Source: Roseibium aggregatum (GTDB lineage Bacteria; Pseudomonadota; Alphaproteobacteria; Rhizobiales; Stappiaceae). Taken from it: 64,000 nt of DNA. The translations under genes were made by a program, and so were the position numbers. How positions within the stretch are numbered: position 1 is the first letter of the stretch; the number at the start of each line of letters is the position of its first letter. The notes under the pieces are model-generated. The model saw only the letters and a program-made list of their open reading frames with translations, did no database searches and was not told the origin of the DNA. Below, piece by piece: positions 1 to 64,000 of the stretch. The DNA lies in NCBI RefSeq assembly GCF_017309185.1, contig NZ_JAEKJZ010000001.1, forward strand, positions 744,001 to 808,000. The letters are read 5' to 3'.

Positions 1-61
1 TGCAAGGCACATCTGAACGGGGAACTTGATCCTCTCAGTCTTTTCCGGTCTTCCTGTCGGT

Positions 62-1705
62 ATGCGTGCCTTTTCAGAACTTCTTGACCGCCTTTCCCTG
101 GAGCCCAGGCGTCTGGCCAAGGAAGCCTTGCTGACCCGGTATTTCAAAGACACGCCGGACCCGGACCGAGGCTATGCGCTGGCGGCTCTGACCGGCGGTC
201 TCAGCTTCAAGCATGCGAAGCCGGCGCTTCTCAAATCGCTGATCGGAGAACGGTGCGATCCCCAGCTCTTCTCCCTGTCCTACGATTTCGTCGGCGACCT
301 GTCGGAGACCATTGCCCTGATGTGGCCGGGATCCGGGACCTCTCAGGCCAGGTCCCCGAACGAGGAGCCGTCCCTGGCGGATGTGGTCCGGCGGCTCGAA
401 ACAGCCGGCAAGACCGACGTTCCCCGGTTGCTGACCCTCTGGCTGGACTGCCTGGATGAAACGGGCCGCTGGGCCTTGCTCAAGCTTGTGACCGGCGGAC
501 TCCGCGTTGGCGTGTCCGCCAGGCTCGCCAAGACGGCGCTCGCCAGGCTCGGCGATCTGGATGCCGATGAGGTCGAAGGCGTCTGGCACGGCATAAACCC
601 GCCATATGAAAAGCTCTTTGCCTGGGCGGAAGGCAGGGCAGGTCCTCCGGAAACGGACGACCCGGCACCATTCCGGCCGGTCATGCTGGCGCACCCGCTG
701 GATGCGGACAAAGACCGGGAGCGGCTCGAGTCGAAGGACTTCGCCATTGAGTGGAAGTGGGACGGCATACGCATTCAGGCCGCTGCGGGAACCTCGAAAC
801 AGGGCGAAACTGTCCGAAGGCTCTACAGTCGCACAGGCGAAGATATCTCCAGAGCCTTTCCGGATGTTGTCGAGTCGTTGCGGTTCGATGCCTGTATCGA
901 CGGAGAACTGCTGATCGTGAAGGACGGCAGGGTGCGGCCGTTTTCGGATCTCCAGAAGCGCCTGAACCGTAAGACTGCGGGGCCTAAGCTGATCCGGGAC
1001 TATCCGGCGGCGATCCGGGTCTACGATCTTCTGAGGGTGAAGGGCGAGGATCTGCGGGGGACGCCGTTCCGGGAGCGGCGTCTGCGCCTGGAAACATTTA
1101 TCGAGGACCTGAAGGACGAACGGATCCACCTTTCACCCATGGTGGACGCGGGAACCTGGGCGCAGGTCGCCGCTGCGCGGTCGGAGCCCGGACGCTATCT
1201 CGGTCCGGAAAACGCCGCCGCCGTCGAAGGTGTGATGCTCAAGAAATGGGATTCCTCCTATGTCACCGGCCGCCCGAAGGGATTGTGGTACAAGTGGAAG
1301 CAGGAGCCGTATCTGGTCGACGCGGTCCTGATGTATGCGCAGCGCGGCCACGGCAAGCGGTCGTCCTTTTACTCAGACTACACCTTCGGTGTCTGGGCCG
1401 AAGGGGAGGGCGGAGACCGGCTCGTGCCGGTCGGCAAGGCTTATTTCGGTTTCACGGACGACGAACTGCGCCAGATCGACAGGTTCGTGCGCAACAACAC
1501 CGTCAACCGGTTCGGTCCTGTCCGGGAGGTCAGCCACGAGCCGGGAAACGGTCTTGTCCTCGAAGTCGCCTTCGAGGGGCTTAACCGCTCGACCCGGCAT
1601 AAATCCGGGATCGCCATGCGGTTTCCGCGCATATCCCGTTTGAGATGGGACAAGCCGGTGGCGGAGGCCGACCGTCTTGAGACACTGGAAAAGTTGTTGC
1701 CCTGA
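62..1705 (+). CDS. ATP-dependent DNA ligase
   Basis: This 547-residue ATP-dependent DNA ligase seals nicks through a lysyl-AMP intermediate. The nucleotidyl-transferase motif KWDGIR is visible, with the adenylated lysine at about residue 232. An N-terminal DNA-binding region precedes it (about 1-200) and the C-terminus resembles an OB-fold (about 420-547, with WYKWK near the junction). I chose the ATG at 62 because the protein then begins MRAFSELLDRL, the usual start of this family; an upstream TTG at 26 would add 12 residues. Proteobacterial ligases of this kind normally sit in a DNA-damage cluster with a beta-CASP exonuclease and an Lhr-type helicase. A TGA at 14-16 may be the end of such an upstream gene, but the helicase does not follow here. 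Confidence 0.93.
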   Translation: MRAFSELLDRLSLEPRRLAKEALLTRYFKDTPDPDRGYALAALTGGLSFKHAKPALLKSLIGERCDPQLFSLSYDFVGDLSETIALMWPGSGTSQARSPNEEPSLADVVRRLETAGKTDVPRLLTLWLDCLDETGRWALLKLVTGGLRVGVSARLAKTALARLGDLDADEVEGVWHGINPPYEKLFAWAEGRAGPPETDDPAPFRPVMLAHPLDADKDRERLESKDFAIEWKWDGIRIQAAAGTSKQGETVRRLYSRTGEDISRAFPDVVESLRFDACIDGELLIVKDGRVRPFSDLQKRLNRKTAGPKLIRDYPAAIRVYDLLRVKGEDLRGTPFRERRLRLETFIEDLKDERIHLSPMVDAGTWAQVAAARSEPGRYLGPENAAAVEGVMLKKWDSSYVTGRPKGLWYKWKQEPYLVDAVLMYAQRGHGKRSSFYSDYTFGVWAEGEGGDRLVPVGKAYFGFTDDELRQIDRFVRNNTVNRFGPVREVSHEPGNGLVLEVAFEGLNRSTRHKSGIAMRFPRISRLRWDKPVAEADRLETLEKLLP

Positions 1706-1845
1706 AAGCGCCAGGGCGTGAGACAAAAGCTCCGCGCCGGACAAGGCAGATAAAACGCGCGGCCCGTCGTGCTTTGGCCATGGAATCGTGGCAAGCATCC
1801 CGTCAGAATAGACGGGCGGATAACGCCGGCAACCGGAGAGCCTAC

Positions 1846-2406
1846 ATGACACATCGGAAGACACTGACCGCAATCGTTCTTGGTCTCGGCGCCGCCGGCT
1901 TGCTGTTTGCGGCCTCTGCCTCAGCGCAGGACAAGATCGAGCCGGAAGAGGTTGCAAAGGCAACACAGGGAAACCCGGACAGGTATTCGCTGGTGGCGGT
2001 CGAAGACGGTATTCTCAGGGTTGACCGGCAAAACGGCACAGTGTCGGTCTGCAGGAAGCGGAACGCCGACTGGCGCTGCGGCCCGGTCCCCATGGCGGAA
2101 GACGCCTATCTGGCGGAAATCAACGATCTGGCCGCCGAGGTCGACCGTTTGACTGCCCGCCTGGAAGAACTGGAAGAAACCGGCAAGGCGGATGCCAGGC
2201 CGTTGCCGCCCGGTTCCGCGCTGGACCGGCCTGACGTTGAGAAGCCGGCGCCGGGCGCGCCGTCCGCGGACAACGGCTCTCGCCTCGATGAGGAAGCGGA
2301 AGAAGAGCTTGAAAAGGTCCTTTCCTTCACCGAAAGCGCGATGCGTCGGTTTTTCGGGATGGTACGGGATCTGAAAAAGGACTTCGAGGTGGAAGAAAAT
2401 CGCTGA
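1846..2406 (+). CDS. Secreted coiled-coil protein of unknown function
   Basis: A 186-residue protein with a clear Sec signal peptide (MTHRKTLTAIV, hydrophobic stretch, cleavage near ASA-Q). The mature part has a compact segment with two cysteines (VCRKRNADWRC, possibly a disulfide), then a heptad-like coiled coil (LAAEVDRLTARLEELEE), a proline-rich acidic linker and a charged C-terminal helix. I chose the ATG at 1846 because it has GGAGAG upstream and starts directly at the signal peptide. The function is not recognised; a periplasmic or envelope location is inferred from the signal peptide. Confidence 0.8.
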   Translation: MTHRKTLTAIVLGLGAAGLLFAASASAQDKIEPEEVAKATQGNPDRYSLVAVEDGILRVDRQNGTVSVCRKRNADWRCGPVPMAEDAYLAEINDLAAEVDRLTARLEELEETGKADARPLPPGSALDRPDVEKPAPGAPSADNGSRLDEEAEEELEKVLSFTESAMRRFFGMVRDLKKDFEVEENR

Positions 2407-2539
2407 TTGCGGGCGGGGCTAGCTTCTTCCGGCCGGCTGTTGAATTCGCACCAGCCGCGATTGGCGGCACGAACATGTTTCAACAGCCCGCTGGATCCGG
2501 CGTCACGCGTCACCGCCGATGACGTTTTTCGGGAAGCCG

Positions 2540-3409
2540 TCAGTCGATCAGCATCTTGCCGATATCGCGGCGGGCTTCCTGTGGCAGTTCGACCGCGGAT
2601 CGGGCCTCGAGATCCATCGCAAGGGCAACGACGTCGAGCGTGGCCGCCAGCCGGTTTGTCCGGGTTTCGAAAAGGTGATGGCGGAAGGCGAAGCTCTTGG
2701 AAGACACGCCGGTAAACCCTGTGACCACCGCGACCGCATCACCGGTCTTCAGCGGTGTTGCCCAGGTCAGTTTCATCTCGACGACAACCCGCCCCAAGCC
2801 GTTTTCGTTCAGATAGGTCTTGGTCATGGGCGTGCGTTGCCAGACATGGGCGACCCCGTTGGTGCAGCACGATAGCGCGAACTGGTCGTCCGCCTTGCCG
2901 TCGACACCGGTATCGCGCGGCAGGACCGTGCCCCGATGGCAGATTTCCGCACCCTTCGAGAGCAGGCCCGGCAGGGAGACCTTCAGATTGCCCGGTCCGG
3001 TCGGGATACCCTGGGGAGCGGCCTCCTCGCTCATGGGAGCCTGAAAGTCCTTGAACCGTTGACGCAGTGTTTTCGCGGAACTGGCATTCGGCTCGTAGCC
3101 GTCCAGCGCGGTCGCCACAAGCTCTCCGGTGTCGCCGTCCCGCATTTCATGCACGACCGTCAACATGTGGGGGCCGTCGAACGCAACGCTTGAACGCACC
3201 GTGATCAGATCGCCGAGGCGGAGTTCGTTGTGATAGCGGACATGGCGAACGCGCCGGGCCCCGACAACCGTTTCGTTCAGGCCCGACATCAGGCGGAACT
3301 GCCGGTCGGCTTCCTCAAAACGCCCGTAGTAGAATTGAACGTTCAAATGATCGTTTTCGTCGCATTCCCAGCGATTGACGAATGAAGACAAGGTTGCTTG
3401 CGATGTCAT
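2540..3409 (-). CDS. Double-hotdog acyl-CoA thioesterase family protein
   Basis: This 289-residue protein has two 4HBT/hotdog-like halves. The first (about 10-105) contains VNRWECDENDHLNVQFY followed by a helix EEADRQF, which matches the family's D/N-x-x-x-H-x-N-x-x-Y active-site pattern. The second (about 150-285) contains TYLNENGLGRVVVEMKLTW and a lower-conservation hotdog. Such proteins hydrolyse acyl-CoA thioesters, and some relatives act on betainyl-CoA in carnitine breakdown. Nothing nearby supports that substrate, so specificity is open. It is a single gene with its own upstream region and ends about 130 bp from the convergent gene ending at 2406. Confidence 0.75.
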   Translation of the reverse strand: MTSQATLSSFVNRWECDENDHLNVQFYYGRFEEADRQFRLMSGLNETVVGARRVRHVRYHNELRLGDLITVRSSVAFDGPHMLTVVHEMRDGDTGELVATALDGYEPNASSAKTLRQRFKDFQAPMSEEAAPQGIPTGPGNLKVSLPGLLSKGAEICHRGTVLPRDTGVDGKADDQFALSCCTNGVAHVWQRTPMTKTYLNENGLGRVVVEMKLTWATPLKTGDAVAVVTGFTGVSSKSFAFRHHLFETRTNRLAATLDVVALAMDLEARSAVELPQEARRDIGKMLID

Positions 3410-4085
3410 TTCAGGCTTCGTGTGCTCAGTGATTTTTGATCGGAACGATCTTTGTGGGTGAAGTCACTTGATACGTTCTTTCAGTCAATTATCAATAAGA
3501 AATGTACAGATTGGCAAAAAAGAGAATTTAATTGTCTGGTTGTGTCTGAAAACGCAGATTCAACTGCGTAACATGTTGGTTAAACCTGTAGTTGATCTGG
3601 TGGTTGATGAGAAAGGTTGTCATTTTTATTTATAAATTACGACGAAGTCCATCTTTTGCATCCAGTCGTGAAACCAGTTCAAATGTTCATTTGAACCTTC
3701 AGTGCCGCGCCGCGATTATTTGCCGGTCTTTCCCGCGCATGGGCGCCAACTTGTTTCGTCCAAGCACACGGCCGGCGTTATACCAAACATTATTGACGAT
3801 GGAGCCTCCGCCGGAATTTGAAGCCGGTGATGGGCTCCGCGCACGGTGGACACCGTCCCAAAGCGTCCCGCGATAGGCCGCCGGCTGAAACCGGTTCCGG
3901 CGGCCTGTACCCTACGTTGAAGTTCGAGGCGTTCGAAAGCATGGTTTGACTTGAACCGTGTCTATAATGCAAACATACTGAAAAATCCGCGGCGCGAGAC
4001 AAGGTATTCGAGCCATGCGAGCGTGCAGCGCGCTGCCGATCCTGTCCGTTTCGCGGAAACAAGGCGTTGAGGGAGGGAATAAAAC
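3410..4085. other. 676-bp intergenic region with AT-rich block and hairpin
   Basis: This stretch separates two divergent genes. The first 300 bp are markedly AT-rich for this genome (for example around 3480-3560 and 3600-3660) and probably hold promoters. A perfect inverted repeat AGGCCGCCGG (3875-3884) / CCGGCGGCCT (3897-3906) follows, with a 12-nt loop and no T-run. A TATAAT hexamer lies at 3963-3968, about 118 bp before the GTG of the response regulator, without a well-spaced -35. Possible short reading frames here have no recognisable features and were not called. Confidence 0.6.
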
Positions 4086-4769
4086 GTGTCGGCGACTTCG
4101 TTTCGGTTCATCATTGCAGACGATCATCCCTTGTTTCGGGGCGCTCTGCGCCAGACGCTTGAAACGCAGTATCCTGAAGCCGCGATCGAGGAAGCCGGCT
4201 CTTTGGAAGACGTCACCGCGAAACTGGAGCAGGACGGCGAGGTCGACCTGATCCTCCTGGATCTGACGATGCCCGGAATGCGCGGGTTTTCGGGGCTGAT
4301 GTATCTGCGGGCGCAGTTTTCAGGCGTGCCGGTGGTGGTCGTCTCCGCGAACGAAGATCCTCAGGCCATTCGCCGCGCGGTCGAATTCGGCGCGTCCGGT
4401 TTCATCCCGAAGTCGCACGGCATTGACGTTATCCGGCAGGCCATTTCAGAAGTCATGACCGGAAACATGTGGACCCCGCCGGATGTCGACATTTCCGCGG
4501 ACGACGGCATTGGCGACCTCGTTCAGAGGCTCGCGACGCTGACGCCACAGCAGGTGCGCGTCTTGATGATGCTGTCCGAAGGCCTGTTGAACAAGCAGAT
4601 CGCCTATGAGCTGTCGGTGTCGGAAGCGACCGTGAAAGCGCATGTTTCCGCCATTCTGCAGAAGCTTGGCGTCGAAAGCCGAACCCAGGCTGTCATCGCG
4701 GCATCCAAAATCGAGGCCGGCCAGTGGCAGCTTGGAACGAATGCCGAGGAAGCCGCCGAAGCCCAGTAG
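4086..4769 (+). CDS. NarL/FixJ-family response regulator
   Basis: A 227-residue two-component response regulator. The N-terminal receiver (about 5-125) shows the acidic pair in IIADDHPLF, the phospho-acceptor aspartate in LILLDLTMPG, and the conserved lysine in FIPKSHG. A LuxR-type helix-turn-helix follows at about 150-215 (LTPQQVRVLMMLSEGLLNKQIAYELSVSEATVKAHV). The start is GTG, preceded by GGGAGGG. No histidine kinase is adjacent; the next gene is a cyclic-di-GMP enzyme, so a link to lifestyle control is possible but not shown. Confidence 0.9.
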   Translation: MSATSFRFIIADDHPLFRGALRQTLETQYPEAAIEEAGSLEDVTAKLEQDGEVDLILLDLTMPGMRGFSGLMYLRAQFSGVPVVVVSANEDPQAIRRAVEFGASGFIPKSHGIDVIRQAISEVMTGNMWTPPDVDISADDGIGDLVQRLATLTPQQVRVLMMLSEGLLNKQIAYELSVSEATVKAHVSAILQKLGVESRTQAVIAASKIEAGQWQLGTNAEEAAEAQ

Positions 4770-5037
4770 GATTTCGGAACGCAAACCTCCGGCGGCAGGA
4801 CCGGCTTTGCGAACAGTTTTCGAATTCGGATGGACCGGGTGACTGTGAGCGCGGGCAACACGCCCGTGAGGTATGGTTTTGTTAACCTAGAACCGAACTG
4901 ATCCTGATTTTTACCGATAAAACCTGGCCCAAACGCGAATGAACGAGTCTTTTTTACCGGAACTTCAGGGATTACGCTTAGTCCGGTAACAGGCGTGGCT
5001 GCACCGCGCATGACTCAAGGAAATTCGCGGAGACGAG

Positions 5038-7530
5038 ATGCGCCTGAGCGCCGAGTGGAAATTGATTTTCCAGACAATCTGTCTGGCATTCCTGTCTCCG
5101 GGACGTTGCGTCAACCCGGCGGTCTTGAAGTCGGGTCTGGGCCGGAAGGCGGCGAAAGATACCGAAGCGCACCGGGCCTTTCTTCTGGCCTTCGGCTGTC
5201 CGGCCGTAGAGGAGTTGCTGGCGCGCAAGGTCCGCGCCGCCCAGATATCCAGCATTGCCCGGCTTACGCCTTTCACCATCCTGGCGAACCTGGTCAACGC
5301 GGCGGTTGTCACGCCGGTCTTTTCGAGTTTTCTTCCCGTTTCCTATCTCGCGGTCTGGCTGGCGATCGTTGTCGCCTTGATGGTTCATACGTCGGTCAAG
5401 TGGATCAGGGCGAACCGCAATCCGATCGAAACGGCCTCTCGCAGGGGGCTGCGCAAGGTCGTCCTCCATGCAACCATTCTCAGCAGCCTGTGGGCCTGTG
5501 TCCCGATCGTCGCCTTCGCGATCGGCGATCCGAATGGCATCCTGGTTGCGTCTTGTGTGACGACGGGAATGATTTGTGGCGGCGGTTTCGCCCTTGCCAC
5601 CGTTCCCCAGGCGGCGTTCCGCTGGGTTGCGATCCTGTTCGTCGCCTCCGTGGTTTCATTGACCCTGGGAGGCGATGCGCACACATGGCCTCTTCTGCTT
5701 CTCCTGACCAGCTATGTCGTCGTCATCGTCGGCAGCAGCACTGCGGCCGGCTGGCTTTTCGCCTCCCATTTCCTCGCGGAAGCCGAACTGGAACAGCGTG
5801 GAGAACTCATTGCGCTGCTCCTGAACGAGTTTGAGGAAAAGGCCAGTGACTGGATCTGGGAAACCGACAGCTTTGGCAATTTCCGCAATGTTTCCGACAG
5901 GTTTCTGCACGCGAGCGGCCGCACGCGCCGCGAATTGCAGGCCTTGCGGATGGTCGACCTCGCCCACACGCTGGAAAGCGACGATGCCCGGGGAGCCATT
6001 CCCCGGCTGGAAAAGGCGGTCGGTCTGAGAAAGTCCTTCCGCGAGATCGTCATCGGGGTCGACGTTCGCGGCGAAGCACGCTGGTGGTCGCTTGCGGCCC
6101 GCCCCTTTTATGACGATCACGGGTCCTTTGGCGGGTATCGAGGTGTTGCGTCGGATATCACGGAAGCTAGAAGAGCCAACGCGCTGGTTTCGCACCTGGC
6201 CGAACATGACAGTCTCACCGGTATCGGCAACCGGAGCTGGTTCCTTAGTCAGGCAGAGCGGCTGCTGGCGGAACAGAAGACGCTTGAAACCAAGTCACTC
6301 ACCCTGTTCCTGGTCGATCTGGATAATTTCAAGGTCGTCAACGACACCTGCGGACACCCGGCAGGCGACGATCTGCTCAAACAGGTCGCCGGCCGGTTCA
6401 CGACCATCAGCGAAGGCAGGGCGCTCCTCGCCCGTTTCGGCGGTGACGAATTCGCAGCCCTGGGACTGTTCGACAGCGATGCGGCGGCCGAGGCATATGC
6501 CGAGGAACTGGTCAGCATCACGCGCAGGCCCTTCAGGGTCGGCAACCGGGACTTCGCGATCGGAGCGACGGTTGGCTTTATCCGGTTGTGCACGTCCGGC
6601 GATACGGTCGACGATCTGATGCGCAAGGCCGATATCGCGCTCTACAAGGCCAAGGAGAGCGGCCGCGGCAGAGCCCTTGCCTTCGAAACCGACATGGAAC
6701 GGGAAGTCCGGGAGCGGCGCGAGCTGGAATCCGATCTGCGGGAAGCCTACGAAAACGGCAAATTCAGCGTCGAGTTTCAGCCCATTGTCGATGCCCGGTC
6801 GGGCAAGGTCGTTTCGAGCGAGGTCCTGGTCCGCTGGGTGCATCCCGAGCGTGGCGAAGTGCCGCCCGATACCTTTATCCCGGTTGCCGAACAGGCGGGC
6901 CTCATTCTGCCGCTCGGCAAGTGGGTTCTGCAGCGCGCCTGTGCGGCGGCGGCGCAATGTCCGGAACTGGAAAGCGTGGCGGTCAACCTCTCGCCCGTGC
7001 AATTCCTGGATCCCAACCTGGTGCCGCAATTGCAATCCGTTCTCGAAGAGACCGGTTTCCCGCCCGAACGTCTCGTTCTGGAGATCACGGAAGGCGTCGT
7101 TCTGCGCGATTTCGGCTCCGCGTCGGAAAAACTTCAGAAGATGCGCGATCTCGGCATTTGCATCGCCCTGGACGATTTCGGCACCGGCTACTCGTCCCTG
7201 TCCTATCTGAGGCACTACAAGTTCGACAAGATCAAGATCGACAAGTCCTTCGTCGATGAAATCGGCGAGCGCAGCGACGGACTGGCGATCATTTCCGCCG
7301 TCATCTCGCTGGCGCACAACCTCGGACTCGAAGTCACCGCGGAAGGTGTGGAACGCAAGTTCCAGGCCGATGCGCTGCGCACGCTCGGCTGCGACACCAT
7401 GCAGGGTTATTTCTTCGGAAAGCCCAACCCCAATCCTGCCGAGATCATGCATGTCCGCACGGAAGGCTGGCACGACGCGAAGGCGGATGAAGCACCCCGG
7501 AATGCGTCTGCGCTGAAAAACGTGTCCTGA
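5038..7530 (+). CDS. Membrane GGDEF/EAL cyclic-di-GMP enzyme with PAS domain
   Basis: An 830-residue protein. The N-terminal part (about 75-255) has several hydrophobic segments and looks like an integral membrane sensor of uncharacterised type. A PAS-like domain (about 265-380, WIWETDSFGNF...GYRGVASDITEA) precedes a GGDEF domain (about 390-550) with an intact RFGGDEFA site at about 468-472. The EAL domain (about 565-815) carries EVLVRW at about 595-600 in place of EALVRW, but keeps NLSPVQF, EITEG, LDDFGTGYSSL, KIDKSFV and TAEGVE. Synthesis and hydrolysis of cyclic-di-GMP are therefore both plausible. The ATG at 5038 has GGAGACGAG before it. The gene ends 57 bp from a convergent kinase gene. 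Confidence 0.92.
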   Translation: MRLSAEWKLIFQTICLAFLSPGRCVNPAVLKSGLGRKAAKDTEAHRAFLLAFGCPAVEELLARKVRAAQISSIARLTPFTILANLVNAAVVTPVFSSFLPVSYLAVWLAIVVALMVHTSVKWIRANRNPIETASRRGLRKVVLHATILSSLWACVPIVAFAIGDPNGILVASCVTTGMICGGGFALATVPQAAFRWVAILFVASVVSLTLGGDAHTWPLLLLLTSYVVVIVGSSTAAGWLFASHFLAEAELEQRGELIALLLNEFEEKASDWIWETDSFGNFRNVSDRFLHASGRTRRELQALRMVDLAHTLESDDARGAIPRLEKAVGLRKSFREIVIGVDVRGEARWWSLAARPFYDDHGSFGGYRGVASDITEARRANALVSHLAEHDSLTGIGNRSWFLSQAERLLAEQKTLETKSLTLFLVDLDNFKVVNDTCGHPAGDDLLKQVAGRFTTISEGRALLARFGGDEFAALGLFDSDAAAEAYAEELVSITRRPFRVGNRDFAIGATVGFIRLCTSGDTVDDLMRKADIALYKAKESGRGRALAFETDMEREVRERRELESDLREAYENGKFSVEFQPIVDARSGKVVSSEVLVRWVHPERGEVPPDTFIPVAEQAGLILPLGKWVLQRACAAAAQCPELESVAVNLSPVQFLDPNLVPQLQSVLEETGFPPERLVLEITEGVVLRDFGSASEKLQKMRDLGICIALDDFGTGYSSLSYLRHYKFDKIKIDKSFVDEIGERSDGLAIISAVISLAHNLGLEVTAEGVERKFQADALRTLGCDTMQGYFFGKPNPNPAEIMHVRTEGWHDAKADEAPRNASALKNVS

Positions 7531-7587
7531 TACCCAAATGCGGCCAGACAGGTTGCGGCCGGTGTGAAAACAGCGGCGGCGCGGGTG

Positions 7588-10500
7588 TCACTCCGCCGCC
7601 TGACCAGCCTGGCAGCGGGCCAGTTGGGCGCGCAGGGCCGCCGGCTTGAGTGGCTTGTTCAGGAACACGATGTCCTTGTCGCTTGCCTCCGCGCGCACCG
7701 CCCGGCTCCTGTCCGCGGTGATCAGGATAGCCGGGATATGGGCGCCGAATTTCCATCTGAGCTTCAGGATCGAATCGATTCCGGTGCCGTTGTTCAGGTG
7801 GTAGTCGGCAAGAATAACGTCCGGCGAGAGCCCGGCCGTGTTCAGGGAGGCGGCCGCCTCGACTTCGTCGGAAGCCGTGACGACAGTGCAGTTCCAGTTG
7901 GACAGCAAATGCCGCATGCCGCTCAGGATGTCCGGCTCGTTGTCGATCGCTACCACGCACAGCCCGTCAAGCTGACCGGCGATGGCAGGGGCCTGCTGAA
8001 CGGGAAGCAGGTCCGGCATGGCGGCGGAGCGGGGCAGTTCCACGGAAAAGCAGGAGCCCTTGCCGCGCTCGGACTTCAGTTCGACCGGATGGTTCAGCAC
8101 ATGGCTGATCCGTTCCACGATGGACAGGCCGAGACCGAGACCCTTGGCGACGCGCATGCCGTCGTCCAGCCGGTGGAATTCCTGGAAGATCGCCTTCTGC
8201 TTGCTCTTGGGAATGCCCATGCCCGTATCGTGGATTTCCACAAGCACCCGGTTCCCGCTTCGTCGGCAACCGACCAGCACGCGGCCCTTCTGGGTGTATT
8301 TCAACGCGTTTGAAATCAGGTTCTGCAGAAGCCGCCGCAGCAGCCGGCGGTCGGTGCGCACGGAGAGCGAGGTCGGCACAATCCTGAGATCCAGTCCCTT
8401 TTCTTCGGCGATCGGCTGAAAATCCAGGGTGAGCCCCCGCAGCAGCTCGTCAAGGCGGAACACCGTGGGCTCCGGCTTCAGGGCGCCGGTGTCGAGCCGG
8501 GAAATGTCGAGAACGGCGCCCAGAATGTCTTCCACCGATTCCAGCGCGGATTCGACATTCCGCACAAGGCCGCCGTCTTCGCCTTCCTTCAATTTGTCCA
8601 CCAGAACGGAGGCATAGAGACGGGCGGCATTCAAGGGCTGCAGGATATCGTGGCCCGCCGCGGCCAGAAACCTTGTCTTGCCGATATTGGCCTCTTCGGC
8701 GGCCCGGGTCGCTTCGACGAGCCGCTGGTTGACGTGGGTGAGCTCTTCCGTGCGTTCCCGGACCCGCCGTTCGAGCGTTTCATTGGCCCTGGCAAGAGCT
8801 TCCTCGGCCATCACGCGCTCCGTGATGTCCGTATAGGTGGTAACGATGCCGCCGTCGGGCATGGGACTGACGCGCACTTCGAAGACCGTACCGCTCGATT
8901 CCAGCTTTTCCTGGAAGGTTTCCTGGGCGATCACGAGTTTCTCGATCCGGTCCTCCACGATCGCTTCGACCGGTCCGGGGCCGTATTCGCCGCGCTTTGC
9001 GTTGAAGCGCACGATCGTGTCGAGCGTCGTGCCGACCTGTCCGTATTCGGCCGGCAGTCCAAGCAGATCCCGGAACTGACGGTTCCAGCAGATTAGCCGT
9101 AGGTCCCGGTCGAAGACGCCGATCCCCTGACGTACCTGGTTCAGGGCGGTCTGCAGAAGATCCCGGTTGTACTGAATCGCGGTCGACGCGTCGTCGAGCA
9201 GTTTCACCGCGCCCTTGGTCGACGGATCGTGCCGTTTCAGCATCAGGGTCAGCACCAGCCGCGAGGACGCCGCGCCGATGGCGCTCGCCAGAAGCTGTTC
9301 GGAAAACCGCAACAGATTGGCGTCGGCGAGCATCTTGGGGTCGAGCTGAATCCCCCGTTCCCGGGCGAACCCCTGAAAGGACCGTTCGGTCCTCTCTTCG
9401 CCGAGATAGCGGGCGACGGTGGTCTGCAGATCCCCGGCGGTGACCGATGTCCGCCAGTAGCGGAGGCTGGGAGTGGGCGCAAGCTCGGCCGGTACGAAGA
9501 CATTGGCCTGAAGGGTTTCCGCAGGCAGGGGTTTGCGGAGGAAGGAGCCCCCTACGAAAAACAGGATGTTGACAAAGAGGCTCCAGAGCGTGCCGTGAAT
9601 GAACGGGTCGAGGTCCAGCCCGAGAAGGGCCTGGGGTTTCAGAACGCCGAGGCCGAACGGACCGGTTTCGAGAAACCCGTCGGAGATGAGGCCGGAGCGG
9701 GCGAACGTCGGCAGGAGCAGCGTATAGGCCCAAAGCAGGAAGCCGCCGCTGAGACCGGCGATCGCACCCAGCGAGGTTGCCCGGCGCCAGACCAGCGCGC
9801 CGATGAAGGCCGGAGCGAACTGCGCGATGGCGGCAAAGGACAACAGTCCGATGGAGACCAGCGCGGCCGTGTCGCCGGCCGCCTTGTAGTAGGCATAGGC
9901 AAGCAGCAGGATCGCGAAAATCGCCAGCCTGCGGATCGTGAGCAGCTGTCGGCTCATGTCGCGGCCGCCCGCGTTGACGATCTCCGCCTCGCTGTGACGG
10001 CGCAGGAGAAGCGGGACCACGATGTCGTTGGAGATCATGATCGCGAGTGCGACGGTTGCCACGATCACCATGGCGGTCGCCGCCGAGAGGCCGCCGATAA
10101 AGGCGAACAGGGCCAGGGCGTGTTGACCGGCATCGATCGGCAACGCCAGCAGGAAGGTGTCCGGATTGATATCCTGCCCGAAACGCAAGAGGCCGGCGGC
10201 GGCGATAGGGATCACGAACAGGTTGATCAGGATCAGGTAGACGGGAAACATCCAGATGGAGCGGCGCAGCTCCGCGTCCGAGTTGTTTTCCGTGACGGTG
10301 ACGTGGAACTGGCGTGGCAGCAAAATCACCGCGAAAGCCGAAAGCACGGACATGACCAGCCAGTTGCTGGTGTTCAGCGGCTTCTCGAAAACCTCGGCGA
10401 CTTCCGGCGCCTCCGAGATGGCCCGTACCAGGTCGAAGGGCCCGTCGAAGAGGAAATAGGTGACCCAGATGCCGACGGCCAGAAACGCGATCAGCTTGAC

Positions 10501-11109
10501 GACGGCCTCCGCCGCGATCGCCAGCATCAGGCCTTCCTGGTGCTCTGTGGCGTCGATGTGCCGGGTCCCGAAAGCCCAGCTGAAGATCGCCATGCCGAGC
10601 GCGATCATCAGCGTGATGTCTTCGAAGACCGGCACGAACGTCGCCCCGGGCGAGAGCAGGGGACCGGCCATCGTCGTGACGGACAGCGATACGGCCTTGA
10701 GCTGCAACGCGATATAGGGAATGACACCGATCACCGCGATCAGGGTCGCAAGAGCCGCAACGGACTGGCTCTTGCCGTAGCGTGCACCGATGAAATCGGC
10801 GATCGAGGTGATGCTCTCGGTCTTGGAAATCTGGATGATTCTACGCAGAACCGGATAGCCGAGCGCGAAAACCAGGAAGGGACCGACATAGATCGTCAGG
10901 AACTCGATACCGGTGCGGCTGGCGTTGCCGACAGAGCCGTAGAACGTCCAGGATGTGCAATAGACCGAAAGCGACAGCGCATAGATGAACGGACGCCCGC
11001 CGGTCCGCGACGTGTAACGGCGCGGCATGCGGTCGCCATAGCTGGCAATGGCAAACAGAAACAGAATGTAGGCGACTGCCGCCAGTATCACGAGCCATCC
11101 GTGCTGCAT
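7588..11109 (-). CDS. Hybrid histidine kinase fused to sodium/solute symporter domain (NahK/CbrA-like)
   Basis: An 1173-residue sensor. Residues 1 to about 500 form a multi-pass sodium:solute-symporter-like (SSS/PutP-type) membrane domain. A PAS-like region follows (about 640-760, LLQTALNQVRQGIGVFDRDL and RVSPMPDGGIVTTYTDITER), then a coiled coil and a HisKA domain with the phospho-accepting histidine at about 820 (AAAGHDILQPLNAARL). A HATPase domain comes next (NLISNALKYT, GLGLGLSI), then a C-terminal receiver with its aspartate at about 1102 (VILADYHL). This is the NahK/ErcS' style of hybrid kinase with a CbrA-like transporter head. The signal could be a transported nutrient, but nothing here shows which. 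It is divergent from the aminotransferase gene, with a 285-bp gap. Confidence 0.92.
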   Translation of the reverse strand: MQHGWLVILAAVAYILFLFAIASYGDRMPRRYTSRTGGRPFIYALSLSVYCTSWTFYGSVGNASRTGIEFLTIYVGPFLVFALGYPVLRRIIQISKTESITSIADFIGARYGKSQSVAALATLIAVIGVIPYIALQLKAVSLSVTTMAGPLLSPGATFVPVFEDITLMIALGMAIFSWAFGTRHIDATEHQEGLMLAIAAEAVVKLIAFLAVGIWVTYFLFDGPFDLVRAISEAPEVAEVFEKPLNTSNWLVMSVLSAFAVILLPRQFHVTVTENNSDAELRRSIWMFPVYLILINLFVIPIAAAGLLRFGQDINPDTFLLALPIDAGQHALALFAFIGGLSAATAMVIVATVALAIMISNDIVVPLLLRRHSEAEIVNAGGRDMSRQLLTIRRLAIFAILLLAYAYYKAAGDTAALVSIGLLSFAAIAQFAPAFIGALVWRRATSLGAIAGLSGGFLLWAYTLLLPTFARSGLISDGFLETGPFGLGVLKPQALLGLDLDPFIHGTLWSLFVNILFFVGGSFLRKPLPAETLQANVFVPAELAPTPSLRYWRTSVTAGDLQTTVARYLGEERTERSFQGFARERGIQLDPKMLADANLLRFSEQLLASAIGAASSRLVLTLMLKRHDPSTKGAVKLLDDASTAIQYNRDLLQTALNQVRQGIGVFDRDLRLICWNRQFRDLLGLPAEYGQVGTTLDTIVRFNAKRGEYGPGPVEAIVEDRIEKLVIAQETFQEKLESSGTVFEVRVSPMPDGGIVTTYTDITERVMAEEALARANETLERRVRERTEELTHVNQRLVEATRAAEEANIGKTRFLAAAGHDILQPLNAARLYASVLVDKLKEGEDGGLVRNVESALESVEDILGAVLDISRLDTGALKPEPTVFRLDELLRGLTLDFQPIAEEKGLDLRIVPTSLSVRTDRRLLRRLLQNLISNALKYTQKGRVLVGCRRSGNRVLVEIHDTGMGIPKSKQKAIFQEFHRLDDGMRVAKGLGLGLSIVERISHVLNHPVELKSERGKGSCFSVELPRSAAMPDLLPVQQAPAIAGQLDGLCVVAIDNEPDILSGMRHLLSNWNCTVVTASDEVEAAASLNTAGLSPDVILADYHLNNGTGIDSILKLRWKFGAHIPAILITADRSRAVRAEASDKDIVFLNKPLKPAALRAQLARCQAGQAAE

Positions 11110-11394
11110 CGATTGGCTTACCGTCCTCCCGATCGGTGTTTATTCTCCGCGGCCTCGCCGGGGCGTGCGGAATGTGACGTGGAGCTTATTCTTCCATCAA
11201 GGCAAATCCGACCACAGCTGGCGAAAGAAGTCCATTCACCTTGCGGACGAGGCGCTGCAAGGCTCATTTGTGGTGCGGAAGCGGCGCTCCGGCGCATCGA
11301 TCAGTCCTGGTGAAGTCACCTTCAAATCCTTTCATGCCACTTCGGGAGGCGGAGCGGTTATGGTGAAGGATCGTTTTTTTCAGGGAACTGCCAA

Positions 11395-12567
11395 GTGTCA
11401 AACTTGATCGACCGGCTCAGTCCGGAAGCCAGGAACGCTCCGGAGAGCGGAATTGTCGAAGTGTTCAACGCCGGATGGGGCCGGGACGACCTGATTCCGC
11501 TTTGGGCCGGCGAAGGCGATCTGCCGACGCCCGACTTCATTTGCCAGGCCGCCAGGGACAGCCTCGGCCGCGGAGAGACCTTCTACACCTACCAGCGCGG
11601 CATTCCGCAATTGCGCGAAGCGCTGGCCGGCTATCATGAGGATCTGTACGGCAGGGCCTTCTCGCCGGAGCGGTTCTTCGTGACCGGTTCGGGCATGCAG
11701 TCCATCCAATTGGCCGTTCAGGCGGTCAGCAGCGCGGGCAAGGAAGTCATCGTGCCGACGCCGGCCTGGCCGAATATCTCCGCTGCCGTCGAAATTCACG
11801 GCGCCCGGGCGGTGAGCGTCCCGATGCGCGAAGAGGACACCGGCTGGCGTTTGCACGTGGAAGACATCGAGGCCGCGATCACACCTCGGACGACGGCTCT
11901 CTTCCTGAACTCCCCGTGCAACCCCACCGGCTGGGTGGCATCGGAAGACCTGCTGAAGGATATTCTCTCTCTTGCCCGCAAGCATGGGCTCTGGATTATC
12001 GCGGACGAGATTTACGCTCTTTTTTACTATGCCGAGGCAAGACGAGCGCCGTCGTTCTATGATGTCGCGGCCGAGGACGACCAGATTGTTTTCGTGAATT
12101 CGATGTCCAAGAACTGGGCCATGACGGGCTGGCGAATCGGCTGGATTTCCGCGCCGGCAAAGCTTGGACAGGTTTTTGAAAATCTGATCCAGTATTCCAC
12201 CTCGGGCGTTCCGTCCTTTTCCCAATGGGCCGCGGTCGCGGCCTTGCGGGATGGCGGAGACTTTGTGCAGCAGCAGATCTCCAGAGCGCGGATCGGCCGG
12301 GACACCGTTACGGACGGCCTTAAGCGACTGAACCGCGTGAGGATTTTGCCTCCCGAAGGCGCCTTCTATCTCTTTTTCAAGATTGACGGTGTGACCGACA
12401 CAAGGCAGTTCGCGCTGGATCTGGTGCGCGAAACCGGCGTAGGTCTTGCACCCGGCACCGCGTTCGGTCCCGGAGGTCAATCCTATTTGCGCCTCTGCTA
12501 CGCCCGCCGCAAGGACCACCTTGAAGAAGCGGTGCGTCGAATTGGCAGTTGGCTAAGTTCGATTTAG
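11395..12567 (+). CDS. Class I/II PLP-dependent aminotransferase
   Basis: A 390-residue fold-type I aminotransferase, likely of the aspartate aminotransferase superfamily. Recognisable elements are PLWAGEGDLPTPDFI near the N-terminus, NSPCNPTGW, IADEIYALF, and the PLP-lysine motif SMSKNWAMTGWRIGW. The C-terminal arginine that binds the substrate carboxylate lies in SYLRLCYAR. The start is a GTG at 11395 with CAGGGA upstream; no in-frame ATG is nearby. Its amino-acid substrate cannot be told from sequence. It precedes fixL by 71 bp on the same strand but is probably a separate unit, because a hairpin with a following T-run lies between them. Confidence 0.88.
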   Translation: MSNLIDRLSPEARNAPESGIVEVFNAGWGRDDLIPLWAGEGDLPTPDFICQAARDSLGRGETFYTYQRGIPQLREALAGYHEDLYGRAFSPERFFVTGSGMQSIQLAVQAVSSAGKEVIVPTPAWPNISAAVEIHGARAVSVPMREEDTGWRLHVEDIEAAITPRTTALFLNSPCNPTGWVASEDLLKDILSLARKHGLWIIADEIYALFYYAEARRAPSFYDVAAEDDQIVFVNSMSKNWAMTGWRIGWISAPAKLGQVFENLIQYSTSGVPSFSQWAAVAALRDGGDFVQQQISRARIGRDTVTDGLKRLNRVRILPPEGAFYLFFKIDGVTDTRQFALDLVRETGVGLAPGTAFGPGGQSYLRLCYARRKDHLEEAVRRIGSWLSSI

Positions 12568-12592
12568 GCTTTCGACGGGTTGCTGCCCTAAG

Positions 12593-12622
12593 TGAAAACC
12601 CTTAATCTTAAAAAGGTTTTCA
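12593..12622 (+). terminator. Possible terminator after the aminotransferase gene
   Basis: A perfect 8-bp inverted repeat TGAAAACC / GGTTTTCA surrounds a 14-nt AT-rich loop and is followed by TTTTT. It sits between the aminotransferase stop and the fixL start. It could act as a weak intrinsic terminator or as an operator for fixL. The stem is not GC-rich, so this is uncertain. Confidence 0.4.
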
Positions 12623-12638
12623 TTTTTCGAGGGGCGGG

Positions 12639-13835
12639 ATGATCCGGGACGGCGTTCTTGACCACGACGACGAACTGGCGAAAGAGACGGAAGCCCGCCT
12701 TGCCAGTGTCTTCGACACGGCCGCGGACGGTATCGTCGTGATCAACGACCGCGGGCAGGTTCTGGCCTTCAACAAGGCCTGCGAACGCCTGTTCGGCTAC
12801 GAGGCGGCGGACCTCCTGGGCCGCGACGTCAGCCGGATCATGCCTGAAGGCTACGCCAGGGAGCATCCCGGATACCTGCGAAATTACCTCGATACCGGCG
12901 AGAGAAAGATCATCGGCATCGGCCGGGAGGTGCAGGCGCGCCACAAGGACGGCACCGTGTTTCCGATCGAGCTTTCGGTCGGAGAAGCCGCGACGCCGTG
13001 CGGACGCCAGTTTATCGGCATCCTGCGGGATCTGAGATCGCGCAAGCAGATCGAGGACCGGCTGGCCAAGACCCAGGCGCAACTCCTGCACATGACGCGC
13101 ATCAGCGCCCTCGATGAAATGGGCGCCGCGATCGCGCACGAACTCAACCAGCCGCTGACCGCCGTCCTTCTCTATATGCAATCGGTCTCCAGAAAGGCCA
13201 ATGCGGACAAGTCGCTGGACCCTGTGATCCTCGATGTGATCGGCAAGGCCGTTAAGGAAGCCGAGAGGGCCGGCGAAATCATCCAGCGGATGCGCCACCT
13301 GGTCGAAAAAAAGGCACCGCAACGCGAATCGATCGACGTTGGCGACCTGGTGAAGACCTGCCTCGAAATGGCCGAGTTGGGCAGCGGAGAGACGCGGTCC
13401 TTCCTCACGGCCGATCTCGCGCACGACTTGCCGGTGCTTCAGGCCGATCCAGTTCAGATTCGGCAGATCCTCATAAATCTATTGCGCAACGCCCGCGAGG
13501 CGGTTGCCGCTCAGGCCGACAAGCAGGTGATCCTGTCCGTCTGCCGGAACGGCGGCTGGCTGGAATTCCGTGTCCGCGACAATGGTCCGGGGGTACCGGA
13601 TGCGGTCAGGGAAAGACTGTTCCGCGCGTTTTCCGGCGCAAAACACAAAGGTGTCGGGCTCGGTTTGGCCATCTCCCGGTCGATTGCACAAAATCATGGG
13701 GGTGACTTGAGACTTGAGCCAACTTCGCAAGGCGGTGGAGCCTCATTCTTGCTAACACTGCCAATCGACGCTCCCGAAGATGACCCTAACACATTGGCGG
13801 AAACTGTACTGGCTGAAGATGAAGGTAAGGACTGA
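12639..13835 (+). CDS. fixL: Oxygen-sensing histidine kinase FixL
   Basis: A 398-residue soluble kinase with one PAS domain (about 18-135) and a HisKA/HATPase core (about 150-385). Compared from memory with Bradyrhizobium FixL, the proximal haem histidine aligns with His76 (in AREHPGYL) and the distal-pocket arginine (Arg220 there) with Arg96 (in KIIGIGR). The position equivalent to Bradyrhizobium Arg206 is Asn82. Haem-based O2 sensing is therefore plausible. The phospho-accepting histidine is about residue 167 (IAHELNQPLTA), and the N-box QILINLLRNAREA and G-box GVGLGLAIS are intact. There are no transmembrane segments, unlike Sinorhizobium FixL. GGGCGGG precedes the ATG. fixJ follows after 6 bp. 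Confidence 0.88.
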   Translation: MIRDGVLDHDDELAKETEARLASVFDTAADGIVVINDRGQVLAFNKACERLFGYEAADLLGRDVSRIMPEGYAREHPGYLRNYLDTGERKIIGIGREVQARHKDGTVFPIELSVGEAATPCGRQFIGILRDLRSRKQIEDRLAKTQAQLLHMTRISALDEMGAAIAHELNQPLTAVLLYMQSVSRKANADKSLDPVILDVIGKAVKEAERAGEIIQRMRHLVEKKAPQRESIDVGDLVKTCLEMAELGSGETRSFLTADLAHDLPVLQADPVQIRQILINLLRNAREAVAAQADKQVILSVCRNGGWLEFRVRDNGPGVPDAVRERLFRAFSGAKHKGVGLGLAISRSIAQNHGGDLRLEPTSQGGGASFLLTLPIDAPEDDPNTLAETVLAEDEGKD

Positions 13836-13841
13836 ACGAAG

Positions 13842-14453
13842 ATGAAAGCTGACGCGGAGGCCATTTACATTGTCGATGACGACCCTGCGGTGCTCGACGC
13901 GCTGTCGGTGCTGTTCTCCATGGAGGGCTATGTCGTTGAAACCTTCTCGGACGGAGACGCCTTCATCAATTCCGCGACAAAGACCTTTCCGGCCTGCGTC
14001 ATACTGGACGTTCACATGCCGGGCCGGTCGGGGATAGAAATCCTCAAGGCCCTGAACGCTGAGAACTATCCCGCGCCGATCTTCATCATCTCCGGTCAGG
14101 GGGATATTCCCATGGCGGTGGAAGCGATCCGCAACGGCGCTTTCGATTTCATCGAAAAACCGTTTTCCGCGGAAACCGTCTTGCAGCGTGTGCGGGAAAG
14201 CATCGCGGCCATGAAATCGCGCAAATCCGGAAACGGCTCATCGGTGTTCGAAGGGTCTGACTTGCTTACGCGCCGGGAACATGAGGTCTTGAAGGAAATC
14301 ACCGACGGTGCGTCAAACAAGGAAGCAGGCCGGACGCTCGGTATAAGTCCGAGAACGGTCGAGGTGCACCGGGCGCGCATTATGGAAAAGCTCGGCGCCC
14401 GCAACGCTGCGGATCTTGTCCGGATCGTGCTCGGCCGTCCCGCAGCCGGATGA
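13842..14453 (+). CDS. fixJ: Response regulator FixJ
   Basis: A 203-residue response regulator and partner of FixL. The receiver domain (about 5-120) has the acidic pair in IVDDDPAV, the phospho-acceptor aspartate at about residue 56 (VILDVHMPG), and the lysine in FIEKPFS. The C-terminal LuxR-type helix-turn-helix (about 140-200) reads LLTRREHEVLKEITDG then SNKEAGRTLGISPRTVEVHR, typical of FixJ. It starts 6 bp after the fixL stop, so the two genes form an operon. In rhizobia and Caulobacter, FixJ-phosphate activates fixK. Confidence 0.93.
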   Translation: MKADAEAIYIVDDDPAVLDALSVLFSMEGYVVETFSDGDAFINSATKTFPACVILDVHMPGRSGIEILKALNAENYPAPIFIISGQGDIPMAVEAIRNGAFDFIEKPFSAETVLQRVRESIAAMKSRKSGNGSSVFEGSDLLTRREHEVLKEITDGASNKEAGRTLGISPRTVEVHRARIMEKLGARNAADLVRIVLGRPAAG

Positions 14454-14613
14454 CGGCGTGAGACGTGTTGCACCCGGATCGGGCAAGTATCATCCGGTCT
14501 CCAGCAAGTCGTCCGGGCGTGCCTTGTGCTGTCCGGACATTTCGGTGCCGGCCGCATACCTGTCTCTTGAAAAGAAAATTTACGCCGGTTTTGACTGTCC
14601 GTAACTTCGACAG

Positions 14614-14627
14614 CCATTCGTAAGTAG
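14614..14627 (+). promoter_or_regulatory. Candidate FixJ-type site upstream of the stand-alone receiver gene
   Basis: CCATTCGTAAGTAG lies about 80 bp before the GTG of the stand-alone receiver gene. Its first nine bases, CCATTCGTA, recur exactly upstream of fixK at 15176. Both downstream genes are expected FixJ targets by position. The GTA(A)G core resembles remembered descriptions of FixJ sites. Binding is inferred, not shown. Confidence 0.4.
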
Positions 14628-14707
14628 TAGTGCGAAAGAGCAAAGCGCCGTACTTTCGCTTACATTCGGGGAGTTTTTTGTCTGCATCTGGCCGGAAGGG
14701 AGATCAG

Positions 14708-15067
14708 GTGGTCGTACACATTGTCGAAGACGATCTCGCAGTCGCCGATGCGTTGGCGACAATCCTCGGCGATCTGGAACATCAACCCAGGATATATCCG
14801 GACGGCGAGAGCTTTCTGGCCCAGGCGGATGTATCCGAAGCGGACTGGCTGATCGTTGACCTGGGGTTGCCTGGTGTCAGCGGAGCGGACATCGTGCTTG
14901 AAATGAAAAGGTTTTTCAGCCGCCTCAAGATCGTGGCGATTTCAGGAAAATCCCATACCAGCATCAAGCGTCAAACAACTGGATTGCCTCATTTGAGGGT
15001 GCTGCGAAAACCGCTTTCGATCGAAACGCTGACCAAAGCCATGGAACACTGCGCGCGGGACGCGTGA
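14708..15067 (+). CDS. Single-domain receiver protein between fixJ and fixK
   Basis: A 119-residue stand-alone receiver domain with no output domain. The acidic pair is in HIVEDDLAV, the phospho-acceptor aspartate is about residue 51 (LIVDLGLPG), the conserved Ser is in AISGKS and the lysine is in LRKPLS, so phosphorylation looks possible. I chose the GTG at 14708 because it follows GGGAGATCAG and starts directly at the first beta strand; an upstream GTG at 14630 would add 26 low-quality residues. Position suggests a modulator of FixL/FixJ. Caulobacter FixT is a receiver-like FixL inhibitor, but this protein has only one cysteine, so FixT-style cluster binding is unlikely. Confidence 0.82.
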   Translation: MVVHIVEDDLAVADALATILGDLEHQPRIYPDGESFLAQADVSEADWLIVDLGLPGVSGADIVLEMKRFFSRLKIVAISGKSHTSIKRQTTGLPHLRVLRKPLSIETLTKAMEHCARDA

Positions 15068-15394
15068 GGTCGCAAAATCTCGATCTCGCGACCAGGTCAC
15101 ATTGACAACGTCCCTCAGGCCGTTTTTTCACAAAGTTCGGCCCGAAGTATGCGACGTTCCCTGCGTCGTTTCACCCCATTCGTAGAAACTCTTACGCAGA
15201 AGACCGAATTTCAGCTGTTAGTCCTGTTCTCTAGAGTGACCCTTGCAAAAGCGTGAAACGTCGGACGGGGCGTTGAACGCCAGCGGCAGAAGCAAAAAAG
15301 GCCCTGGAGCATGGCAACTCCAGCCGGTACCGGAAGGGGCTGAGCCGCTGATTTGCTTTTGATCACCGTGCAAATCTGCACGAAGGAGGGAAGA
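15068..15394. other. fixK upstream region
   Basis: A 327-bp gap between the receiver gene and fixK. It contains the candidate FixJ site at 15176-15196. If transcription starts just downstream of that site, fixK would have an untranslated leader of roughly 150 nt. No clear FNR/FixK box is present; a TTTG...CAAA pair near 15358-15374 has the wrong spacing. Confidence 0.5.
15176..15196 (+). promoter_or_regulatory. Candidate FixJ binding site upstream of fixK
   Basis: The site begins CCATTCGTAG and ends CTCTTACG, giving a GTAG...CTTAC arrangement like that described for rhizobial fixK promoters. It lies about 200 bp upstream of the fixK start. Its first nine bases match the site at 14614. The assignment is from pattern memory and shared context. 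Confidence 0.5.
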
Positions 15395-16111
15395 ATGGCA
15401 TATCTGGATGCAGCGGTAACGGCTCAGGAAAGAAGCGCGCGGCGCGGCGGTGCGCCTGTTCGCGCAGCCGTAGAGGCGTCTTTGTCGGAGTTTGGCGGCA
15501 AAGTGGCCCACCATGAGGCTCATGCGGTTGTCTACTACGAAGGAGATCCCGCCAGGCGCCTTTACGAACTGGTGAAGGGCTCGGTCATGCTCTACAAGCT
15601 TCTGCCGGACGGGCGCCGTCAGGTGGTTGAAGTCCTGCGCCCGGGTGACATCTTCGGCCTTTCGGATGGCGCGGAAAACGATTGCACGGCCGAAACGCTG
15701 ACGGCATCCGAAGTCCGCGAGATCGACCTGAGGCAGGTCGAGCGGTCCGAGGAGCTTCAGCGTGTCCTGACCAAATGCCTGACCAACCAGATGCGCGTCC
15801 TGCACGAACATGCGGTTCTGCTCGGCCGAAAGTCCGCTGTCGAGCGGGTGGCCAGTTTCCTGATGCATCTGGTTCCGGACCGTGGAGGCGCCGGTTGTAT
15901 CGGCCCGGACGAGGATGCCGACGAGGACAGCTACGATTTGCAGCTCCACATGACGCGCCAGGAGATTGCAGACTATCTGGGCCTGACCATTGAAACGGTA
16001 AGCCGCGTGGTGTCGGATTTGAAGCGCCGTGGCGTCATCCGCGTCGACAAGGCTGACAAGATCCATCTCAACAAGGTTTGCACCTTGTGCCAGATGACCG
16101 GAATGCACTGA
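15395..16111 (+). CDS. fixK: CRP/FNR-family regulator of the FixK type
   Basis: A 238-residue CRP/FNR-family transcription factor. The cyclic-nucleotide-binding-like domain (about 30-140) includes LYELVKGSVMLYK and VVEVLRPGDIFGL. The helix-turn-helix (about 180-225) contains QEIADYLGLTIETVSRVVSDLKRRG, whose E-x-x-S-R recognition core fits binding to TTGAT-N4-ATCAA. The N-terminus has no cysteines, so the FNR oxygen-labile cluster is absent and FixK is a better name than FNR or FnrN. The protein ends in VCTLCQMTGMH, an unusual CxxC tail. The ATG at 15395 has GGAGGG before it. Expected targets are the boxes before hemN and ccoN. Confidence 0.87.
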   Translation: MAYLDAAVTAQERSARRGGAPVRAAVEASLSEFGGKVAHHEAHAVVYYEGDPARRLYELVKGSVMLYKLLPDGRRQVVEVLRPGDIFGLSDGAENDCTAETLTASEVREIDLRQVERSEELQRVLTKCLTNQMRVLHEHAVLLGRKSAVERVASFLMHLVPDRGGAGCIGPDEDADEDSYDLQLHMTRQEIADYLGLTIETVSRVVSDLKRRGVIRVDKADKIHLNKVCTLCQMTGMH

Positions 16112-16136
16112 CGTTCGTTCATCGTCGCACGATTTA

Positions 16137-16170
16137 GAAGAGGCCGCGGAGCATTTCCGCGGCCTTCTTG
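16137..16170. terminator. Bidirectional terminator between fixK and hemN
   Basis: A perfect 10-bp stem AGGCCGCGGA / TCCGCGGCCT (16141-16165) with loop GCATT lies between two convergent genes. TTCTTG follows on the plus strand and A/G-rich sequence precedes it, so it could serve both directions. Confidence 0.8.
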
Positions 16171-16178
16171 CATGAAGC

Positions 16179-17537
16179 TCAAACCGCCGCCGAGTGCTTG
16201 GCCTTGCTGTCGGCGAGATAGGCGTCGAAGGCGGCGGCGGCCAGGCGCACGTAAGGGCGGCCTGCCTCGGTGACCTGGACCCGGGCATTGTCATTGAGTT
16301 CCAGCCGTACCAGGCCGTCAGCCGCAAGATCCTCCAGCGCGCTGAAGGCGTCGGCCAGGGCGCTGGTCGAAAAACCGAAAGCGTCACAGATAGGCGTCAG
16401 GTCACAGACATAGTTGGTCATCAGTTCTTCGATGATCCGGCCGCGCAGCAGGTCGTCGTCGGAAAGAGCCAGCCCCTTGGCAACGGGCATTTCGCCGGCC
16501 TCGACACTGCGCCGCCAGTTGCCGACGTCGGATATGTTCTGGATATAGCCGCTGGACAGCTTACCGATCGACGAGACGCCGAAACCGATAAGCTGGTCAC
16601 CCTGATCGGTCGTGTACCCCTGGAAATTCCGTTTCAGGGACCCGTCACGCAAAGCGATCGCCATGCTGTCGTCTTCGCGTGCGAAATGATCGAGCCCGAT
16701 GGCGATGTAACCGGCTTTCAGCAACGCGGTCCTTGCCACATCCGCAAGCTCCAGCCGCGTTTCGGCCGTGGGCAGCGCCGCCTCGTCGATCAGCCGCTGG
16801 TGCTTGCGCATCCACGGTACATGCGCGTAGCCAAAGAGCGCGATGCGTCCGGGAGACAGCGACAGGGTTTTTTCAACCGTGTCGAGAATCGTTTCCGCAG
16901 TCTGTCCCGGCAGGCCGTACATCAGATCGAAATTGAGCGCGTCGATGCCCGCCGCGCGCAGATGTGCAGTGGCGTCTGCGACGACGTCGTAAGACTGGAC
17001 GCGCCCAATGGCTTTCTGGACGTCGAGATCGAAGTCCTGAACGCCGAGGCTCGCCCGGTTGACGCCGATGATCGCAAGGGTCTCGGCCAGTTCCGCCGTC
17101 ACCAGCCGGGGGTCGAGTTCGATGGCATGTTCCAGATCCGGCGCCAGGTCGAACAGGACCCGCATCAGCCCGGTCAGTTCGATCAGACTCTGGCGCGGCA
17201 GCAGGCTCGGGGTGCCGCCGCCCCAGTGGATGTGCCGTACCGGTCCTGCGTTCGGCACGTGAGTGCTGACGAGGCCGATTTCCTGCCCGAGCGTCTTGCC
17301 ATAGGCGGTCAGGGGGGCGTCCTGTCTTGACGCTTTCGTGTGACAGCCGCAGTAGTGGCAGATCTCACGGCAATAGGGCACGTGCAGATAGAGCGACAGA
17401 CTGTCGTCGGCTGTCAGCTGCTCCAGCCAGCCCGCATAAACTTCCGCCGTCACACCGTTGTGGAAATGGGGTGCGGTCGGGTAACTGGTGTAGCGCGGGA
17501 CATTGCGCAGGGCGTAGGAAATCGGATCGTTCATCAT
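16179..17537 (-). CDS. hemN: Oxygen-independent coproporphyrinogen III oxidase HemN
   Basis: A 452-residue radical-SAM enzyme that converts coproporphyrinogen III to protoporphyrinogen IX without oxygen. The cluster motif is in YCREICHYCGCHTK (Cx3Cx2C plus the HemN-specific extra cysteine), followed by IHWGGGTPSLL and ASLGVQDFD. The C-terminal HemN domain is present (about 360-440). Two adjacent ATGs at 17537 and 17534 are possible starts; MNDPISYALRNVPRYTSYP is the typical family beginning. A near-consensus FNR/FixK box lies about 35 bp upstream, which fits haem supply for the cbb3 oxidase under low oxygen. Confidence 0.94.
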   Translation of the reverse strand: MMNDPISYALRNVPRYTSYPTAPHFHNGVTAEVYAGWLEQLTADDSLSLYLHVPYCREICHYCGCHTKASRQDAPLTAYGKTLGQEIGLVSTHVPNAGPVRHIHWGGGTPSLLPRQSLIELTGLMRVLFDLAPDLEHAIELDPRLVTAELAETLAIIGVNRASLGVQDFDLDVQKAIGRVQSYDVVADATAHLRAAGIDALNFDLMYGLPGQTAETILDTVEKTLSLSPGRIALFGYAHVPWMRKHQRLIDEAALPTAETRLELADVARTALLKAGYIAIGLDHFAREDDSMAIALRDGSLKRNFQGYTTDQGDQLIGFGVSSIGKLSSGYIQNISDVGNWRRSVEAGEMPVAKGLALSDDDLLRGRIIEELMTNYVCDLTPICDAFGFSTSALADAFSALEDLAADGLVRLELNDNARVQVTEAGRPYVRLAAAAFDAYLADSKAKHSAAV

Positions 17538-17571
17538 GCGGGCATTTTTCCGGTTATCTCCGGGCGGTGCC

Positions 17572-17585
17572 TTGATCTTGCTCAA
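17572..17585. promoter_or_regulatory. FNR/FixK box between hemN and GST gene
   Basis: TTGATCTTGCTCAA matches TTGAT-N4-ATCAA at nine of the ten fixed bases (one mismatch in the right half). It lies in the 78-bp gap between hemN (minus strand) and the GST gene (plus strand) and could control hemN, and possibly both. Confidence 0.7.
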
Positions 17586-17615
17586 GTCTGGCTGCGCATC
17601 GAATGGAGACTTTCA

Positions 17616-18353
17616 GTGACAGATAAACTCGCAGCGAGCGGCTCCTGCACCCCTGATCGGACCTATCGCCTGCACGGTTCGCCCGACAGCGCGAATATTG
17701 TTGTCCGGCTGCTGCTCGAAGAACTGGAGCTTGCCTACGAGGATGTGCCGGTGGACCGCCGTGCCCGCGCGCAGAATTCCGAAGCCTATCTGAGGCTCAA
17801 TCCGCAAGGGTTGATCCCGGTCCTGGAAGTTCCGGGGCAGGACGCGCCGATGTTCGAAACGGGAGCGATCCTTCTTTACCTTGCGGACACATGCGACAGG
17901 CTGGCCCCGGCGCGGACTGCCCCGGACAGGGGGCGGTTCCTGAAGTGGCTGTTTTTCATTTCCAACACCCTTCATTCCGACCTGCGCATTGCCTTCAAGC
18001 CACACAAGTATCTGCCTGCAGGCGAAGCGCAGAAGCTGTTCAGTGAAATGCTGGTCGGGCGCATCGCAGGCAGTCTGTCATTGCTCGACAGAGAAATCGC
18101 GGCAACGGAGGGGCCGTTTCTGCTCGGGGCGGAACTTTCCTGCGCGGATCTTTATCTCGCCGCCTGCGCGCGTTGGGCGCAGATTTATCCCGAGCAAGGC
18201 AAGTGGGGGCTCTCCGGCGTCCCGCGGTTGAAACAGTTGCTGGAAACCCTGGAAGAAAGGCCCGCGGTGCGCAGGGCCTGCGCCATGGAAGGCATCGAGG
18301 GGCGGGCGTTCACGGAGCCGAAGCCAGTCACCCTGCCGGGTGCGACGGCCTGA
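17616..18353 (+). CDS. Glutathione S-transferase family protein
   Basis: A 245-residue GST-like protein. The N-terminal thioredoxin-like domain (about 12-95) reads YRLHGSPDSANIVVRLLLEEL then NPQGLIPVLEV and FETGAILLYLAD, the glutathione-binding features. An all-helical C-terminal domain (about 105-235) includes LLGAELSCADLYLAACARW. The GTG at 17616 was chosen because GGAG lies 7-8 bp upstream and the protein then begins near the first beta strand; a longer frame exists upstream but would cross the hemN promoter. Substrate unknown. It shares its upstream region with hemN, so low-oxygen control is possible. Confidence 0.82.
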   Translation: MTDKLAASGSCTPDRTYRLHGSPDSANIVVRLLLEELELAYEDVPVDRRARAQNSEAYLRLNPQGLIPVLEVPGQDAPMFETGAILLYLADTCDRLAPARTAPDRGRFLKWLFFISNTLHSDLRIAFKPHKYLPAGEAQKLFSEMLVGRIAGSLSLLDREIAATEGPFLLGAELSCADLYLAACARWAQIYPEQGKWGLSGVPRLKQLLETLEERPAVRRACAMEGIEGRAFTEPKPVTLPGATA

Positions 18354-18522
18354 TGCCACCCTCCATGGGCCGTCAAACAAGTTCTCAGGAAGTGCGGTTG
18401 GCATACCGGTCCGGCAGTGTTGATTGCTGCAATCAAGCATGCAAAAGCCAGGTGCCCGCGTTATAGAGAGCCCGACGCCGCCCTTCTTCTGCCCGTTGCC
18501 GAAAGGCTCGGGCCACACCCGA

Positions 18523-19566
18523 ATGAAACCCGCCTTGTTTGAAAGACCGCTGCCACAACTGATCGTCACCGTGCTCACCGGCGCTTTCGGAGGGGTGGTT
18601 TTCTATCTCCTCGGCCTTCCCGCCGCCTGGCTTTCCGGGGCAATGGTGTTCGTGGCCTTGGCCACCCTGGCAGGCATCAGGACCTCGATGCCCGATCCCG
18701 TGCGCGATGCGCTCTTCTTTTTGATCGGAATCTCGATGGGTGCGGGCGTGCGCCCCGACGTGGTTGAACGAATCGCGGAATGGCCCTTTTCCATGGCGAT
18801 GCTTGTGGTCGTCGTCGTTCTGGTGACGCTGGCCGGTTATCTGGTCCTTCACTACGGTGCGCGCTGGTCCAGGGAAACGGCCTACTTCGGTGCGATTCCC
18901 GGAGCCTTGTCCTACGTGATCGCCCTGGCTTCGGAGCGAGGAGCGGATCTGCCGCGCATCGCCTCCAGCCAGTCCCTGCGCTTGTTTGTTCTGGTTGCGA
19001 TCCTGCCGTTCGCCGTGGTCACAACCAACGGAGAAGTCGGGGAGGGGGGCATCGTGCTGGCGCATTCGACCCTTCGGGAAATAGCCTTCGGGCTGCCGCT
19101 TTGCCTGGCGGCCAGCTTCGCCGCCGTGCGCCTGAAAATCCCCGGGGGATGGATGACCGGTGCGTTTTTCATGAGCGCGGGTCTCAATGCTTCGGGAGCC
19201 CTGACGCTCGTCTTGCCGCAATTCGTGGTGCTGCCGTGTTTCGTCATGATGGGGGCGATGATCGGCTGCCGTTTCGCGGCGATGACCTTTCGCCAGTTCG
19301 TTGCGGTGCTCGGCGCGTCGCTTGCCGCTTTCTCGGCCGCGTTCCTGATGTCGATCGCCGGTGCGCTTCTGGTCTCCACGCTCGCCGGCATCCCCTTCGG
19401 CCAGGCCCTTCTGGCCTATGCGCCTGGCGGCCTGGAGGTGATGACGCTCTTGGCTTTCATGCTGGACCTCGATCCCGCGTTCGTCGCGGCCCATCAGATT
19501 GTCCGATTCACGGCGATGGTGCTGCTTTTGCCTTTCGTCACCGGATTGGTGCTCGGACGCAGATAA
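18523..19566 (+). CDS. AbrB-family (ammonia monooxygenase-like) membrane protein
   Basis: A 347-residue integral membrane protein with about nine or ten hydrophobic segments. It shows the internal duplication typical of the AbrB family: the LLGLPAAWLSGAMVF half is echoed by LKIPGGWMTGAFFMSAGL. Database names such as 'AbrB transcriptional regulator' and 'ammonia monooxygenase' are historical; the biochemical role is unknown and transport is the usual guess. I chose the ATG at 18523 because it begins just before the first membrane segment, although its ribosome-binding site is weak; an in-frame ATG at 18439 is an alternative. Confidence 0.78.
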   Translation: MKPALFERPLPQLIVTVLTGAFGGVVFYLLGLPAAWLSGAMVFVALATLAGIRTSMPDPVRDALFFLIGISMGAGVRPDVVERIAEWPFSMAMLVVVVVLVTLAGYLVLHYGARWSRETAYFGAIPGALSYVIALASERGADLPRIASSQSLRLFVLVAILPFAVVTTNGEVGEGGIVLAHSTLREIAFGLPLCLAASFAAVRLKIPGGWMTGAFFMSAGLNASGALTLVLPQFVVLPCFVMMGAMIGCRFAAMTFRQFVAVLGASLAAFSAAFLMSIAGALLVSTLAGIPFGQALLAYAPGGLEVMTLLAFMLDLDPAFVAAHQIVRFTAMVLLLPFVTGLVLGRR

Positions 19567-19939
19567 CACGCGTCGGAATTGCGAGTCGCGGCTCTGCTGA
19601 GGGGCCTGTGCGAAAGGCGTCGAGCCAGCCATCCGCATGTCCCGGACAGGAGGTCGCAACGGTTGAGTGACAAAAATGTCGGTCGCTTCGAAAAAAGCGC
19701 GTCGACCTTGAGCGTCATCGGAGGAGCGCCGCGGCGCTGGCGGGATGAGACCGCGCGGTTTTCCAGGCTTTCCGGCCTGCGACACTAAGCGCGCGCCATG
19801 CGACATTGTGCATTACCTCATGCGCATCCCGTTGCGCTAGACACCCACTTGATATGAATCAACGCGTCTCGAGGGAGACGTGTGCATGGTCTTGCCATTA
19901 TTGGCACCTTGCATGGAATCTAAGGACTGGGGCGCTGAA
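19567..19939. other. ccoN upstream region
   Basis: A 373-bp gap between the AbrB-like gene and ccoN. Apart from the FNR/FixK box at 19849-19862 I see no other operator or gene. The box position predicts a start of transcription near 19897. Confidence 0.6.
19849..19862 (+). promoter_or_regulatory. Perfect FNR/FixK box upstream of ccoN
   Basis: TTGATATGAATCAA is an exact match to TTGAT-N4-ATCAA. If it activates as a class II site centred at -41.5, transcription would begin near 19897. That supports the ccoN start at 19940 (or 19913) and argues against the more upstream ATG at 19880. Confidence 0.9.
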
Positions 19940-21595
19940 ATGGCACAAAAAAAGACCAACTTGGTCTCGCTCGAGGAAGGCGGTTTTGCTCTCTTCCTCG
20001 TGTTGCTGGCATTTGCCTGCATCATCGTAGCGGGCAAGACCTTTGATCAGGTCATGGCATTTCACGCTGGCATTGGCGCGTTGTTCGCCGCTGTCGGCGT
20101 ATTTCTGATCTTCAAAAACTACTTCGACGACGGCGGGCAAGTGATCCCGCAGGAAATCGACGGCAAACCGAACTACAATATCGGGCCGGTCAAATTCGGC
20201 GCGGTTGCGGCGATGTTCTGGGGCGTGGCCGGGTTCACCGTGGGCCTGATTATCGCCTTGCAGCTGGCCTTCCCGGCGCTGAACTTCGATTTGCCCTGGA
20301 CCAACTTCGGGCGCTTGCGTCCTCTGCACACATCCGCGGTGATTTTCGCCTTCGGCGGCAACGTTCTGCTTGCAACCTCCATGTATGTGGTCCAGCGGAC
20401 AAGCCGCGTGCGGATGCCGGGCAAGATCCTGCCCTGGTTCGTGATCCTCGGCTACAACGCCTTTATCGTGATAGCGGGAACGGGCTACCTGCTTGGCGCG
20501 ACGCAGAGCAAGGAATACGCCGAGCCGGAATGGTATGCCGACCTGTGGCTGACCATCGTCTGGGTGTTCTATCTGCTCCTCTTCATGGGCACGCTCTGGA
20601 AGCGCAAGGAGCCGCATATTTATGTGGCCAACTGGTTCTATCTGGCGTTCATCGTCACGATCGCGATGCTCCACATCACCAACAACCTGACGATCCCGGT
20701 CTCGATCTATTCGACCAAGTCCTACATCGTCTGGTCCGGTGTGCAGGATGCGATGGTGCAGTGGTGGTACGGCCACAATGCGGTGGGCTTCTTCCTGACC
20801 GCCGGCTTCCTTGCCATCATGTACTACTTCATCCCGAAACGAGCTGAGCGCCCGGTGTATTCCTACCGCCTGTCGATCGTGCACTTCTGGGCTCTGATCT
20901 TCATCTACATCTGGGCAGGACCGCACCATCTCCATTACACGGCGCTGCCGCAATGGGCCTCGACGCTGGGTGCGACCTTCTCCATCATCCTGTGGATGCC
21001 GTCCTGGGGCGGTATGATCAACGGCCTGATGACGCTTTCGGGTGCCTGGGACAAGCTCAGGACCGATCCGGTGCTGCGCATGATGGTGGTCTCCGTGGCC
21101 TTCTACGGCATGTCGACCTTCGAAGGCCCGCTGATGAGCCTGCGTGCCGTCAACTCGCTGTCGCACTATACCGACTGGACCATCGGTCACGTCCACTCCG
21201 GTGCGCTCGGCTGGGTCGGCTACATCTCCTTCGGCGCCCTCTACTGCCTGATCCCCTGGCTGTGGAACAAGAAGCGGCTGTATTCCCTGAAACTTGTCGA
21301 TTGGCACTTCTGGCTGTCGACGATCGGTATCGTTCTCTACATCACCTCGATGTGGGTGTCCGGTATCATGCAGGGCCTGATGTGGCGCGCTTACGATCAG
21401 CTCGGGTTCCTCGAATACTCCTTCGTGGAAACCGTGGAGGCGATGCATCCCTTCTACATCATCCGTGCTCTCGGCGGTGCGCTCTTCCTGGCCGGCGCCC
21501 TGATCATGGCCTACAATCTCTGGATGACCGTCCGTCACGGCGAGGCTGAAGAAGCCGACACCACCGCGGCCGGCTCCCTGGCTCCGGCCGAATAA
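19940..21595 (+). CDS. ccoN: cbb3-type cytochrome c oxidase subunit I CcoN
   Basis: A 551-residue catalytic subunit of the cbb3 oxidase, which reduces O2 with high affinity in the inner membrane. About twelve membrane segments are visible. Haem- and CuB-binding histidine regions include [16 protein letters not shown] (low-spin haem), [29 protein letters not shown] and [13 protein letters not shown]. Start choice: [15 protein letters not shown] at 19940 is preceded by AAGGA and lies downstream of the predicted transcription start. It is first in the ccoNOQP operon; ccoO follows after 14 bp. Confidence 0.97.
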
Positions 21596-21609
21596 GGGAG
21601 AGGGACGAC

Positions 21610-22344
21610 ATGTCTGCTTGGAAAAAACACGAAGTTTTCGAGAAAAACTCCTTCATTCTTCTGGTCGGTATCCTTGTCATGGTCGCCATCGGCGGCCTGG
21701 TCGAGATCGCTCCGCTCTTCTATCTGAAGAGCACGATCGAGAAGACCGAAGGCATGCGGCCGTACACGCCGCTGGAACTGGCCGGGCGCAACATCTACAT
21801 CCGCGAGGGTTGCTACACCTGTCACTCGCAGATGGTCCGCCCGATGCGCGACGAACTGGAGCGCTACGGCCACTACTCGCTGGCGGCGGAGTCGATGTTC
21901 GATCATCCGTTCCAGTGGGGATCGAAACGGACCGGTCCCGACCTTGCCCGCGTCGGCAACAAATATTCCGACGACTGGCACGTGGAGCACCTGATCGATC
22001 CTCGGTCAGTTGTTCCGGCCTCGATCATGCCCGGATATCCGTTCCTGGCTGAAAACAAGCTGAACGGCCGGGACATTCAGGCCGAGCTTTCCGTCAACAC
22101 GATCATCGGCGTGCCTTACACCGACGAACAGATCGAAAGTGCTGCGACGGACCTTCTGGGGCAGGCCATGCCGGATACGGATGCAGCCTATGAATTCGAG
22201 GAACGCTGGCCGACTGCCACGATCCGCGATTTCGACGGCAATCCCGGCGAAGTCACCGAAATGGATGCACTGGTCGCCTATCTTCAGGTGCTCGGCACCA
22301 TGGTCGACTTCTCCATCTACGACAACAAGGCAAACGCGAGGTAA
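21610..22344 (+). CDS. ccoO: cbb3 oxidase monohaem cytochrome c subunit CcoO
   Basis: A 244-residue membrane-anchored monohaem cytochrome c that passes electrons to CcoN. One N-terminal membrane anchor (about 15-42, [19 protein letters not shown]) is followed by the CxxCH haem motif in [14 protein letters not shown] methionine-containing region (IMPGYPFL) can supply the axial ligand. GGGAGAGGGACGAC precedes the ATG. Usual family length and position. Confidence 0.97.
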
Positions 22345-22349
22345 GGGCG

Positions 22350-22505
22350 ATGAATGAGACATATTCCGCAGTCGCAAGCTTCGCGCAGACCTGGGGCTTG
22401 CTCTACTTCATGATCCTCTTTGCGATCGTTGTGGCCTACGTTCTGTGGCCGAGGAACCGCAAGAAGTTCGACGATGCAGCACAGATCCCGTTTCGGGAGG
22501 ATTGA
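22350..22505 (+). CDS. ccoQ: cbb3 oxidase small subunit CcoQ
   Basis: A 51-residue single-pass membrane protein starting MNETYSAVASFAQTW, with the hydrophobic segment LLYFMILFAIVVAYVLW and a basic/acidic tail (RNRKKFDDAAQ). Its size, position between ccoO and ccoP and the WPRNRKKFDDAA motif are typical of CcoQ, which stabilises the oxidase complex. It starts 5 bp after the ccoO stop with AAGGG as ribosome-binding site and ends 3 bp before the ccoP ATG. Confidence 0.94.
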   Translation: MNETYSAVASFAQTWGLLYFMILFAIVVAYVLWPRNRKKFDDAAQIPFRED

Positions 22506-22508
22506 TTG

Positions 22509-23387
22509 ATGGCAGACATACATGAAAAGGAAATCGACCACATCTCTGGGGTCGAGACGACCGGACACGAATGGGACGGTCTGAAGGAACTGAACAATCC
22601 TCTGCCGAAATGGTGGCTGTATCTGTTCTACGCCTGTATCGCATGGGCCGTCGTCTACTGGGTGCTTTACCCGTCCTGGCCGCTGGTCTCCAGCTATACC
22701 AAGGGCGTTTTGGGTGCCAGCCAGCGCACGGAAGCCCTTCAGGCTTTTGACGAGGGCGTCGCGGGACGGTCTGAGTTTGCCGACAAGATCGTGGCGGCGT
22801 CCCTTGAGGACATTGCCCAGGATCCGGAACTGCTGCAATTCGCTCTGGCCAACGGCCAGGCGGCCTTCGGCGACAACTGCGCCCCGTGCCACGGCTCGGG
22901 CGGTACCGGTGCGGAAGGCTATCCGAACCTCCAGGACGACACCTGGCTCTGGGGCGGTACCCTGGACGACATCCACACCACGCTGCTCTACGGAATCCGC
23001 TCGGGCAACGACGACGCACGGATTGGTGAAATGCCGGCATTCGGGCGCGATGAACTCCTGACGCGGGAGGAAATCAGCCAGGTTGCCAATTTCGTCGCTT
23101 CCCGCGCGGGTGTGGAGGCCGAAGAAGGTGTTGACCTTGCAGCCGGAGAGACAATCTACGTGGACAACTGCGCGGCCTGTCACGGCGACAATCTGGAAGG
23201 CATCCAGGAAGTCGGCGCACCGAGCCTGATGTCCGCGAACTATCTCTACGGTAAGTCGCTCGACGACATCAAGGCGCAGATCCACGGTCCGCGCAACGGT
23301 GTGATGCCGGCCTGGGTGGACCGCCTGGATCCGGCAACCATCAAGTCGCTGACCGTCTATGTTCACTCTTTCGGGGGTGGCCAGTAA
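22509..23387 (+). CDS. ccoP: cbb3 oxidase dihaem cytochrome c subunit CcoP
   Basis: A 292-residue dihaem cytochrome c of the cbb3 oxidase. An N-terminal cytoplasmic segment with EWDGLKELNNPLPKWW is followed by one membrane helix (about 36-55). Two cytochrome domains carry CAPCHGSG (about 125) and CAACHGDN (about 220), each followed later by a methionine-ligand region (EMPAFG and VMPAWV). A TTG three bases upstream is possible, but the ATG at 22509 fits the spacing to GGGAGG. It is last in ccoNOQP, ahead of a hairpin. Confidence 0.97.
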   Translation: MADIHEKEIDHISGVETTGHEWDGLKELNNPLPKWWLYLFYACIAWAVVYWVLYPSWPLVSSYTKGVLGASQRTEALQAFDEGVAGRSEFADKIVAASLEDIAQDPELLQFALANGQAAFGDNCAPCHGSGGTGAEGYPNLQDDTWLWGGTLDDIHTTLLYGIRSGNDDARIGEMPAFGRDELLTREEISQVANFVASRAGVEAEEGVDLAAGETIYVDNCAACHGDNLEGIQEVGAPSLMSANYLYGKSLDDIKAQIHGPRNGVMPAWVDRLDPATIKSLTVYVHSFGGGQ

Positions 23388-23430
23388 GGTCGAGGATACG
23401 GCCTTTGGGCCGGACGTTGCATGAGGTTTG

Positions 23431-23463
23431 ATCCGGCGCAAGGTGCTTCGCTTTGCGCCGGAT
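23431..23463 (+). terminator. Strong hairpin between ccoP and ccoG
   Basis: ATCCGGCGCAAGG and CTTTGCGCCGGAT pair across a short TGCTTCG loop, followed by TAATTT. It lies in the 163-bp ccoP-ccoG gap. It may be an attenuating terminator or an mRNA-stabilising element. Its left arm overlaps TTGATCCGGCGCAA (23428-23441), which fits the FNR/FixK consensus with two mismatches, and a second inverted repeat GATCCT...AGGATC (23510-23529) precedes ccoG. Separate control of ccoGHIS is therefore possible. Confidence 0.6.
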
Positions 23464-23550
23464 TAATTTGGGAGAGTGCTGTCGAAGACGGCAGCAAAAT
23501 GTTTCCTTCGATCCTATTGGGGCAGGATCACGTGAAAAAGGACGGACGGT

Positions 23551-25014
23551 ATGTCTACGGACACCGAGACGCGTGACGACGCGCACTCCGACGAGTGGTT
23601 CGCGTCTGCCAAGAAGATCTATCCGATGGCGACGCATGGCTTGTTCCGCAGGATCAAGTGGGCGCTGCTCTTCATCACTCTGGGCATCTATTATTTTCTA
23701 CCCTTTCTACGTTATGACCGGGGACCGGACGCACCCGGCCAGGCCGTTCTGGTCGACATGGAACGCAAGCGTGCCTACTTCTTCTTCATCGAGATCTGGC
23801 CCCAGGAGGTCTACTATCTGACCGGCCTCCTGATCATCGCCGCGGTGATGCTGTTCCTGATGAACGCCGTCGCCGGCCGGATCTGGTGCGGATATCTCTG
23901 CCCGCAGACGGTCTGGACGGATCTGTTCTTGTGGGTCGAACGCAAGGTCGAGGGCGATCGGCGCGAGCGCATCGCGCTCGACAAGGAGCCCTGGACCTTC
24001 GGCAAGGTCGGCAAGCGGGCCACCAAGCATTTCTTCTGGCTCATGATCGCGTGGTGGACCGGTGGTGCCTGGGTGCTCTATTTCAACGACGCCCCGACGC
24101 TGGTCTGGCAGCTTTTGACCTTTCAGGCGCCAATGGTCGCCTATGTCTGGATCGCCATCCTGACGGCAACAACCTATCTGCTTGCCGGCTTCATGCGCGA
24201 ACAGGTCTGCATCTACATGTGCCCCTGGCCGCGGATCCAGGCCGCCCTGACCGACGAAAAGGCGCTCAACGTCACCTACCGTTGGGATCGGGGCGAGCCG
24301 CGCGGGTCGCTGAAGCAGAACACCAGGCTGGCGGCGCAAGGGTTGCCGGCGGGCGACTGCATCGATTGTCATCAGTGCTTCCAGGTCTGCCCGACCGGTG
24401 TCGATATCCGCAAGGGACTGCAGCTCGACTGTATCCAGTGCGGCTTGTGTATCGACGCCTGTGACAACATCATGAAAAAGGTCGGCAAGCCGACCGGGCT
24501 CATCGGCTACGATACGGACGAAAACATCCAGCGCCGTATCGACGGCAAGGAGCCGGTCTATGAGATCGTCCGCGTGCGCACCGTCATCTATGCGGCGGTC
24601 ATTGCGCTCGTCGGCGCCATCATGCTGTATGTGCTGCTCAATCGGGATTTCGCGGATATCAGCGTTCTTCACGACCGCAACCCGGTTTTCGTGCAGCAGT
24701 CAGACGGTACTGTCCGCAACGGTTACACGGTACGTCTCGCCAACAAGCGCCGTCACGCCCGCAGCTTCATGCTGCATGTCGAAGGCATGCCGCCGGACAC
24801 CAAGGTTGTGGCCATCGGCGTCGATACGACATTTGCCGGCCGCCCGATCATCGAGGTCGGCCCGGATCAGACCCGTGAGGTCCGCATCACCGTGACGTCC
24901 CCCCCCGGTGTGGAAATGGCGCACAGTACGCCGGTAACCTTCCGCATCACCGAAAGCGTGATGGGGGAAGTCGTGACCGCGAACGACACGTTCAAAGCAC
25001 CAGACAAGCCTTGA
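23551..25014 (+). CDS. ccoG: cbb3 oxidase assembly protein CcoG (FixG/RdxA)
   Basis: A 487-residue membrane iron-sulfur protein, described in other bacteria as a copper reductase needed for cbb3 oxidase maturation. Several membrane segments lie in the first half, with the NosR/NapH-like motif GRIWCGYLCPQTVW and QVCIYMCPW. Two ferredoxin-like clusters follow at about 270-312 (CIDCHQCFQVCPTG and CIQCGLCIDACD). The C-terminal periplasmic part (about 370-487) looks like an Ig-like domain, as is normal for the family. It heads ccoGHIS; ccoH follows after 10 bp. Confidence 0.96.
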   Translation: MSTDTETRDDAHSDEWFASAKKIYPMATHGLFRRIKWALLFITLGIYYFLPFLRYDRGPDAPGQAVLVDMERKRAYFFFIEIWPQEVYYLTGLLIIAAVMLFLMNAVAGRIWCGYLCPQTVWTDLFLWVERKVEGDRRERIALDKEPWTFGKVGKRATKHFFWLMIAWWTGGAWVLYFNDAPTLVWQLLTFQAPMVAYVWIAILTATTYLLAGFMREQVCIYMCPWPRIQAALTDEKALNVTYRWDRGEPRGSLKQNTRLAAQGLPAGDCIDCHQCFQVCPTGVDIRKGLQLDCIQCGLCIDACDNIMKKVGKPTGLIGYDTDENIQRRIDGKEPVYEIVRVRTVIYAAVIALVGAIMLYVLLNRDFADISVLHDRNPVFVQQSDGTVRNGYTVRLANKRRHARSFMLHVEGMPPDTKVVAIGVDTTFAGRPIIEVGPDQTREVRITVTSPPGVEMAHSTPVTFRITESVMGEVVTANDTFKAPDKP

Positions 25015-25024
25015 GGAAGCCAGG

Positions 25025-25537
25025 ATGGAAATGGTTCAATCGAAAGTGAAAGACCCCAAGGCAATCACCGGAAGGACCGTTCTGATCTGGTTGCTTGGAT
25101 TTTTCGGCGTCATCTTTGCGGCGAATGCGGTGTTCATCTACCTGGCGCTCGGGACTTTCCCGGGCGTCGTGGTGGAAAGCTCCTATGAAGCCGGGCAGGT
25201 CTATAACGAGGAAATCGCCGCCGCCAAGGCTCAGGCCGAGCTGAACTGGAAGGTGACCAGCGAGTTTGTCCGCAGCGGCGAGGCCGGTGGCCGCCTGGTC
25301 GTTACGGCGATGGATGACAAGGGCGTGCCGCTCTACGGCTTGAGCATCAACGCACTGTTGCGTAATCCCGTCCATGAGACGGCGGATGTCGCAGCCGTTC
25401 TGAACGCCGATGGCGGTGGCCGCTACATTGCCAACCTTGAAAACGTTCCGGAAGGAAACTGGACGCTCATTGTCGAGATCGAAAAAGGCGGAGAACGCAA
25501 ATTCAGATCGGAAAACCGGATTTTCCTGAAGAACTGA
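25025..25537 (+). CDS. ccoH: cbb3 oxidase assembly protein CcoH (FixH)
   Basis: A 170-residue protein with one N-terminal membrane helix (about 17-40, VLIWLLGFFGVIFAANAVFIYLAL) and a periplasmic domain. The SSYEAGQVYNEEIAAAKAQ motif right after the helix is typical of FixH. It assists cbb3 oxidase assembly together with CcoI and CcoG. GGAAGCCAGG precedes the ATG. It lies 10 bp after ccoG and 10 bp before ccoI. Confidence 0.95.
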   Translation: MEMVQSKVKDPKAITGRTVLIWLLGFFGVIFAANAVFIYLALGTFPGVVVESSYEAGQVYNEEIAAAKAQAELNWKVTSEFVRSGEAGGRLVVTAMDDKGVPLYGLSINALLRNPVHETADVAAVLNADGGGRYIANLENVPEGNWTLIVEIEKGGERKFRSENRIFLKN

Positions 25538-25547
25538 GGCTGACAAG

Positions 25548-27797
25548 GTGACGGTTCATCAGCGCGACTGGCAGGCATTTGTCACGCCCGGCAAGGACGG
25601 CGGCGTCCATATGGATCTTGCCGTCGACGGCATTACCTGCGCCGCCTGCATGGGAGAGATCGAACGCGGTCTGAAGCGCCTTCCCGGGATCAGGACCGCC
25701 CGGGTCAATCTGACCAGCCAGCGTCTTGCGGTCGACTGGGCTGAAGATCTGACCGGGGCGGATGAAATCGTCGCGGAGCTCGCAAGGCTCGGCTATACGG
25801 CGCATCCCTTCGATCCCGCGAGCCAGAAGGAACGGCAGGACAAGACGGGCAAGGAACTTCTGCGTTCTCTGGCCGTGGCCGGGTTCGCGGGCATGAACAT
25901 CATGCTGCTTTCCGTTTCCGTCTGGTCGGGGAATGCGACCGATATCACCCCGGAAACCCGGGATTTCTTCCACTGGATTTCGGCGCTGATCGCTCTGCCG
26001 ACTGTTGCCTATGCGGGCAGGCCCTTCATCCGGAGCGCGGTCAACGCGTTGGCCGCCGGTCGCCTGAACATGGATGTCCCGATTGTGATCGGTGTGGTTC
26101 TGGCCGTCGCCCTGTCGGTCATTCAGACCATGCAACACCAGCATCATGCCTATTTCGAATCGGCCGTGATGCTGCTTTTCTTTCTGCTGGTCGGCCGTTA
26201 TCTCGATCACAACATGCGCGGCCGCACCCGGTCCTTCGCGGAAAACATCGCCGCCCTGAAGGCGGAAGTCGCCGCCAGGATTGGTCCTGACGGCACGGTG
26301 CGCGAAGTGCCGCTGTCCAAGGTCGCGACCGGCGATCTCGTTCTGGTCTCGGGGGGCGAGCGCGTGCCCGTCGACGGTGTCGTTGAAACCGGGATATCGG
26401 AAATCGACCAGAGCCTGGTGACCGGTGAAAGCGTTCTGGTGCCGGTGAAACCCGGTCAAAGGGTCTACGCGGGAACGCTGAACGGCGCCGGGGCGTTGCA
26501 GGTGCGCGTCGAAGCCGCCTCGGGCGCGACACTGCTCGACGAGGTCAACAGGCTCCTGGAAACCGCGTCCCAGGCAAAATCCAAATATGTCCGCATCGCC
26601 GACCGCGCCGCGAGGCTTTATGCCCCGCTCGTGCACGGCGCGGCGGCACTGACTTTCCTGGGCTGGCTCATGGCCGGACTTGGCTGGCAACCGGCACTTG
26701 TCATTTCGATTTCCGTCCTGATCATCACCTGCCCCTGCGCGCTCGGCCTCGCGGTGCCGGCCGTTCAGGTCGTCGCTTCCGGCCAGTTGTTCCGCTGCGG
26801 GGTGCTGCTCAATTCCGGTGATGCGATCGAGCGGCTTTCCGATGTCGACACGATCCTGTTTGACAAGACCGGAACGCTGACCCTTGCCGAACCCGAGCTT
26901 TGCACGGCAATCGATCCGGAGGACGAGACAATCGCGCTCGCCGGCCGCCTGGCGCTTGCCAGCCGCCATCCTCTGTCCGCCGCGCTCGTCAAGGCCACCG
27001 GCGCGCTCAAGCCCCTGCCGGATGTTTCGGAAGTCTCCGGTTCCGGACTGGAGACCACGGTGGAAGGCGTCGTTTTGAAGCTCGGCAGTGCCTTGTTCTG
27101 CGGAGCCTCCAGCGAACAGATCGAGCGCGTGCTGCAGGATAATCCCGGAGCTTCCCTGCTGGCGATCCGCCTGGGAGAGCAGCCGGTGCGGCTGCTGCCG
27201 TTCCGCCAGTCCCTCAGACCGGATGCGCGGCGGGTTGTCGAGAGCCTCAAGGACGAAGGTTACCGGCTGGAGATTCTCTCAGGCGACACGGTACCTTCCG
27301 TGGCACTGTGTGCCGGGACACTCGGGATTGAGGAGTGGCAGGCCGGAATGAAGCCCGCTCAGAAAATCGCCCGCCTGGAAGCCTTGCAGAAGGAAGGCCG
27401 CAAGGTGCTGATGGTCGGCGACGGCCTGAACGACGCGCCGGCGCTTGCGGGAGCACATGTCTCGCTGTCGCCCGTTTCCGCCGTTCATCTCAGCCAGGCT
27501 GCGGCTGACGCCGTATTCCTCGGAGACAAACTTCAGCCTGTTGCGGATGCCTTGCGCCTGTCGAAAAAGGCCAGGGCGGCGATTGAACAGAATCTCTGGA
27601 TTTCTGCGCTCTACAATGTCATAGCGGTGCCGGTTGCCGTTGCCGGTTTCGTTACGCCGCTGATGGCCGCGGTGGCCATGTCGGCCTCGTCTCTGGCAGT
27701 CACGGCGAATGCGCTGAAACTGCGCTGGGGAGAGAGCAGGCCGTCGTCCCCGATTGATGAGCCGCGGCGCGGGCAGCGTCAGCCGGCGCGAGGTTGA
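25548..27797 (+). CDS. ccoI: Copper-exporting P1B-type ATPase CcoI (FixI)
   Basis: A 749-residue P1B-type ATPase that delivers copper for the CcoN active site. An N-terminal heavy-metal-associated domain has the GITCAACMGE motif (CAAC). Membrane helices follow, with the CPC transport motif in ITCPCALGLAVP. The phosphorylation site is DKTGTLT and the hinge is VGDGLNDAPAL. The start is GTG with AAGG before it. Its place between ccoH and ccoS separates it from the CopA-type detoxification pumps of the same family. Confidence 0.95.
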   Translation: MTVHQRDWQAFVTPGKDGGVHMDLAVDGITCAACMGEIERGLKRLPGIRTARVNLTSQRLAVDWAEDLTGADEIVAELARLGYTAHPFDPASQKERQDKTGKELLRSLAVAGFAGMNIMLLSVSVWSGNATDITPETRDFFHWISALIALPTVAYAGRPFIRSAVNALAAGRLNMDVPIVIGVVLAVALSVIQTMQHQHHAYFESAVMLLFFLLVGRYLDHNMRGRTRSFAENIAALKAEVAARIGPDGTVREVPLSKVATGDLVLVSGGERVPVDGVVETGISEIDQSLVTGESVLVPVKPGQRVYAGTLNGAGALQVRVEAASGATLLDEVNRLLETASQAKSKYVRIADRAARLYAPLVHGAAALTFLGWLMAGLGWQPALVISISVLIITCPCALGLAVPAVQVVASGQLFRCGVLLNSGDAIERLSDVDTILFDKTGTLTLAEPELCTAIDPEDETIALAGRLALASRHPLSAALVKATGALKPLPDVSEVSGSGLETTVEGVVLKLGSALFCGASSEQIERVLQDNPGASLLAIRLGEQPVRLLPFRQSLRPDARRVVESLKDEGYRLEILSGDTVPSVALCAGTLGIEEWQAGMKPAQKIARLEALQKEGRKVLMVGDGLNDAPALAGAHVSLSPVSAVHLSQAAADAVFLGDKLQPVADALRLSKKARAAIEQNLWISALYNVIAVPVAVAGFVTPLMAAVAMSASSLAVTANALKLRWGESRPSSPIDEPRRGQRQPARG

Positions 27798-27801
27798 ACC
27801 T

Positions 27802-27960
27802 ATGGACGTGCTCGTCTTCCTGATTCCGATCGCTCTTTTTCTGGGGGCGCTCGGCCTGATCGCCTTTCTCTGGTCCTTGAAAAGCGGTCAGTACGATGAT
27901 CTCGAGGGCGCCAAGTGGCGCATACTGGACGACGACGACCTGCCTGACAGGGACGCCTAG
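27802..27960 (+). CDS. ccoS: cbb3 oxidase assembly protein CcoS
   Basis: A 52-residue single-pass membrane protein starting MDVLVFLIPIALFLG. The cytoplasmic tail contains WSLKSGQYDDLEGAKWRIL, the characteristic CcoS motif with a C-terminal acidic run DDDD. It is required for cofactor insertion into the oxidase in other bacteria. It starts 5 bp after ccoI with a weak ribosome-binding site and ends in a CTAG shared with the stop of the convergent small gene. Confidence 0.94.
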   Translation: MDVLVFLIPIALFLGALGLIAFLWSLKSGQYDDLEGAKWRILDDDDLPDRDA

Positions 27961-28121
27961 AGCACGTTTCCCAGAACCATTCCCGTGGCCACAAGAACGA
28001 GTCCGAGACCGGACAGAAGCAGCAGATTGTCCTGCAATCTGCCGCCGCGGCCCGGCACCGACGGCTCACGCTCGATGGAGAGCGGCTCGTCTTGTGCGAA
28101 TGTATCAGGGTCCTGGGACAT
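27957..28121 (-). CDS. Small predicted membrane protein convergent to ccoS
   Basis: A possible 54-residue protein starting MSQDPDTFAQDEPLS, with a polar N-terminal half and one C-terminal hydrophobic helix (LLLLSGLGLVLVATGMVLGNVL), arranged like a tail-anchored protein. Its stop overlaps the ccoS stop by four bases in opposite orientation. CCGGAACC before the ATG gives only a weak ribosome-binding site, and an ATG 21 bp further upstream is possible. No family recognised; it could be chance. Confidence 0.45.
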   Translation of the reverse strand: MSQDPDTFAQDEPLSIEREPSVPGRGGRLQDNLLLLSGLGLVLVATGMVLGNVL

Positions 28122-28418
28122 GGTTCCGGTCGTTGCTGGCAAGTTTGTCTCGTGATTTCTTCGTGTTCTGTTGAGGGGAAAATGAGGGAACAGGGTTGAA
28201 AGTCACGTTAATTCGCTGCCGCGCAAAAGATTAATTCGCCGCAACATTACCAAGGCGTGAAACCCGGCGAATTTTTGCAAGACGTCGGGGAAACTTGACT
28301 GACGCAGCGGCAGAAAATGGCGCTGAATAACCTGAAAAGCCCGGTTGATGTGGCCGGAATCCGGCTAACTCAATATTCAGACTTTCATGACAAGACTGCG
28401 TGAAACAAGGAGTTTTGC

Positions 28419-28949
28419 GTGAGTCTCGATCTTGCATCTCTGACTTTTTTGCTGGTTGAAGACAGTGCCTATATGCGCACCATCCTCAGAACGATGCTGC
28501 AGGGGTTTGGCGCGCGCCGTATTGTCGAAGCGGAAGACGGCGCGTCCGGTCTCGAGGCCATGGACCGTGCGAACCCGGATATCCTGATCCTCGACTGGGT
28601 CATGCCCATTCTGGACGGCGCCGACATGGTGCGCATGATCCGCAGCCCGAACAACCCGTTTGCCTATATCCCGATCATCATGGTCACGGCGCATACCGAA
28701 CGCAGCCGGATCGTGGAAGCCCGCCGTCTGGGCGTTCATGAGCTTCTCTCCAAGCCGATTTCCGCCAAATCGCTTTACCAGCGCGTATCGAGCGTGATCC
28801 TGCACCCGCGCGACTTCATCAAGACGGCGACCTATTTCGGTCCCGCGCCACGCGAGATCCGCAATCGTCAGAAAATCTGGCAAGGCGGGCCGGGGCAACC
28901 GACCAGTCAGGCTATCGAGGCGGGCGGAAGCACAACGCCGATCGGCTAG
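28419..28949 (+). CDS. CheY-like receiver protein with C-terminal extension
   Basis: A 176-residue response regulator with one receiver domain (about 8-128). The acidic residues are in LLVEDSAYMR, the phospho-acceptor aspartate in ILILDWVMPILDG, the threonine in MVTAHTE and the lysine in LLSKPIS. The last 45 residues (PRDFIKTATYFGPAPREIRNR then a Gly/Pro-rich tail) are not a DNA-binding domain. This LHPRDFI-x-T-x-x-YFGP-x-R-R-like tail recurs in alphaproteobacterial single-receiver proteins of unknown output. GTG start with AAGGAG upstream. It is a single-gene unit. Confidence 0.85.
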   Translation: MSLDLASLTFLLVEDSAYMRTILRTMLQGFGARRIVEAEDGASGLEAMDRANPDILILDWVMPILDGADMVRMIRSPNNPFAYIPIIMVTAHTERSRIVEARRLGVHELLSKPISAKSLYQRVSSVILHPRDFIKTATYFGPAPREIRNRQKIWQGGPGQPTSQAIEAGGSTTPIG

Positions 28950-29122
28950 CGATTGCCGCGTTCGACCGGAAAACTCCTGCATCGTTGCCTGCACTGAAAT
29001 CAAGCATTTCAGAGAACGAAATACGCTTCTGTCGAATGCGGTTTGCTCTCGGATCCGTCATGGACCGCCGTTCGTTGGCGACCGTTGCTTCCTTGGGGTG
29101 GATGACAGAAACGCTGCAGGGA

Positions 29123-29338
29123 TCAGGCGGCGGCAGTGCTGTTTCCTGATGCGGAACGCGCGCCGTGCGGCGTATGGCCGGCTTCCAGCGTGTCGGCGAA
29201 CTGGGCCAGAACATCCAGGTCGACCGTATAGTGGTCCAGAAGAAACTGTGACAGAACATCTATCGGCAGGTGCTGGTAGCCGTCGATTGCCGCCATCAGC
29301 GCTTCAAAAGTGTCCAGCCGTTCGCGCAGCTTGATCAT
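29123..29338 (-). CDS. Small hypothetical protein
   Basis: A possible 71-residue protein, MIKLRERLDTFEALMAAIDGY, with mostly helical amphipathic sequence through about residue 52 and a low-complexity Ser/Ala tail. GGGATT lies just before the ATG. It has no membrane segment or known motif. A TTAA-N7-TAAA sequence (29385-29399) lies about 50 bp upstream and is close to a CtrA site. Codon use looks like its neighbours, but there is no independent proof that it is translated. Confidence 0.5.
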   Translation of the reverse strand: MIKLRERLDTFEALMAAIDGYQHLPIDVLSQFLLDHYTVDLDVLAQFADTLEAGHTPHGARSASGNSTAAA

Positions 29339-29469
29339 GGAATCCCGTCGACTTGATGCTTTCCGTCAGAATTAAATTTCATAGTTAATAATGGGTAAAT
29401 TTAACGAGTGCAAGAGAGCGGCCTGCACGCTTTTTCGCCACCGGTTTCCGTCCACAGGTATTTGGCGTA

Positions 29470-29614
29470 ATACCAAGGGAAAGGGAGTATTGCCTTTCAG
29501 GCCTATCGGTCCGCGCTGCGCGTTTGAAGATACCCGGTATCGCCCTGGGGAGCGCTTCTGACCGAAAGGTCTGAAAAACTGCGCGGATGAGCGATAATCC
29601 GTTTCCCTTGGTAT
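29470..29614. repeat. Inverted-repeat-bounded dispersed element, copy A
   Basis: A 145-bp element bounded by a perfect 13-bp inverted repeat: ATACCAAGGGAAA on the left and TTTCCCTTGGTAT on the right. The interior shares several blocks with the element at 50706-50961, in the same order: TTTCAGGCC..TCGG, a GATACCC..ATCGC block, and GAAA.G.CTGAAAAAC followed by GATGAG. It contains no reading frame of note. The 5' end of aroQ lies 67 bp away. Confidence 0.8.
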
Positions 29615-29680
29615 AAGAGCAGCGTGCCACGGGAATCGTTCTCCCGGCGGGCGATTGAAACAGGCTGTAAGGGGCAACAA

Positions 29681-30124
29681 ATGTCGAAGCAGGTCTATAT
29701 TCTCAATGGACCCAATCTTAATCTTCTGGGGAAACGGCAGCCGGAAATTTACGGCAACGAAACCCTGGAGGATGTCCGGCTGTCTTGCGAGGCTTTTGCC
29801 GGCGAGGCGGGGCTGGCGGTCGAGTTCCGACAAAGCAATGCGGAGCACGAATTGATCGACTGGATTCAGGAAGCCAGGGAGAAGGCGGACGGCATCGTCA
29901 TCAATCCGGCGGCCTATTCACACACTTCGGTGGCTATTCTGGACGCTTTGAACACGTGCGATTTTCCGGTGATCGAGGTGCATATCTCGAACATCCACCG
30001 GCGGGAACACTTCCGGCATCATTCATATGTGTCGGCACGGGCGGATGGCGTCATCGCCGGATGCGGCACCCAGGGATATACTCTTGCCCTGCAGCGCCTC
30101 GCGACCCTGCTCAAAGAGGCCTGA
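29681..30124 (+). CDS. aroQ: Type II 3-dehydroquinate dehydratase
   Basis: A 147-residue type II dehydroquinase that converts 3-dehydroquinate to 3-dehydroshikimate in the shikimate pathway. The motifs are complete: [18 protein letters not shown] with the catalytic tyrosine, [45 protein letters not shown] and [11 protein letters not shown]. The ATG at 29681 begins the family's normal N-terminus and follows AGGGG; a longer upstream frame was rejected. Confidence 0.97.
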
Positions 30125-30324
30125 AAGCGGACTTTGTCAGGCTGTTCTTCAGTTCTGAGGCACTTGCCAAGTGGCGGGGGATGCAAACTCGTTTGTCGTT
30201 GCCGCGATCACGGCAACGGACCTCAGTTGCGGAAACGAGACGGGAAACGGATCTTTCCGGTTGTCTTGCTCTGAAGTTCGTTGCGAGCGTGCCGCGGCTC
30301 GGGACGAGCTTCGGAGCTACGTGG

Positions 30325-31065
30325 CTAATAGCCGTTTCCTTTGAGAAATTCCCGGGTGATGGTATCGAGTATGATCTTGATGTCGAGCCCGAGGGTCTGC
30401 CTGTCGACATATTCAAGGTCGTATTCAAGACGCATTCGGGCTGCGAATCTTTCCTTGGTCTCTCCGCGATAGCCCCGGACCTGCGCCAGACCGGTAATAC
30501 CCGGCCGGACCTTGTGACGATCCATATAGCGCTCATCGAAGTCCTCGTAAGGCACTCCGGCCGCCAGCATGCCGGGCACGTGTGGCCGCGGGCCGACGAG
30601 AGACATCTCCCCCTTCAACACATTGAGGAGTTGCGGAAGCTCATCGAAATTGCTCTTGCGCAGAAAGTTGCCGATCAGAGTGATCCTGGGATCGTTCTCG
30701 ACGGTCTGGTCGACGCCCGTCTCGTCGCAAAGGTGCACGAACATGGTGCGGAACTTCAAGACGGTGAAAGGCGATCCGTCCAGGCCGTATCTCTTTTGCC
30801 GGAAAAACACCGGCCCACGGCTCGTCGCCTTCACGGCGATCGCAATCGCTGCCAGAAGAGGAAGAAGAACGAGCAATCCTGTCGCCGCACCGGAAAAATC
30901 GAACAGGCGTTTCGACAGTTTCCGGGCAGGGTTTGACGCGCGCTCCCGTTTCGAAAACAGGGCTGTCAGTACGACCCGCCTGCGCGTCGTCGGAACGCCA
31001 CCGGCAACCTTCACAGAAGCTCGCTGAGTCGGCTCAGCGTTATATGTGACTGTTTCGTTTGCCAC
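30325..31065 (-). CDS. Exopolysaccharide sugar transferase (ExoY-like, bacterial sugar transferase family)
   Basis: A 246-residue polyprenyl-phosphate sugar-1-phosphate transferase, the priming enzyme of surface polysaccharide synthesis. A single hydrophobic segment (about 52-74, GAATGLLVLLPLLAAIAIAV) precedes the catalytic domain with GPVFFRQKRYGLDG, FRTM, RKSNFDELPQLLNVLKGEMSLVGPRP and the C-terminal KPG-like region RHKVRPGITGLAQVRG. It is ExoY-sized, without the extra membrane helices of WcaJ-type enzymes. A CtrA-like site lies about 90 bp upstream. The sugar nucleotide used is not clear from sequence. Confidence 0.88.
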   Translation of the reverse strand: MANETVTYNAEPTQRASVKVAGGVPTTRRRVVLTALFSKRERASNPARKLSKRLFDFSGAATGLLVLLPLLAAIAIAVKATSRGPVFFRQKRYGLDGSPFTVLKFRTMFVHLCDETGVDQTVENDPRITLIGNFLRKSNFDELPQLLNVLKGEMSLVGPRPHVPGMLAAGVPYEDFDERYMDRHKVRPGITGLAQVRGYRGETKERFAARMRLEYDLEYVDRQTLGLDIKIILDTITREFLKGNGY

Positions 31066-31598
31066 TTTTATATCTCACCCGCTTCGCATTGTCTGTCGGG
31101 GAACACAATTCGTATTTTAATCAATTTTGAGTTCGCACGCTACGCTGTAGTTAATAGTTGGTTAACAAAAAAACGACCTTTTTGTTAAGGGATTCTTTGC
31201 CTGGTCAGGTTGTGTGCGACAATACGCTCACCCTGAAATAAGCATGAAATTTTCGTAACAAATGGACGCGATGCGATTGCAGAAATACTCCAAATCAGGC
31301 GAAGAGAAACATAAGCCGGGTGAAGTAAAGTACACTGGCAAAAAAGACTAAATCTCCCTGCGTGCATTCAAGGTTGTAGTGGTGTCCCGTCAGTGCGATG
31401 GCACTTGTCGGAGGCGGGCGTTCAGATGTTGGCCGCCCGGAAGTGACTTGAATCCAATAGGAAACTATCGAAACGAGATCCGCCGGGCACCTTGTTTCAG
31501 ATCTTTCAAGAACCCGACGGTGCGGCGCCCCGTACCCGGTCGGCACTTGCAAACCACTGACCGGAACGTTCGGTTACGTCGCCGGGCTTAAACAGTAT
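31066..31598. other. 533-bp AT-rich intergenic region upstream of the exoY-like gene
   Basis: This holds the promoter region of the exoY-like gene and the region downstream of ugd. Besides the CtrA-like site, it has an inverted repeat TTAACAAAAA...TTTTTGTTAA (31162-31188), which could be a terminator or operator. Around 31240-31360 it is AT-rich with no convincing gene. Regulated expression of the polysaccharide gene is likely, but the regulator is not shown. Confidence 0.55.
31151..31165 (-). promoter_or_regulatory. CtrA-like full site TTAA-N7-TTAA
   Basis: TTAATAGTTGGTTAA matches the alphaproteobacterial CtrA consensus exactly. Its right half overlaps the left arm of a TTAACAAAAA...TTTTTGTTAA inverted repeat. 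It lies about 90 bp upstream of the exoY-like start, a reasonable promoter position. The motif is short and AT-rich, so chance is possible. Confidence 0.45.
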
Positions 31599-32906
31599 TC
31601 AATAACTCCGTCCAACGCTCGTATATTCAAATCCCTTGGCGTTCATATAATCCATCTTGTAGATGTTTCTCAGGTCCACGACCTTGGGTGCGTTCAACAA
31701 TTGCTTCACACGGTCCAGATCCAGTGCCCGGAACTGGTCCCACTCGGTCACGATCACGACGACATCTGCGTTCTCGATCGCATGATAGGGGCCGTCGCAA
31801 AACAGAACATCCGACATGATCTTTCCGGCTTCGTCCATGCTCGCCGGGTCGTAGGCACGGATTTTCGCGCCGGCGGCCTGCAGTTTCTCGACAATGTCGA
31901 TACTTGGCGCTTCGCGCATGTCGTCCGTATTCGGCTTGAAAGCGAGGCCGAGCAGGGCGATGGTCTTGCCTTTGACGTCGCCGCCGAGGAAATCGATAAC
32001 CTTGTCGGCCATTCTTTTCTTGCGGTCGCTGTTCACCTCAATCACGGAATCGACGATTTTCAGACCCGAATTCGCGTTGGCTGCGATTTTGGAAAGGGCA
32101 AGCGTGTCTTTCGGAAAACAGGAACCGCCGTACCCCGGTCCCGCATGCAGGAACTTGGACCCGATCCGGTTGTCGAGGCCGATCCCCCGGGACACTTCCT
32201 GAACATTGGCGCCGACCTTCTCGCACAGATCGGCGATCTCGTTGATATAGGTGATCTTGACCGCCAGAAAGGCATTGGCGGCGTATTTGATCAACTCCGA
32301 GGTCCGGCGCTTGGTGACGATAATCGGCGTTTCGTTGAGATAAAGCGGGCGGTAAAGCTCCTGCATCACTTCGACCGCTTCATCGCTTTCCGTGCCGACC
32401 ACAACCCGGTCCGGCCGCTTGAAGTCGCTGATCGCGGCGCCTTCGCGCAGGAATTCCGGATTGGAGACCACGGCGAAGTTTGCCGCAGGGTTGGTCTTGC
32501 GAATGATGTTCTCGACTTCGTCGCCTGTTCCCACCGGCACAGTCGACTTGGTGACGACGACAGTGAACCCGTCGATCAGGTTGGCGATTTCCTCCGCTGC
32601 CGCATAGACGTAGGAGAGGTCGGCGTGGCCGTCGCCGCGGCGCGTCGGCGTACCGACCGCGATGAAAACGGCGTCCGCCTTCTTGATCGCCTCAGTCGCG
32701 TCGGTGGTGAAAAACAGCCGCTCCTCGGCCACGTTTTTCGCGACAAGGTCTTGAAGTCCGGGTTCGTAAATCGGGATCTGGCCGTTGTTGAGGGCGTCGA
32801 TTTTCGTGCTGTCTTTATCGATACAGGTCACCACGTGACCGAAATCGGCAAAACAGGTTCCGGATACCAGACCGACATAACCGGTCCCAATCATTGCAAC
32901 GCGCAT
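31599..32906 (-). CDS. ugd: UDP-glucose 6-dehydrogenase
   Basis: A 435-residue enzyme that oxidises UDP-glucose to UDP-glucuronate with two NAD+. The N-terminal Rossmann motif is MIGTGYVGLVSG. The central helix contains KRRTSELIKYAANAFLAVKITYINEI. The catalytic cysteine is in GPGYGGSCFPKDTLAL. The C-terminal UDP-binding domain begins about residue 315 (KTIALLGLAFKPNTDDMREAPS). It supplies the substrate of the UDP-glucuronate decarboxylase at 50961-51905, about 18 kb away, and fits the nearby exoY-like gene. Confidence 0.96.
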   Translation of the reverse strand: MRVAMIGTGYVGLVSGTCFADFGHVVTCIDKDSTKIDALNNGQIPIYEPGLQDLVAKNVAEERLFFTTDATEAIKKADAVFIAVGTPTRRGDGHADLSYVYAAAEEIANLIDGFTVVVTKSTVPVGTGDEVENIIRKTNPAANFAVVSNPEFLREGAAISDFKRPDRVVVGTESDEAVEVMQELYRPLYLNETPIIVTKRRTSELIKYAANAFLAVKITYINEIADLCEKVGANVQEVSRGIGLDNRIGSKFLHAGPGYGGSCFPKDTLALSKIAANANSGLKIVDSVIEVNSDRKKRMADKVIDFLGGDVKGKTIALLGLAFKPNTDDMREAPSIDIVEKLQAAGAKIRAYDPASMDEAGKIMSDVLFCDGPYHAIENADVVVIVTEWDQFRALDLDRVKQLLNAPKVVDLRNIYKMDYMNAKGFEYTSVGRSY

Positions 32907-33044
32907 GGCGAGTCCTAAACGTCCTTAAACTATTTTAGCCGCTTGCCGAGGCCGGTGCGGAGAGATGCCTTCCACCCTGACCGAACAAGGAAATCGACCG
33001 CGTAATTATCGGTTTTTACACCGGCAATCAATCTGCATTCCGAC

Positions 33045-34334
33045 CTATTTCGCTGAAATGCCGCACCATTGAGCCGTAAAGAGGGCGATGGTCTGCGTGA
33101 CCCTTTTCAGCGAAGGCAGATTCACGCATTCGTCGATGCCGTGAATGTTTTTCGAAACCGGCCCGTAGGTCAGGGACGGGATGCCGCAATGGTTCATGAA
33201 AAGGGCCGCATCCAGATAACAGGTCATGACGGACCGGCCGAGATCCTGCCCGTTGACCAGCCGGTGAGCCGAGGCGAGCGTGTTCTCGGCGTCCGAGCCG
33301 TGGTCCAGCCGGTATCCGGCCTGACATGTCCCGTTCCACTCAAGCCGGGGATTGGCTTTTTCAAGCCGCGGCTCCCGCTTGACCAGTTCCGCCAGCGCCT
33401 CTTCGACGGCAGCCATCCTGTCCGAGGCGGCGTCTCCCGGGAAAAAGCCGATCCGCCCTTCCAGAAAACAGGAAAACGGTATCGAGGACGGCCATTCGCC
33501 CCCCTGCAGGGTGCCGATGTTCAGGCTTGCCGGATTGGTGAGGGTTTCAAACCCGGAGTGATTGGTTTTCTCGCTGTTCCAGCGCGCCTCGAGTTCTTTC
33601 AGGGCGCCGATGACCAGGATCGCCGCGTCGATGGCGCTAAGGCCGGAGGCCGGTTCACGCGGATGGGCCGGAACGCCCTGGACCTCGATGCGGAACTTGA
33701 TGACCCCGGCATTGGCGAAAATGATGTCTTCATCAGTGGGCTCCGGGATCAGAACCGCGTCGGCCCGCGTGCCCCGTGCAATGGCGGCGGCCGCGCCGTT
33801 GCCCGTCGTCTCCTCGTCGATGACGGACTGGAATTCCAGCGGTGCCTGAAGGGCGAACCCGGCCGCCTCGATGGCGTCCAGCGCGAAGAGATTGGCTACG
33901 AGCCCCGCCTTCATGTCGCCGGCGCCGCGCCCGTAAAGCCAGTCACCGACGCGGGTCGCGGAAAAGGGCGGATGCGTCCAGGCGGCGGGATCGGCGGTCG
34001 GGACCACGTCCACATGGGCATTGAGGATCAGCGACCGGCCCGACTGTCGCTCCGGCGTCTTCACGCCACTGACGTTGAACGTGTCGGCGTAGTTGATTGT
34101 GGCCGGTGAATAGGCCGGGTGTGTCTTCAGCGCCTCACGGTCGACCTTGTAGGTCTCGACCTCGTAGCCGCGGGCCGCCAATGCCTCCGCCACCAGCGTC
34201 TGGACACCGGCCTCTTCGCCGCGCAGCGAGGGCGCGCGAACAACCTCCCTCAAAAAGGAAATCTGGCTTTCGAACCGGGTTTCGACAGCGGTTTTGATGG
34301 CATCGATGGTGTCGCTGGCAAGCGGGGAGGACAT
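33045..34334 (-). CDS. M20-family ArgE/DapE-type deacylase
   Basis: A 429-residue metallopeptidase-like enzyme of the M20 family that cleaves an N-acyl or amide bond. Metal-site motifs are LILNAHVDVVP (His and catalytic Asp), YGRGAGDMKAG (bridging Asp), DEETTGNGAA (catalytic Glu pair) and PEPTDEDI. The dimerisation domain is at about 195-310. Whether the substrate is N-acetylornithine, succinyl-diaminopimelate or another N-acyl amino acid cannot be told. The ATG at 34334 gives the family's normal N-terminus; a longer frame to 34403 lacks support. Confidence 0.85.
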   Translation of the reverse strand: MSSPLASDTIDAIKTAVETRFESQISFLREVVRAPSLRGEEAGVQTLVAEALAARGYEVETYKVDREALKTHPAYSPATINYADTFNVSGVKTPERQSGRSLILNAHVDVVPTADPAAWTHPPFSATRVGDWLYGRGAGDMKAGLVANLFALDAIEAAGFALQAPLEFQSVIDEETTGNGAAAAIARGTRADAVLIPEPTDEDIIFANAGVIKFRIEVQGVPAHPREPASGLSAIDAAILVIGALKELEARWNSEKTNHSGFETLTNPASLNIGTLQGGEWPSSIPFSCFLEGRIGFFPGDAASDRMAAVEEALAELVKREPRLEKANPRLEWNGTCQAGYRLDHGSDAENTLASAHRLVNGQDLGRSVMTCYLDAALFMNHCGIPSLTYGPVSKNIHGIDECVNLPSLKRVTQTIALFTAQWCGISAK

Positions 34335-34527
34335 GGCGATCAGTTTCCTGAGGGATTGGGAGGCGGGTCGGCTGCAGCCTATCAGGCGATGCGGGATCGT
34401 CAAACGTCGCGTTGTCTCAGGGCCTGCAAAATGAACCTCTCAGGAAAGATGGCTTTAGACCACCCTCCATTCCCTTCTCCAGCCGTCACCGCCTCCGAGC
34501 CGCAGCGGGAGGGCCACATTCAAAAAA

Positions 34528-35223
34528 TCAGACCGTCAGATAACGCCGGACTTCCGTTTCCGAAAGGTCCGCACCACTGCCGGAGAGAACGATCTCGCCC
34601 CGGTCCATGACGGCGTAATCGTCGGCAAGGTCCCTGGCGAATTCGAAGTACTGTTCGACAAGGACGATCGCCATGGTGCCCTGGTCGCGCAGCCAGGAAA
34701 TCGCCCGGCCGATGTCCTTGATAATGGACGGCTGGATGCCTTCCGTCGGTTCGTCCAGCACAAGAAGGCGGGGCCTTGTGATCAGCGCGCGGCCGATGGC
34801 GAGCTGCTGCTGCTGTCCGCCGGACAGGTCGCCGCCGCGCCGGTTGAGCATGTCCTTGAGCACCGGAAACAGTTCGAAGATCGTATCCGGGATGTGCCGG
34901 TCCTTGCGCTGGATAGGGGCGTAACCGGTTTCCAGGTTTTCCTTCACGGTGAGCAGGGGAAAGATTTCGCGCCCCTGGGGAACGATGGCGATGCCTTTGC
35001 GGGCGCGCGCATGGGCCGGCAGGCCGGAAATATCCTCGCCTTCCCAGACGATCCTGCCCTTGGCGATTCCGTGCTGTCCGGCGACCGCGCGCAAGGTGGA
35101 GGTCTTGCCGACACCGTTGCGGCCCATCAGGCAGGTGACCTTGCCGACCTCCGCATTCAGCGAAACGCTCTTCAGGGCCTGGGCCGCGCCATAGTAAAGA
35201 TCGATGTTTTCGACGTTCAGCAT
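34528..35223 (-). CDS. urtE: Urea ABC transporter ATP-binding protein UrtE
   Basis: A 231-residue LivF-type ABC ATPase, the last gene of urtABCDE. It has the Walker A GRNGVGKTS, Q-loop IVPQGREIFP, signature LSGGQQQQLAIGRAL, Walker B RLLVLDEPTEGIQ and H-switch-like VLVEQYFEFA. TEGIQPSII is characteristic of UrtE rather than LivF. It lies 154 bp after urtD on the same strand. Confidence 0.95.
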   Translation of the reverse strand: MLNVENIDLYYGAAQALKSVSLNAEVGKVTCLMGRNGVGKTSTLRAVAGQHGIAKGRIVWEGEDISGLPAHARARKGIAIVPQGREIFPLLTVKENLETGYAPIQRKDRHIPDTIFELFPVLKDMLNRRGGDLSGGQQQQLAIGRALITRPRLLVLDEPTEGIQPSIIKDIGRAISWLRDQGTMAIVLVEQYFEFARDLADDYAVMDRGEIVLSGSGADLSETEVRRYLTV

Positions 35224-35377
35224 TTTCTTAACCCTGGAAAGCTTGCCTGACGCCGCCCCGGCCGTGAGCCGGGACCCGTTTTCTTTATGTGCCGATCTGG
35301 GTCGGTCTTAAGCTCAAAACGGCACAGAACCTGGCTCTGTCCCGGCCTGGGCGGCGGAGAGACGAGGGCCAATCCCA

Positions 35378-36124
35378 TCACCGCCCCAGATAGACTTCTA
35401 CGACCCGCTCGTCGGCGGAGACGTGATCGAGCGATCCTTCTGCGAGGACCGATCCTTCGTGGAGGACTGTGACTTTAACGCCAAGGGAGCGAACAAAGAC
35501 CATGTCGTGCTCGACCACGACGACTGAGTGATCATTGGCTATATCCTTCAGTAGTTCCGCCGTTTCCGCGGTTTCTGCGTCGGTCATGCCTGCGGCGGGT
35601 TCATCGACCAGAAGCAGTTTCGGGTCCTGAGCAAGAAGCATGCCGATTTCCAGCCATTGTTTCTGGCCGTGGCTGAGGTTGGCAGCCAACTCGTCGCGTT
35701 TGTCGTTGAGGCGGATCAGATCCAGAAGGTCTTCGATGCGCGTCTTCTCCGCGCCGGTAATCGTGTGGAAAAGGGTCGCGAAGGGCCCCCTGGGAGCTTT
35801 CAGCGCAAGTTCCAGGTTGTCCCAGACCGTGTGGCTTTCGAAGACGGTCGGTTTCTGGAACTTGCGGCCGATGCCCAGTTCCGCGATGGAAGCCTCGTCC
35901 TCGCCGGTCAGGTCGACCGCGCCGTTGAAAAACACGTCGCCGCTGTCCGGCCGTGTCTTGCCGGTGATGACATCCATCATGGTCGTCTTGCCGGCGCCGT
36001 TCGGGCCGATGATGGCGCGCATCTCGCCGGGGGCGATCGTCAGGGAAAGTTCATTGAGCGCCTTGAAACCGTCGAAGGAGACCGACACGCCGTCGAGGTA
36101 GAGGAGGCTGGTGGCTCTGGTCAT
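35378..36124 (-). CDS. urtD: Urea ABC transporter ATP-binding protein UrtD
   Basis: A 248-residue LivG-type ABC ATPase. It has Walker A GPNGAGKTT, signature LSHGQKQWLEIGMLL, Walker B KLLLVDEPAAGMTD and H-loop VVVEHDMVFVRSLG. The LSHGQKQWLEIGM signature is the UrtD form. The ATG at 36124 follows the urtC stop by 4 bp and gives the normal N-terminus; the longer open frame overlaps the urtC coding region. Confidence 0.95.
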   Translation of the reverse strand: MTRATSLLYLDGVSVSFDGFKALNELSLTIAPGEMRAIIGPNGAGKTTMMDVITGKTRPDSGDVFFNGAVDLTGEDEASIAELGIGRKFQKPTVFESHTVWDNLELALKAPRGPFATLFHTITGAEKTRIEDLLDLIRLNDKRDELAANLSHGQKQWLEIGMLLAQDPKLLLVDEPAAGMTDAETAETAELLKDIANDHSVVVVEHDMVFVRSLGVKVTVLHEGSVLAEGSLDHVSADERVVEVYLGR

Positions 36125-36128
36125 GGTT

Positions 36129-37331
36129 CTACTCCGCTGGCTGGGGTTCGGCATCGCGTGCCGTTGCGGATGGGGCGTGGGGCGGGGAGGAGGGCGGTTC
36201 GTCGGAGCCTGCCTCGTAATCCGCGGAGGCCTTGCGCTGTCTGAGAGCCGTCCAGCCCTGGCTGAAGGTGCCGACAATACCCTTGGGCAGGAACAGCGTC
36301 ACGACCACGAACAGACCGCCAAGCGCGAACAGCCAGATATCGGGCAGGGCGGCGGTGAACCAGGTCTTGGCGAAATTGACCAGAACCGCGCCGAGCACGG
36401 CGCCGACCAGCGTGCCGCGTCCGCCGACAGCCACCCAGATCACCACTTCGATGGAGTTGGCGGGGGCGAATTCGCCCGGATTGATGATGCCGACCTGAGG
36501 CACGTAGAGTGCGCCCGCCACACCGGCCATCATGGCCGACAGCGTCCAGACGAAAAGCTTGTAGTGCTCTACCCGGTAGCCGAGGAACCGCGTCCGGCTT
36601 TCCGCGTCGCGGACCGCGACCAGAACCTTGCCGAGTTTGGAACGGGTAACGGCCCGGCAGATGACGTAGCAGAAGACCAGCGCGATCCCCGATGCGGCGA
36701 ACAGCCCGGCACGGGTGCTGTCGGCCTGGATGTCGAAACCGAGAATGTCCTTGAAATCCGTCAGGCCGTTGTTGCCGCCGAAGCCCATATCGTTGCGGAA
36801 GAAGGCGAGCAGCAGCGCGTAGGTCAGGGCCTGGGTGATGATCGACAGGTAAACGCCGGTCACCCGCGAGCGGAAGGCGAACCAGCCGAAAACGAAGGCA
36901 AGCACACCGGGAACCAGCACCACCATGAGCGCGGCGAACCAGAACATGTCGAAGCCGTACCAGTACCAGGGCAGTTCCGGCCAGTTCAGGAACACCATGA
37001 AGTCGGGAAGGATCGGATCGCCATAGACGCCGCGCGTGCCGATCTGGCGCATCAGATACATGCCCATGGCGTAGCCGCCGAGCGCGAAGAAGGCCGCGTG
37101 GCCGAGCGAGAGAATGCCGCAAAAGCCCCAGACCAGATCCACCGCCAGGGCGAGCAGCGCGTAGGTCAGGTATTTGCCCATCAGCGTGACCGCATAGGTA
37201 GGCACGTGGAAGGGCGAGCCCTCGGGGACGAGCAGGTTGCCGGCGGGCACCAGAACGATGGCAGCCGCCATGATCGCAAGGAAGATCCCGGCGCGGGCAT
37301 CCATGGCGCGGAAGAGGAAAGAGGTCATCAT
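36129..37331 (-). CDS. urtC: Urea ABC transporter permease UrtC
   Basis: A 400-residue LivM-type membrane permease with about ten hydrophobic segments. The family motifs YALLALAVDLVWGFCGILSLGHAAFFALGGYAMGMYL (near the N-terminus) and GRGTLVGAVLGAVLV (EAA-like loop) are clear. The first ATG overlaps the urtB stop in ATGATGA, showing translational coupling. A Pro/Ser/Ala-rich C-terminal tail of about 30 residues extends beyond the usual end. Confidence 0.95.
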   Translation of the reverse strand: MMTSFLFRAMDARAGIFLAIMAAAIVLVPAGNLLVPEGSPFHVPTYAVTLMGKYLTYALLALAVDLVWGFCGILSLGHAAFFALGGYAMGMYLMRQIGTRGVYGDPILPDFMVFLNWPELPWYWYGFDMFWFAALMVVLVPGVLAFVFGWFAFRSRVTGVYLSIITQALTYALLLAFFRNDMGFGGNNGLTDFKDILGFDIQADSTRAGLFAASGIALVFCYVICRAVTRSKLGKVLVAVRDAESRTRFLGYRVEHYKLFVWTLSAMMAGVAGALYVPQVGIINPGEFAPANSIEVVIWVAVGGRGTLVGAVLGAVLVNFAKTWFTAALPDIWLFALGGLFVVVTLFLPKGIVGTFSQGWTALRQRKASADYEAGSDEPPSSPPHAPSATARDAEPQPAE

Positions 37332-38947
37332 GCTTCGACTGCCCGGCCCTTGAGGGCGAAGAGGCCCCTCGGACGCTTTTGAATAAAGAGAATGATGAAG
37401 ACGAGCACGAGGATCTTGCCCAGAACCGCACCCGCGTAGGGCTCAAGGAACTTGTTGACGACCCCGAGTGTCATGGCGCCGACCAGCGTGCCCCAAAGGT
37501 TGCCGACCCCGCCGAAGACCACGACCATGAAACTGTCGATGATGTAGCCCTGGCCGAGGTTGGGCGAGACGTTGTCGATCTGGGAGAGCGCCACGCCGGC
37601 GATCCCGGCAATTCCGGAGCCGAGGCCAAAGGTCAGCGCGTCGACCCAGGGCGTGCGGATGCCCATGGAAGCGGCCATGCGCCGGTTCTGGGTGACGGCC
37701 CTGGTGTAAAGACCGAACGGCGTTTTCTTCAGGACCAGCATCAGCCCGGCGAAGACCAGCATGGCGAAGACGATGATCCACATGCGGTTATAGGTGATGG
37801 TCATCTGGCCGACCTCGAAGGCGCCGGACATCCAGTCCGGGTTGCCGACCTCCCGGTTGGTCGGACCGAAGAGCGAGCGGACCGCCTGTTGCAGGATCAG
37901 CGAGATCCCCCAGGTGGCCAGCAGCGTTTCCAGGGGACGCCCGTAGAGCCAGCGGATCACGCCACGCTCGATCGCGACGCCGATCGCGCCCGACACGAGG
38001 AAGGCGAGCGGCAGGGCGATGAAGAGCGAATAATCGAACAGGCCCGGCATGGAGGTGCGGATCATTTCCTGCACCACGAAGGTGACATAGGCACCGATCA
38101 TGACCATCTCGCCATGGGCCATGTTGATGACCCCCATCACGCCGAAAGTGATGGCGAGACCGATGGCCGCCAGCAGCAGCACGGAGCCGAGCGACAGGCC
38201 GTACCAGATGTTCTGCGCCGCATCCCACGCGGCGATGGACTTCTCGATTTTCGTGACCGCCGCCGCCGTGGCGTCGCGGACGGGACCCTCGAGAGACGAC
38301 TGGACCGACAGAAGCAGCGACATGGCTTGCCGGGTGCCCATCGAGGCGAGGACCTCGACCGCCGCCAGCTTGTCTTCGTCGCCCAGATCGGAGTTGAGCA
38401 CCGCCGCCGCGCGAGCCTGTTCCATGACCGTGCGCACGCTGTCGTCGGTTTCGGCGGCCAGGGCCGCATCGAGGGCTTCGATACTGTCGGGATCGCGGGA
38501 CTTGAAAACCGCCTCGGCGGCCTGTTTGCGGACAGCCGGGTCCGGCGCCATCAGCGTCAGCGATCCGAGCGCGGAGCGGAGAACCCTGCGCAGCTTGTTG
38601 TTGACCTTGATCTTCTTGACGTCCCTCCGCCCGGCTTCCCCGGCGGATTCCAGCGTCAGTGGATCGGTCAGCGCGTATCCCTTGCCGGCCTTGCTGGCGA
38701 TGAACACCATGCCGTCCGATTTGCGGAAATAGAGGTCGCCGTCCCCAAGGGCCTCAAGCGCCGGCGCGACCGCCGGATCGCCCGTGGCGACCAGAGCGCC
38801 GATCTGCTTTTGCGTGTCGTCGTACTTACCCTTGGCGAGTTCGTTGATCAGCGGACGCAGGGCTTCCGGATCGCTCTGGGCGAGGGCGGGCGCTGTAAGA
38901 CCCATCGCCAGGAATAGAAACAACAGGAGAGATCTCGAAAACGACAT
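37328..38947 (-). CDS. urtB: Urea ABC transporter permease UrtB
   Basis: A 539-residue LivH-type permease with the UrtB-specific extra N-terminal part. A signal peptide (MSFSRSLLLFLFLAMGLTAPALA) and a periplasmic helical-repeat region (about 25-245, with VRKQAAEAVFKSRDPDSIEALDAAL) precede about eight membrane helices (from about 250). The permease has GLAITFGVMGVINMAHGEMVMIGAY and GGVGNLWGTLVGA. The start at 38947 begins at the signal peptide; upstream ATGs would add 12 or 34 residues. Confidence 0.94.
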   Translation of the reverse strand: MSFSRSLLLFLFLAMGLTAPALAQSDPEALRPLINELAKGKYDDTQKQIGALVATGDPAVAPALEALGDGDLYFRKSDGMVFIASKAGKGYALTDPLTLESAGEAGRRDVKKIKVNNKLRRVLRSALGSLTLMAPDPAVRKQAAEAVFKSRDPDSIEALDAALAAETDDSVRTVMEQARAAAVLNSDLGDEDKLAAVEVLASMGTRQAMSLLLSVQSSLEGPVRDATAAAVTKIEKSIAAWDAAQNIWYGLSLGSVLLLAAIGLAITFGVMGVINMAHGEMVMIGAYVTFVVQEMIRTSMPGLFDYSLFIALPLAFLVSGAIGVAIERGVIRWLYGRPLETLLATWGISLILQQAVRSLFGPTNREVGNPDWMSGAFEVGQMTITYNRMWIIVFAMLVFAGLMLVLKKTPFGLYTRAVTQNRRMAASMGIRTPWVDALTFGLGSGIAGIAGVALSQIDNVSPNLGQGYIIDSFMVVVFGGVGNLWGTLVGAMTLGVVNKFLEPYAGAVLGKILVLVFIILFIQKRPRGLFALKGRAVEA

Positions 38948-39200
38948 GGGTCCACCGGCGTTGCGGATGAAAGTCAGCCTCCTCATCCCGAGGAGCCGCT
39001 CAGCGGCATCTCTAGGGATAAGCCGCTTGAACTTTTTTGTGCCGCCCATCCATCGCGACGAACCTGCCGGTTTTCCTCAGGATGTTGGGGGCTAAGCATC
39101 TCACGTGTCATTCGCAATCAGCGCGGCACGCCCTGGAACAACAGGTGGAATGCAAAGTGGGACGGGCTGCGAGAGCCCATCCCGGTTGCATTGTCGTTGA

Positions 39201-40487
39201 TCAGGAGCCCGAGCCGCCGCACTTGCCGGTCTTGGTGTTGAAGTTGCCGCAGGACAGCGGAGCGCGCCAGTCGGAGATCAGGTCCATGGAGCCTTCCAGG
39301 TAATCGGACCATGCATCGCCGACGACGAGACCGGAGGTTTCCCAAACGGTTTCGAACTGGCCGTCGTCCTGGATTTCGCCGATCAGCACCGGTTTGGTGA
39401 TGTGGTGGTTCGGCATCATCGCGGAGTAGCCGCCGGTCAGGTTCGGAACGGAAACGCCGACGATGGCGTCGATGACCGCGTCCGGATCTGTCGTGCCGGC
39501 CTTTTCGACAGCTTCGACCCACATGTTGAAGCCGATGTAGTGGGCTTCCATCGGGTCGTTGGTCACGCGGTTGTCGTCGCCGATATAGGCGTGCCAGGCG
39601 TCGATGAACTCGGCGTTGGCGTCGGTGTCGGCGGACTGGAAGTAGTTCCAGGCGGCCAGGTGGCCGACGAGCGGCGCGGTGTCGAGACCGGCAAGTTCTT
39701 CTTCACCCACGGAGAAGGCGACGACCGGGATGTCTTCCGCCTTGATGCCGGCGTTGCCCAGTTCCTTGTAGAAAGGCACGTTGGCGTCGCCGTTGATGGT
39801 GGAGACCACGGCGGTCTTCTTGCCGGCGGAGCCGAAGGTCTTGATGTCGGACACGATCGTCTGCCAGTCGGAATGACCGAACGGCGTATAGTTGATCATG
39901 ATGTCTTCTTCGGCGACACCCTTGGACTTCAGGTAGGCTTCCAGGATCTTGTTGGTGGTACGCGGATAGACATAGTCGGTACCGGCCAGAACCCAGCGCT
40001 CGACGCCTTCCTCGTTCATCAGGTAATCAACGGCCGGAATGGCCTGCTGGTTCGGGGCGGCGCCGGTGTAGAACACGTTGCGCTGGGACTCTTCGCCTTC
40101 GTACTGGACCGGATAGAAGAGCAGGGAGTTCAGCTCTTCGAAGACCGGCAGAACGGATTTGCGCGACACGGAGGTCCAGCAGCCGAAGACGGCGTCCACG
40201 CCGTTGACTTCGATCAGCTCACGGGCCTTTTCAGCGAACAGCGGCCAGTCGGATGCCGGGTCGACGACGACAGCCTCGAGTTTCTTGCCCAGAAGGCCAC
40301 CCTTCTTGTTCTGCTCCTCGATGAGCATCAGCATGGCGTCTTTCAGGGTCGTTTCGGAGATCGCCATCGTGCCGGAGAGCGAATGCAGGATGCCGACCTT
40401 GATGGTGTCTTCCTGAGCGAAGGCGCCACCGGCAATGGTGGTCGTCATCAGGCCTGCGAGAGCGAGTTTCGTGAATGTCTTTTTCAT
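39201..40487 (-). CDS. urtA: Urea ABC transporter substrate-binding protein UrtA
   Basis: A 428-residue periplasmic binding protein with a signal peptide (MKKTFTKLALAGLMTTTIAGGAFA). The family features DTIKVGILHSLSGTMAISE, VVDPASDWPLFAEKARELI, VDAVFGCWTSVSRKSVLPVFEEL and LLFYPVQYEGEESQRNVFYTGAAPNQQ are typical of UrtA. AAAGGGGAA precedes the ATG. It is first in the operon; a 253-bp gap before urtB probably carries an mRNA end or processing point so that the binding protein is made in excess. No urease genes are in the window. Confidence 0.96.
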   Translation of the reverse strand: MKKTFTKLALAGLMTTTIAGGAFAQEDTIKVGILHSLSGTMAISETTLKDAMLMLIEEQNKKGGLLGKKLEAVVVDPASDWPLFAEKARELIEVNGVDAVFGCWTSVSRKSVLPVFEELNSLLFYPVQYEGEESQRNVFYTGAAPNQQAIPAVDYLMNEEGVERWVLAGTDYVYPRTTNKILEAYLKSKGVAEEDIMINYTPFGHSDWQTIVSDIKTFGSAGKKTAVVSTINGDANVPFYKELGNAGIKAEDIPVVAFSVGEEELAGLDTAPLVGHLAAWNYFQSADTDANAEFIDAWHAYIGDDNRVTNDPMEAHYIGFNMWVEAVEKAGTTDPDAVIDAIVGVSVPNLTGGYSAMMPNHHITKPVLIGEIQDDGQFETVWETSGLVVGDAWSDYLEGSMDLISDWRAPLSCGNFNTKTGKCGGSGS

Positions 40488-40594
40488 CTGAGTTCCCCTT
40501 TTTCCGTCACCGGTTTCCCGGCCGGTGTCAGGCGGCTTGAATGCAGCGCCGCCGTCGGGGAGGGATCGTGCGCCGGAAGCGACGCACCGCAACA

Positions 40595-40610
40595 TACGTC
40601 AATTGACGTA
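40595..40610. promoter_or_regulatory. Perfect 16-bp palindrome in the urtA/kinase divergent region
   Basis: TACGTCAATTGACGTA is a perfect palindrome located 108 bp upstream of urtA and 233 bp upstream of the permease-fused kinase gene. It has the form of a dimeric regulator site. Which protein binds is unknown; the LuxR-type regulator at 44222-45136 is one candidate. Confidence 0.6.
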
Positions 40611-40627
40611 ATTCACTTCAAAGGCCA

Positions 40628-40644
40628 TTGGCACACTGTGCGCT
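40628..40644 (+). promoter_or_regulatory. Possible sigma-54 promoter toward the permease-fused kinase
   Basis: TTGGCACACTGTGCGCT has the GG-N10-GC spacing of sigma-54 promoters (GG at 40630-40631, GC at 40642-40643) and a good -24 element TTGGCAC. The -12 element is GCGC rather than TTGC. It points toward the gene at 40843, about 190 bp away. Nitrogen control would fit the neighbouring urea transporter. Confidence 0.35.
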
Positions 40645-40842
40645 TTATCCGGCACGAAAAATGCTGTTTGGTGCATTCAAACCAGAAATCGGGGCGGAAA
40701 ATCCGGCGATGGGCTTAGAAGACTGCCGGATAATTAGGCGTATGACCAAGAATTGGACGAAGGGCTGCGGATTTTCTGCTGTTTTGCGGAAGACCTTTGG
40801 AGAGCAGGCGACTGTGTTTGAAGCCGTGCGGAAGGCAATTGC

Positions 40843-43800
40843 ATGACCGCCCGCCAGCGCATCCTGCCGGTCCGTCGCCAATACAACAAATGGGTCAACA
40901 ACCAGACCCTTGAGGACTACGCGCTGAGGTTCACCGCGAAAAGCGCCCGGCGTTTCTCTTCGCGCGCCATCTCGCAGACGGCCATTGGCGCGATCTCCTT
41001 TCTGGCGCTGGAAGCCATCGGCGGGGCGATCACGCTCTCTCACGGCACCGCGAATGCGTTTCTCGCCATTCTCGTCGGCAGTCTGGTGCTTCTGGTTGTC
41101 GGCCTGCCGATCAGCCGCTACGCCATGCGCTATGGCGTCGACATCGACCTCCTGACGCGCGGCGCCGGCTTCGGGTATATCGGCTCGACGGTCACGTCGC
41201 TGATCTACGCCAGCTTCACCTTCATCCTGTTCGCGATCGAAGCCTCGATCATGTCGAGCGCGCTGGAATTTGCCTTCGGCGTGCCCCTCTGGCTGGGTTA
41301 CATCGTCAGTGCCGTTGCGGTCATTCCGCTGGTGACCCATGGCATCACCTGGATCAGCCGGTTCCAGATCGCCACGCAGCCCTTCTGGATCGTCCTGAAC
41401 ATTCTCCCTTTCGTCTTCATCGCCTTCACGGACTGGGGGGAGGTCGGGAAATGGCTCACCTTTTCGGGGATCGACCCGGTTTCCCAGACGGCCCGGGAAG
41501 GCCCGGGAGGCTGGTCCAGCGTCAACCTGATCAGCTTCGGCGCCGCCTCGGCGGTGATCCTGGCCCTGATGGCGCAGATCGGCGAGCAGGTCGACTTTCT
41601 GCGCTTCCTGCCTGCGCAGGATTTCGCGCGAAAGCGTCACCGGCTGGCGCTGTTTCTGGCGGGGCCGGGGTGGGTGGTCCTTGGGGCGCCGAAAATGATC
41701 GCCGGATCCTTTCTGGCGGTTCTGGCGCTTTCTCACGGCGTGCCGGTCGAGCATGCGGACGAGCCGTCGCGCATGTACACGGTCGCCTTCGGCTACATGA
41801 TCCCGAACGAAACCGTCGTGCTGCTCCTGATGGCCGCCTTCGTCGTGGTCGCGCAGCTCAAGATCAACGTGATGAACGCCTATGCCGGATCGCTCGCCTG
41901 GTCGAACTTCTTTTCCCGCCTGACCCATTCCCATCCCGGCCGGGTGGTCTGGCTGGTCTTCAACGTGGGCATTGCCCTGCTGCTGATGGAACTGGGCATC
42001 TATCGGCTTCTTGAGGAAACGCTCGGCGTTTTTTCCATTGTCTCCATGGCCTGGCTGTCGGCGATATCGGCGGATCTTTTCATCAACAAGCCGCTTGGCC
42101 TGTCGCCGCCGGGCATCGAGTTCAAGCGCGCGCATCTTTACGACGTCAATCCGGTGGGAACCGGCGCCATGCTCTTGGCCGCCACACTCGCGCTTGCCGC
42201 CCATTTCGGGCTCTTCGGCGAGGTGGCCGGGGCCCTGGCCACCTTCCTGGCGATGGCCATCGCCTTTGCCGCGGCACCTCTGATCGCCATCGCCACCGGG
42301 GGACGGTTCTATCTGGCGCGCAAGCCGCGTCAGAGCTGGCAGGCGCGGGATCAGATCGCGTGTTCCATTTGCGAGAACCCGTTCGAGCCGGAGGACATGG
42401 CCTATTGTCCCGCCTACCAGGCGCCGATCTGTTCTCTCTGCTGTTCGCTCGACGCCCGCTGTCACGATTCCTGCAAGCCGAAGGCAAGGGTCGCGCATCA
42501 GGTCGGCACGGTGGCGGGGTTCTTCCTGCCGGAAAGCGTTCTTGTCTATTTCCGCACCAGGCTCGGCCGATACCTCCTGTCCTCCGCTCTGTCGATCACC
42601 GGGATCGGGCTGGTGCTGTGGATCATCTATTCCCAGGCCGCAAGCCGTCTGGGGGATCCGACGGGCATCATTGCCCAGACCGTGGCCCTGATCTTCTTCG
42701 TGTTCGCCATCGTTGCAGGCATCGCCTGCTGGTTCCTGGTGCTCGCCCACGACACGCGGCGGGTGGCGGAGGAAGAATCCGTGCGCCAGAATGCCCTGTT
42801 GCAGAAGGAGATCGACGCCCACAGGGTCACCGACGCAGCCCTTCAGAAGGCGAAGGAAAATGCCGAAGCGGCGAACCTCGCCAAAAGCCGATACGTGGTG
42901 GGCCTCAGCCACGAACTCAGAACGCCGCTCAATGCGGTCATGGGCTACGCCCAGGTGCTGGAACGGGACGAAACCCTGCCTCCGGCGCGCAAACCGGCGG
43001 TCAGCACGATCCGGCGCAGCGCGGAACACCTCTCCGGCCTGATCGACGGTCTCCTCGATATCTCGCGCATCGAGGCCGGCCGCCTGCAGATCTACTCCAA
43101 CGAGATCAACATTCACGAATTCCTCGACCAGATCGTCGACATGTTCCGCATGCAGGCTTCCGCCAAGGGGCTGGGGTTCGAGTACAGCCGGGCCGCCAAC
43201 CTGCCGGCGTTTGTTCGCACGGACGAAAAACGCCTGCGTCAGATCCTCGTCAATCTCCTGTCCAATGCCATCAAGTTCACCGACGAAGGCCGGGTCACCC
43301 TGACGGTCGGGTACCGCTCCCAGGTGGCGAGCTTCGTTGTCGCCGACAGCGGGCCGGGGATCGATCTGCAGGAGCAGACCAAAATCTTCGAACCCTTCGG
43401 GCGCGGAAAGCGGGCGCATGGCGCGCGGACCCCGGGTCTCGGGCTCGGTCTGACGATCACCAAGCTTCTGACCGAAACCATGGGCGGGGCCATCGCCCTT
43501 TCAAGCGAGCCGGGTGAGGGCGCGTCCTTCGAGGTCCGTCTTATGCTCGCCGCGGTCGACCGGCCGGTGGATACGGTCCGGCTGGAGCGGCAGGTGCGGG
43601 GGTACGAGGGCCAGCGCCGTACGGTGGCGGTGATCGATGACAATCCGGACCACCGCAATCTTGTCAGCGACATACTCAATCCGCTGGGGTTCACGGTGCT
43701 GGAAGCGGAGGACGGGGCAACATGCCTGAATGCCATCTGCCCCTTGCGGCCGGATCTCTACCTGATCGATATTCTGATGCCCGGAATGAATGGATGGGAA

Positions 43801-44232
43801 CTGGCGGAAACCTTGCGGGCCCGGGAGGATGCCGCGCCCATTGTCATGCTTTCGGCTAATATTGGCGATCAGGCCTTGCGTCCGGACGGCCCGGCTCACC
43901 ACAATGCGACGCTCGCAAAGCCGTTTGAAATCGGCCGGCTGCTCGATCTTTTGCAGAAGCATATCGGACTGGTCTGGACGGAAAAGCCACAGGAGGATGC
44001 CTCAGGTGAGAAACCGGCGGGACCGCTGCGCTCGCCGGGCGCGACCCATGTCGCGGATCTGATATCGCTGGCGGATATCGGCTATGTGGAGGGGATTGAA
44101 GCGAAATTGGCGGAACTTGCGCAAACGCCGGAAAACCGGCCCCTGACCGAAGCGCTGCACAGCCATCTCGACCGGTTCGACTTTGCCGCTTACCGGGACG
44201 TGTTGAACGGATTGGAAACACATGAGGGATGA
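40843..44232 (+). CDS. Hybrid histidine kinase fused to NCS1-like permease domain
   Basis: An 1129-residue membrane kinase. Residues about 20-490 resemble a nucleobase:cation symporter-1 (purine/cytosine permease) with roughly twelve hydrophobic segments. A cysteine cluster follows (C507, C510, C522, C530, C533, C534, C540, C544) that looks like a metal-binding knuckle. Two more membrane helices (about 565-640), a short coiled coil and a HisKA domain with His690 (GLSHELRTPLNAVMGYAQ) come next. Then come a HATPase (NLLSNAIKFTDEG, GLGLGLTI) and a receiver with Asp976 (LYLIDILMPGMNG). The stop overlaps the downstream regulator gene. It is divergent from urtA, so sensing of urea, nucleobase or nitrogen state is suggested but not shown. 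Confidence 0.88.
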   Translation: MTARQRILPVRRQYNKWVNNQTLEDYALRFTAKSARRFSSRAISQTAIGAISFLALEAIGGAITLSHGTANAFLAILVGSLVLLVVGLPISRYAMRYGVDIDLLTRGAGFGYIGSTVTSLIYASFTFILFAIEASIMSSALEFAFGVPLWLGYIVSAVAVIPLVTHGITWISRFQIATQPFWIVLNILPFVFIAFTDWGEVGKWLTFSGIDPVSQTAREGPGGWSSVNLISFGAASAVILALMAQIGEQVDFLRFLPAQDFARKRHRLALFLAGPGWVVLGAPKMIAGSFLAVLALSHGVPVEHADEPSRMYTVAFGYMIPNETVVLLLMAAFVVVAQLKINVMNAYAGSLAWSNFFSRLTHSHPGRVVWLVFNVGIALLLMELGIYRLLEETLGVFSIVSMAWLSAISADLFINKPLGLSPPGIEFKRAHLYDVNPVGTGAMLLAATLALAAHFGLFGEVAGALATFLAMAIAFAAAPLIAIATGGRFYLARKPRQSWQARDQIACSICENPFEPEDMAYCPAYQAPICSLCCSLDARCHDSCKPKARVAHQVGTVAGFFLPESVLVYFRTRLGRYLLSSALSITGIGLVLWIIYSQAASRLGDPTGIIAQTVALIFFVFAIVAGIACWFLVLAHDTRRVAEEESVRQNALLQKEIDAHRVTDAALQKAKENAEAANLAKSRYVVGLSHELRTPLNAVMGYAQVLERDETLPPARKPAVSTIRRSAEHLSGLIDGLLDISRIEAGRLQIYSNEINIHEFLDQIVDMFRMQASAKGLGFEYSRAANLPAFVRTDEKRLRQILVNLLSNAIKFTDEGRVTLTVGYRSQVASFVVADSGPGIDLQEQTKIFEPFGRGKRAHGARTPGLGLGLTITKLLTETMGGAIALSSEPGEGASFEVRLMLAAVDRPVDTVRLERQVRGYEGQRRTVAVIDDNPDHRNLVSDILNPLGFTVLEAEDGATCLNAICPLRPDLYLIDILMPGMNGWELAETLRAREDAAPIVMLSANIGDQALRPDGPAHHNATLAKPFEIGRLLDLLQKHIGLVWTEKPQEDASGEKPAGPLRSPGATHVADLISLADIGYVEGIEAKLAELAQTPENRPLTEALHSHLDRFDFAAYRDVLNGLETHEG

Positions 44233-45136
44233 AAGCCGCGATACGGTTCTGGTGGTGGACGACAGTCCCGAAACCTTGGGCTTTGTGACGGAAGCGCTGA
44301 AAAAGACCGGGGTCGCGGTGCTGGTGGCAACCAGCGGTGACGCGGCGCTCGCCATCTGCGAAAAGGTAACCCCGGACACGATCCTGATGGATGCGGTCAT
44401 GCCGGGGCTCGACGGCTTCGAGACCTGCCGGAAGATCAAGGACAACCCCGCACTCAAGCATGTTCCGGTCATCTTCATGACCGGCCTCTCGGAAACCGAG
44501 CACATCGTGAAGGCGCTCGATTCGGGCGGTGTCGATTTCCTCACCAAGCCGATCGACGTCGATGAACTCAAGGCCCGGATCAAGGTCCACCTGAAAAATG
44601 CCCGGTCGGTGCAAAGCGCCCATGTCGCGCTCGATGCCGCGGGACGTCATCTGGTGGCCGTCAGCGCCGAGGGAAGCGTGTTGTGGTCCACGCCTCAGAT
44701 CCACAGTCTGCTGGCCAAGACCGGCGACGCGGACACCTGCCTGTTCCGGCTGGGGCAGGCCCTCGGCGAGTGGGTGGACAAGACGGTGCGGACGGAGGAA
44801 TGGCGCAAGAGCTTCATGCTCGGCCTGTCGGAAAATCTCGCCGTGCAGCTTCATCCCCTTGGACGCGTCGGCCCGGATGAAAACCTATTCCGTGTCACGG
44901 CGGAAGACGAGGCCGGCCAGGTCAGCGCCCTGCAGGCCCGGTTTGAACTCACCCAGCGCGAAGCCGAAGTCCTGATCTGGATCGCCAAGGGCAAGGCCAA
45001 CAAGGATATCGGAGAAATCCTCGGCCTGTCGCCGCGCACGGTCAACAAGCACCTGGAACAGATCTTCGTCAAGCTGGGCGTCGAAAACCGCGCCTCCGCC
45101 GCTGTCCGGGGAGCGGAAGTGATCTTCGCGCTTTAG
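44222..45136 (+). CDS. Response regulator with LuxR-type DNA-binding domain
   Basis: A 304-residue response regulator. The receiver (about 7-125) has VVDDSPETLG, the aspartate in ILMDAVMPGLDG and the lysine in FLTKPIDV. A middle region of about 95 residues has no recognised fold. The LuxR-type helix-turn-helix (about 240-300) reads LTQREAEVLIWIAKGKANKDIGEILGLSPRTVNKH. The gene overlaps the end of the hybrid kinase by 11 bp, so the two form a cognate pair. Its targets may include urtA, which lies just beyond the kinase. The stop codon abuts an inverted-repeat element. Confidence 0.92.
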   Translation: MRDESRDTVLVVDDSPETLGFVTEALKKTGVAVLVATSGDAALAICEKVTPDTILMDAVMPGLDGFETCRKIKDNPALKHVPVIFMTGLSETEHIVKALDSGGVDFLTKPIDVDELKARIKVHLKNARSVQSAHVALDAAGRHLVAVSAEGSVLWSTPQIHSLLAKTGDADTCLFRLGQALGEWVDKTVRTEEWRKSFMLGLSENLAVQLHPLGRVGPDENLFRVTAEDEAGQVSALQARFELTQREAEVLIWIAKGKANKDIGEILGLSPRTVNKHLEQIFVKLGVENRASAAVRGAEVIFAL

Positions 45137-45399
45137 GGTACGGACCCAGAAAATTGTACGTTCAGGCGTCAATCCGGCAAAGGAGAGCGAGGAAAAGCCT
45201 GCAGAACCATGCGGGCGCATGGTGCAAAGGCTTTGACGACGCTCTCCAAAGCCGGATTGACGTCCTTCGGATCGATCGGAAAATGGCTGTCTCCCGCGTT
45301 GCAAAATCTTGAAAACCTCCCGGGTTTCCTGCGATTTTACGTCTAGGATACAGCCATTTCCCGGTCGACCTGAAAACTAAATTTTATGAGTCCGTACCC
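45136..45399. repeat. 264-bp element with nested inverted repeats (MITE-like)
   Basis: The ends form a 20-bp inverted repeat with two mismatches: GGGTACGGACCCAGAAAATT (45136-45155) against AATTTTATGAGTCCGTACCC (45380-45399). Inside is a second inverted repeat of about 25 bp (45165-45189 with 45240-45264, containing GTCAATCCGGC). A third lies near 45276-45292 and 45345-45362 (AAAATGGCTGT and ACAGCCATTT). No reading frame encodes a transposase. It begins at the stop codon of the preceding regulator. It looks like a non-autonomous transposable element or a highly structured remnant. Confidence 0.7.
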
Positions 45400-45432
45400 T
45401 TGGGTCTGTGGGGCATTAGGGTTTGGCACTGG

Positions 45433-45526
45433 TTTGTCCAAAGTCGCTCCGATCTAGAAGCAAAGTCGCGGGAAGGCTGATCCCTTTCAAGACTTTGCGA
45501 CGCCGAGGTGAGCGACTTTGGACAAA
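45433..45526. repeat. Long hairpin repeat
   Basis: A perfect 17-bp inverted repeat, TTTGTCCAAAGTCGCTC (45433-45449) and GAGCGACTTTGGACAAA (45510-45526). Within it CAAAGTCGC and GACTTTGCG are repeated in partial form. Between it and the next repeat there is nothing gene-like. Confidence 0.75.
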
Positions 45527-45613
45527 TCTCTTCGATACGCGACAGATTTTGGTCCCGAGGGCGTCGGAAAGTCCTTGTGGTGGGAGGCCCCCCGCAGACT
45601 TCCGTATTTCCGC

Positions 45614-45744
45614 TTGTCGTCCCGGTTTGGCGCCAGCCAAGACCGGGATCCAGTAAGCATCTGACTTCTTCGTTCTGGCCAATATCGGGCCTCACGGAAT
45701 ACTGGATCCCGGTTTTGACGCTTCGCGGCAAACCGGGACGACAA
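45614..45744. repeat. REP/BIME-like inverted repeat pair
   Basis: Left arm from TTGTCGTCCCGGTTTGG to GACCGGGATCCAGTA (45614-45655). Right arm from TACTGGATCCCGGTTTTG to AAACCGGGACGACAA (45700-45744). Each arm can also fold on itself (CCCGGTTT...AAACCGGG in the right arm). This GTCCCGG...GATCCAG form is a common intergenic repeat type in alphaproteobacteria. Confidence 0.75.
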
Positions 45745-45923
45745 AGGGATGTGGTTCGTTTCCTGTCCAAACACTGAAATTGCGGGACTCGCCCTACGGT
45801 CTCAAAAGTTCGTCATTCGTTCATTAGATTAGACTGGAAACCTTTGGATCGAGCTCGGTGAACACCTCAAACGAGCAGCAATCCCGGGGATCAGCTAACG
45901 GGTTTTTTGGATAAATTTATTTT

Positions 45924-45969
45924 TTGCAACTCATTCGCAACAAACTTGACAGTTGCGAATGATTTGCAA
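45924..45969 (+). promoter_or_regulatory. Tandem Fur/Mur-type operators over the sitA promoter
   Basis: Two related 17-bp near-palindromes, TTGCAACTCATTCGCAA (45924-45940) and TTGCGAATGATTTGCAA (45953-45969), have centres 29 bp apart. A TTGACA -35 hexamer (45946-45951) lies between them and a weak -10 would overlap or follow the second. The form resembles manganese-responsive Mur/Fur-family sites of rhizobia. Repression of sitABCD by metal is inferred. Confidence 0.75.
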
Positions 45970-46016
45970 TATCAATTGCAGGAAGCTGATCGTGCTGACG
46001 CAGAAAAGGGCTGTAG

Positions 46017-46916
46017 ATGAAGAAATTGATTGTGAGCGCGTCTCTTGTCGCGCTGATGACGGGGATGGGCTCCGCGGCCTGGGCGAAGGACAAGATGAAG
46101 GTGGTGACCACCTTCACCGTGCTTGCGGATATGGCTCAAAACGTTGCCGGCGACGCGGCCGAGGTGGTTTCGGTCACCAAGCCTGGCGCGGAAATTCACG
46201 GCTACGAGCCGACGCCGCAGGACATCGTGCGGGCCTCCGACGCGGATCTGATCCTGTGGAACGGCATGAACCTGGAGCTATGGTTCGAACAGTTCCTGTC
46301 CAACCTGGGCGATATTCCTTCCGCCACGCTGACCGACGGGATCGATCCGATCTCGATCAGGTCCGGCTCTTATGAAGGCAAGCCCAACCCGCATGCCTGG
46401 ATGGGCCTGGATAACGCGTTGATCTACATCGACAACATCGTGAAGGCTTTTTCCGGGCAGGATCCCGACAACGCCGAGGTCTACGAAAAGAACGCCGAAG
46501 CCTACAAGGACGAACTGAAGGCGACCATTGAACCGCTGCGCAAAGCCATCGCCGAGATCCCCGAAAAGCAGCGCTGGCTGGTCACCTGTGAGGGCGCATT
46601 CAGCTATCTCGCGCGCGATTTCGGCATGAAGGAACTTTACCTGTGGCCGATGAACGCCGATCAGGTGGGAACGCCGCAGCAGGTGCGCGCCGTCATCGAC
46701 GGCGTTCGGGAGAATGAAATTCCGGTCGTTTTCTGTGAAAGCACGGTCAACACTTCTCCCGCGAAACAGGTCGCCCGCGAAACGGGTGCGAAATACGGCG
46801 GTGAGCTCTATGTGGATTCCCTGAGCGAGGCCGACGGAAAGGTTCCGACGTATCTGGATCTTTTGAAAGTGACCTCCGGGACCGTTGCGGAAGGCTTGAC
46901 GTCCGCGGCGAACTGA
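46017..46916 (+). CDS. sitA: Manganese/iron ABC transporter binding protein SitA
   Basis: A 299-residue cluster A-I metal-binding protein with a signal peptide (MKKLIVSASLVALMTGMGSAAWA). Metal-ligand positions typical of the family are His61 (EIHGYEP), His126 (NPHAWM), Glu192 (CEGAFSYLA) and Asp267 (YVDSLS). The phrases GYEPTPQDIVRASDADLILWNGMNLE and EQRWLV-like KQRWLVTCEGAFSYLA are close to enterobacterial SitA, and no His-rich zinc loop is present. Mn/Fe uptake is therefore more likely than zinc. AAAAGGG precedes the ATG. A 134-bp gap with a modest hairpin (ACCCGGC...GCCGGGT) separates it from sitB. Confidence 0.93.
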   Translation: MKKLIVSASLVALMTGMGSAAWAKDKMKVVTTFTVLADMAQNVAGDAAEVVSVTKPGAEIHGYEPTPQDIVRASDADLILWNGMNLELWFEQFLSNLGDIPSATLTDGIDPISIRSGSYEGKPNPHAWMGLDNALIYIDNIVKAFSGQDPDNAEVYEKNAEAYKDELKATIEPLRKAIAEIPEKQRWLVTCEGAFSYLARDFGMKELYLWPMNADQVGTPQQVRAVIDGVRENEIPVVFCESTVNTSPAKQVARETGAKYGGELYVDSLSEADGKVPTYLDLLKVTSGTVAEGLTSAAN

Positions 46917-47050
46917 CAAGTTTGAAGAAAAACCGGAACCCAAAACCCGGCCCGACGGTTTAACTTCCGCCGGGTCGACATTGTGAACCGCAGTGATCTC
47001 CTTTTTAATATTGGTCTGGCCCCATGCTGCAAATCGTCAAGGACCCGGAA

Positions 47051-47923
47051 ATGGATGCGACCGCTCAAGCGGCAGGCGGCGGAATTTCCGCCGAAAACGT
47101 CACGGTGACCTACCGCAACGGTCACACGGCGCTCTGGAAGGCGTCCTTCGAGATCCCGCGAGGGACGGTGGCTGCTCTCGTCGGGGTCAACGGCGCCGGC
47201 AAGTCGACGCTGTTCAAGGCCATCATGGGGTTTGTGCCAGCCGCCCAGGGCAGCATTCGCATCCTCGGCCTGCCTGTTGGCGAGGCTCTGCGCAAGAACC
47301 TGGTTGCCTATGTGCCCCAGTCGGAAGAGGTCGACTGGTCCTTTCCCGTTCTGGTGGAAGACGTGGTGATGATGGGCCGTTATGGGCACATGGGCTTTCT
47401 GCGGCGTCCGAAAAAGACCGATCACGAGGCGGTTGAACGGGCGCTCGGGCGGGTCAACATGCAGGAGTTCCGCAAACGCCAGATCGGAGAACTGTCGGGC
47501 GGGCAGCGAAAACGGGTCTTTCTGGCCAGGGCTCTCGCTCAGGACGGGCAGGTGATCCTGCTCGACGAGCCTTTCACCGGTGTCGACGTCAAGACCGAAG
47601 AGCAGATCATCGTTCTCTTGAAGGAACTTCGCGACGAAGGCCGGGTGATGCTGGTCTCCACCCACAATCTCGGCTCCGTTCCGGAGTTTTGCGACCGCAC
47701 GGTTCTGGTCAAGGGGACGGTGCTCGACTACGGCCCGACCGAGACGACGTTCACGCGGAAGAACCTCGAACTTGCCTTCGGCGGCGTGCTCCGCCATTTC
47801 ACCATTTCCGATCAGACTCTTCACACCGACGGCGATCCGCGAAAGGTCACCATCCTGACCGACGACGAGCGCCCGTTCGTCCAATATGGCGACGAGACCC
47901 AGACCACCGAGGGCCGCAAGTGA
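47051..47923 (+). CDS. sitB: Manganese/iron ABC transporter ATP-binding protein SitB
   Basis: A 290-residue ABC ATPase with Walker [11 protein letters not shown]-loop [14 protein letters not shown], signature [15 protein letters not shown], Walker [13 protein letters not shown] and H-loop VSTHNLGSV. The QSEEVDW-x-FPV phrase is characteristic of the Mn/Zn/Fe importer group. I chose the ATG at 47051 because AAGGA lies 7 bp upstream; an in-frame ATG at 47024 would add nine residues. The last 50 residues (after about 240) form an extension with an acidic tail. The stop overlaps the sitC start. Confidence 0.93.
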
Positions 47924-48840
47924 TGGCGACGCTGCTGGAACCCTTCGGTTACAACTACATGACCAACGCCATGTGGGTCTCCGCGCTGGTCGGTGGTGTC
48001 TGTGCCTTTCTGTCCGCCTATCTGATGCTGAAAGGCTGGTCACTGATCGGCGACGCGCTGTCCCATTCGGTGGTGCCGGGCGTGGCGGGCGCCTACATCC
48101 TCGGCCTGCCGTTTTCCCTGGGGGCGTTCATTGCCGGCGGACTGGCGGCGGGTGCCATGCTGTTTCTGTCCGAACGCTCCGGTCTGAAGGTGGATGTCAT
48201 CATCGGCCTGATCTTCACCAGCTTCTTCGGACTTGGCCTGTTCATCGTCTCGGTGAACCCGATGTCCGTGTCGATCCAGACCATTACGATGGGCAATATC
48301 CTGGCGATCACGCCGGAAGATACGCTGCAACTGGCCGTCATCGGTTTCGTGTCGCTGGCGGTGCTTCTGGTCATCTGGAAGGACCTGATGGTGACCTTCT
48401 TCGACGAAAACCACGCGCGTAGCATCGGCCTGCGGCCGGGTCTCCTGAAAGCGGTGTTTTTCGTTCTGCTCTCCGCCTCGGTGGTCGCGGCCATGCAGAC
48501 GGTCGGTGCCTTTCTGGTGATCGCCATGGTGGTCACACCGGGGGCGACCGCCTATCTCCTGTGCGACCGGTTTCCGCGCCTGCTGCTGGTCTCCGTCGCC
48601 ATCGGCTCCTTGACGAGCTTCGTCGGGGCTTACACCAGCTATTTTCTGGACGGTGCAACCGGCGGCGTCATCGTGACCCTGCAGACCCTGATTTTTCTCG
48701 CCGTGTTTTTGCTGGCGCCCAAGCACGGTCTTCTCGCGGCCCGGCGCAAGGCAGCCAAAGCGTTGCGCGGGCGGCCGGAAGACAGCGATCTTCCGACCGA
48801 GCTGCTGGCAGGAGACGTGACGCAGGAGGAGCGGCTGTGA
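47923..48840 (+). CDS. sitC: Manganese/iron ABC transporter permease SitC
   Basis: A 305-residue integral membrane permease of the ABC-3 family with about eight helices, starting [13 protein letters not shown]. The family motif LKGWSLIGDALSHSVVPGVAGAYILGLP is followed by AGAMLFLSERSGLKVDVIIGLIFTSFFGLG. ATG overlaps the sitB stop (TGATG), implying translational coupling. The cytoplasmic C-terminus carries a charged tail (about 275-305). Confidence 0.93.
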   Translation: MATLLEPFGYNYMTNAMWVSALVGGVCAFLSAYLMLKGWSLIGDALSHSVVPGVAGAYILGLPFSLGAFIAGGLAAGAMLFLSERSGLKVDVIIGLIFTSFFGLGLFIVSVNPMSVSIQTITMGNILAITPEDTLQLAVIGFVSLAVLLVIWKDLMVTFFDENHARSIGLRPGLLKAVFFVLLSASVVAAMQTVGAFLVIAMVVTPGATAYLLCDRFPRLLLVSVAIGSLTSFVGAYTSYFLDGATGGVIVTLQTLIFLAVFLLAPKHGLLAARRKAAKALRGRPEDSDLPTELLAGDVTQEERL

Positions 48841-49700
48841 TGGATCTCGACACGTTGCTGATGCCGTTCCGGTTTCCATTCATGCAGAACGCCTTCCTGA
48901 TCTGCGTCATCGTTTCCGTGCCGACCGCGCTCCTGTCCTGCTTTCTGGTGATGAAAGGCTGGGCGCTGATGGGAGATGCCGTCAGCCACGCGATCCTGCC
49001 GGGGATCGTGCTGGCCTACATATTGGGAATTCCGCTGCTGATCGGTGCTTTCGCGGCCGGAATGGTGTGCTCGCTCGCCACCGGATATCTTTCCGGCAAC
49101 AGCCGGGTGAAACAGGATACGGTGATGGGCGTGGTCTTTTCCGGCATGTTCGGGTTCGGCATCGTGCTCTATGTGTCGATTTCGACCAACGCGCATCTGG
49201 ATCATATCCTCTTCGGCAACATGCTCGGGGTCGGCACGGGCGACCTTCTGACGGCGGGGATCATCGCAGTCGTTGTGGCCGGTGGTCTGGCGTTGAAATG
49301 GAAAGACCTTGTCCTGCACAGCTTCGACCCCGCCCAGGCCAAGGCCTCCGGCCTGCCGGTCAACCTGCTGCATTACGGGCTTCTGGCCGCCCTTTCCCTG
49401 ACCATTGTCGCGACGCTGTCGGCGGCGGGGCTGATCCTGGCCATAGGCCTGCTGATCGCGCCCGGAGCCATCGCGTTCCTTCTGGTGCGTACCTTCGGCG
49501 CCATGCTTTGGACCGCGGTCGCCGTCTGCATGACGGCAATGCTCGCTGGCACCTATGCCAGCTTCTTTCTCGACAGCGCTCCGGCGCCAACGATCATCCT
49601 GATCCTGACGGGGATCTTCGTTCTGGCCTTCGTCCGGCGCCTGATGCTGACCCGTCAGACCTCTTTGCGTCAGGTGGAACGCCGGTCGACCGCGGAGTGA
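48840..49700 (+). CDS. sitD: Manganese/iron ABC transporter permease SitD
   Basis: A 286-residue ABC-3 family permease paralogous to sitC, with LVMKGWALMGDAVSHAILPGIVLAYILGIP and about eight helices. The two permeases form the heteromeric channel. Its ATG overlaps the sitC stop by one base, and GGAGGAGCGG provides the ribosome-binding site. It is the last gene of sitABCD; a convergent glycosyltransferase gene ends 14 bp away. Confidence 0.92.
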   Translation: MDLDTLLMPFRFPFMQNAFLICVIVSVPTALLSCFLVMKGWALMGDAVSHAILPGIVLAYILGIPLLIGAFAAGMVCSLATGYLSGNSRVKQDTVMGVVFSGMFGFGIVLYVSISTNAHLDHILFGNMLGVGTGDLLTAGIIAVVVAGGLALKWKDLVLHSFDPAQAKASGLPVNLLHYGLLAALSLTIVATLSAAGLILAIGLLIAPGAIAFLLVRTFGAMLWTAVAVCMTAMLAGTYASFFLDSAPAPTIILILTGIFVLAFVRRLMLTRQTSLRQVERRSTAE

Positions 49701-49713
49701 GGTCCGCGGGAAA

Positions 49714-50697
49714 TCAGGATACGGCCGCTGCGGCCACGGGAGCGTCCGTGGCGGCGCTGACGAGGATCTCGTCGATAAAGTCCTGATAGCCCAGTTCGGA
49801 GGTCACCGTTCCGCTGCGCACCACACCGGTCAGCATCAGGGTCATGAGCGCGAGAACGCCGGTCTGCATGAACATGAGGACCATGATGCCGAGAACCACC
49901 GAGGCCCAGCCCGGCGTCGAATAGCCGATGGCCTTCAGGAAGACGGCCGTGCTGCCGCTGATGACCGAAAGAACGGCCACAATGGCCGAAGCAATGCCGA
50001 CGCGCACCAGAACGTCTTCGGCGAAAACCATCATGCCCTTGAAACCGTGCAGGGCGAGGCCGACGAAATTCATCTTCGACTGACCGGCGTAGCGCGGTCC
50101 CCGGTCGAGCGGACAGGTTGCCAGTCGGAGTTTCGACGCCAGCACCGCCGAGGCGACGTGGATGGAAAGCTCCGGCATGGCGGAGAGCCTTTTCACGCCG
50201 CTGCTCTTCATCGCCATGAAGTTGCCGAAGCTGATCGAACGGCCGGTGATCACCCGGAAGAGCCGCTTGTAGATGGCGTAAAATGCCTTGAAGCGCAGGG
50301 TCTCCACGCGGCTCTTGCGGTGGGCGACGACCACATCCACCTGCTCTGACGCCAGGGGCTGCATGAGCGTCGGGATCGAGGAAGGCAGGTCCTCCCCGTC
50401 GGAATCCATCACCACGACCGACTGGCCGTCATGCAAATGGGTCGCCACGTAGCCGACGCCGATGGCAATGGCCTTCTGATGGCCGACGTTGCGGCGCAGT
50501 TTCAGGACAACGCCTTGCGCCTCCGCAAGATCCAGCCCGGTCGTGTCGAGCGGCTGTTTCACCGACCCGTCGTCCACGGCGACGATGAAGACCTCGTCGC
50601 CCAGCTCGGACTTGAGCTCCTTGAACAGGCGGCTGCTGGCCTCGAAGTCTTCATAGACGGGCGTGACGATGACGACGCGTGCGGTTGAGGGGATCAT
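49714..50697 (-). CDS. Family 2 glycosyltransferase with C-terminal membrane helices
   Basis: A 327-residue GT2 enzyme. The catalytic domain (about 5-220) has VVIVTPVYEDFEAS, VDDGS, LRRNVGHQKAIAIGVGY and the DxD-like VVMDSDGEDLP. Two hydrophobic segments follow (about 235-260 and 265-295), the layout of DPM1/GtrB-like polyprenyl-phosphate sugar transferases. The gene lies downstream of the UDP-glucuronate decarboxylase on the same strand, with only a repeat element between them. Acceptor and sugar unknown. Confidence 0.85.
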   Translation of the reverse strand: MIPSTARVVIVTPVYEDFEASSRLFKELKSELGDEVFIVAVDDGSVKQPLDTTGLDLAEAQGVVLKLRRNVGHQKAIAIGVGYVATHLHDGQSVVVMDSDGEDLPSSIPTLMQPLASEQVDVVVAHRKSRVETLRFKAFYAIYKRLFRVITGRSISFGNFMAMKSSGVKRLSAMPELSIHVASAVLASKLRLATCPLDRGPRYAGQSKMNFVGLALHGFKGMMVFAEDVLVRVGIASAIVAVLSVISGSTAVFLKAIGYSTPGWASVVLGIMVLMFMQTGVLALMTLMLTGVVRSGTVTSELGYQDFIDEILVSAATDAPVAAAAVS

Positions 50698-50705
50698 GGG
50701 CGCTT

Positions 50706-50961
50706 ATACCAAGGGAAATTGATTATGACTCATCTGGCCGGCTTTTCAGGCCTTTCGGCCAGAGCATCGTGCGTTCGAGCGAACGCACGATGCTCTACCG
50801 CACTAGAAACAGTCAACTTTGGATGTTCAATCGATTCCGGTTTTACATCCGTTGATTTCGTCGCGCGTCTTTGACGATACCCCGCATCGCGCCGCGTCAC
50901 GCTCCTGGCTGAAAAGCCTGAAAAACCGGTCAGATGAGACATAACTAATTTCCCTCGGTCT
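50706..50961. repeat. Inverted-repeat-bounded dispersed element, copy B
   Basis: A 256-bp element whose ends form about 36-bp inverted repeats (30 of 36 matching by eye). The left end begins ATACCAAGGGAAATTGATT and the right end terminates AATTTCCCTCGGTCT. The interior shares ordered blocks with copy A at 29470-29614. It fills the whole gap between the UDP-glucuronate decarboxylase stop and the GT2 start, so it must be transcribed as part of that unit. A large palindrome (50761-50796) appears to be inserted within it relative to copy A. Confidence 0.82.
50761..50796. repeat. 36-bp near-perfect palindrome inside copy B
   Basis: AGAGCATCGTGCGTTCG and CGAACGCACGATGCTCT are perfect 17-bp complements separated by two bases. 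It has no counterpart in copy A. In RNA it would form a very stable hairpin between two polysaccharide genes. Confidence 0.85.
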
Positions 50962-51905
50962 TACAGGGTCTTGAAATAGGCGATTGTTTTGTCCAAGCCT
51001 TCTTTGAGCGGGATTTTCGGCTCCCAGTCAAGGTGCTGTCTGGCCAGCGAGATGTCCGGACGGCGCTGTTTCGGATCGTCATGGGGCAGGGAGCGGTAGA
51101 CGATTTGCGACGGTCCGCCGACCATTTCGAGGACGGTTTCGGCAAGCTCCCGGATGGTGAACTCGCCCGGATTGCCGAGGTTGACCGGACCGGCCAGGTC
51201 GTCGCCGCTCTTCATGAAGCGCATGAAACCCTCTATCAGGTCGTCCACATAGCAGAAACTGCGGGTCTGGGTGCCGTCGCCATAGATCGTGATGTTCTCG
51301 CCCTTCAGCGCCTGGACGATGAAATTGCTGACCACACGGCCGTCGTTGGGGTGCATGCGTGGCCCGTAGGTGTTGAAGATACGGGCCACCTTGATGTCGA
51401 GGCCGTGCTGGCGGTGGTAGTCGAAGAACAGGGTTTCCGCGCAGCGCTTGCCTTCGTCGTAGCAGGAGCGCACGCCGATCGGGTTGACCCGGCCCCAATA
51501 GTCTTCGGTCTGCGGGTGCACCTCCGGATCGCCGTAGACCTCGCTCGTCGAAGCCTGGAAGATCCTCGCCTTGGTGCGTTTCGCAAGCCCCAGCATGTTG
51601 ATCGCGCCGTGCACGCTGGTCTTGGTCGTCTGCACGGGGTCGCGCTGATAGTGGATCGGCGAGGCCGGACAGGCGAGATTGTAGATCTCGTCGACTTCCA
51701 GGTAGACGGGGAAAGTGATGTCGTGGCGTTGAAACTCGAAGCGCGGGTTGGCGAGAAGATGCGCGATATTGTCCTTCGTGCCGCTGTAGAGATTGTCCAT
51801 GCACATGACATCGGCGCCTTCGTCGAGCAGCCGCTCGCACAGGTGGGACCCCAGAAATCCGGCTCCGCCGGTCACCAGGACCCTTTTTCTGTTCGAGATC
51901 TTCAT
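50961..51905 (-). CDS. UDP-glucuronate decarboxylase (UDP-xylose synthase)
   Basis: A 314-residue extended short-chain dehydrogenase that converts UDP-glucuronate to UDP-xylose. Motifs: [17 protein letters not shown] (NAD binding), [27 protein letters not shown] (catalytic Ser/Thr), [11 protein letters not shown] (YxxxK), and [22 protein letters not shown]. The CPASP and YDEGKR phrases are typical of UXS. GGAGGAA precedes the ATG. It depends on Ugd (31599-32906) for its substrate and leads into the GT2 gene across a repeat element. Confidence 0.93.
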
Positions 51906-52023
51906 TTGTTCATTCCTCCAGTAGGGCGCGGCCGATGGGAGCGTCGGGCCGCTTTATTCCCCTGGAAGGTCAGAAATACAAGTGATCGGCGCGTATTTTC
52001 GCAAACGGGTCGTCTTTGCGCGG

Positions 52024-53418
52024 CTATCCGGCCAGATACCAGGGGAGCCACAGGCACAGGCCCGGTACCAGCAGGAGGAGGGCGATCCTGACGATCTCGA
52101 TGGCGAAGAACGGGATCACGCCCAGGAAGACTTCGCCCATGGCGACGCCTTTCGACAGTGCGCTGATGATGAAGACGTTGAGGCCAACGGGGGGCGTGAT
52201 CAGCCCCAGTTCCACCACGACGAGCGCGACGATGCCGAACCAGATCTTCAGGTCTTCGGTGCTGAGCCCGTAAGCGGCGGTCGCGGCAGTGGCATAGTCG
52301 CCGCCGTTCACATCCACCAGGGACGGCCAGAAGAAGGGGACGACCACGAGGATCATGGCGAGCGAATCCATGAAACAGCCGAGCACGATCAGGAGCAGCA
52401 GGATCAGGACGAGCATCAGCCAGGGATCGATGCCGCTTTCGGTGGCGAAGGCGGCCATCGTGGCCGGTAGTCCGGCACGGGAAAAGAAGCCTTTCAGAAC
52501 CTCGGCCCCGAACAGGATGAAGTAGATCATGCCGCTCGTCGACGCCGTGTCCAGGATGGAGGTCTTGATGCCGCTGACGGTCAGGCCGCTATCGGATTTG
52601 GCGAAACGCAGGGCAAGGCCGTAAAGAAGAATGAGCGTGGCACCGACCGCGGCCGCCGGTGTCGGCGTGAAAAGGCCAAGACCGAGGCCGAGGATGATCG
52701 CCCCGAAAATCAGAACCACCGGGATCAGTCTGACATAGGCGGTCCGCCGTTCTTCCCGCGTCATGACGTCACCGGCGGGCGCCATGTCGGGGAAGACCCG
52801 GACGAGCACGGCGATCGTCAGGATAAAGAAGATCACGGCGATGATACCGGGCACGATCGCCGCCTGGAACATCTGCAGGATCGAGGCCTCGACGATGATC
52901 GCGTAGAGCACCAGGGCGACAGAGGGCGGGATCAGAATGCCGAGCGTTCCGCCGGCCGCCAGCGTGCCGGTGGCCAGGCGCGGTGAATAGTTCAAGCGCT
53001 TGAGTTCCGGCAGGGCAACCTTGCCCATGGTGGAGGCCGTGGCGAGCGACGACCCGCAAACCGCGCCGAAGCCGGCGCAGGCGCCGATGGCGGCCATGGC
53101 AACACCGCCCTTGAAGCGTCCCATCAGCGCGTTCAGCCCCTGAAACAGGTCCCGGCTCAGGTTTGAGTGGCTCGCCAGATAGCCCATCAGGATGAAGAGC
53201 GGAACGACGGACAGTTCGTAGTTGGCGACCGTGCCCCACAGCAGGGTCTTGAACTGCTTGAGATACGGTTCGAACCGCAAAAAGGGAACCGCCAGGGAAA
53301 GGGCATAGTTGCCGCCGATGCCGACGAGGACCATGGCGAGCCCCACGGGCACGCGCAGGATCAGCAGAAGGAACAGGACACCGAAGCCGACAATGCCGAT
53401 GGTTTCACGGTCAAGCAT
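52024..53418 (-). CDS. dctM: TRAP transporter large permease DctM
   Basis: A 464-residue large membrane subunit of a TRAP transporter with about twelve helices. Motifs include VPLFILMGYLASHSNLSRDLF, GFGAVCGSSLATASTMGKVALPELKR and AGGTLGILIPPSVALVLYAI. The ATG at 53418 overlaps the dctQ stop by 8 bp and has GGAG upstream. Position 3' of the LysR gene and divergent from the galB-like operon suggests import of the aromatic substrate or a related acid. Confidence 0.93.
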   Translation of the reverse strand: MLDRETIGIVGFGVLFLLLILRVPVGLAMVLVGIGGNYALSLAVPFLRFEPYLKQFKTLLWGTVANYELSVVPLFILMGYLASHSNLSRDLFQGLNALMGRFKGGVAMAAIGACAGFGAVCGSSLATASTMGKVALPELKRLNYSPRLATGTLAAGGTLGILIPPSVALVLYAIIVEASILQMFQAAIVPGIIAVIFFILTIAVLVRVFPDMAPAGDVMTREERRTAYVRLIPVVLIFGAIILGLGLGLFTPTPAAAVGATLILLYGLALRFAKSDSGLTVSGIKTSILDTASTSGMIYFILFGAEVLKGFFSRAGLPATMAAFATESGIDPWLMLVLILLLLIVLGCFMDSLAMILVVVPFFWPSLVDVNGGDYATAATAAYGLSTEDLKIWFGIVALVVVELGLITPPVGLNVFIISALSKGVAMGEVFLGVIPFFAIEIVRIALLLLVPGLCLWLPWYLAG

Positions 53419-53908
53419 CGCTTTCTCCGGAAACAAGCTGGCCGGCAATCACGGCGGCCCAGAGAAGAAGGGAAAGAATACCGGGAAGGTAGAACGGCCA
53501 TTCGGCCCAGCCGAGGACCGGCGACAGGGCGTTGTCGGACCGGGTTTCCAGCATGCCGAGCGTCATCCAGTACGCCAGGAAAAGCGACAGCGCCAGCATG
53601 GCCGCGAGCCAGACCCGGTCCAGAAGGACCTGGACGAACTTCGGCAGCGCCGACACGAAGAGTTCCACGGTGACATGCGCACGCCGGCTCTGGCAGAAGG
53701 GAAAGAACATCAAGGCGGCGCAGGAGACCAGTAACCGGACGAAGTCCTCATATCCGGGCAGGCCGGACAACGGCACGCCCATTGGTCCGGTTACCCGGTC
53801 GAGCGCGAACGCTCCGACGTTGAGCGATGTAACGACCATGATGAGAAAGACAAAAACACCGCCGAGCAATGCCCAACCTGCGGCCGCTTTTCTGACAGCG
53901 GAACCCAT
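53411..53908 (-). CDS. dctQ: TRAP transporter small permease DctQ
   Basis: A 165-residue small membrane subunit of the TRAP system with four hydrophobic segments. The family motif LLVSCAALMFFPFCQSRRAHVTVELF is clear. It overlaps dctM by 8 bp and lies 89 bp downstream of dctP, with a hairpin between them. Confidence 0.9.
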   Translation of the reverse strand: MGSAVRKAAAGWALLGGVFVFLIMVVTSLNVGAFALDRVTGPMGVPLSGLPGYEDFVRLLVSCAALMFFPFCQSRRAHVTVELFVSALPKFVQVLLDRVWLAAMLALSLFLAYWMTLGMLETRSDNALSPVLGWAEWPFYLPGILSLLLWAAVIAGQLVSGESDA

Positions 53909-53938
53909 GACGCGTTTCCTGCAGTTTCCGGATTTTGC

Positions 53939-53958
53939 GGGGCCGGATGGCCGGCCCC
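53939..53958 (-). terminator. Intercistronic hairpin between dctP and dctQ
   Basis: GGGGCCGG / CCGGCCCC with loop ATGG, followed closely by a second stem GCGGCC / GGCCGC (53972-53977 with 53985-53990). There is no T-run. Such hairpins after binding-protein genes often stabilise or attenuate mRNA so that the periplasmic protein is made in excess. Confidence 0.6.
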
Positions 53959-53997
53959 GGAACGCCGTGGAGCGGCCGTAATCCGGCCGCCCTCCGG

Positions 53998-55029
53998 CTA
54001 TTGACTGTTTTCGGTGATGGCCGCGCGCGCGGCATCCACGAGAGCCTTTCCGTCGAGGCCCTTGCCGTTGGCTTCCTCGATCCAGCGGGCAACGACCTTT
54101 TCGCCGGCTTGATTGATGGCCGCGGTGGCGTCGCCGTCCAGGGCGTTCACGGGAGAGCCCGTGCCTGCTTGCAACTTCTTGCCGGGAGCTTCGATGTCGT
54201 TGAAGAGCTGGCCGACTTGCGGGGCGATGGCCACGCCCGCATTCGCGTCGATGACTGCCTTTAGATCGTCGGGAAGCTCGTCGTAGCGGTCCTTGTTCAT
54301 TGCGAACAGAAACACCGATGCGCCGAAGCGGCCGTCGTTTTCCGCCGTAACCGAGCAGTTGGTCAGTTCGTGGATCTTGTAGGGCGGCATGATCTCGAAC
54401 GGCAGCAACGCTCCATCGACAACGCCCTTGGACAATGCCTCAGGCAGGGCCGGAACCGGCATGCCTACAGGCTCGGCTTTCCATTCCTCGATCAGCCAGG
54501 CGCCGGTGCGGCTCGGCGTGCGCAGCTTTTTGTCCTTCAGGTCGTCGGGGCCGGAAACACAGCCGTCAACGGTGTGAATGGCATTGCCTGCGTTGGCGAA
54601 GACCAGCAGCGGATGGACGTCGGAATAGTCGTCTGCGACAAGCTCGAAGTTGTTCGCGATGGCCTGGGTTGTCGCCAGCGCGGAGTTCTGGTGCACCGTC
54701 GGCAGTTCGAACACTTCGCTACGCGGAAAAACGCCTGGTGTGTAGCCGGTGATGGTCAGGACGATGTCTGCCGAACCGTCGCGCACCTGCCTGTAAAGCT
54801 CGCCCGGCTTGCCGCCCATGGACATGGATGGAAACAGCTCGACCTTGATGCGGCCGTCGGATTCCGCCTCGACCTTTTCGGCCCATGGCTCGAGAAACTT
54901 CGTGTGCGGCGGCGATTTCGGGCTCATGAAATGGTGCAGGATGAGCGTGACGTCCTGCGCCTGAGCAACGGTGGAGGCACCGAAAAGAGCCAGTGCGGCG
55001 GCTGTGCATTTAAGGATTTTACGGGTCAT
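53998..55029 (-). CDS. dctP: TRAP transporter solute-binding protein DctP
   Basis: A 343-residue periplasmic binding protein with a signal peptide (MTRKILKCTAAALALFGASTVAQA). It has LHHFMSPKSPPHTKFLEPWAEKVE, GGKPGELYRQVRDGSADIV and the ligand-arginine region DKKLRTPSRTGAWLIEEW. PQVGQLFNDIE and WIEEANGKGLDG mark the C-terminal helices. Ligand unknown; aromatic or C4-type acids are both known for the family. It follows the LysR gene by 105 bp on the same strand. Confidence 0.92.
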   Translation of the reverse strand: MTRKILKCTAAALALFGASTVAQAQDVTLILHHFMSPKSPPHTKFLEPWAEKVEAESDGRIKVELFPSMSMGGKPGELYRQVRDGSADIVLTITGYTPGVFPRSEVFELPTVHQNSALATTQAIANNFELVADDYSDVHPLLVFANAGNAIHTVDGCVSGPDDLKDKKLRTPSRTGAWLIEEWKAEPVGMPVPALPEALSKGVVDGALLPFEIMPPYKIHELTNCSVTAENDGRFGASVFLFAMNKDRYDELPDDLKAVIDANAGVAIAPQVGQLFNDIEAPGKKLQAGTGSPVNALDGDATAAINQAGEKVVARWIEEANGKGLDGKALVDAARAAITENSQ

Positions 55030-55134
55030 GTCTATCCTCCCTGATAGATATCCTCCTTGCCGGACGTCACTGTCCGGTGGTGGGCGAACCCTATGCAGAG
55101 AGGCTGGCAAGTTCTAATTGGAATGGTGTCGGAG

Positions 55135-56388
55135 CTATTGATTTTTGATATAGATGGATGTGCCTTGGGTAAGGTTGCTGGCAGCCTTCCGTAGTAAACC
55201 CATAAATTGTTTCTGGGTCGGTGTCGCCCGCCAGTCGCGGCGCGTGGTAATCCCGATGGGCCGGCCGGTGCCTGGCAGGTCGAAAGGCACGCGTGCGACC
55301 TGACCGCGTGCGGCTTCCTCATGCATCTGGTGAGCCGAAATCAGGGCCAGCCGGTCGCTGCCTTTCAGGATCCCCTTCATGAGAACGTGGGAGCCGGTAT
55401 CGACCAGCCTTTCCGGCGGTTCCTTTCCGGCGTTTTTGAACAGGGCGTCGAAGTGTTTCCGGGTCGGCGTGCCGGGGCGCGGAACGGTCCAGGGATAGAG
55501 CAGGAGATCGTCGAGCGTGATGGTTGCCTTTTCCGCGAGCGGGTGTCCTGTGCGTGCGAAAATGCCGAGTTGGTCGGTGAACAGCGCTTCCTGCTCGACA
55601 TCGTCGATGGGAACTGGGTCGCGCAACGCGCCGATGATAAAATCGATCTCGCCGTGGCGCAGTCCATGAAGAACGTCGTCGTAGGGCCCGTCGACGACGG
55701 AGATCTGAACGAAGGGGCGGTTGGCGGTAAGCTCGTTGATGGCCGTCGGCAATACGAAGCTGCGCGCCAGCGGCAGCGTGCCCACCGTGATGTGAGCGGA
55801 ATCGACGCCTCGGGTCGCATCGATTTCTTCAAAGGCGTGTTTGAGCTCCGAATACGCCAGCTTCGAATATTGCGCCAGCACGCGGGCCGCTTCAGTCAGG
55901 TCTATGCCCTGCTGGCTCTTGACGAACAGCTTCAGCCCGGAAACCGCTTCAAGGTCTCGAGAGACCCGGTGGAGCGACGGCTGGGAAACGCCGATATGCC
56001 GGGCCGCGAGCGTGAAATTGCCGGAGTGCTCGACCGCGAGCAAGGCGCGCAATTGCGTGCTGGTGATCAGCTGATCGAACGGCACACCACCGGCGGTGTT
56101 GCCTCGGGCCTGTTTCTTGAGAGCCAGCGTACAGCCCTCCCGGATCAGGGACAGCGCCCGCTGCGCCCGCACCTGAAACAGCGTGCCCGCCTCGGTCAGA
56201 AACATGCCCGAGGTGCCGCGGATAAAGAGCTGCTGCTGGAAAACACCTTCCAGCTTGGCGATCGCCTGGGTAATGGCGGGTTGCGACAGGTTGACGGCGT
56301 TCGCCGCCGCGGTAATGCCGCCACCTTTTGCCACCTCTAGGAAAACTCTAATGTGGCGAAGGTTCAAAATCTCACGTTCTCTTGCCAT
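55135..56388 (-). CDS. LysR-family regulator with two tandem helix-turn-helix domains
   Basis: A 417-residue protein, about 110 residues longer than a normal LysR regulator. The first winged helix-turn-helix is at about 8-65 (LRHIRVFLEVAKGGGITAAANAVNLSQPAI then LFIRGTSGMFLTEAG). A second, related one is at about 108-166 (LRALLAVEHSGNFTLAARHIGVSQPSLHRVSRDLE then LFVKSQQGIDLTEAA). The substrate-binding domain occupies about 198-400. The ATG at 56388 has GGAG before it. It is divergent from galB and precedes dctPQM, so it is the probable regulator of both units. Retention of only the second effector domain suggests internal duplication or fusion. Confidence 0.88.
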   Translation of the reverse strand: MAREREILNLRHIRVFLEVAKGGGITAAANAVNLSQPAITQAIAKLEGVFQQQLFIRGTSGMFLTEAGTLFQVRAQRALSLIREGCTLALKKQARGNTAGGVPFDQLITSTQLRALLAVEHSGNFTLAARHIGVSQPSLHRVSRDLEAVSGLKLFVKSQQGIDLTEAARVLAQYSKLAYSELKHAFEEIDATRGVDSAHITVGTLPLARSFVLPTAINELTANRPFVQISVVDGPYDDVLHGLRHGEIDFIIGALRDPVPIDDVEQEALFTDQLGIFARTGHPLAEKATITLDDLLLYPWTVPRPGTPTRKHFDALFKNAGKEPPERLVDTGSHVLMKGILKGSDRLALISAHQMHEEAARGQVARVPFDLPGTGRPIGITTRRDWRATPTQKQFMGLLRKAASNLTQGTSIYIKNQ

Positions 56389-56543
56389 TTTCACTCCGTC
56401 GAGATTGGAGGAATAGCATTTTCTTATAAACTGTGCAGCCAATTCAAATGGCGTTCCAGATCGCCTTCGCGGAAGGTACGCGCAACAGGATCATACCGAG
56501 GGCCGTATTTCTTCACCCTTGGCGAAAGTCTGGGGAGACCAAT

Positions 56544-57278
56544 ATGACCGACAAAAAAACAGCACTCGTGATCAGTGCTCATGCCGCCGACTTCGTCTGG
56601 CGCTGCGGCGGCGCGATCGCGTTGCACCAGAAACTGGGGTACGAGGTCACTGTCGTTTGCCTGTCCTACGGCGAACGCGGCGAAAGCGCCAAGCTCTGGA
56701 AAGAACCGGAGATGACGCTGGACAAGGTCAAGGCGGCGCGCCGCAAGGAAGCGGAAAACGCGGCGTCGGCGCTGAACGTTCACGACATCAAGTTCATGGA
56801 TCTGGGTGACTATCCGCTTGAGCTCGACCGGGACGCGAAAGACCGGCTCGTCGATATCGTCCGGTCCGTGCAGCCTGCTTTCATGATGTCGCACTCCAAA
56901 TACGATCCCTATAACACGGACCACATGTACGCGACGCAGATCGCGATGGAGGTCCGCATGATCGCTCAGGCCTGGGGACATAACCCGGGCGAAAAAGTCC
57001 TGGGCGCGCCACAGCTCTATCTCTTCGAGCCCCATCAGACCGAACAAATGGGCTGGGTCCCGAATGTCTTCCTCGACATCACCGATGTCTGGGAAAACAA
57101 GCGGGCGGCCATCGAATGCATGGAAGGCCAGCACCACTTGTGGGCCTATTACACCAATGTCGCGGAAAACCGCGCGAACCATTTCCGGCGCAATTCCGGC
57201 GGTCAGGCCGGCGGCCGGGCCGCGAAATACGCCGAGGGCTTCCAGGCCATCTATCCGCGGTGCGTCGATGAGCTTTGA
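56544..57278 (+). CDS. galB: 4-oxalomesaconate hydratase GalB-like (PIG-L/LmbE family)
   Basis: A 244-residue metal-dependent hydrolase-fold protein of the PIG-L/LmbE family. The sequence LVISAHAADFVWRCGGAIALHQKLGYEVTVVCLSYGERGESAKLW matches the remembered GalB of Pseudomonas putida, which hydrates 4-oxalomesaconate to 4-carboxy-4-hydroxy-2-oxoadipate. Other metal-site residues are in MMSHSKYDPYNTDH. The ATG at 56544 follows GGGGAGACC and starts directly before the first strand. It is first of five co-directional genes. Confidence 0.88.
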   Translation: MTDKKTALVISAHAADFVWRCGGAIALHQKLGYEVTVVCLSYGERGESAKLWKEPEMTLDKVKAARRKEAENAASALNVHDIKFMDLGDYPLELDRDAKDRLVDIVRSVQPAFMMSHSKYDPYNTDHMYATQIAMEVRMIAQAWGHNPGEKVLGAPQLYLFEPHQTEQMGWVPNVFLDITDVWENKRAAIECMEGQHHLWAYYTNVAENRANHFRRNSGGQAGGRAAKYAEGFQAIYPRCVDEL

Positions 57279-57335
57279 GGCTCTGGTAAAGGCGGCATGC
57301 CGGCGTTTGTCGAGAAAATCCAGTGGAGACCATCG

Positions 57336-57743
57336 ATGCTAGACCTCAACTTCCTTAACCCCGTCAGGGAATGGATCCTGGCTGCCGCGCGCATCATGTT
57401 CGGCCTGTTGCTGCTCGAGCATGGGACGATCAAGCATCTGAACTTCCCCGAACACCCGATGAACGCGGTCACATGGTTTCAGCTGTCCGGCGTTGCAGGG
57501 ATCCTCGAGCTGGTCTTTGGGACATTGCTGGCGGTCGGATTGTTCGCGCGCCTGAGCGCTTTTGTTCTCAGCGGTCTGGCGGCCTGCGCCTATTTCATCG
57601 CCTACGCGCCGAAAGGGTTCTTCCCCTTCCTGAATGGCGGAGAGTCCGCAGTGATCTACGCTTTCGGCCTGTTGGTCCTCGCAGCCTACGGACCCGGCAA
57701 ACTCGCGCTGGATTCCTTGCGGCCGGGGGCAAAAAACAAATGA
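57336..57743 (+). CDS. DoxX-family membrane protein
   Basis: A 135-residue membrane protein with four hydrophobic helices. It has the DoxX family pattern: AARIMFGLLLLEHGTIKHLNFPEH, then GVAGILELVFGTLLAVGLFARLSAFVLSG and YFIAYAPKGFFPFLNGGESAVIYAFGLL. GGAGACC precedes the ATG. DoxX proteins are poorly characterised; some associate with redox enzymes. Its place between galB and the dioxygenase gene, tightly spaced, suggests a helper or transport role in the pathway. Confidence 0.85.
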   Translation: MLDLNFLNPVREWILAAARIMFGLLLLEHGTIKHLNFPEHPMNAVTWFQLSGVAGILELVFGTLLAVGLFARLSAFVLSGLAACAYFIAYAPKGFFPFLNGGESAVIYAFGLLVLAAYGPGKLALDSLRPGAKNK

Positions 57744-57753
57744 GGAGGAAACA

Positions 57754-58722
57754 ATGAATCAACCGACCAACCCGTCATTTGACCTGGCTCATCTGGCGCA
57801 TGTCGAGGTTCTGACAAACAAGTTCGACGAGAGTCTCGATTTCTTCACGCGGGTCTATGGCCTGACCCTGTCCGGACAGGACGAAACGTCGGCCTATCTC
57901 AGGGCGTGGGACGATTATGAGTTCCATTCCTTGAAACTGACCAGAAGCGACACGACCGGCATCGGCCATGTCGCCTACCGGGCCGCTTCGCCCGAGGCGC
58001 TGGAACGGCGCGTCACCGCGATCGAGGCCAGCAAGTACAAGGTCATCGGCTGGGTCGAGGGCGACCTGGGCCACGGCCGAGCCTTTCGCTTCGAGGATCC
58101 CTTCGGTCACGTCTTCGAAATCTATTGGGAAACGGCCAAATATCAGCCGGGCGAGGCTGACACGCCGGCCTTGAAGAACAATGCCAGCAGGTTCCACGCA
58201 AGCGGTGCCTGCCCGCGTCGGCTCGATCATCTGAACCTTCTGTCGAAAAACGTGACCGAGTTCCGTGACTTCATGGTTACCTGCCTTGGGTCACGGATCA
58301 CCGAATATATCCAGCTCGACAACGGCCGTCTCGGCGGCTGCTGGTTCACGGTCAACAACAAGACCTACGATCTCGCCTGCACCGAAGAACATGGCGGTGG
58401 CAACGGTCGTCTCCATCATGTGACCTATGCGACCGACCAGCGTGAGGACATTCTGCGGGCGGCCGACATCTTCCTGGAAAACGGCGTTTTCATCGAAACC
58501 GGTCCCCACAAGCACGCGGTTCAGGGCACCTTCTTCCTCTATGTCTGGGAGCCTGCCGGCAACCGGGTCGAACTGGCGAATTCCGGTGCGCGCCTGATCC
58601 TGGCGCCCGACTGGGAACCGGTCTGCTGGACGGAGACGGACCGCAAGAAGGGGCAGGCCTGGGGCCTCAAGACAATCGAGAGTTTCCATACCCACGGCAC
58701 GCCGCCCGTCGGAGAAAAGTGA
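57754..58722 (+). CDS. Type I extradiol ring-cleavage dioxygenase (VOC fold)
   Basis: A 322-residue two-module VOC protein like catechol 2,3-dioxygenase. Predicted Fe(II) ligands are His159 (RRLDHLNLL), His221 or His222 ([10 protein letters not shown]) and Glu273 (NRVELANSG). The extradiol-type signature [12 protein letters not shown] carries the catalytic tyrosine at about 263, and His254 fits the second catalytic histidine. The N-terminal module (about 10-130) lacks a complete metal site, as expected. GAGGAGG precedes the ATG. Lying between galB- and galC/galD-like genes, it should make 4-oxalomesaconate or a close analogue, so gallate or a relative is the inferred substrate. Known gallate dioxygenases are LigAB-type. 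Confidence 0.87.
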
Positions 58723-58723
58723 C

Positions 58724-59395
58724 ATGGCTGTTGTGGTTGAGAAAATCGAACGCGCGGACCCATCGGTCATCGAAAAGCTTGGCGCAGCCGGTGTGGCAAC
58801 CGTCCACGAAGCCCAGGGCCGCAGCGGCCTGCTGGCTTCGAAAATCCGGCCCATCTGGCCGGGCGCCCAAATCGCCGGGTCCGCGGTGACCATTTCCGCG
58901 CCGCCGGGAGACAACTGGATGATCCATGTGGCCATCGAACAGCTTCAGGCGGGAGACATTCTGGTGCTCGCGCCGACGGCTCCGTGCGACATGGGCTATT
59001 TCGGCGACCTCCTGGCGACGTCCGCGATGGCACGTGGCTGCAAGGGACTGGTCATCGATGCCGGGGTCCGCGACGTGCGGGATCTGAAGGACATGGGGTT
59101 CCCGGTCTGGTCCGCGGCCATTTCGGCGCAGGGGACGGTCAAGGAAACCCTGGGTTCCGTCAATATTCCGATAGTCTGCGCCGGTGCATCGGTCAGTCCG
59201 GGAGATATTGTCGTCGCGGACGACGATGGGGTCTGTGTCGTTCCAAGGGCTAACGCGGAGGCGGTTCTGACGGGCGCGGAAAAGCGGCTTGCGGCGGAAG
59301 AGGCAAAACGCCAGCGCCTTGCTGCCGGAGAACTCGGGCTGGATATCTACGACATGCGCCCACGGCTGAAGGAGAAAGGCCTGAAGTATGTCTGA
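58724..59395 (+). CDS. galC: 4-carboxy-4-hydroxy-2-oxoadipate aldolase GalC/LigK-like (RraA fold)
   Basis: A 223-residue RraA-fold class II aldolase that would cleave 4-carboxy-4-hydroxy-2-oxoadipate into pyruvate and oxaloacetate. The active-site stretch [28 protein letters not shown] contains the G-D-L-x-A and catalytic R-D features of this group, with [12 protein letters not shown] at the N-terminus. It starts 1 bp after the dioxygenase stop and overlaps the next gene by 8 bp. RraA-like RNase inhibitors share the fold, but genomic context supports the aldolase. Confidence 0.9.
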
Positions 59396-60452
59396 TCCCG
59401 GGCTGGACGGCATTCCTTGCATCTGGATGCGCGGAGGAACGTCCAAGGGAGCCTATTTCCAGGCGGAAGATCTTCCAGGCAGCGAAATGGAGCGTGACGC
59501 GCTGCTTCTACGCGTCATGGGCGCGCCCGACCCGCGCCAGATAGACGGTATCGGGGGGGCGGACCCTTTGACCTCGAAAGTCGCCGTCCTGTCGCCGTCC
59601 ACACGTCCGGACGCGGATGTCGATTATCTGTTTCTCCAGGTGTTTGTCGACAAGCCGCTCGTTTCCGGTGCGCAGGGCTGCGGCAACATTCTGGCCGGTG
59701 TCGGGCCGGCCGCCCTGGAAATGGGCCTGTGTCCGGCGGAGGACGGCGAAACGGTCGTCCGCATTCACATGGTCAACACCGGAGAGGTGGCTGTCGCCAC
59801 GGTGCAGACACCGGAACAACGCGTCTCGTACCGGGGAAGCGCCGCGATAGACGGCGTTCCGGGGACACATGCGCCCGTCAAGCTCATGTTCGAGAGCCTT
59901 GCAGGCTCCATGTGCGGCGATCTGCTGCCAACGGGAAACCCGGTCGACCGGATCGACGGCATCGACTGTACGCTGATTGACAACGGCATGCCCTGCGTCA
60001 TCATGCGGGCGGAGGATCTTGGGATCTCGGGCTCCGAAAGCCGTGAAGACCTGGACGCGGACACCGAGCTGAAAGCCCGGCTGGAAAGCATCCGCCTTCA
60101 GGCGGGGCCCTTGATGAACCTCGGGGACGTGACCGAAAAAAGCGTGCCCAAGATGACGCTGGTTTCCGCTCCCGAAAACGGTGGCGTGGTGTCGACGAGA
60201 AGCTTCATTCCCCATCGCTGCCATGCCTCCATCGGCGTCTTTGCCGCGGTAAGCGTGGCGACCGCGTCGCTCCTGGAGGGCAGCCCGGCGCACGGAGCCG
60301 CCGTTCCGCCGGAAGGCAGTCTTTATCGGATCGAGCATCCGAGCGGCGCCGCGGAAGTTCTGCTCAATCTCAAACCCGATGGCTCGGTCATGTCGGCGGG
60401 GAGCGTTCGCACCGCCCGCAAGCTCATGAGCGGCCACGTGTTTCCGGTATGA
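59388..60452 (+). CDS. galD: 4-oxalomesaconate tautomerase GalD-like (PrpF family)
   Basis: A 354-residue isomerase of the PrpF/diaminopimelate-epimerase fold. It begins [26 protein letters not shown], the family hallmark, and has [18 protein letters not shown] and the cysteine region [14 protein letters not shown]. putida GalD tautomerises the ring-cleavage product of gallate before GalB acts. Its ATG overlaps the galC-like stop by 8 bp. The gene ends the operon and is convergent with the YihY-type gene. Confidence 0.88.
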
Positions 60453-60472
60453 CAGCCGAGATCTGAAAGCGC

Positions 60473-61450
60473 TTACAACGTCGGCTCCGCGACATGATCG
60501 GCGACATAAGCACCGCGTTGCCCCATCGGCCGGTCGCGTCCGGCGGTCGTGTCCACGCTCGTCTGGTGCTCGACTTCCGCGTTCAGCTCGGCACCGATCA
60601 GGGTCACAGCGGCAGAAAACCAGAACCACAACAACAAAACGACAATCGAAGACAGAGTGCCGTGGACAGCCTCATAGTTGGCGACCTGCTCCACATAAGT
60701 GGTGAACAGGACAGAACCGGCAAGCCAAAGCAGAGCAGAAACGATTGCCCCGGTGGTCACCCATTTCGTCTTGGCCCGGCGTCTGGAGGGAGCGAAGCGA
60801 TAGGTGACGGAAAGACCGATCACGATCGCGACAATGATCACAGGCCAGCGGAGCAGGCGGACAAGCGTCTCGTTCAGGTCGGAGACCGGGAAAATCGAAA
60901 TGGCCAGAGGAACGGCCACGAAGGCCAGTATGGCGCACAGGCCGATCAAAAGAGCGGCAAGCGTGAGCATCAGCGATGTCAGATGGAACGTCAGAAGCGG
61001 GCGTTGCTCTGTTTCGCGATAGGCGACCGTGACCGCTGTCATCATGGCGCGGACACCAGCGGCGGCGGCCCAATACGCAAGCGCCAGACTGCCGGCCGCT
61101 TTCAGGGTCAGGGTGGTCCGGTGCTGGTTGGCGTCAAGTACCGCCTCGAGCTGCGCATTCAAAAGCAGCTTGGCGCTGTCCGGTAAGATCGTGCCGACTT
61201 CGTTCAGAAGGGTACGGATGGCGTCCGGCGAGATAAGAAGCGTGCCCACGGCGGAGAAGGCCGTGAGCGTAGGCGCCAAAGCGAGCAGAAAGTAGAAGGC
61301 GACCCCGGCCGAGATCAGAAAGACGTTGTCCTTTTCACTCTGCCGCCAGGTCCGCCCGAGCACATCGATCCATCCCCGCAGGGGGATGGCGGTGGCGGTT
61401 TTGGCAAGCGCGCCTCTGCGCGCCTGTTGAGGCGTAATGCTTGTCTCCAT
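60473..61450 (-). CDS. YihY/virulence-factor BrkB family membrane protein
   Basis: A 325-residue integral membrane protein of the YihY/BrkB family with six or so helices. Family features are LISAGVAFYFLLALAPTLTAF, SLALAYWAAAAGVRAMMTAVTVAYRETEQRP and YEAVHGTLSSIVVLLLWFWFSAAVTLIGAELNAEVEHQ. The ATG at 61450 is preferred over a TTG at 61459; neither has a strong ribosome-binding site. Function unknown despite the old 'ribonuclease BN' label. Confidence 0.88.
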   Translation of the reverse strand: METSITPQQARRGALAKTATAIPLRGWIDVLGRTWRQSEKDNVFLISAGVAFYFLLALAPTLTAFSAVGTLLISPDAIRTLLNEVGTILPDSAKLLLNAQLEAVLDANQHRTTLTLKAAGSLALAYWAAAAGVRAMMTAVTVAYRETEQRPLLTFHLTSLMLTLAALLIGLCAILAFVAVPLAISIFPVSDLNETLVRLLRWPVIIVAIVIGLSVTYRFAPSRRRAKTKWVTTGAIVSALLWLAGSVLFTTYVEQVANYEAVHGTLSSIVVLLLWFWFSAAVTLIGAELNAEVEHQTSVDTTAGRDRPMGQRGAYVADHVAEPTL

Positions 61451-61621
61451 GTTTGGCAAACGTCTTTGCCCTTGCTTTGTTCCGAGAGAAAATTTTCGCG
61501 GGAACTCTTTCCCGGCCCACCCGTTTTCAAGTCAGCGCGAACAGCCGGGCGAGAAGTTCGGCTCTTTCGTAACCGGCCGGTTCAGCGCCGGTCAATGTTT
61601 GAAAAAAATCAGGAGATATCG

Positions 61622-62110
61622 ATGAAACGCCTTACGAAACTCGCCTTGACGGTGTCCGCGGGTGCGATGATGTTCGCCGCGCCGGCGGTTGCGGCGGACA
61701 ACCAGGCCGGAGTGAAGATCGGTACACTGACCTGTGCCGTCGAAGGCGAAACGAATTTCATTGTCGGTTCGAAGGCCACGCTGAACTGCATGTTCGACCC
61801 CGCCGGTGGCGGAACGCCTGTCCGATACATCGGGGCGGTGAGCGAATATGGCCTCGACATCGGTACGACAGAAAACGCGACCCTTGTCTGGGGCGTTCTT
61901 GCTCCGAGCGCCGACATGGAACCGGGTGCGCTTGAAGGCGAATACGGCGGTATCACCGCCGGAGCGAGCCTCGGCGCCGGTGTGAAAGCGAATGCCCTCA
62001 TCGGCGGCTTCGACAAGTCGGTCGCCCTGAACCCGGTCAGCGTGGAGAGCCAGACGGGCACCAACCTGACGCTTGGTGTCAGCCGCCTGTCGCTGAAATC
62101 GGCGAACTGA
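61622..62110 (+). CDS. DUF992 family secreted protein
   Basis: A 162-residue exported protein with a signal peptide (MKRLTKLALTVSAGAMMFAAPAVAA). The mature domain has GVKIGTLTCAVEGETNFIVGSKATLNCMF and GGTPVRYIGAVSEYGLDIG, which identify the DUF992 family found in alphaproteobacteria. Two cysteines in the LTC...LNC pair may form a disulfide. AGGAGATATCG precedes the ATG. Function unknown. A GC-rich hairpin follows the stop. Confidence 0.9.
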   Translation: MKRLTKLALTVSAGAMMFAAPAVAADNQAGVKIGTLTCAVEGETNFIVGSKATLNCMFDPAGGGTPVRYIGAVSEYGLDIGTTENATLVWGVLAPSADMEPGALEGEYGGITAGASLGAGVKANALIGGFDKSVALNPVSVESQTGTNLTLGVSRLSLKSAN

Positions 62111-62137
62111 TGTAACCAAAGAAAGCGTTGCCAGGAG

Positions 62138-62156
62138 GGGCCGGCTTCGCCGGCCC
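62138..62156 (+). terminator. Hairpin after the DUF992 gene
   Basis: GGGCCGGC / GCCGGCCC with loop TTC, 28 bp after the stop. It has no T-run, so termination may be incomplete or factor-aided. Confidence 0.6.
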
Positions 62157-62390
62157 TCAGGCTGATGCCAAACCCTCAGCCGGTCATTCCGGACAAGTGC
62201 AGTGGAGCTGCGCGCAGATCCGGAAACCAGAAATCTTCTGCGCCAAAGGCGCTCAAAACTCACATTATATCAGATAGATCTGAGGTCAGGTGCTCGCTGC
62301 CGCTCGCGCTTGTCAGCTGGATTCCGGCTCACGCGACACCGCTTCGCGGCGCGCGGGCCGGAATGAGTTCGTGAGGTTTGTCATCGCTCT

Positions 62391-62420
62391 AAGGGTCGGC
62401 TTTGCCGGCCCTTTTCTTTT
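62391..62420 (+). terminator. Intrinsic terminator
   Basis: AAGGGTCGGC / GCCGGCCCTT with loop TTT, followed by TTCTTTT. This is the strongest plus-strand intrinsic terminator in the region and lies just ahead of the exoD remnant. Confidence 0.8.
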
Positions 62421-62451
62421 GCCGGCAATTCAAGGAAAGGGCGGTCAGCAA

Positions 62452-63044
62452 ATGTCCCTCAAGGGAAACATGAGAATATCGGGCGTGCTCGACGCCTGGG
62501 AGACGGAAGTTTAAAACGGATCGTCGGACGTGGGCTCCTTTCTGCGTGCGGCAGGGAGCAGGGCAGGGCGGCCGGAGCGCTTCTGTTTCTGCCGGCCTTG
62601 GTCACATGGTGTCTCCTGTCGGTGCAATTCCCGGGGCTCCGATTGTCCTGACCTCGCTGATCGCGCTGGTCGCCGGACAGATCGTCATGGGGTCGAAGTC
62701 GATCTGGCTGCCTGATACCCTGAAGAAACGCGAAATTCCCCAGGACAAGGTCACAACGATCATCGACAGGCTTGAACCCTGGGCGGAATGGATTGACGGA
62801 TTTCTCGGGCAGCGACTGACGGCGCTGGTTGGAGAACCCATGTCGCGAGTCGTCGCCGCCCTTTGCATCCTTTTGGCTGTCACGGTCTACCCTGCGACGC
62901 TCATCCCCTTTGCGGTTGCCTTGCCCGGTGGCGCGATCATGTTGCTCGCCCTCGGCCTGCTGACCCGCGACGGTGTGGTCATGCTGCTCGGCCTGATGGT
63001 GACTGGCGGCGGCCTTTGGCTCCGTCTTCTTCTATGTCCTTTAG
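62452..63044 (+). pseudogene. exoD: Frameshifted exoD-family gene
   Basis: An ExoD-like (exopolysaccharide synthesis, ExoD family) membrane protein broken by at least three frameshifts. Frame one begins at the ATG 62452 (MSLKGNMRISGVLDAWETEV) and stops at 62514. Sequence then continues in another frame (LKRIVGRGLLSACG...AAGALLFLPALVT, to about 62606). It resumes in a third frame (SPVGAIPGAPIVLTSLIALV, SIWLPDTLKKREI, IPFAVALPGG, LLTRDGVVMLLG). Near 63010 another shift gives FFYVL and a natural stop at 63042-63044. Each piece matches consecutive parts of the family. Sequencing errors could produce this, but three indels in 600 bp favour a decayed gene. Confidence 0.8.
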
Positions 63045-63083
63045 GAGAGCAGCTTCGGTCTTTCACCGCGCTTCTCAGGCGCC

Positions 63084-63112
63084 AAAAAAACGGGCCGCTG
63101 GGCGGCCCGTTC
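63084..63112 (-). terminator. Intrinsic terminator for the PRC-barrel gene
   Basis: Read on the minus strand: AACGGGCCGC / GCGGCCCGTT with a 3-nt loop, followed by a run of T residues. It lies 24 bp after the PRC-barrel stop. Confidence 0.9.
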
Positions 63113-63135
63113 TGAAGTGAGGACTTTGCTGAAAA

Positions 63136-64000
63136 TCAGCTTTTCAAGGTCATGGCCTCGGCGTCCGTCTTATACTTCTCGGCGTCGTATTCGGCAGCCT
63201 GTTCCAGCTGCTCGTTGGTAAAGGGCGCCGTGATCAACAGGTTGCCGTCTTCGTTTTCGAACATCTTGAGGCTGTCGTAGGAAACGGCGACCGGCTTTTC
63301 GCCGAAGCCGAGGAAACCACCGACGTCGATGATCACCGCGGTGACGCTGCCGTCGTCACCGATCAGCACCTGGTCGATCTCACCGATGCTGTCCGACTGG
63401 CTGGTGTGGATGGCCGCGCCGATCAGTTCGTCCGTGGATACCGTCCTGGCGTCGACCCGGGTCTTCTCGGCCGTCCAGTCATCCTGGCGTTCGTTCGCTG
63501 CCGAGTTGATCTGTTCTTTCAGGGGATCGACGGCTTCCGTGCGGACGGTTTCCTTCATGTCTTTCGTGGTGTCGGCGATTGTGTCCATCGCCTTGCGTGC
63601 GGAAGACGTGGTCCAGGTGTCCTGAATGTAGTCAGGGCGCTTGTAAGCCGCGGCGTTTTCCAGCTCTTCCCGCGTCGCGTTCGTGGTGATCGTGAACGCG
63701 TTGTCGGCCTCAGAAACAAGGGTCAAACGCGAGAAATCGACGGCGACGTCCTTTTCACCGAGGCCGAGAAAACCGCCGACGCCGACGATTACGGCGCGCA
63801 CTTCACCCTCGCGGTCGATGACAACATCATTGATGTCGCCGATGGCCTCGGCCTCGTCGGTATTGTCCGTCATGACGGACTTGCCGATCATGTTGGAGGC
63901 CAGAAAGCCGGTGGTGGCGTCCGGAGCAAGTGTCTGGACTTCAAATTCGTAGAAGCCGGAGGACCTGGTGTCGACAGCATCGGCCTTTACGGTGACGTTT
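63136..64000 (-). CDS. PRC-barrel domain protein (5' part beyond window)
   Basis: At least 287 residues; the open frame continues past position 64000, so the N-terminus is missing. Two PRC-barrel repeats are visible: FLASNMIGKSVMTDNTDEAEAIGDINDVVIDREGEVRAVIVGVGGFLGLGEKDVAV, and LIGAAIHTSQSDSIGEIDQVLIGDDGSVTAVIIDVGGFLGFGEKPVAV about 150 residues later. The linker is helical and charged. An internal ATG at 63891 is not the start, because the first repeat begins upstream (residues ATTGFLASN). Such proteins are often exported stress or envelope proteins; function unknown. Confidence 0.88.
   Translation of the reverse strand, partial: NVTVKADAVDTRSSGFYEFEVQTLAPDATTGFLASNMIGKSVMTDNTDEAEAIGDINDVVIDREGEVRAVIVGVGGFLGLGEKDVAVDFSRLTLVSEADNAFTITTNATREELENAAAYKRPDYIQDTWTTSSARKAMDTIADTTKDMKETVRTEAVDPLKEQINSAANERQDDWTAEKTRVDARTVSTDELIGAAIHTSQSDSIGEIDQVLIGDDGSVTAVIIDVGGFLGFGEKPVAVSYDSLKMFENEDGNLLITAPFTNEQLEQAAEYDAEKYKTDAEAMTLKS

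What the first reader, a model, noticed from the sequence alone, without database searches (positions are those of the whole stretch)
56544..60452. Gallate-type lower pathway with a VOC-fold dioxygenase in place of the LigAB-type gallate dioxygenase
Five tightly packed genes encode GalB-, DoxX-, type I extradiol dioxygenase-, GalC- and GalD-like proteins. The hydratase, aldolase and tautomerase are specific to 4-oxalomesaconate metabolism, so the only oxygenase present should produce that compound or a close analogue. Known gallate dioxygenases (GalA, DesB) belong to the LigAB superfamily; this one is a VOC-fold enzyme with ligands H159, H221/222 and E273. It may be a new gallate (or carboxylated trihydroxy-aromatic) dioxygenase. 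The inserted DoxX membrane protein is an extra unexplained partner.
Basis: partly seen in the sequence, partly recalled or inferred. Interest (0 to 1): 0.85.

Follow-up and report, generated by a model that had tools for sequence, protein, structure and literature searches.

The report
Probable new type of gallate dioxygenase
A gene cluster in an alphaproteobacterium carries the usual enzymes for finishing gallate breakdown, but the step that opens the aromatic ring seems to be done by an enzyme from an unrelated family, a solution found in many related bacteria in which the textbook gallate enzyme was not detected.

Summary
The five genes are real and intact: GalB (56544-57278), DoxX (57297-57743), a VOC-fold (type I) extradiol dioxygenase (57754-58722), GalC and GalD. 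GalC and GalD pass NCBIfam cut-offs; GalB's closest solved structure is 4-oxalomesaconate hydratase. Linkage is conserved: 65 of the 80 relatives examined have GalB, GalC and GalD within 5 kb; 0 of 22 distant paralogues have any. Of 49 carrier genomes searched, 34 lack a LigA domain. Neighbours point to gallate: a LigM homologue in 15 of 113 loci and once a tannase. Protocatechuate is disfavoured: 24 of 26 carriers have the 3,4-dioxygenase, and 9 of 26 lack LigI, which 4,5-cleavage needs. All 112 family sequences have Tyr where type I enzymes have the catalytic His (His in 22 of 22 paralogues). Best reading: a non-homologous replacement of GalA, opening gallate to 4-oxalomesaconate. DoxX is occasional. 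Against: some relatives pass the catechol 2,3-dioxygenase cut-off, and a 62-65% group has another setting. No activity has been shown; the open papers searched listed no such enzyme.

The parts
56544..57278 (+). galB-like PIG-L family 4-oxalomesaconate (KCH) hydratase, 244 aa
   Evidence: PF02585; best PDB match 5cgz 4-oxalomesaconate hydratase, E 3.3e-89
57297..57743 (+). DoxX family small protein, 148 aa; occasional accessory
   Evidence: PF07681 29.1 bits, cut-off 23.6; a homologue in only 2 of 113 related loci, L042 and L080
57754..58722 (+). type I (VOC-fold) extradiol dioxygenase, 322 aa; proposed gallate dioxygenase; ligands H159, H222, E273; Tyr205 in place of the catalytic His
58724..59395 (+). 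galC, 4-carboxy-4-hydroxy-2-oxoadipate aldolase, 223 aa
   Evidence: TIGR02798 378.3 bits, cut-off 304.5; PDB 3noj E 1.2e-90
59388..60452 (+). galD, 4-oxalomesaconate tautomerase, 354 aa
   Evidence: NF033377 512.7 bits, cut-off 440; PDB 6p3j E 7.1e-140
55135..56442 (-). divergent LysR-type regulator with two HTH_1 stretches; best NCBIfam match PcaQ, below its cut-off
   Evidence: a homologue in 70 of 113 related loci
53998..55110 (-). TRAP transporter DctP, candidate uptake system
   Evidence: PF03480
53411..53908 (-). TRAP transporter DctQ
   Evidence: PF04290
52024..53448 (-). TRAP transporter DctM
   Evidence: PF06808

Best explanation
The cluster is a gallate (3,4,5-trihydroxybenzoate) catabolic operon in which the LigAB-superfamily dioxygenase GalA/DesB has been replaced by an unrelated type I extradiol dioxygenase of the catechol 2,3-dioxygenase branch of the VOC superfamily. 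Proposed steps: (1) gallate is taken up, perhaps by the divergent TRAP system, or made inside the cell from 3-O-methylgallate by LigM (inferred); (2) the VOC enzyme binds gallate on Fe(II) held by H159, H222 and E273 and breaks the C4-C5 bond. Because C5 carries a hydroxyl, the product is the carboxylate 4-oxalomesaconate, so no semialdehyde dehydrogenase and no lactonase is needed (inferred; ligands by alignment); (3) GalD, GalB and GalC turn it into pyruvate and oxaloacetate (families tested; the reactions are those of the Pseudomonas pathway); (4) the LysR protein probably activates the operon (inferred).
For: Own genome: no PF07746 match, no NF009904 gallate dioxygenase match at E 1e-10; its two PF02900 proteins are HpaD_Fe (464.3 bits, cut-off 315.95) and DOPA-dioxygenase-like (173.1, below its cut-off of 233). 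Linkage: 65 of 80 named relatives have GalB, GalC and GalD all within 5 kb, 7 have some and 8 none; 0 of 22 distant paralogues have any. In 3 of the 22 loci without GalB (L116, L124, L147) a LigJ-type hydratase of another family is present instead. 34 of 49 carriers have no LigA domain. LigM homologues in 15 of 113 loci, 0 of 22 controls; the one copy scanned, L064, passes the equivalog cut-off, 639.1 against 580. Tannase directly downstream of GalD in L143. Own genome has LigM (631.7 bits) beside DctP, DctM and a formyltransferase-family gene. 24 of 26 carriers have PcaH over cut-off; 9 of 26 lack LigI at E 1e-25 and 6 of these also lack LigA yet have GalD. The GalA equivalog passes in 3 of 199 genomes, none a VOC carrier, which is too few to be significant by itself.
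Against: No activity measured. LigM also makes protocatechuate from vanillate. LigI homologues lie near the VOC gene in 7 of 113 loci; 9 of 26 carriers have a LigI of 310 bits or more and 17 of 26 some match; the own genome has one at C2:462676-463536. Four of eight other family members scanned singly pass the TIGR03211 catechol 2,3-dioxygenase cut-off: L048, L049, L053 (62-65% identity) and L043 (73%). In L053 LigI, GalB, GalC and a gene without a family match precede the VOC gene, so this group may use another substrate. Four carriers lack a GalD over cut-off. 18 of 112 stretches (L059, a paralogue, left out) show no GalB, GalC or GalD. DUF1932 dehydrogenase homologues, in 57 of 113 loci, have no role in this scheme. 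A tannase next door was seen in 1 of 113 loci, and none was found in the own genome (that search's control rang nowhere). L111's LigM homologue is only 41% alike.
Confidence: 0.77

Rival explanations
1. The VOC enzyme is a type I protocatechuate 4,5-dioxygenase. Its semialdehyde product would be oxidised to 2-pyrone-4,6-dicarboxylate (perhaps by the DUF1932 dehydrogenase), hydrolysed by LigI to 4-oxalomesaconate and finished by GalD, GalB and GalC.
For: LigI homologues near the VOC gene in 7 of 113 loci, DUF1932 homologues in 57 of 113; L043 has LigI, VOC and DUF1932 in a row; LigM also yields protocatechuate; VOC and LigI co-occur more than expected without correction for kinship (9 of 26 carriers at 310 bits or more, 17 of 26 at any level).
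Against: 9 of 26 carriers have no LigI at E 1e-25, seven of them at least 97% complete; 24 of 26 have protocatechuate 3,4-dioxygenase over cut-off and the other two have LigA-domain proteins; L042 shows neither DUF1932 nor LigI in its stretch.
Confidence: 0.11
2. The VOC enzyme is a 3-O-methylgallate dioxygenase; its product reaches 4-oxalomesaconate through methyl ester hydrolysis or through 2-pyrone-4,6-dicarboxylate.
For: Association with LigM and, in 5 of 113 loci, with the C1 gene PurU. In Pseudomonas NGC7 3-O-methylgallate is cleaved directly and feeds galBCD (PMC12314914: abstract, introduction and passages seen).
Against: LigM removes the methyl group of 3-O-methylgallate; among the neighbour-cluster representatives scanned no esterase stood out as frequent, though not all clusters were scanned; 9 of 26 carriers lack LigI.
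Confidence: 0.06
3. It is an ordinary broad catechol 2,3-dioxygenase, placed by chance or for detoxification next to genes that serve uptake and breakdown of 2-pyrone-4,6-dicarboxylate or some other source of 4-oxalomesaconate.
For: TIGR03211 is the best family for P0001 (296.9 bits, cut-off 320.2); all 39 members of A2 match it at E 0.001 or better, and 4 of 8 other family members scanned singly pass its cut-off (L043, L048, L049, L053).
Against: P0001 and L062, L117, L040, L045 stay below the cut-off; Tyr205 is invariant (112 of 112) where 22 of 22 paralogues have His; conserved linkage to GalB, GalC, GalD.
Confidence: 0.06

Closest known systems
GalA/DesB gallate dioxygenase (type II, LigAB superfamily; NF009904)
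   Same: proposed substrate, product and position before GalD, GalB, GalC
   Different: no detectable relation; VOC family instead of LigB with a LigA domain
Type I catechol 2,3-dioxygenases (1mpy, LapB 3hpv, AphC 7q2a, 3lm4)
   Same: fold (TM 0.81-0.90 normalised by the model), H159/H222/E273 ligands, His254 and Tyr263 kept
   Different: 25-37% identity; Tyr205 in place of His; H252, R280 and Q301 conserved in the family but absent from 3lm4, 3hpv and 1f1x; operon context
Homoprotocatechuate 2,3-dioxygenase (type I, 1f1x)
   Same: fold and metal ligands
   Different: Arg243 and Arg293 (carboxylate binding as recalled) stand at T249 and G300; His200 at Tyr205
PDB 9wgj, deposited as 'catechol 1,2-dioxygenase'
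   Same: closest solved sequence, E 5.5e-106; shares Tyr205, R297, Q301
   Different: lacks R230, T249, H252, R280; source and substrate not shown by any search
Pseudomonas galBCD operon and the Sphingobium syringate pathway (DesA, LigM, DesB)
   Same: lower pathway and, in some relatives, LigM nearby
   Different: ring-opening enzyme from another superfamily

Membership tests
GalA/DesB gallate dioxygenase | LigB catalytic domain (PF02900) with a LigA domain (PF07746) and NF009904 match over 412 bits | tested here: not met
   P0001 matches only VOC families; no PF07746 or NF009904 match in the own genome
Type I (VOC) extradiol dioxygenase | VOC fold and 2-His-1-carboxylate iron site | tested here: met
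   PF00903; H159, H222, E273 in 112 of 112 family sequences, 109 of them distinct; model pLDDT 85.9, best PDB matches 3lm4 and 7q2a
Type I (VOC) extradiol dioxygenase | second-sphere catalytic His (His200 in 1f1x) | tested here: not met
   Tyr205 in 112 of 112; His in 22 of 22 paralogues and in 3lm4, 3hpv, 1f1x
Catechol 2,3-dioxygenase (TIGR03211) | equivalog score of at least 320.2 bits | tested here: not met
   296.9 bits for P0001; but 4 of 8 other family members scanned singly pass (L043 331.8, L048 363.2, L049 335.4, L053 366.4) and 4 do not
Homoprotocatechuate 2,3-dioxygenase (TIGR02295) | equivalog score of at least 321.4 bits and the two carboxylate-binding Arg | tested here: not met
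   192.3 bits; T249 and G300 at those columns; the own genome's distant paralogue does pass, 425.4 bits
galBCD lower pathway | GalC and GalD equivalogs, GalB hydratase | tested here: met
Gallate dioxygenase as an activity | converts gallate to 4-oxalomesaconate | not testable with these tools
   inferred from gene context only
Protocatechuate 4,5-cleavage pathway | LigI hydrolase present wherever the dioxygenase is | tested here: not met
   9 of 26 carriers lack LigI at E 1e-25; the own genome does have a LigI homologue

The most novel reading that the evidence does not exclude
A family of type I extradiol dioxygenases, widespread in Rhizobiales and Rhodobacteraceae, independently evolved into dedicated gallate dioxygenases. 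It cleaves next to a carbon that already carries a hydroxyl, so a carboxylate is formed, and it works with an invariant Tyr where other type I enzymes use a catalytic His. It would be the main gallate ring-opening enzyme of these bacteria, linking syringyl lignin and tannin breakdown to the Gal pathway.
Probability: 0.58. Interest if true: 0.8.

Novelty: new variant of a known kind. Interest (0 to 1): 0.7.

Why it matters
It would be a non-homologous replacement of a key step in lignin and tannin carbon turnover and would supply the missing gallate dioxygenase of many alphaproteobacteria, annotated in the plasmid records seen only as 'VOC family protein', 'catechol 2,3-dioxygenase' or BphC. 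The His-to-Tyr change offers a natural test of how extradiol enzymes activate oxygen. It also gives a gene marker for use of gallate-yielding lignin and tannin units in marine and plant-associated bacteria.

Tried and rejected
Second dioxygenase elsewhere: rejected. Chance adjacency: rejected by the 22-locus control. DoxX as a core partner: rejected, 2 of 113 loci. Pairing of DoxX proteins with type I dioxygenases (CatD-CatE of Bacillus subtilis) is recalled; the passages seen in PMC6212828 describe catDE without the word DoxX. HPCD-like carboxylate binding: rejected, T249 and G300. Tannase in the own genome: none found, but the control rang nowhere, so it is weak. The L053 gene before VOC gave no family match; its resemblance to 4,5-dihydroxyphthalate decarboxylase is recalled only.

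Literature: searches (open PMC papers only) list no paper whose title or shown abstract start describes a VOC-type gallate dioxygenase; searches were about DoxX. Passages only were seen of PMC3962378, PMC6212828, PMC10512348 (Aspergillus niger uses gallate without any of its 17 candidate ring-cleavage genes, so unknown routes exist elsewhere too), PMC11278965 (a Marivivens genome paper that does not mention gallate) and PMC12673573 (MhqO). Subscription papers are mostly not held.

Limits of the counts: Fisher values ignore kinship; the named loci and the order sample overlap (for example L066 and L033); 109 of 112 family sequences are distinct; the 80 named loci are the best 80 of 435 stretches that matched at E 1e-3, and only these 80 were examined. 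L058 (split VOC gene of G188) and L059 (44% paralogue) are in the 113 but not among the 112. The 26 carriers include the window's genome; two of the nine without LigI are less complete (G181 86%, G024 93%). Control loci were searched at E 1e-10, family loci at E 1e-15. One control (L167) has a LigI-like gene (38%) and four have DctM homologues.

Changed after re-checking: one search showed that some relatives pass the catechol 2,3-dioxygenase cut-off; the best explanation went from 0.80 to 0.77, the novel case from 0.60 to 0.58, and two rivals up by 0.01-0.02.
Full report
What is there. The window holds five tightly spaced + strand genes: a PIG-L protein, a DoxX protein, a VOC-fold dioxygenase, a RraA-like aldolase and a PrpF-like isomerase. 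Pfam gives PIG-L, DoxX, Glyoxalase, RraA-like and PrpF. The aldolase (TIGR02798, 378.3 bits, cut-off 304.5) and the tautomerase (NF033377, 512.7 bits, cut-off 440) pass curated cut-offs. The closest solved chains are 5cgz (4-oxalomesaconate hydratase) for GalB, 3noj for GalC and 6p3j for GalD. A LysR gene and a TRAP transporter lie on the other strand. The genome lies in an order that also holds Rhizobiales bacterium SYSU XM002: L066 from that organism and G082 share contig length and place, an inference.

Is another gallate dioxygenase present? In the window's own genome PF02900 finds two proteins. One is a homoprotocatechuate 2,3-dioxygenase (HpaD_Fe, 464.3 bits, cut-off 315.95); the other is DOPA-dioxygenase-like and below that family's cut-off (173.1, cut-off 233). 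There is no LigA domain and no match to the gallate dioxygenase family NF009904 at E 1e-10. Across 199 genomes of the order, NF009904 passes its cut-off in 3 and none of these has the VOC gene, while the VOC gene (full length, at least 62% identity) occurs in 26, the window's genome included; one more, G188, has it split. With only three GalA genomes the lack of overlap is not significant by itself.

Conserved neighbourhood. A scan of the GTDB species genomes found 435 stretches that encode a relative at E 1e-3; the best 80, all at least 80% identical, were fetched and examined. GalB, GalC and GalD all lie within 5 kb of the VOC gene in 65 of 80, some of them in 7, none in 8; in the 25 loci of the order sample the numbers are 10, 6 and 9; in 6 plasmid loci 4, 1 and 1. 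As a control, 22 stretches around more distant type I paralogues (27-43% identity) show none of the three genes. In 3 of the 22 loci without GalB (L116, L124, L147) a LigJ-type hydratase of the amidohydrolase family lies nearby; the L116 copy matches PDB 2gwg and 6dwv, named 4-oxalomesaconate hydratase, the L124 copy is 76% identical to it and the L147 copy 64%. A hydratase of another family therefore serves the same compound there. Of 49 carrier genomes searched, 34 have no LigA domain.

Which substrate? LigM homologues (vanillate/3-O-methylgallate O-demethylase) lie near the VOC gene in 15 of 113 loci, one of them only 41% alike, against 0 of 22 controls. In L041, L064, L076, L079, L109, L117 and L128 the order is LigM, TRAP genes, VOC on one strand. 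The L064 copy passes the LigM equivalog cut-off (639.1, cut-off 580) and matches PDB 5tl4; the other 14 were not scanned. The own genome has a LigM (631.7 bits) next to DctP, DctM and a formyltransferase-family gene of PurU type and a gene with only a weak match to methylenetetrahydrofolate reductase. In A. tumefaciens 186 from walnut a tannase (PF07519, 437.9 bits) follows GalD directly. LigM products are protocatechuate and gallate; tannase releases gallate. Protocatechuate is unlikely: 24 of 26 carriers have protocatechuate 3,4-dioxygenase over cut-off, against 87 of 199 genomes overall, and 9 of 26 have no LigI at E 1e-25, which 4,5-cleavage of protocatechuate needs; six of those nine also lack LigA, and all six have GalD over cut-off. 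Gallate is the compound whose cleavage gives 4-oxalomesaconate directly (PMC12314914, introduction read).

The enzyme. The model (pLDDT 85.9) matches 3lm4, AphC 7q2a, LapB 3hpv and catechol 2,3-dioxygenase 1mpy. H159, H222, E273, H254 and Y263 are the same in 112 of 112 family sequences, of which 109 are distinct. The column of His200 of 1f1x (counted in the alignment) holds Tyr in all 112, in the window protein Tyr205, but His in 22 of 22 paralogues and in 3lm4, 3hpv and 1f1x. PMC3962378 (passages seen) calls the corresponding His catalytic in BphC and DesB; that BphC His194 is the same position as His200 is recalled. The two Arg that bind the carboxylate in homoprotocatechuate dioxygenase (roles recalled) stand at T249 and G300; 19 of 22 paralogues have Arg at the first. 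R280, H252 and Q301 are candidates for binding the gallate carboxylate and third hydroxyl; this is a guess from conservation.

Against the reading. LigI homologues lie near the VOC gene in 7 of 113 loci, and the own genome has one on another contig beside a DctM gene. TIGR03211, catechol 2,3-dioxygenase, is the best family; P0001 is below its cut-off, but 4 of 8 other family members scanned singly pass it, three of them in the 62-65% group and one, L043, at 73%. In that group the setting also differs: L053 has LigI, GalB, GalC and an unassigned gene, and four such genomes have no GalD over cut-off. This group may cleave something else. GalD is not strictly diagnostic: 21 of 54 genomes with a GalD over cut-off, and 8 of 36 with 500 bits or more, have neither the VOC gene nor a LigA domain. 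DUF1932 homologues (57 of 113 loci) have no known role here. DoxX is rare (2 of 113). No biochemical test could be run.

Verdict. The system works like the Pseudomonas Gal pathway, but the dioxygenase is not a member of the GalA/DesB family; it is a type I enzyme with an altered catalytic residue. The literature searches, which cover open PMC papers only, listed no description of a VOC-type gallate dioxygenase.

Noticed in passing
window 55135-56442 and L125:4988-6172: The LysR regulators beside this cluster match the HTH_1 family in two stretches, as if they carry two DNA-binding domains.
   Followed up: no
L134:240-1124, L049:7012-7917 and in all 57 of 113 related loci: A DUF1932 dehydrogenase-like gene is a frequent neighbour of the dioxygenase without a known role.
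   Followed up: partly
L152 (G000:C2:446000-464000): A second GalD paralogue (462.4 bits) with a DUF1932 gene, a TctA transporter gene, a thiamine-diphosphate enzyme and, 7 kb on, a LigI homologue beside a DctM gene: perhaps uptake of a pyrone or another carboxylate.
   Followed up: partly
L060 (G000:C4:83000-102000): A type I homoprotocatechuate dioxygenase (C4:90042-90935, HpaD 425.4 bits, cut-off 321.4) and a type II one (C4:97866-98690, HpaD_Fe 464.3 bits) lie 7 kb apart in the own genome, an apparent doubling of one activity by two unrelated enzymes.
   Followed up: partly
L053:3414-8913: In this 63% relative LigI, TctC, GalB, GalC and a gene without a family match precede the dioxygenase, a possible variant with another substrate.
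   Followed up: partly
L049:2189-3220: An alpha/beta hydrolase domain and a LigA domain are fused in one reading frame next to LigB.
   Followed up: no
PDB 9wgj: The closest solved chain is named catechol 1,2-dioxygenase although its sequence belongs with type I extradiol enzymes; the name may be wrong.
   Followed up: no
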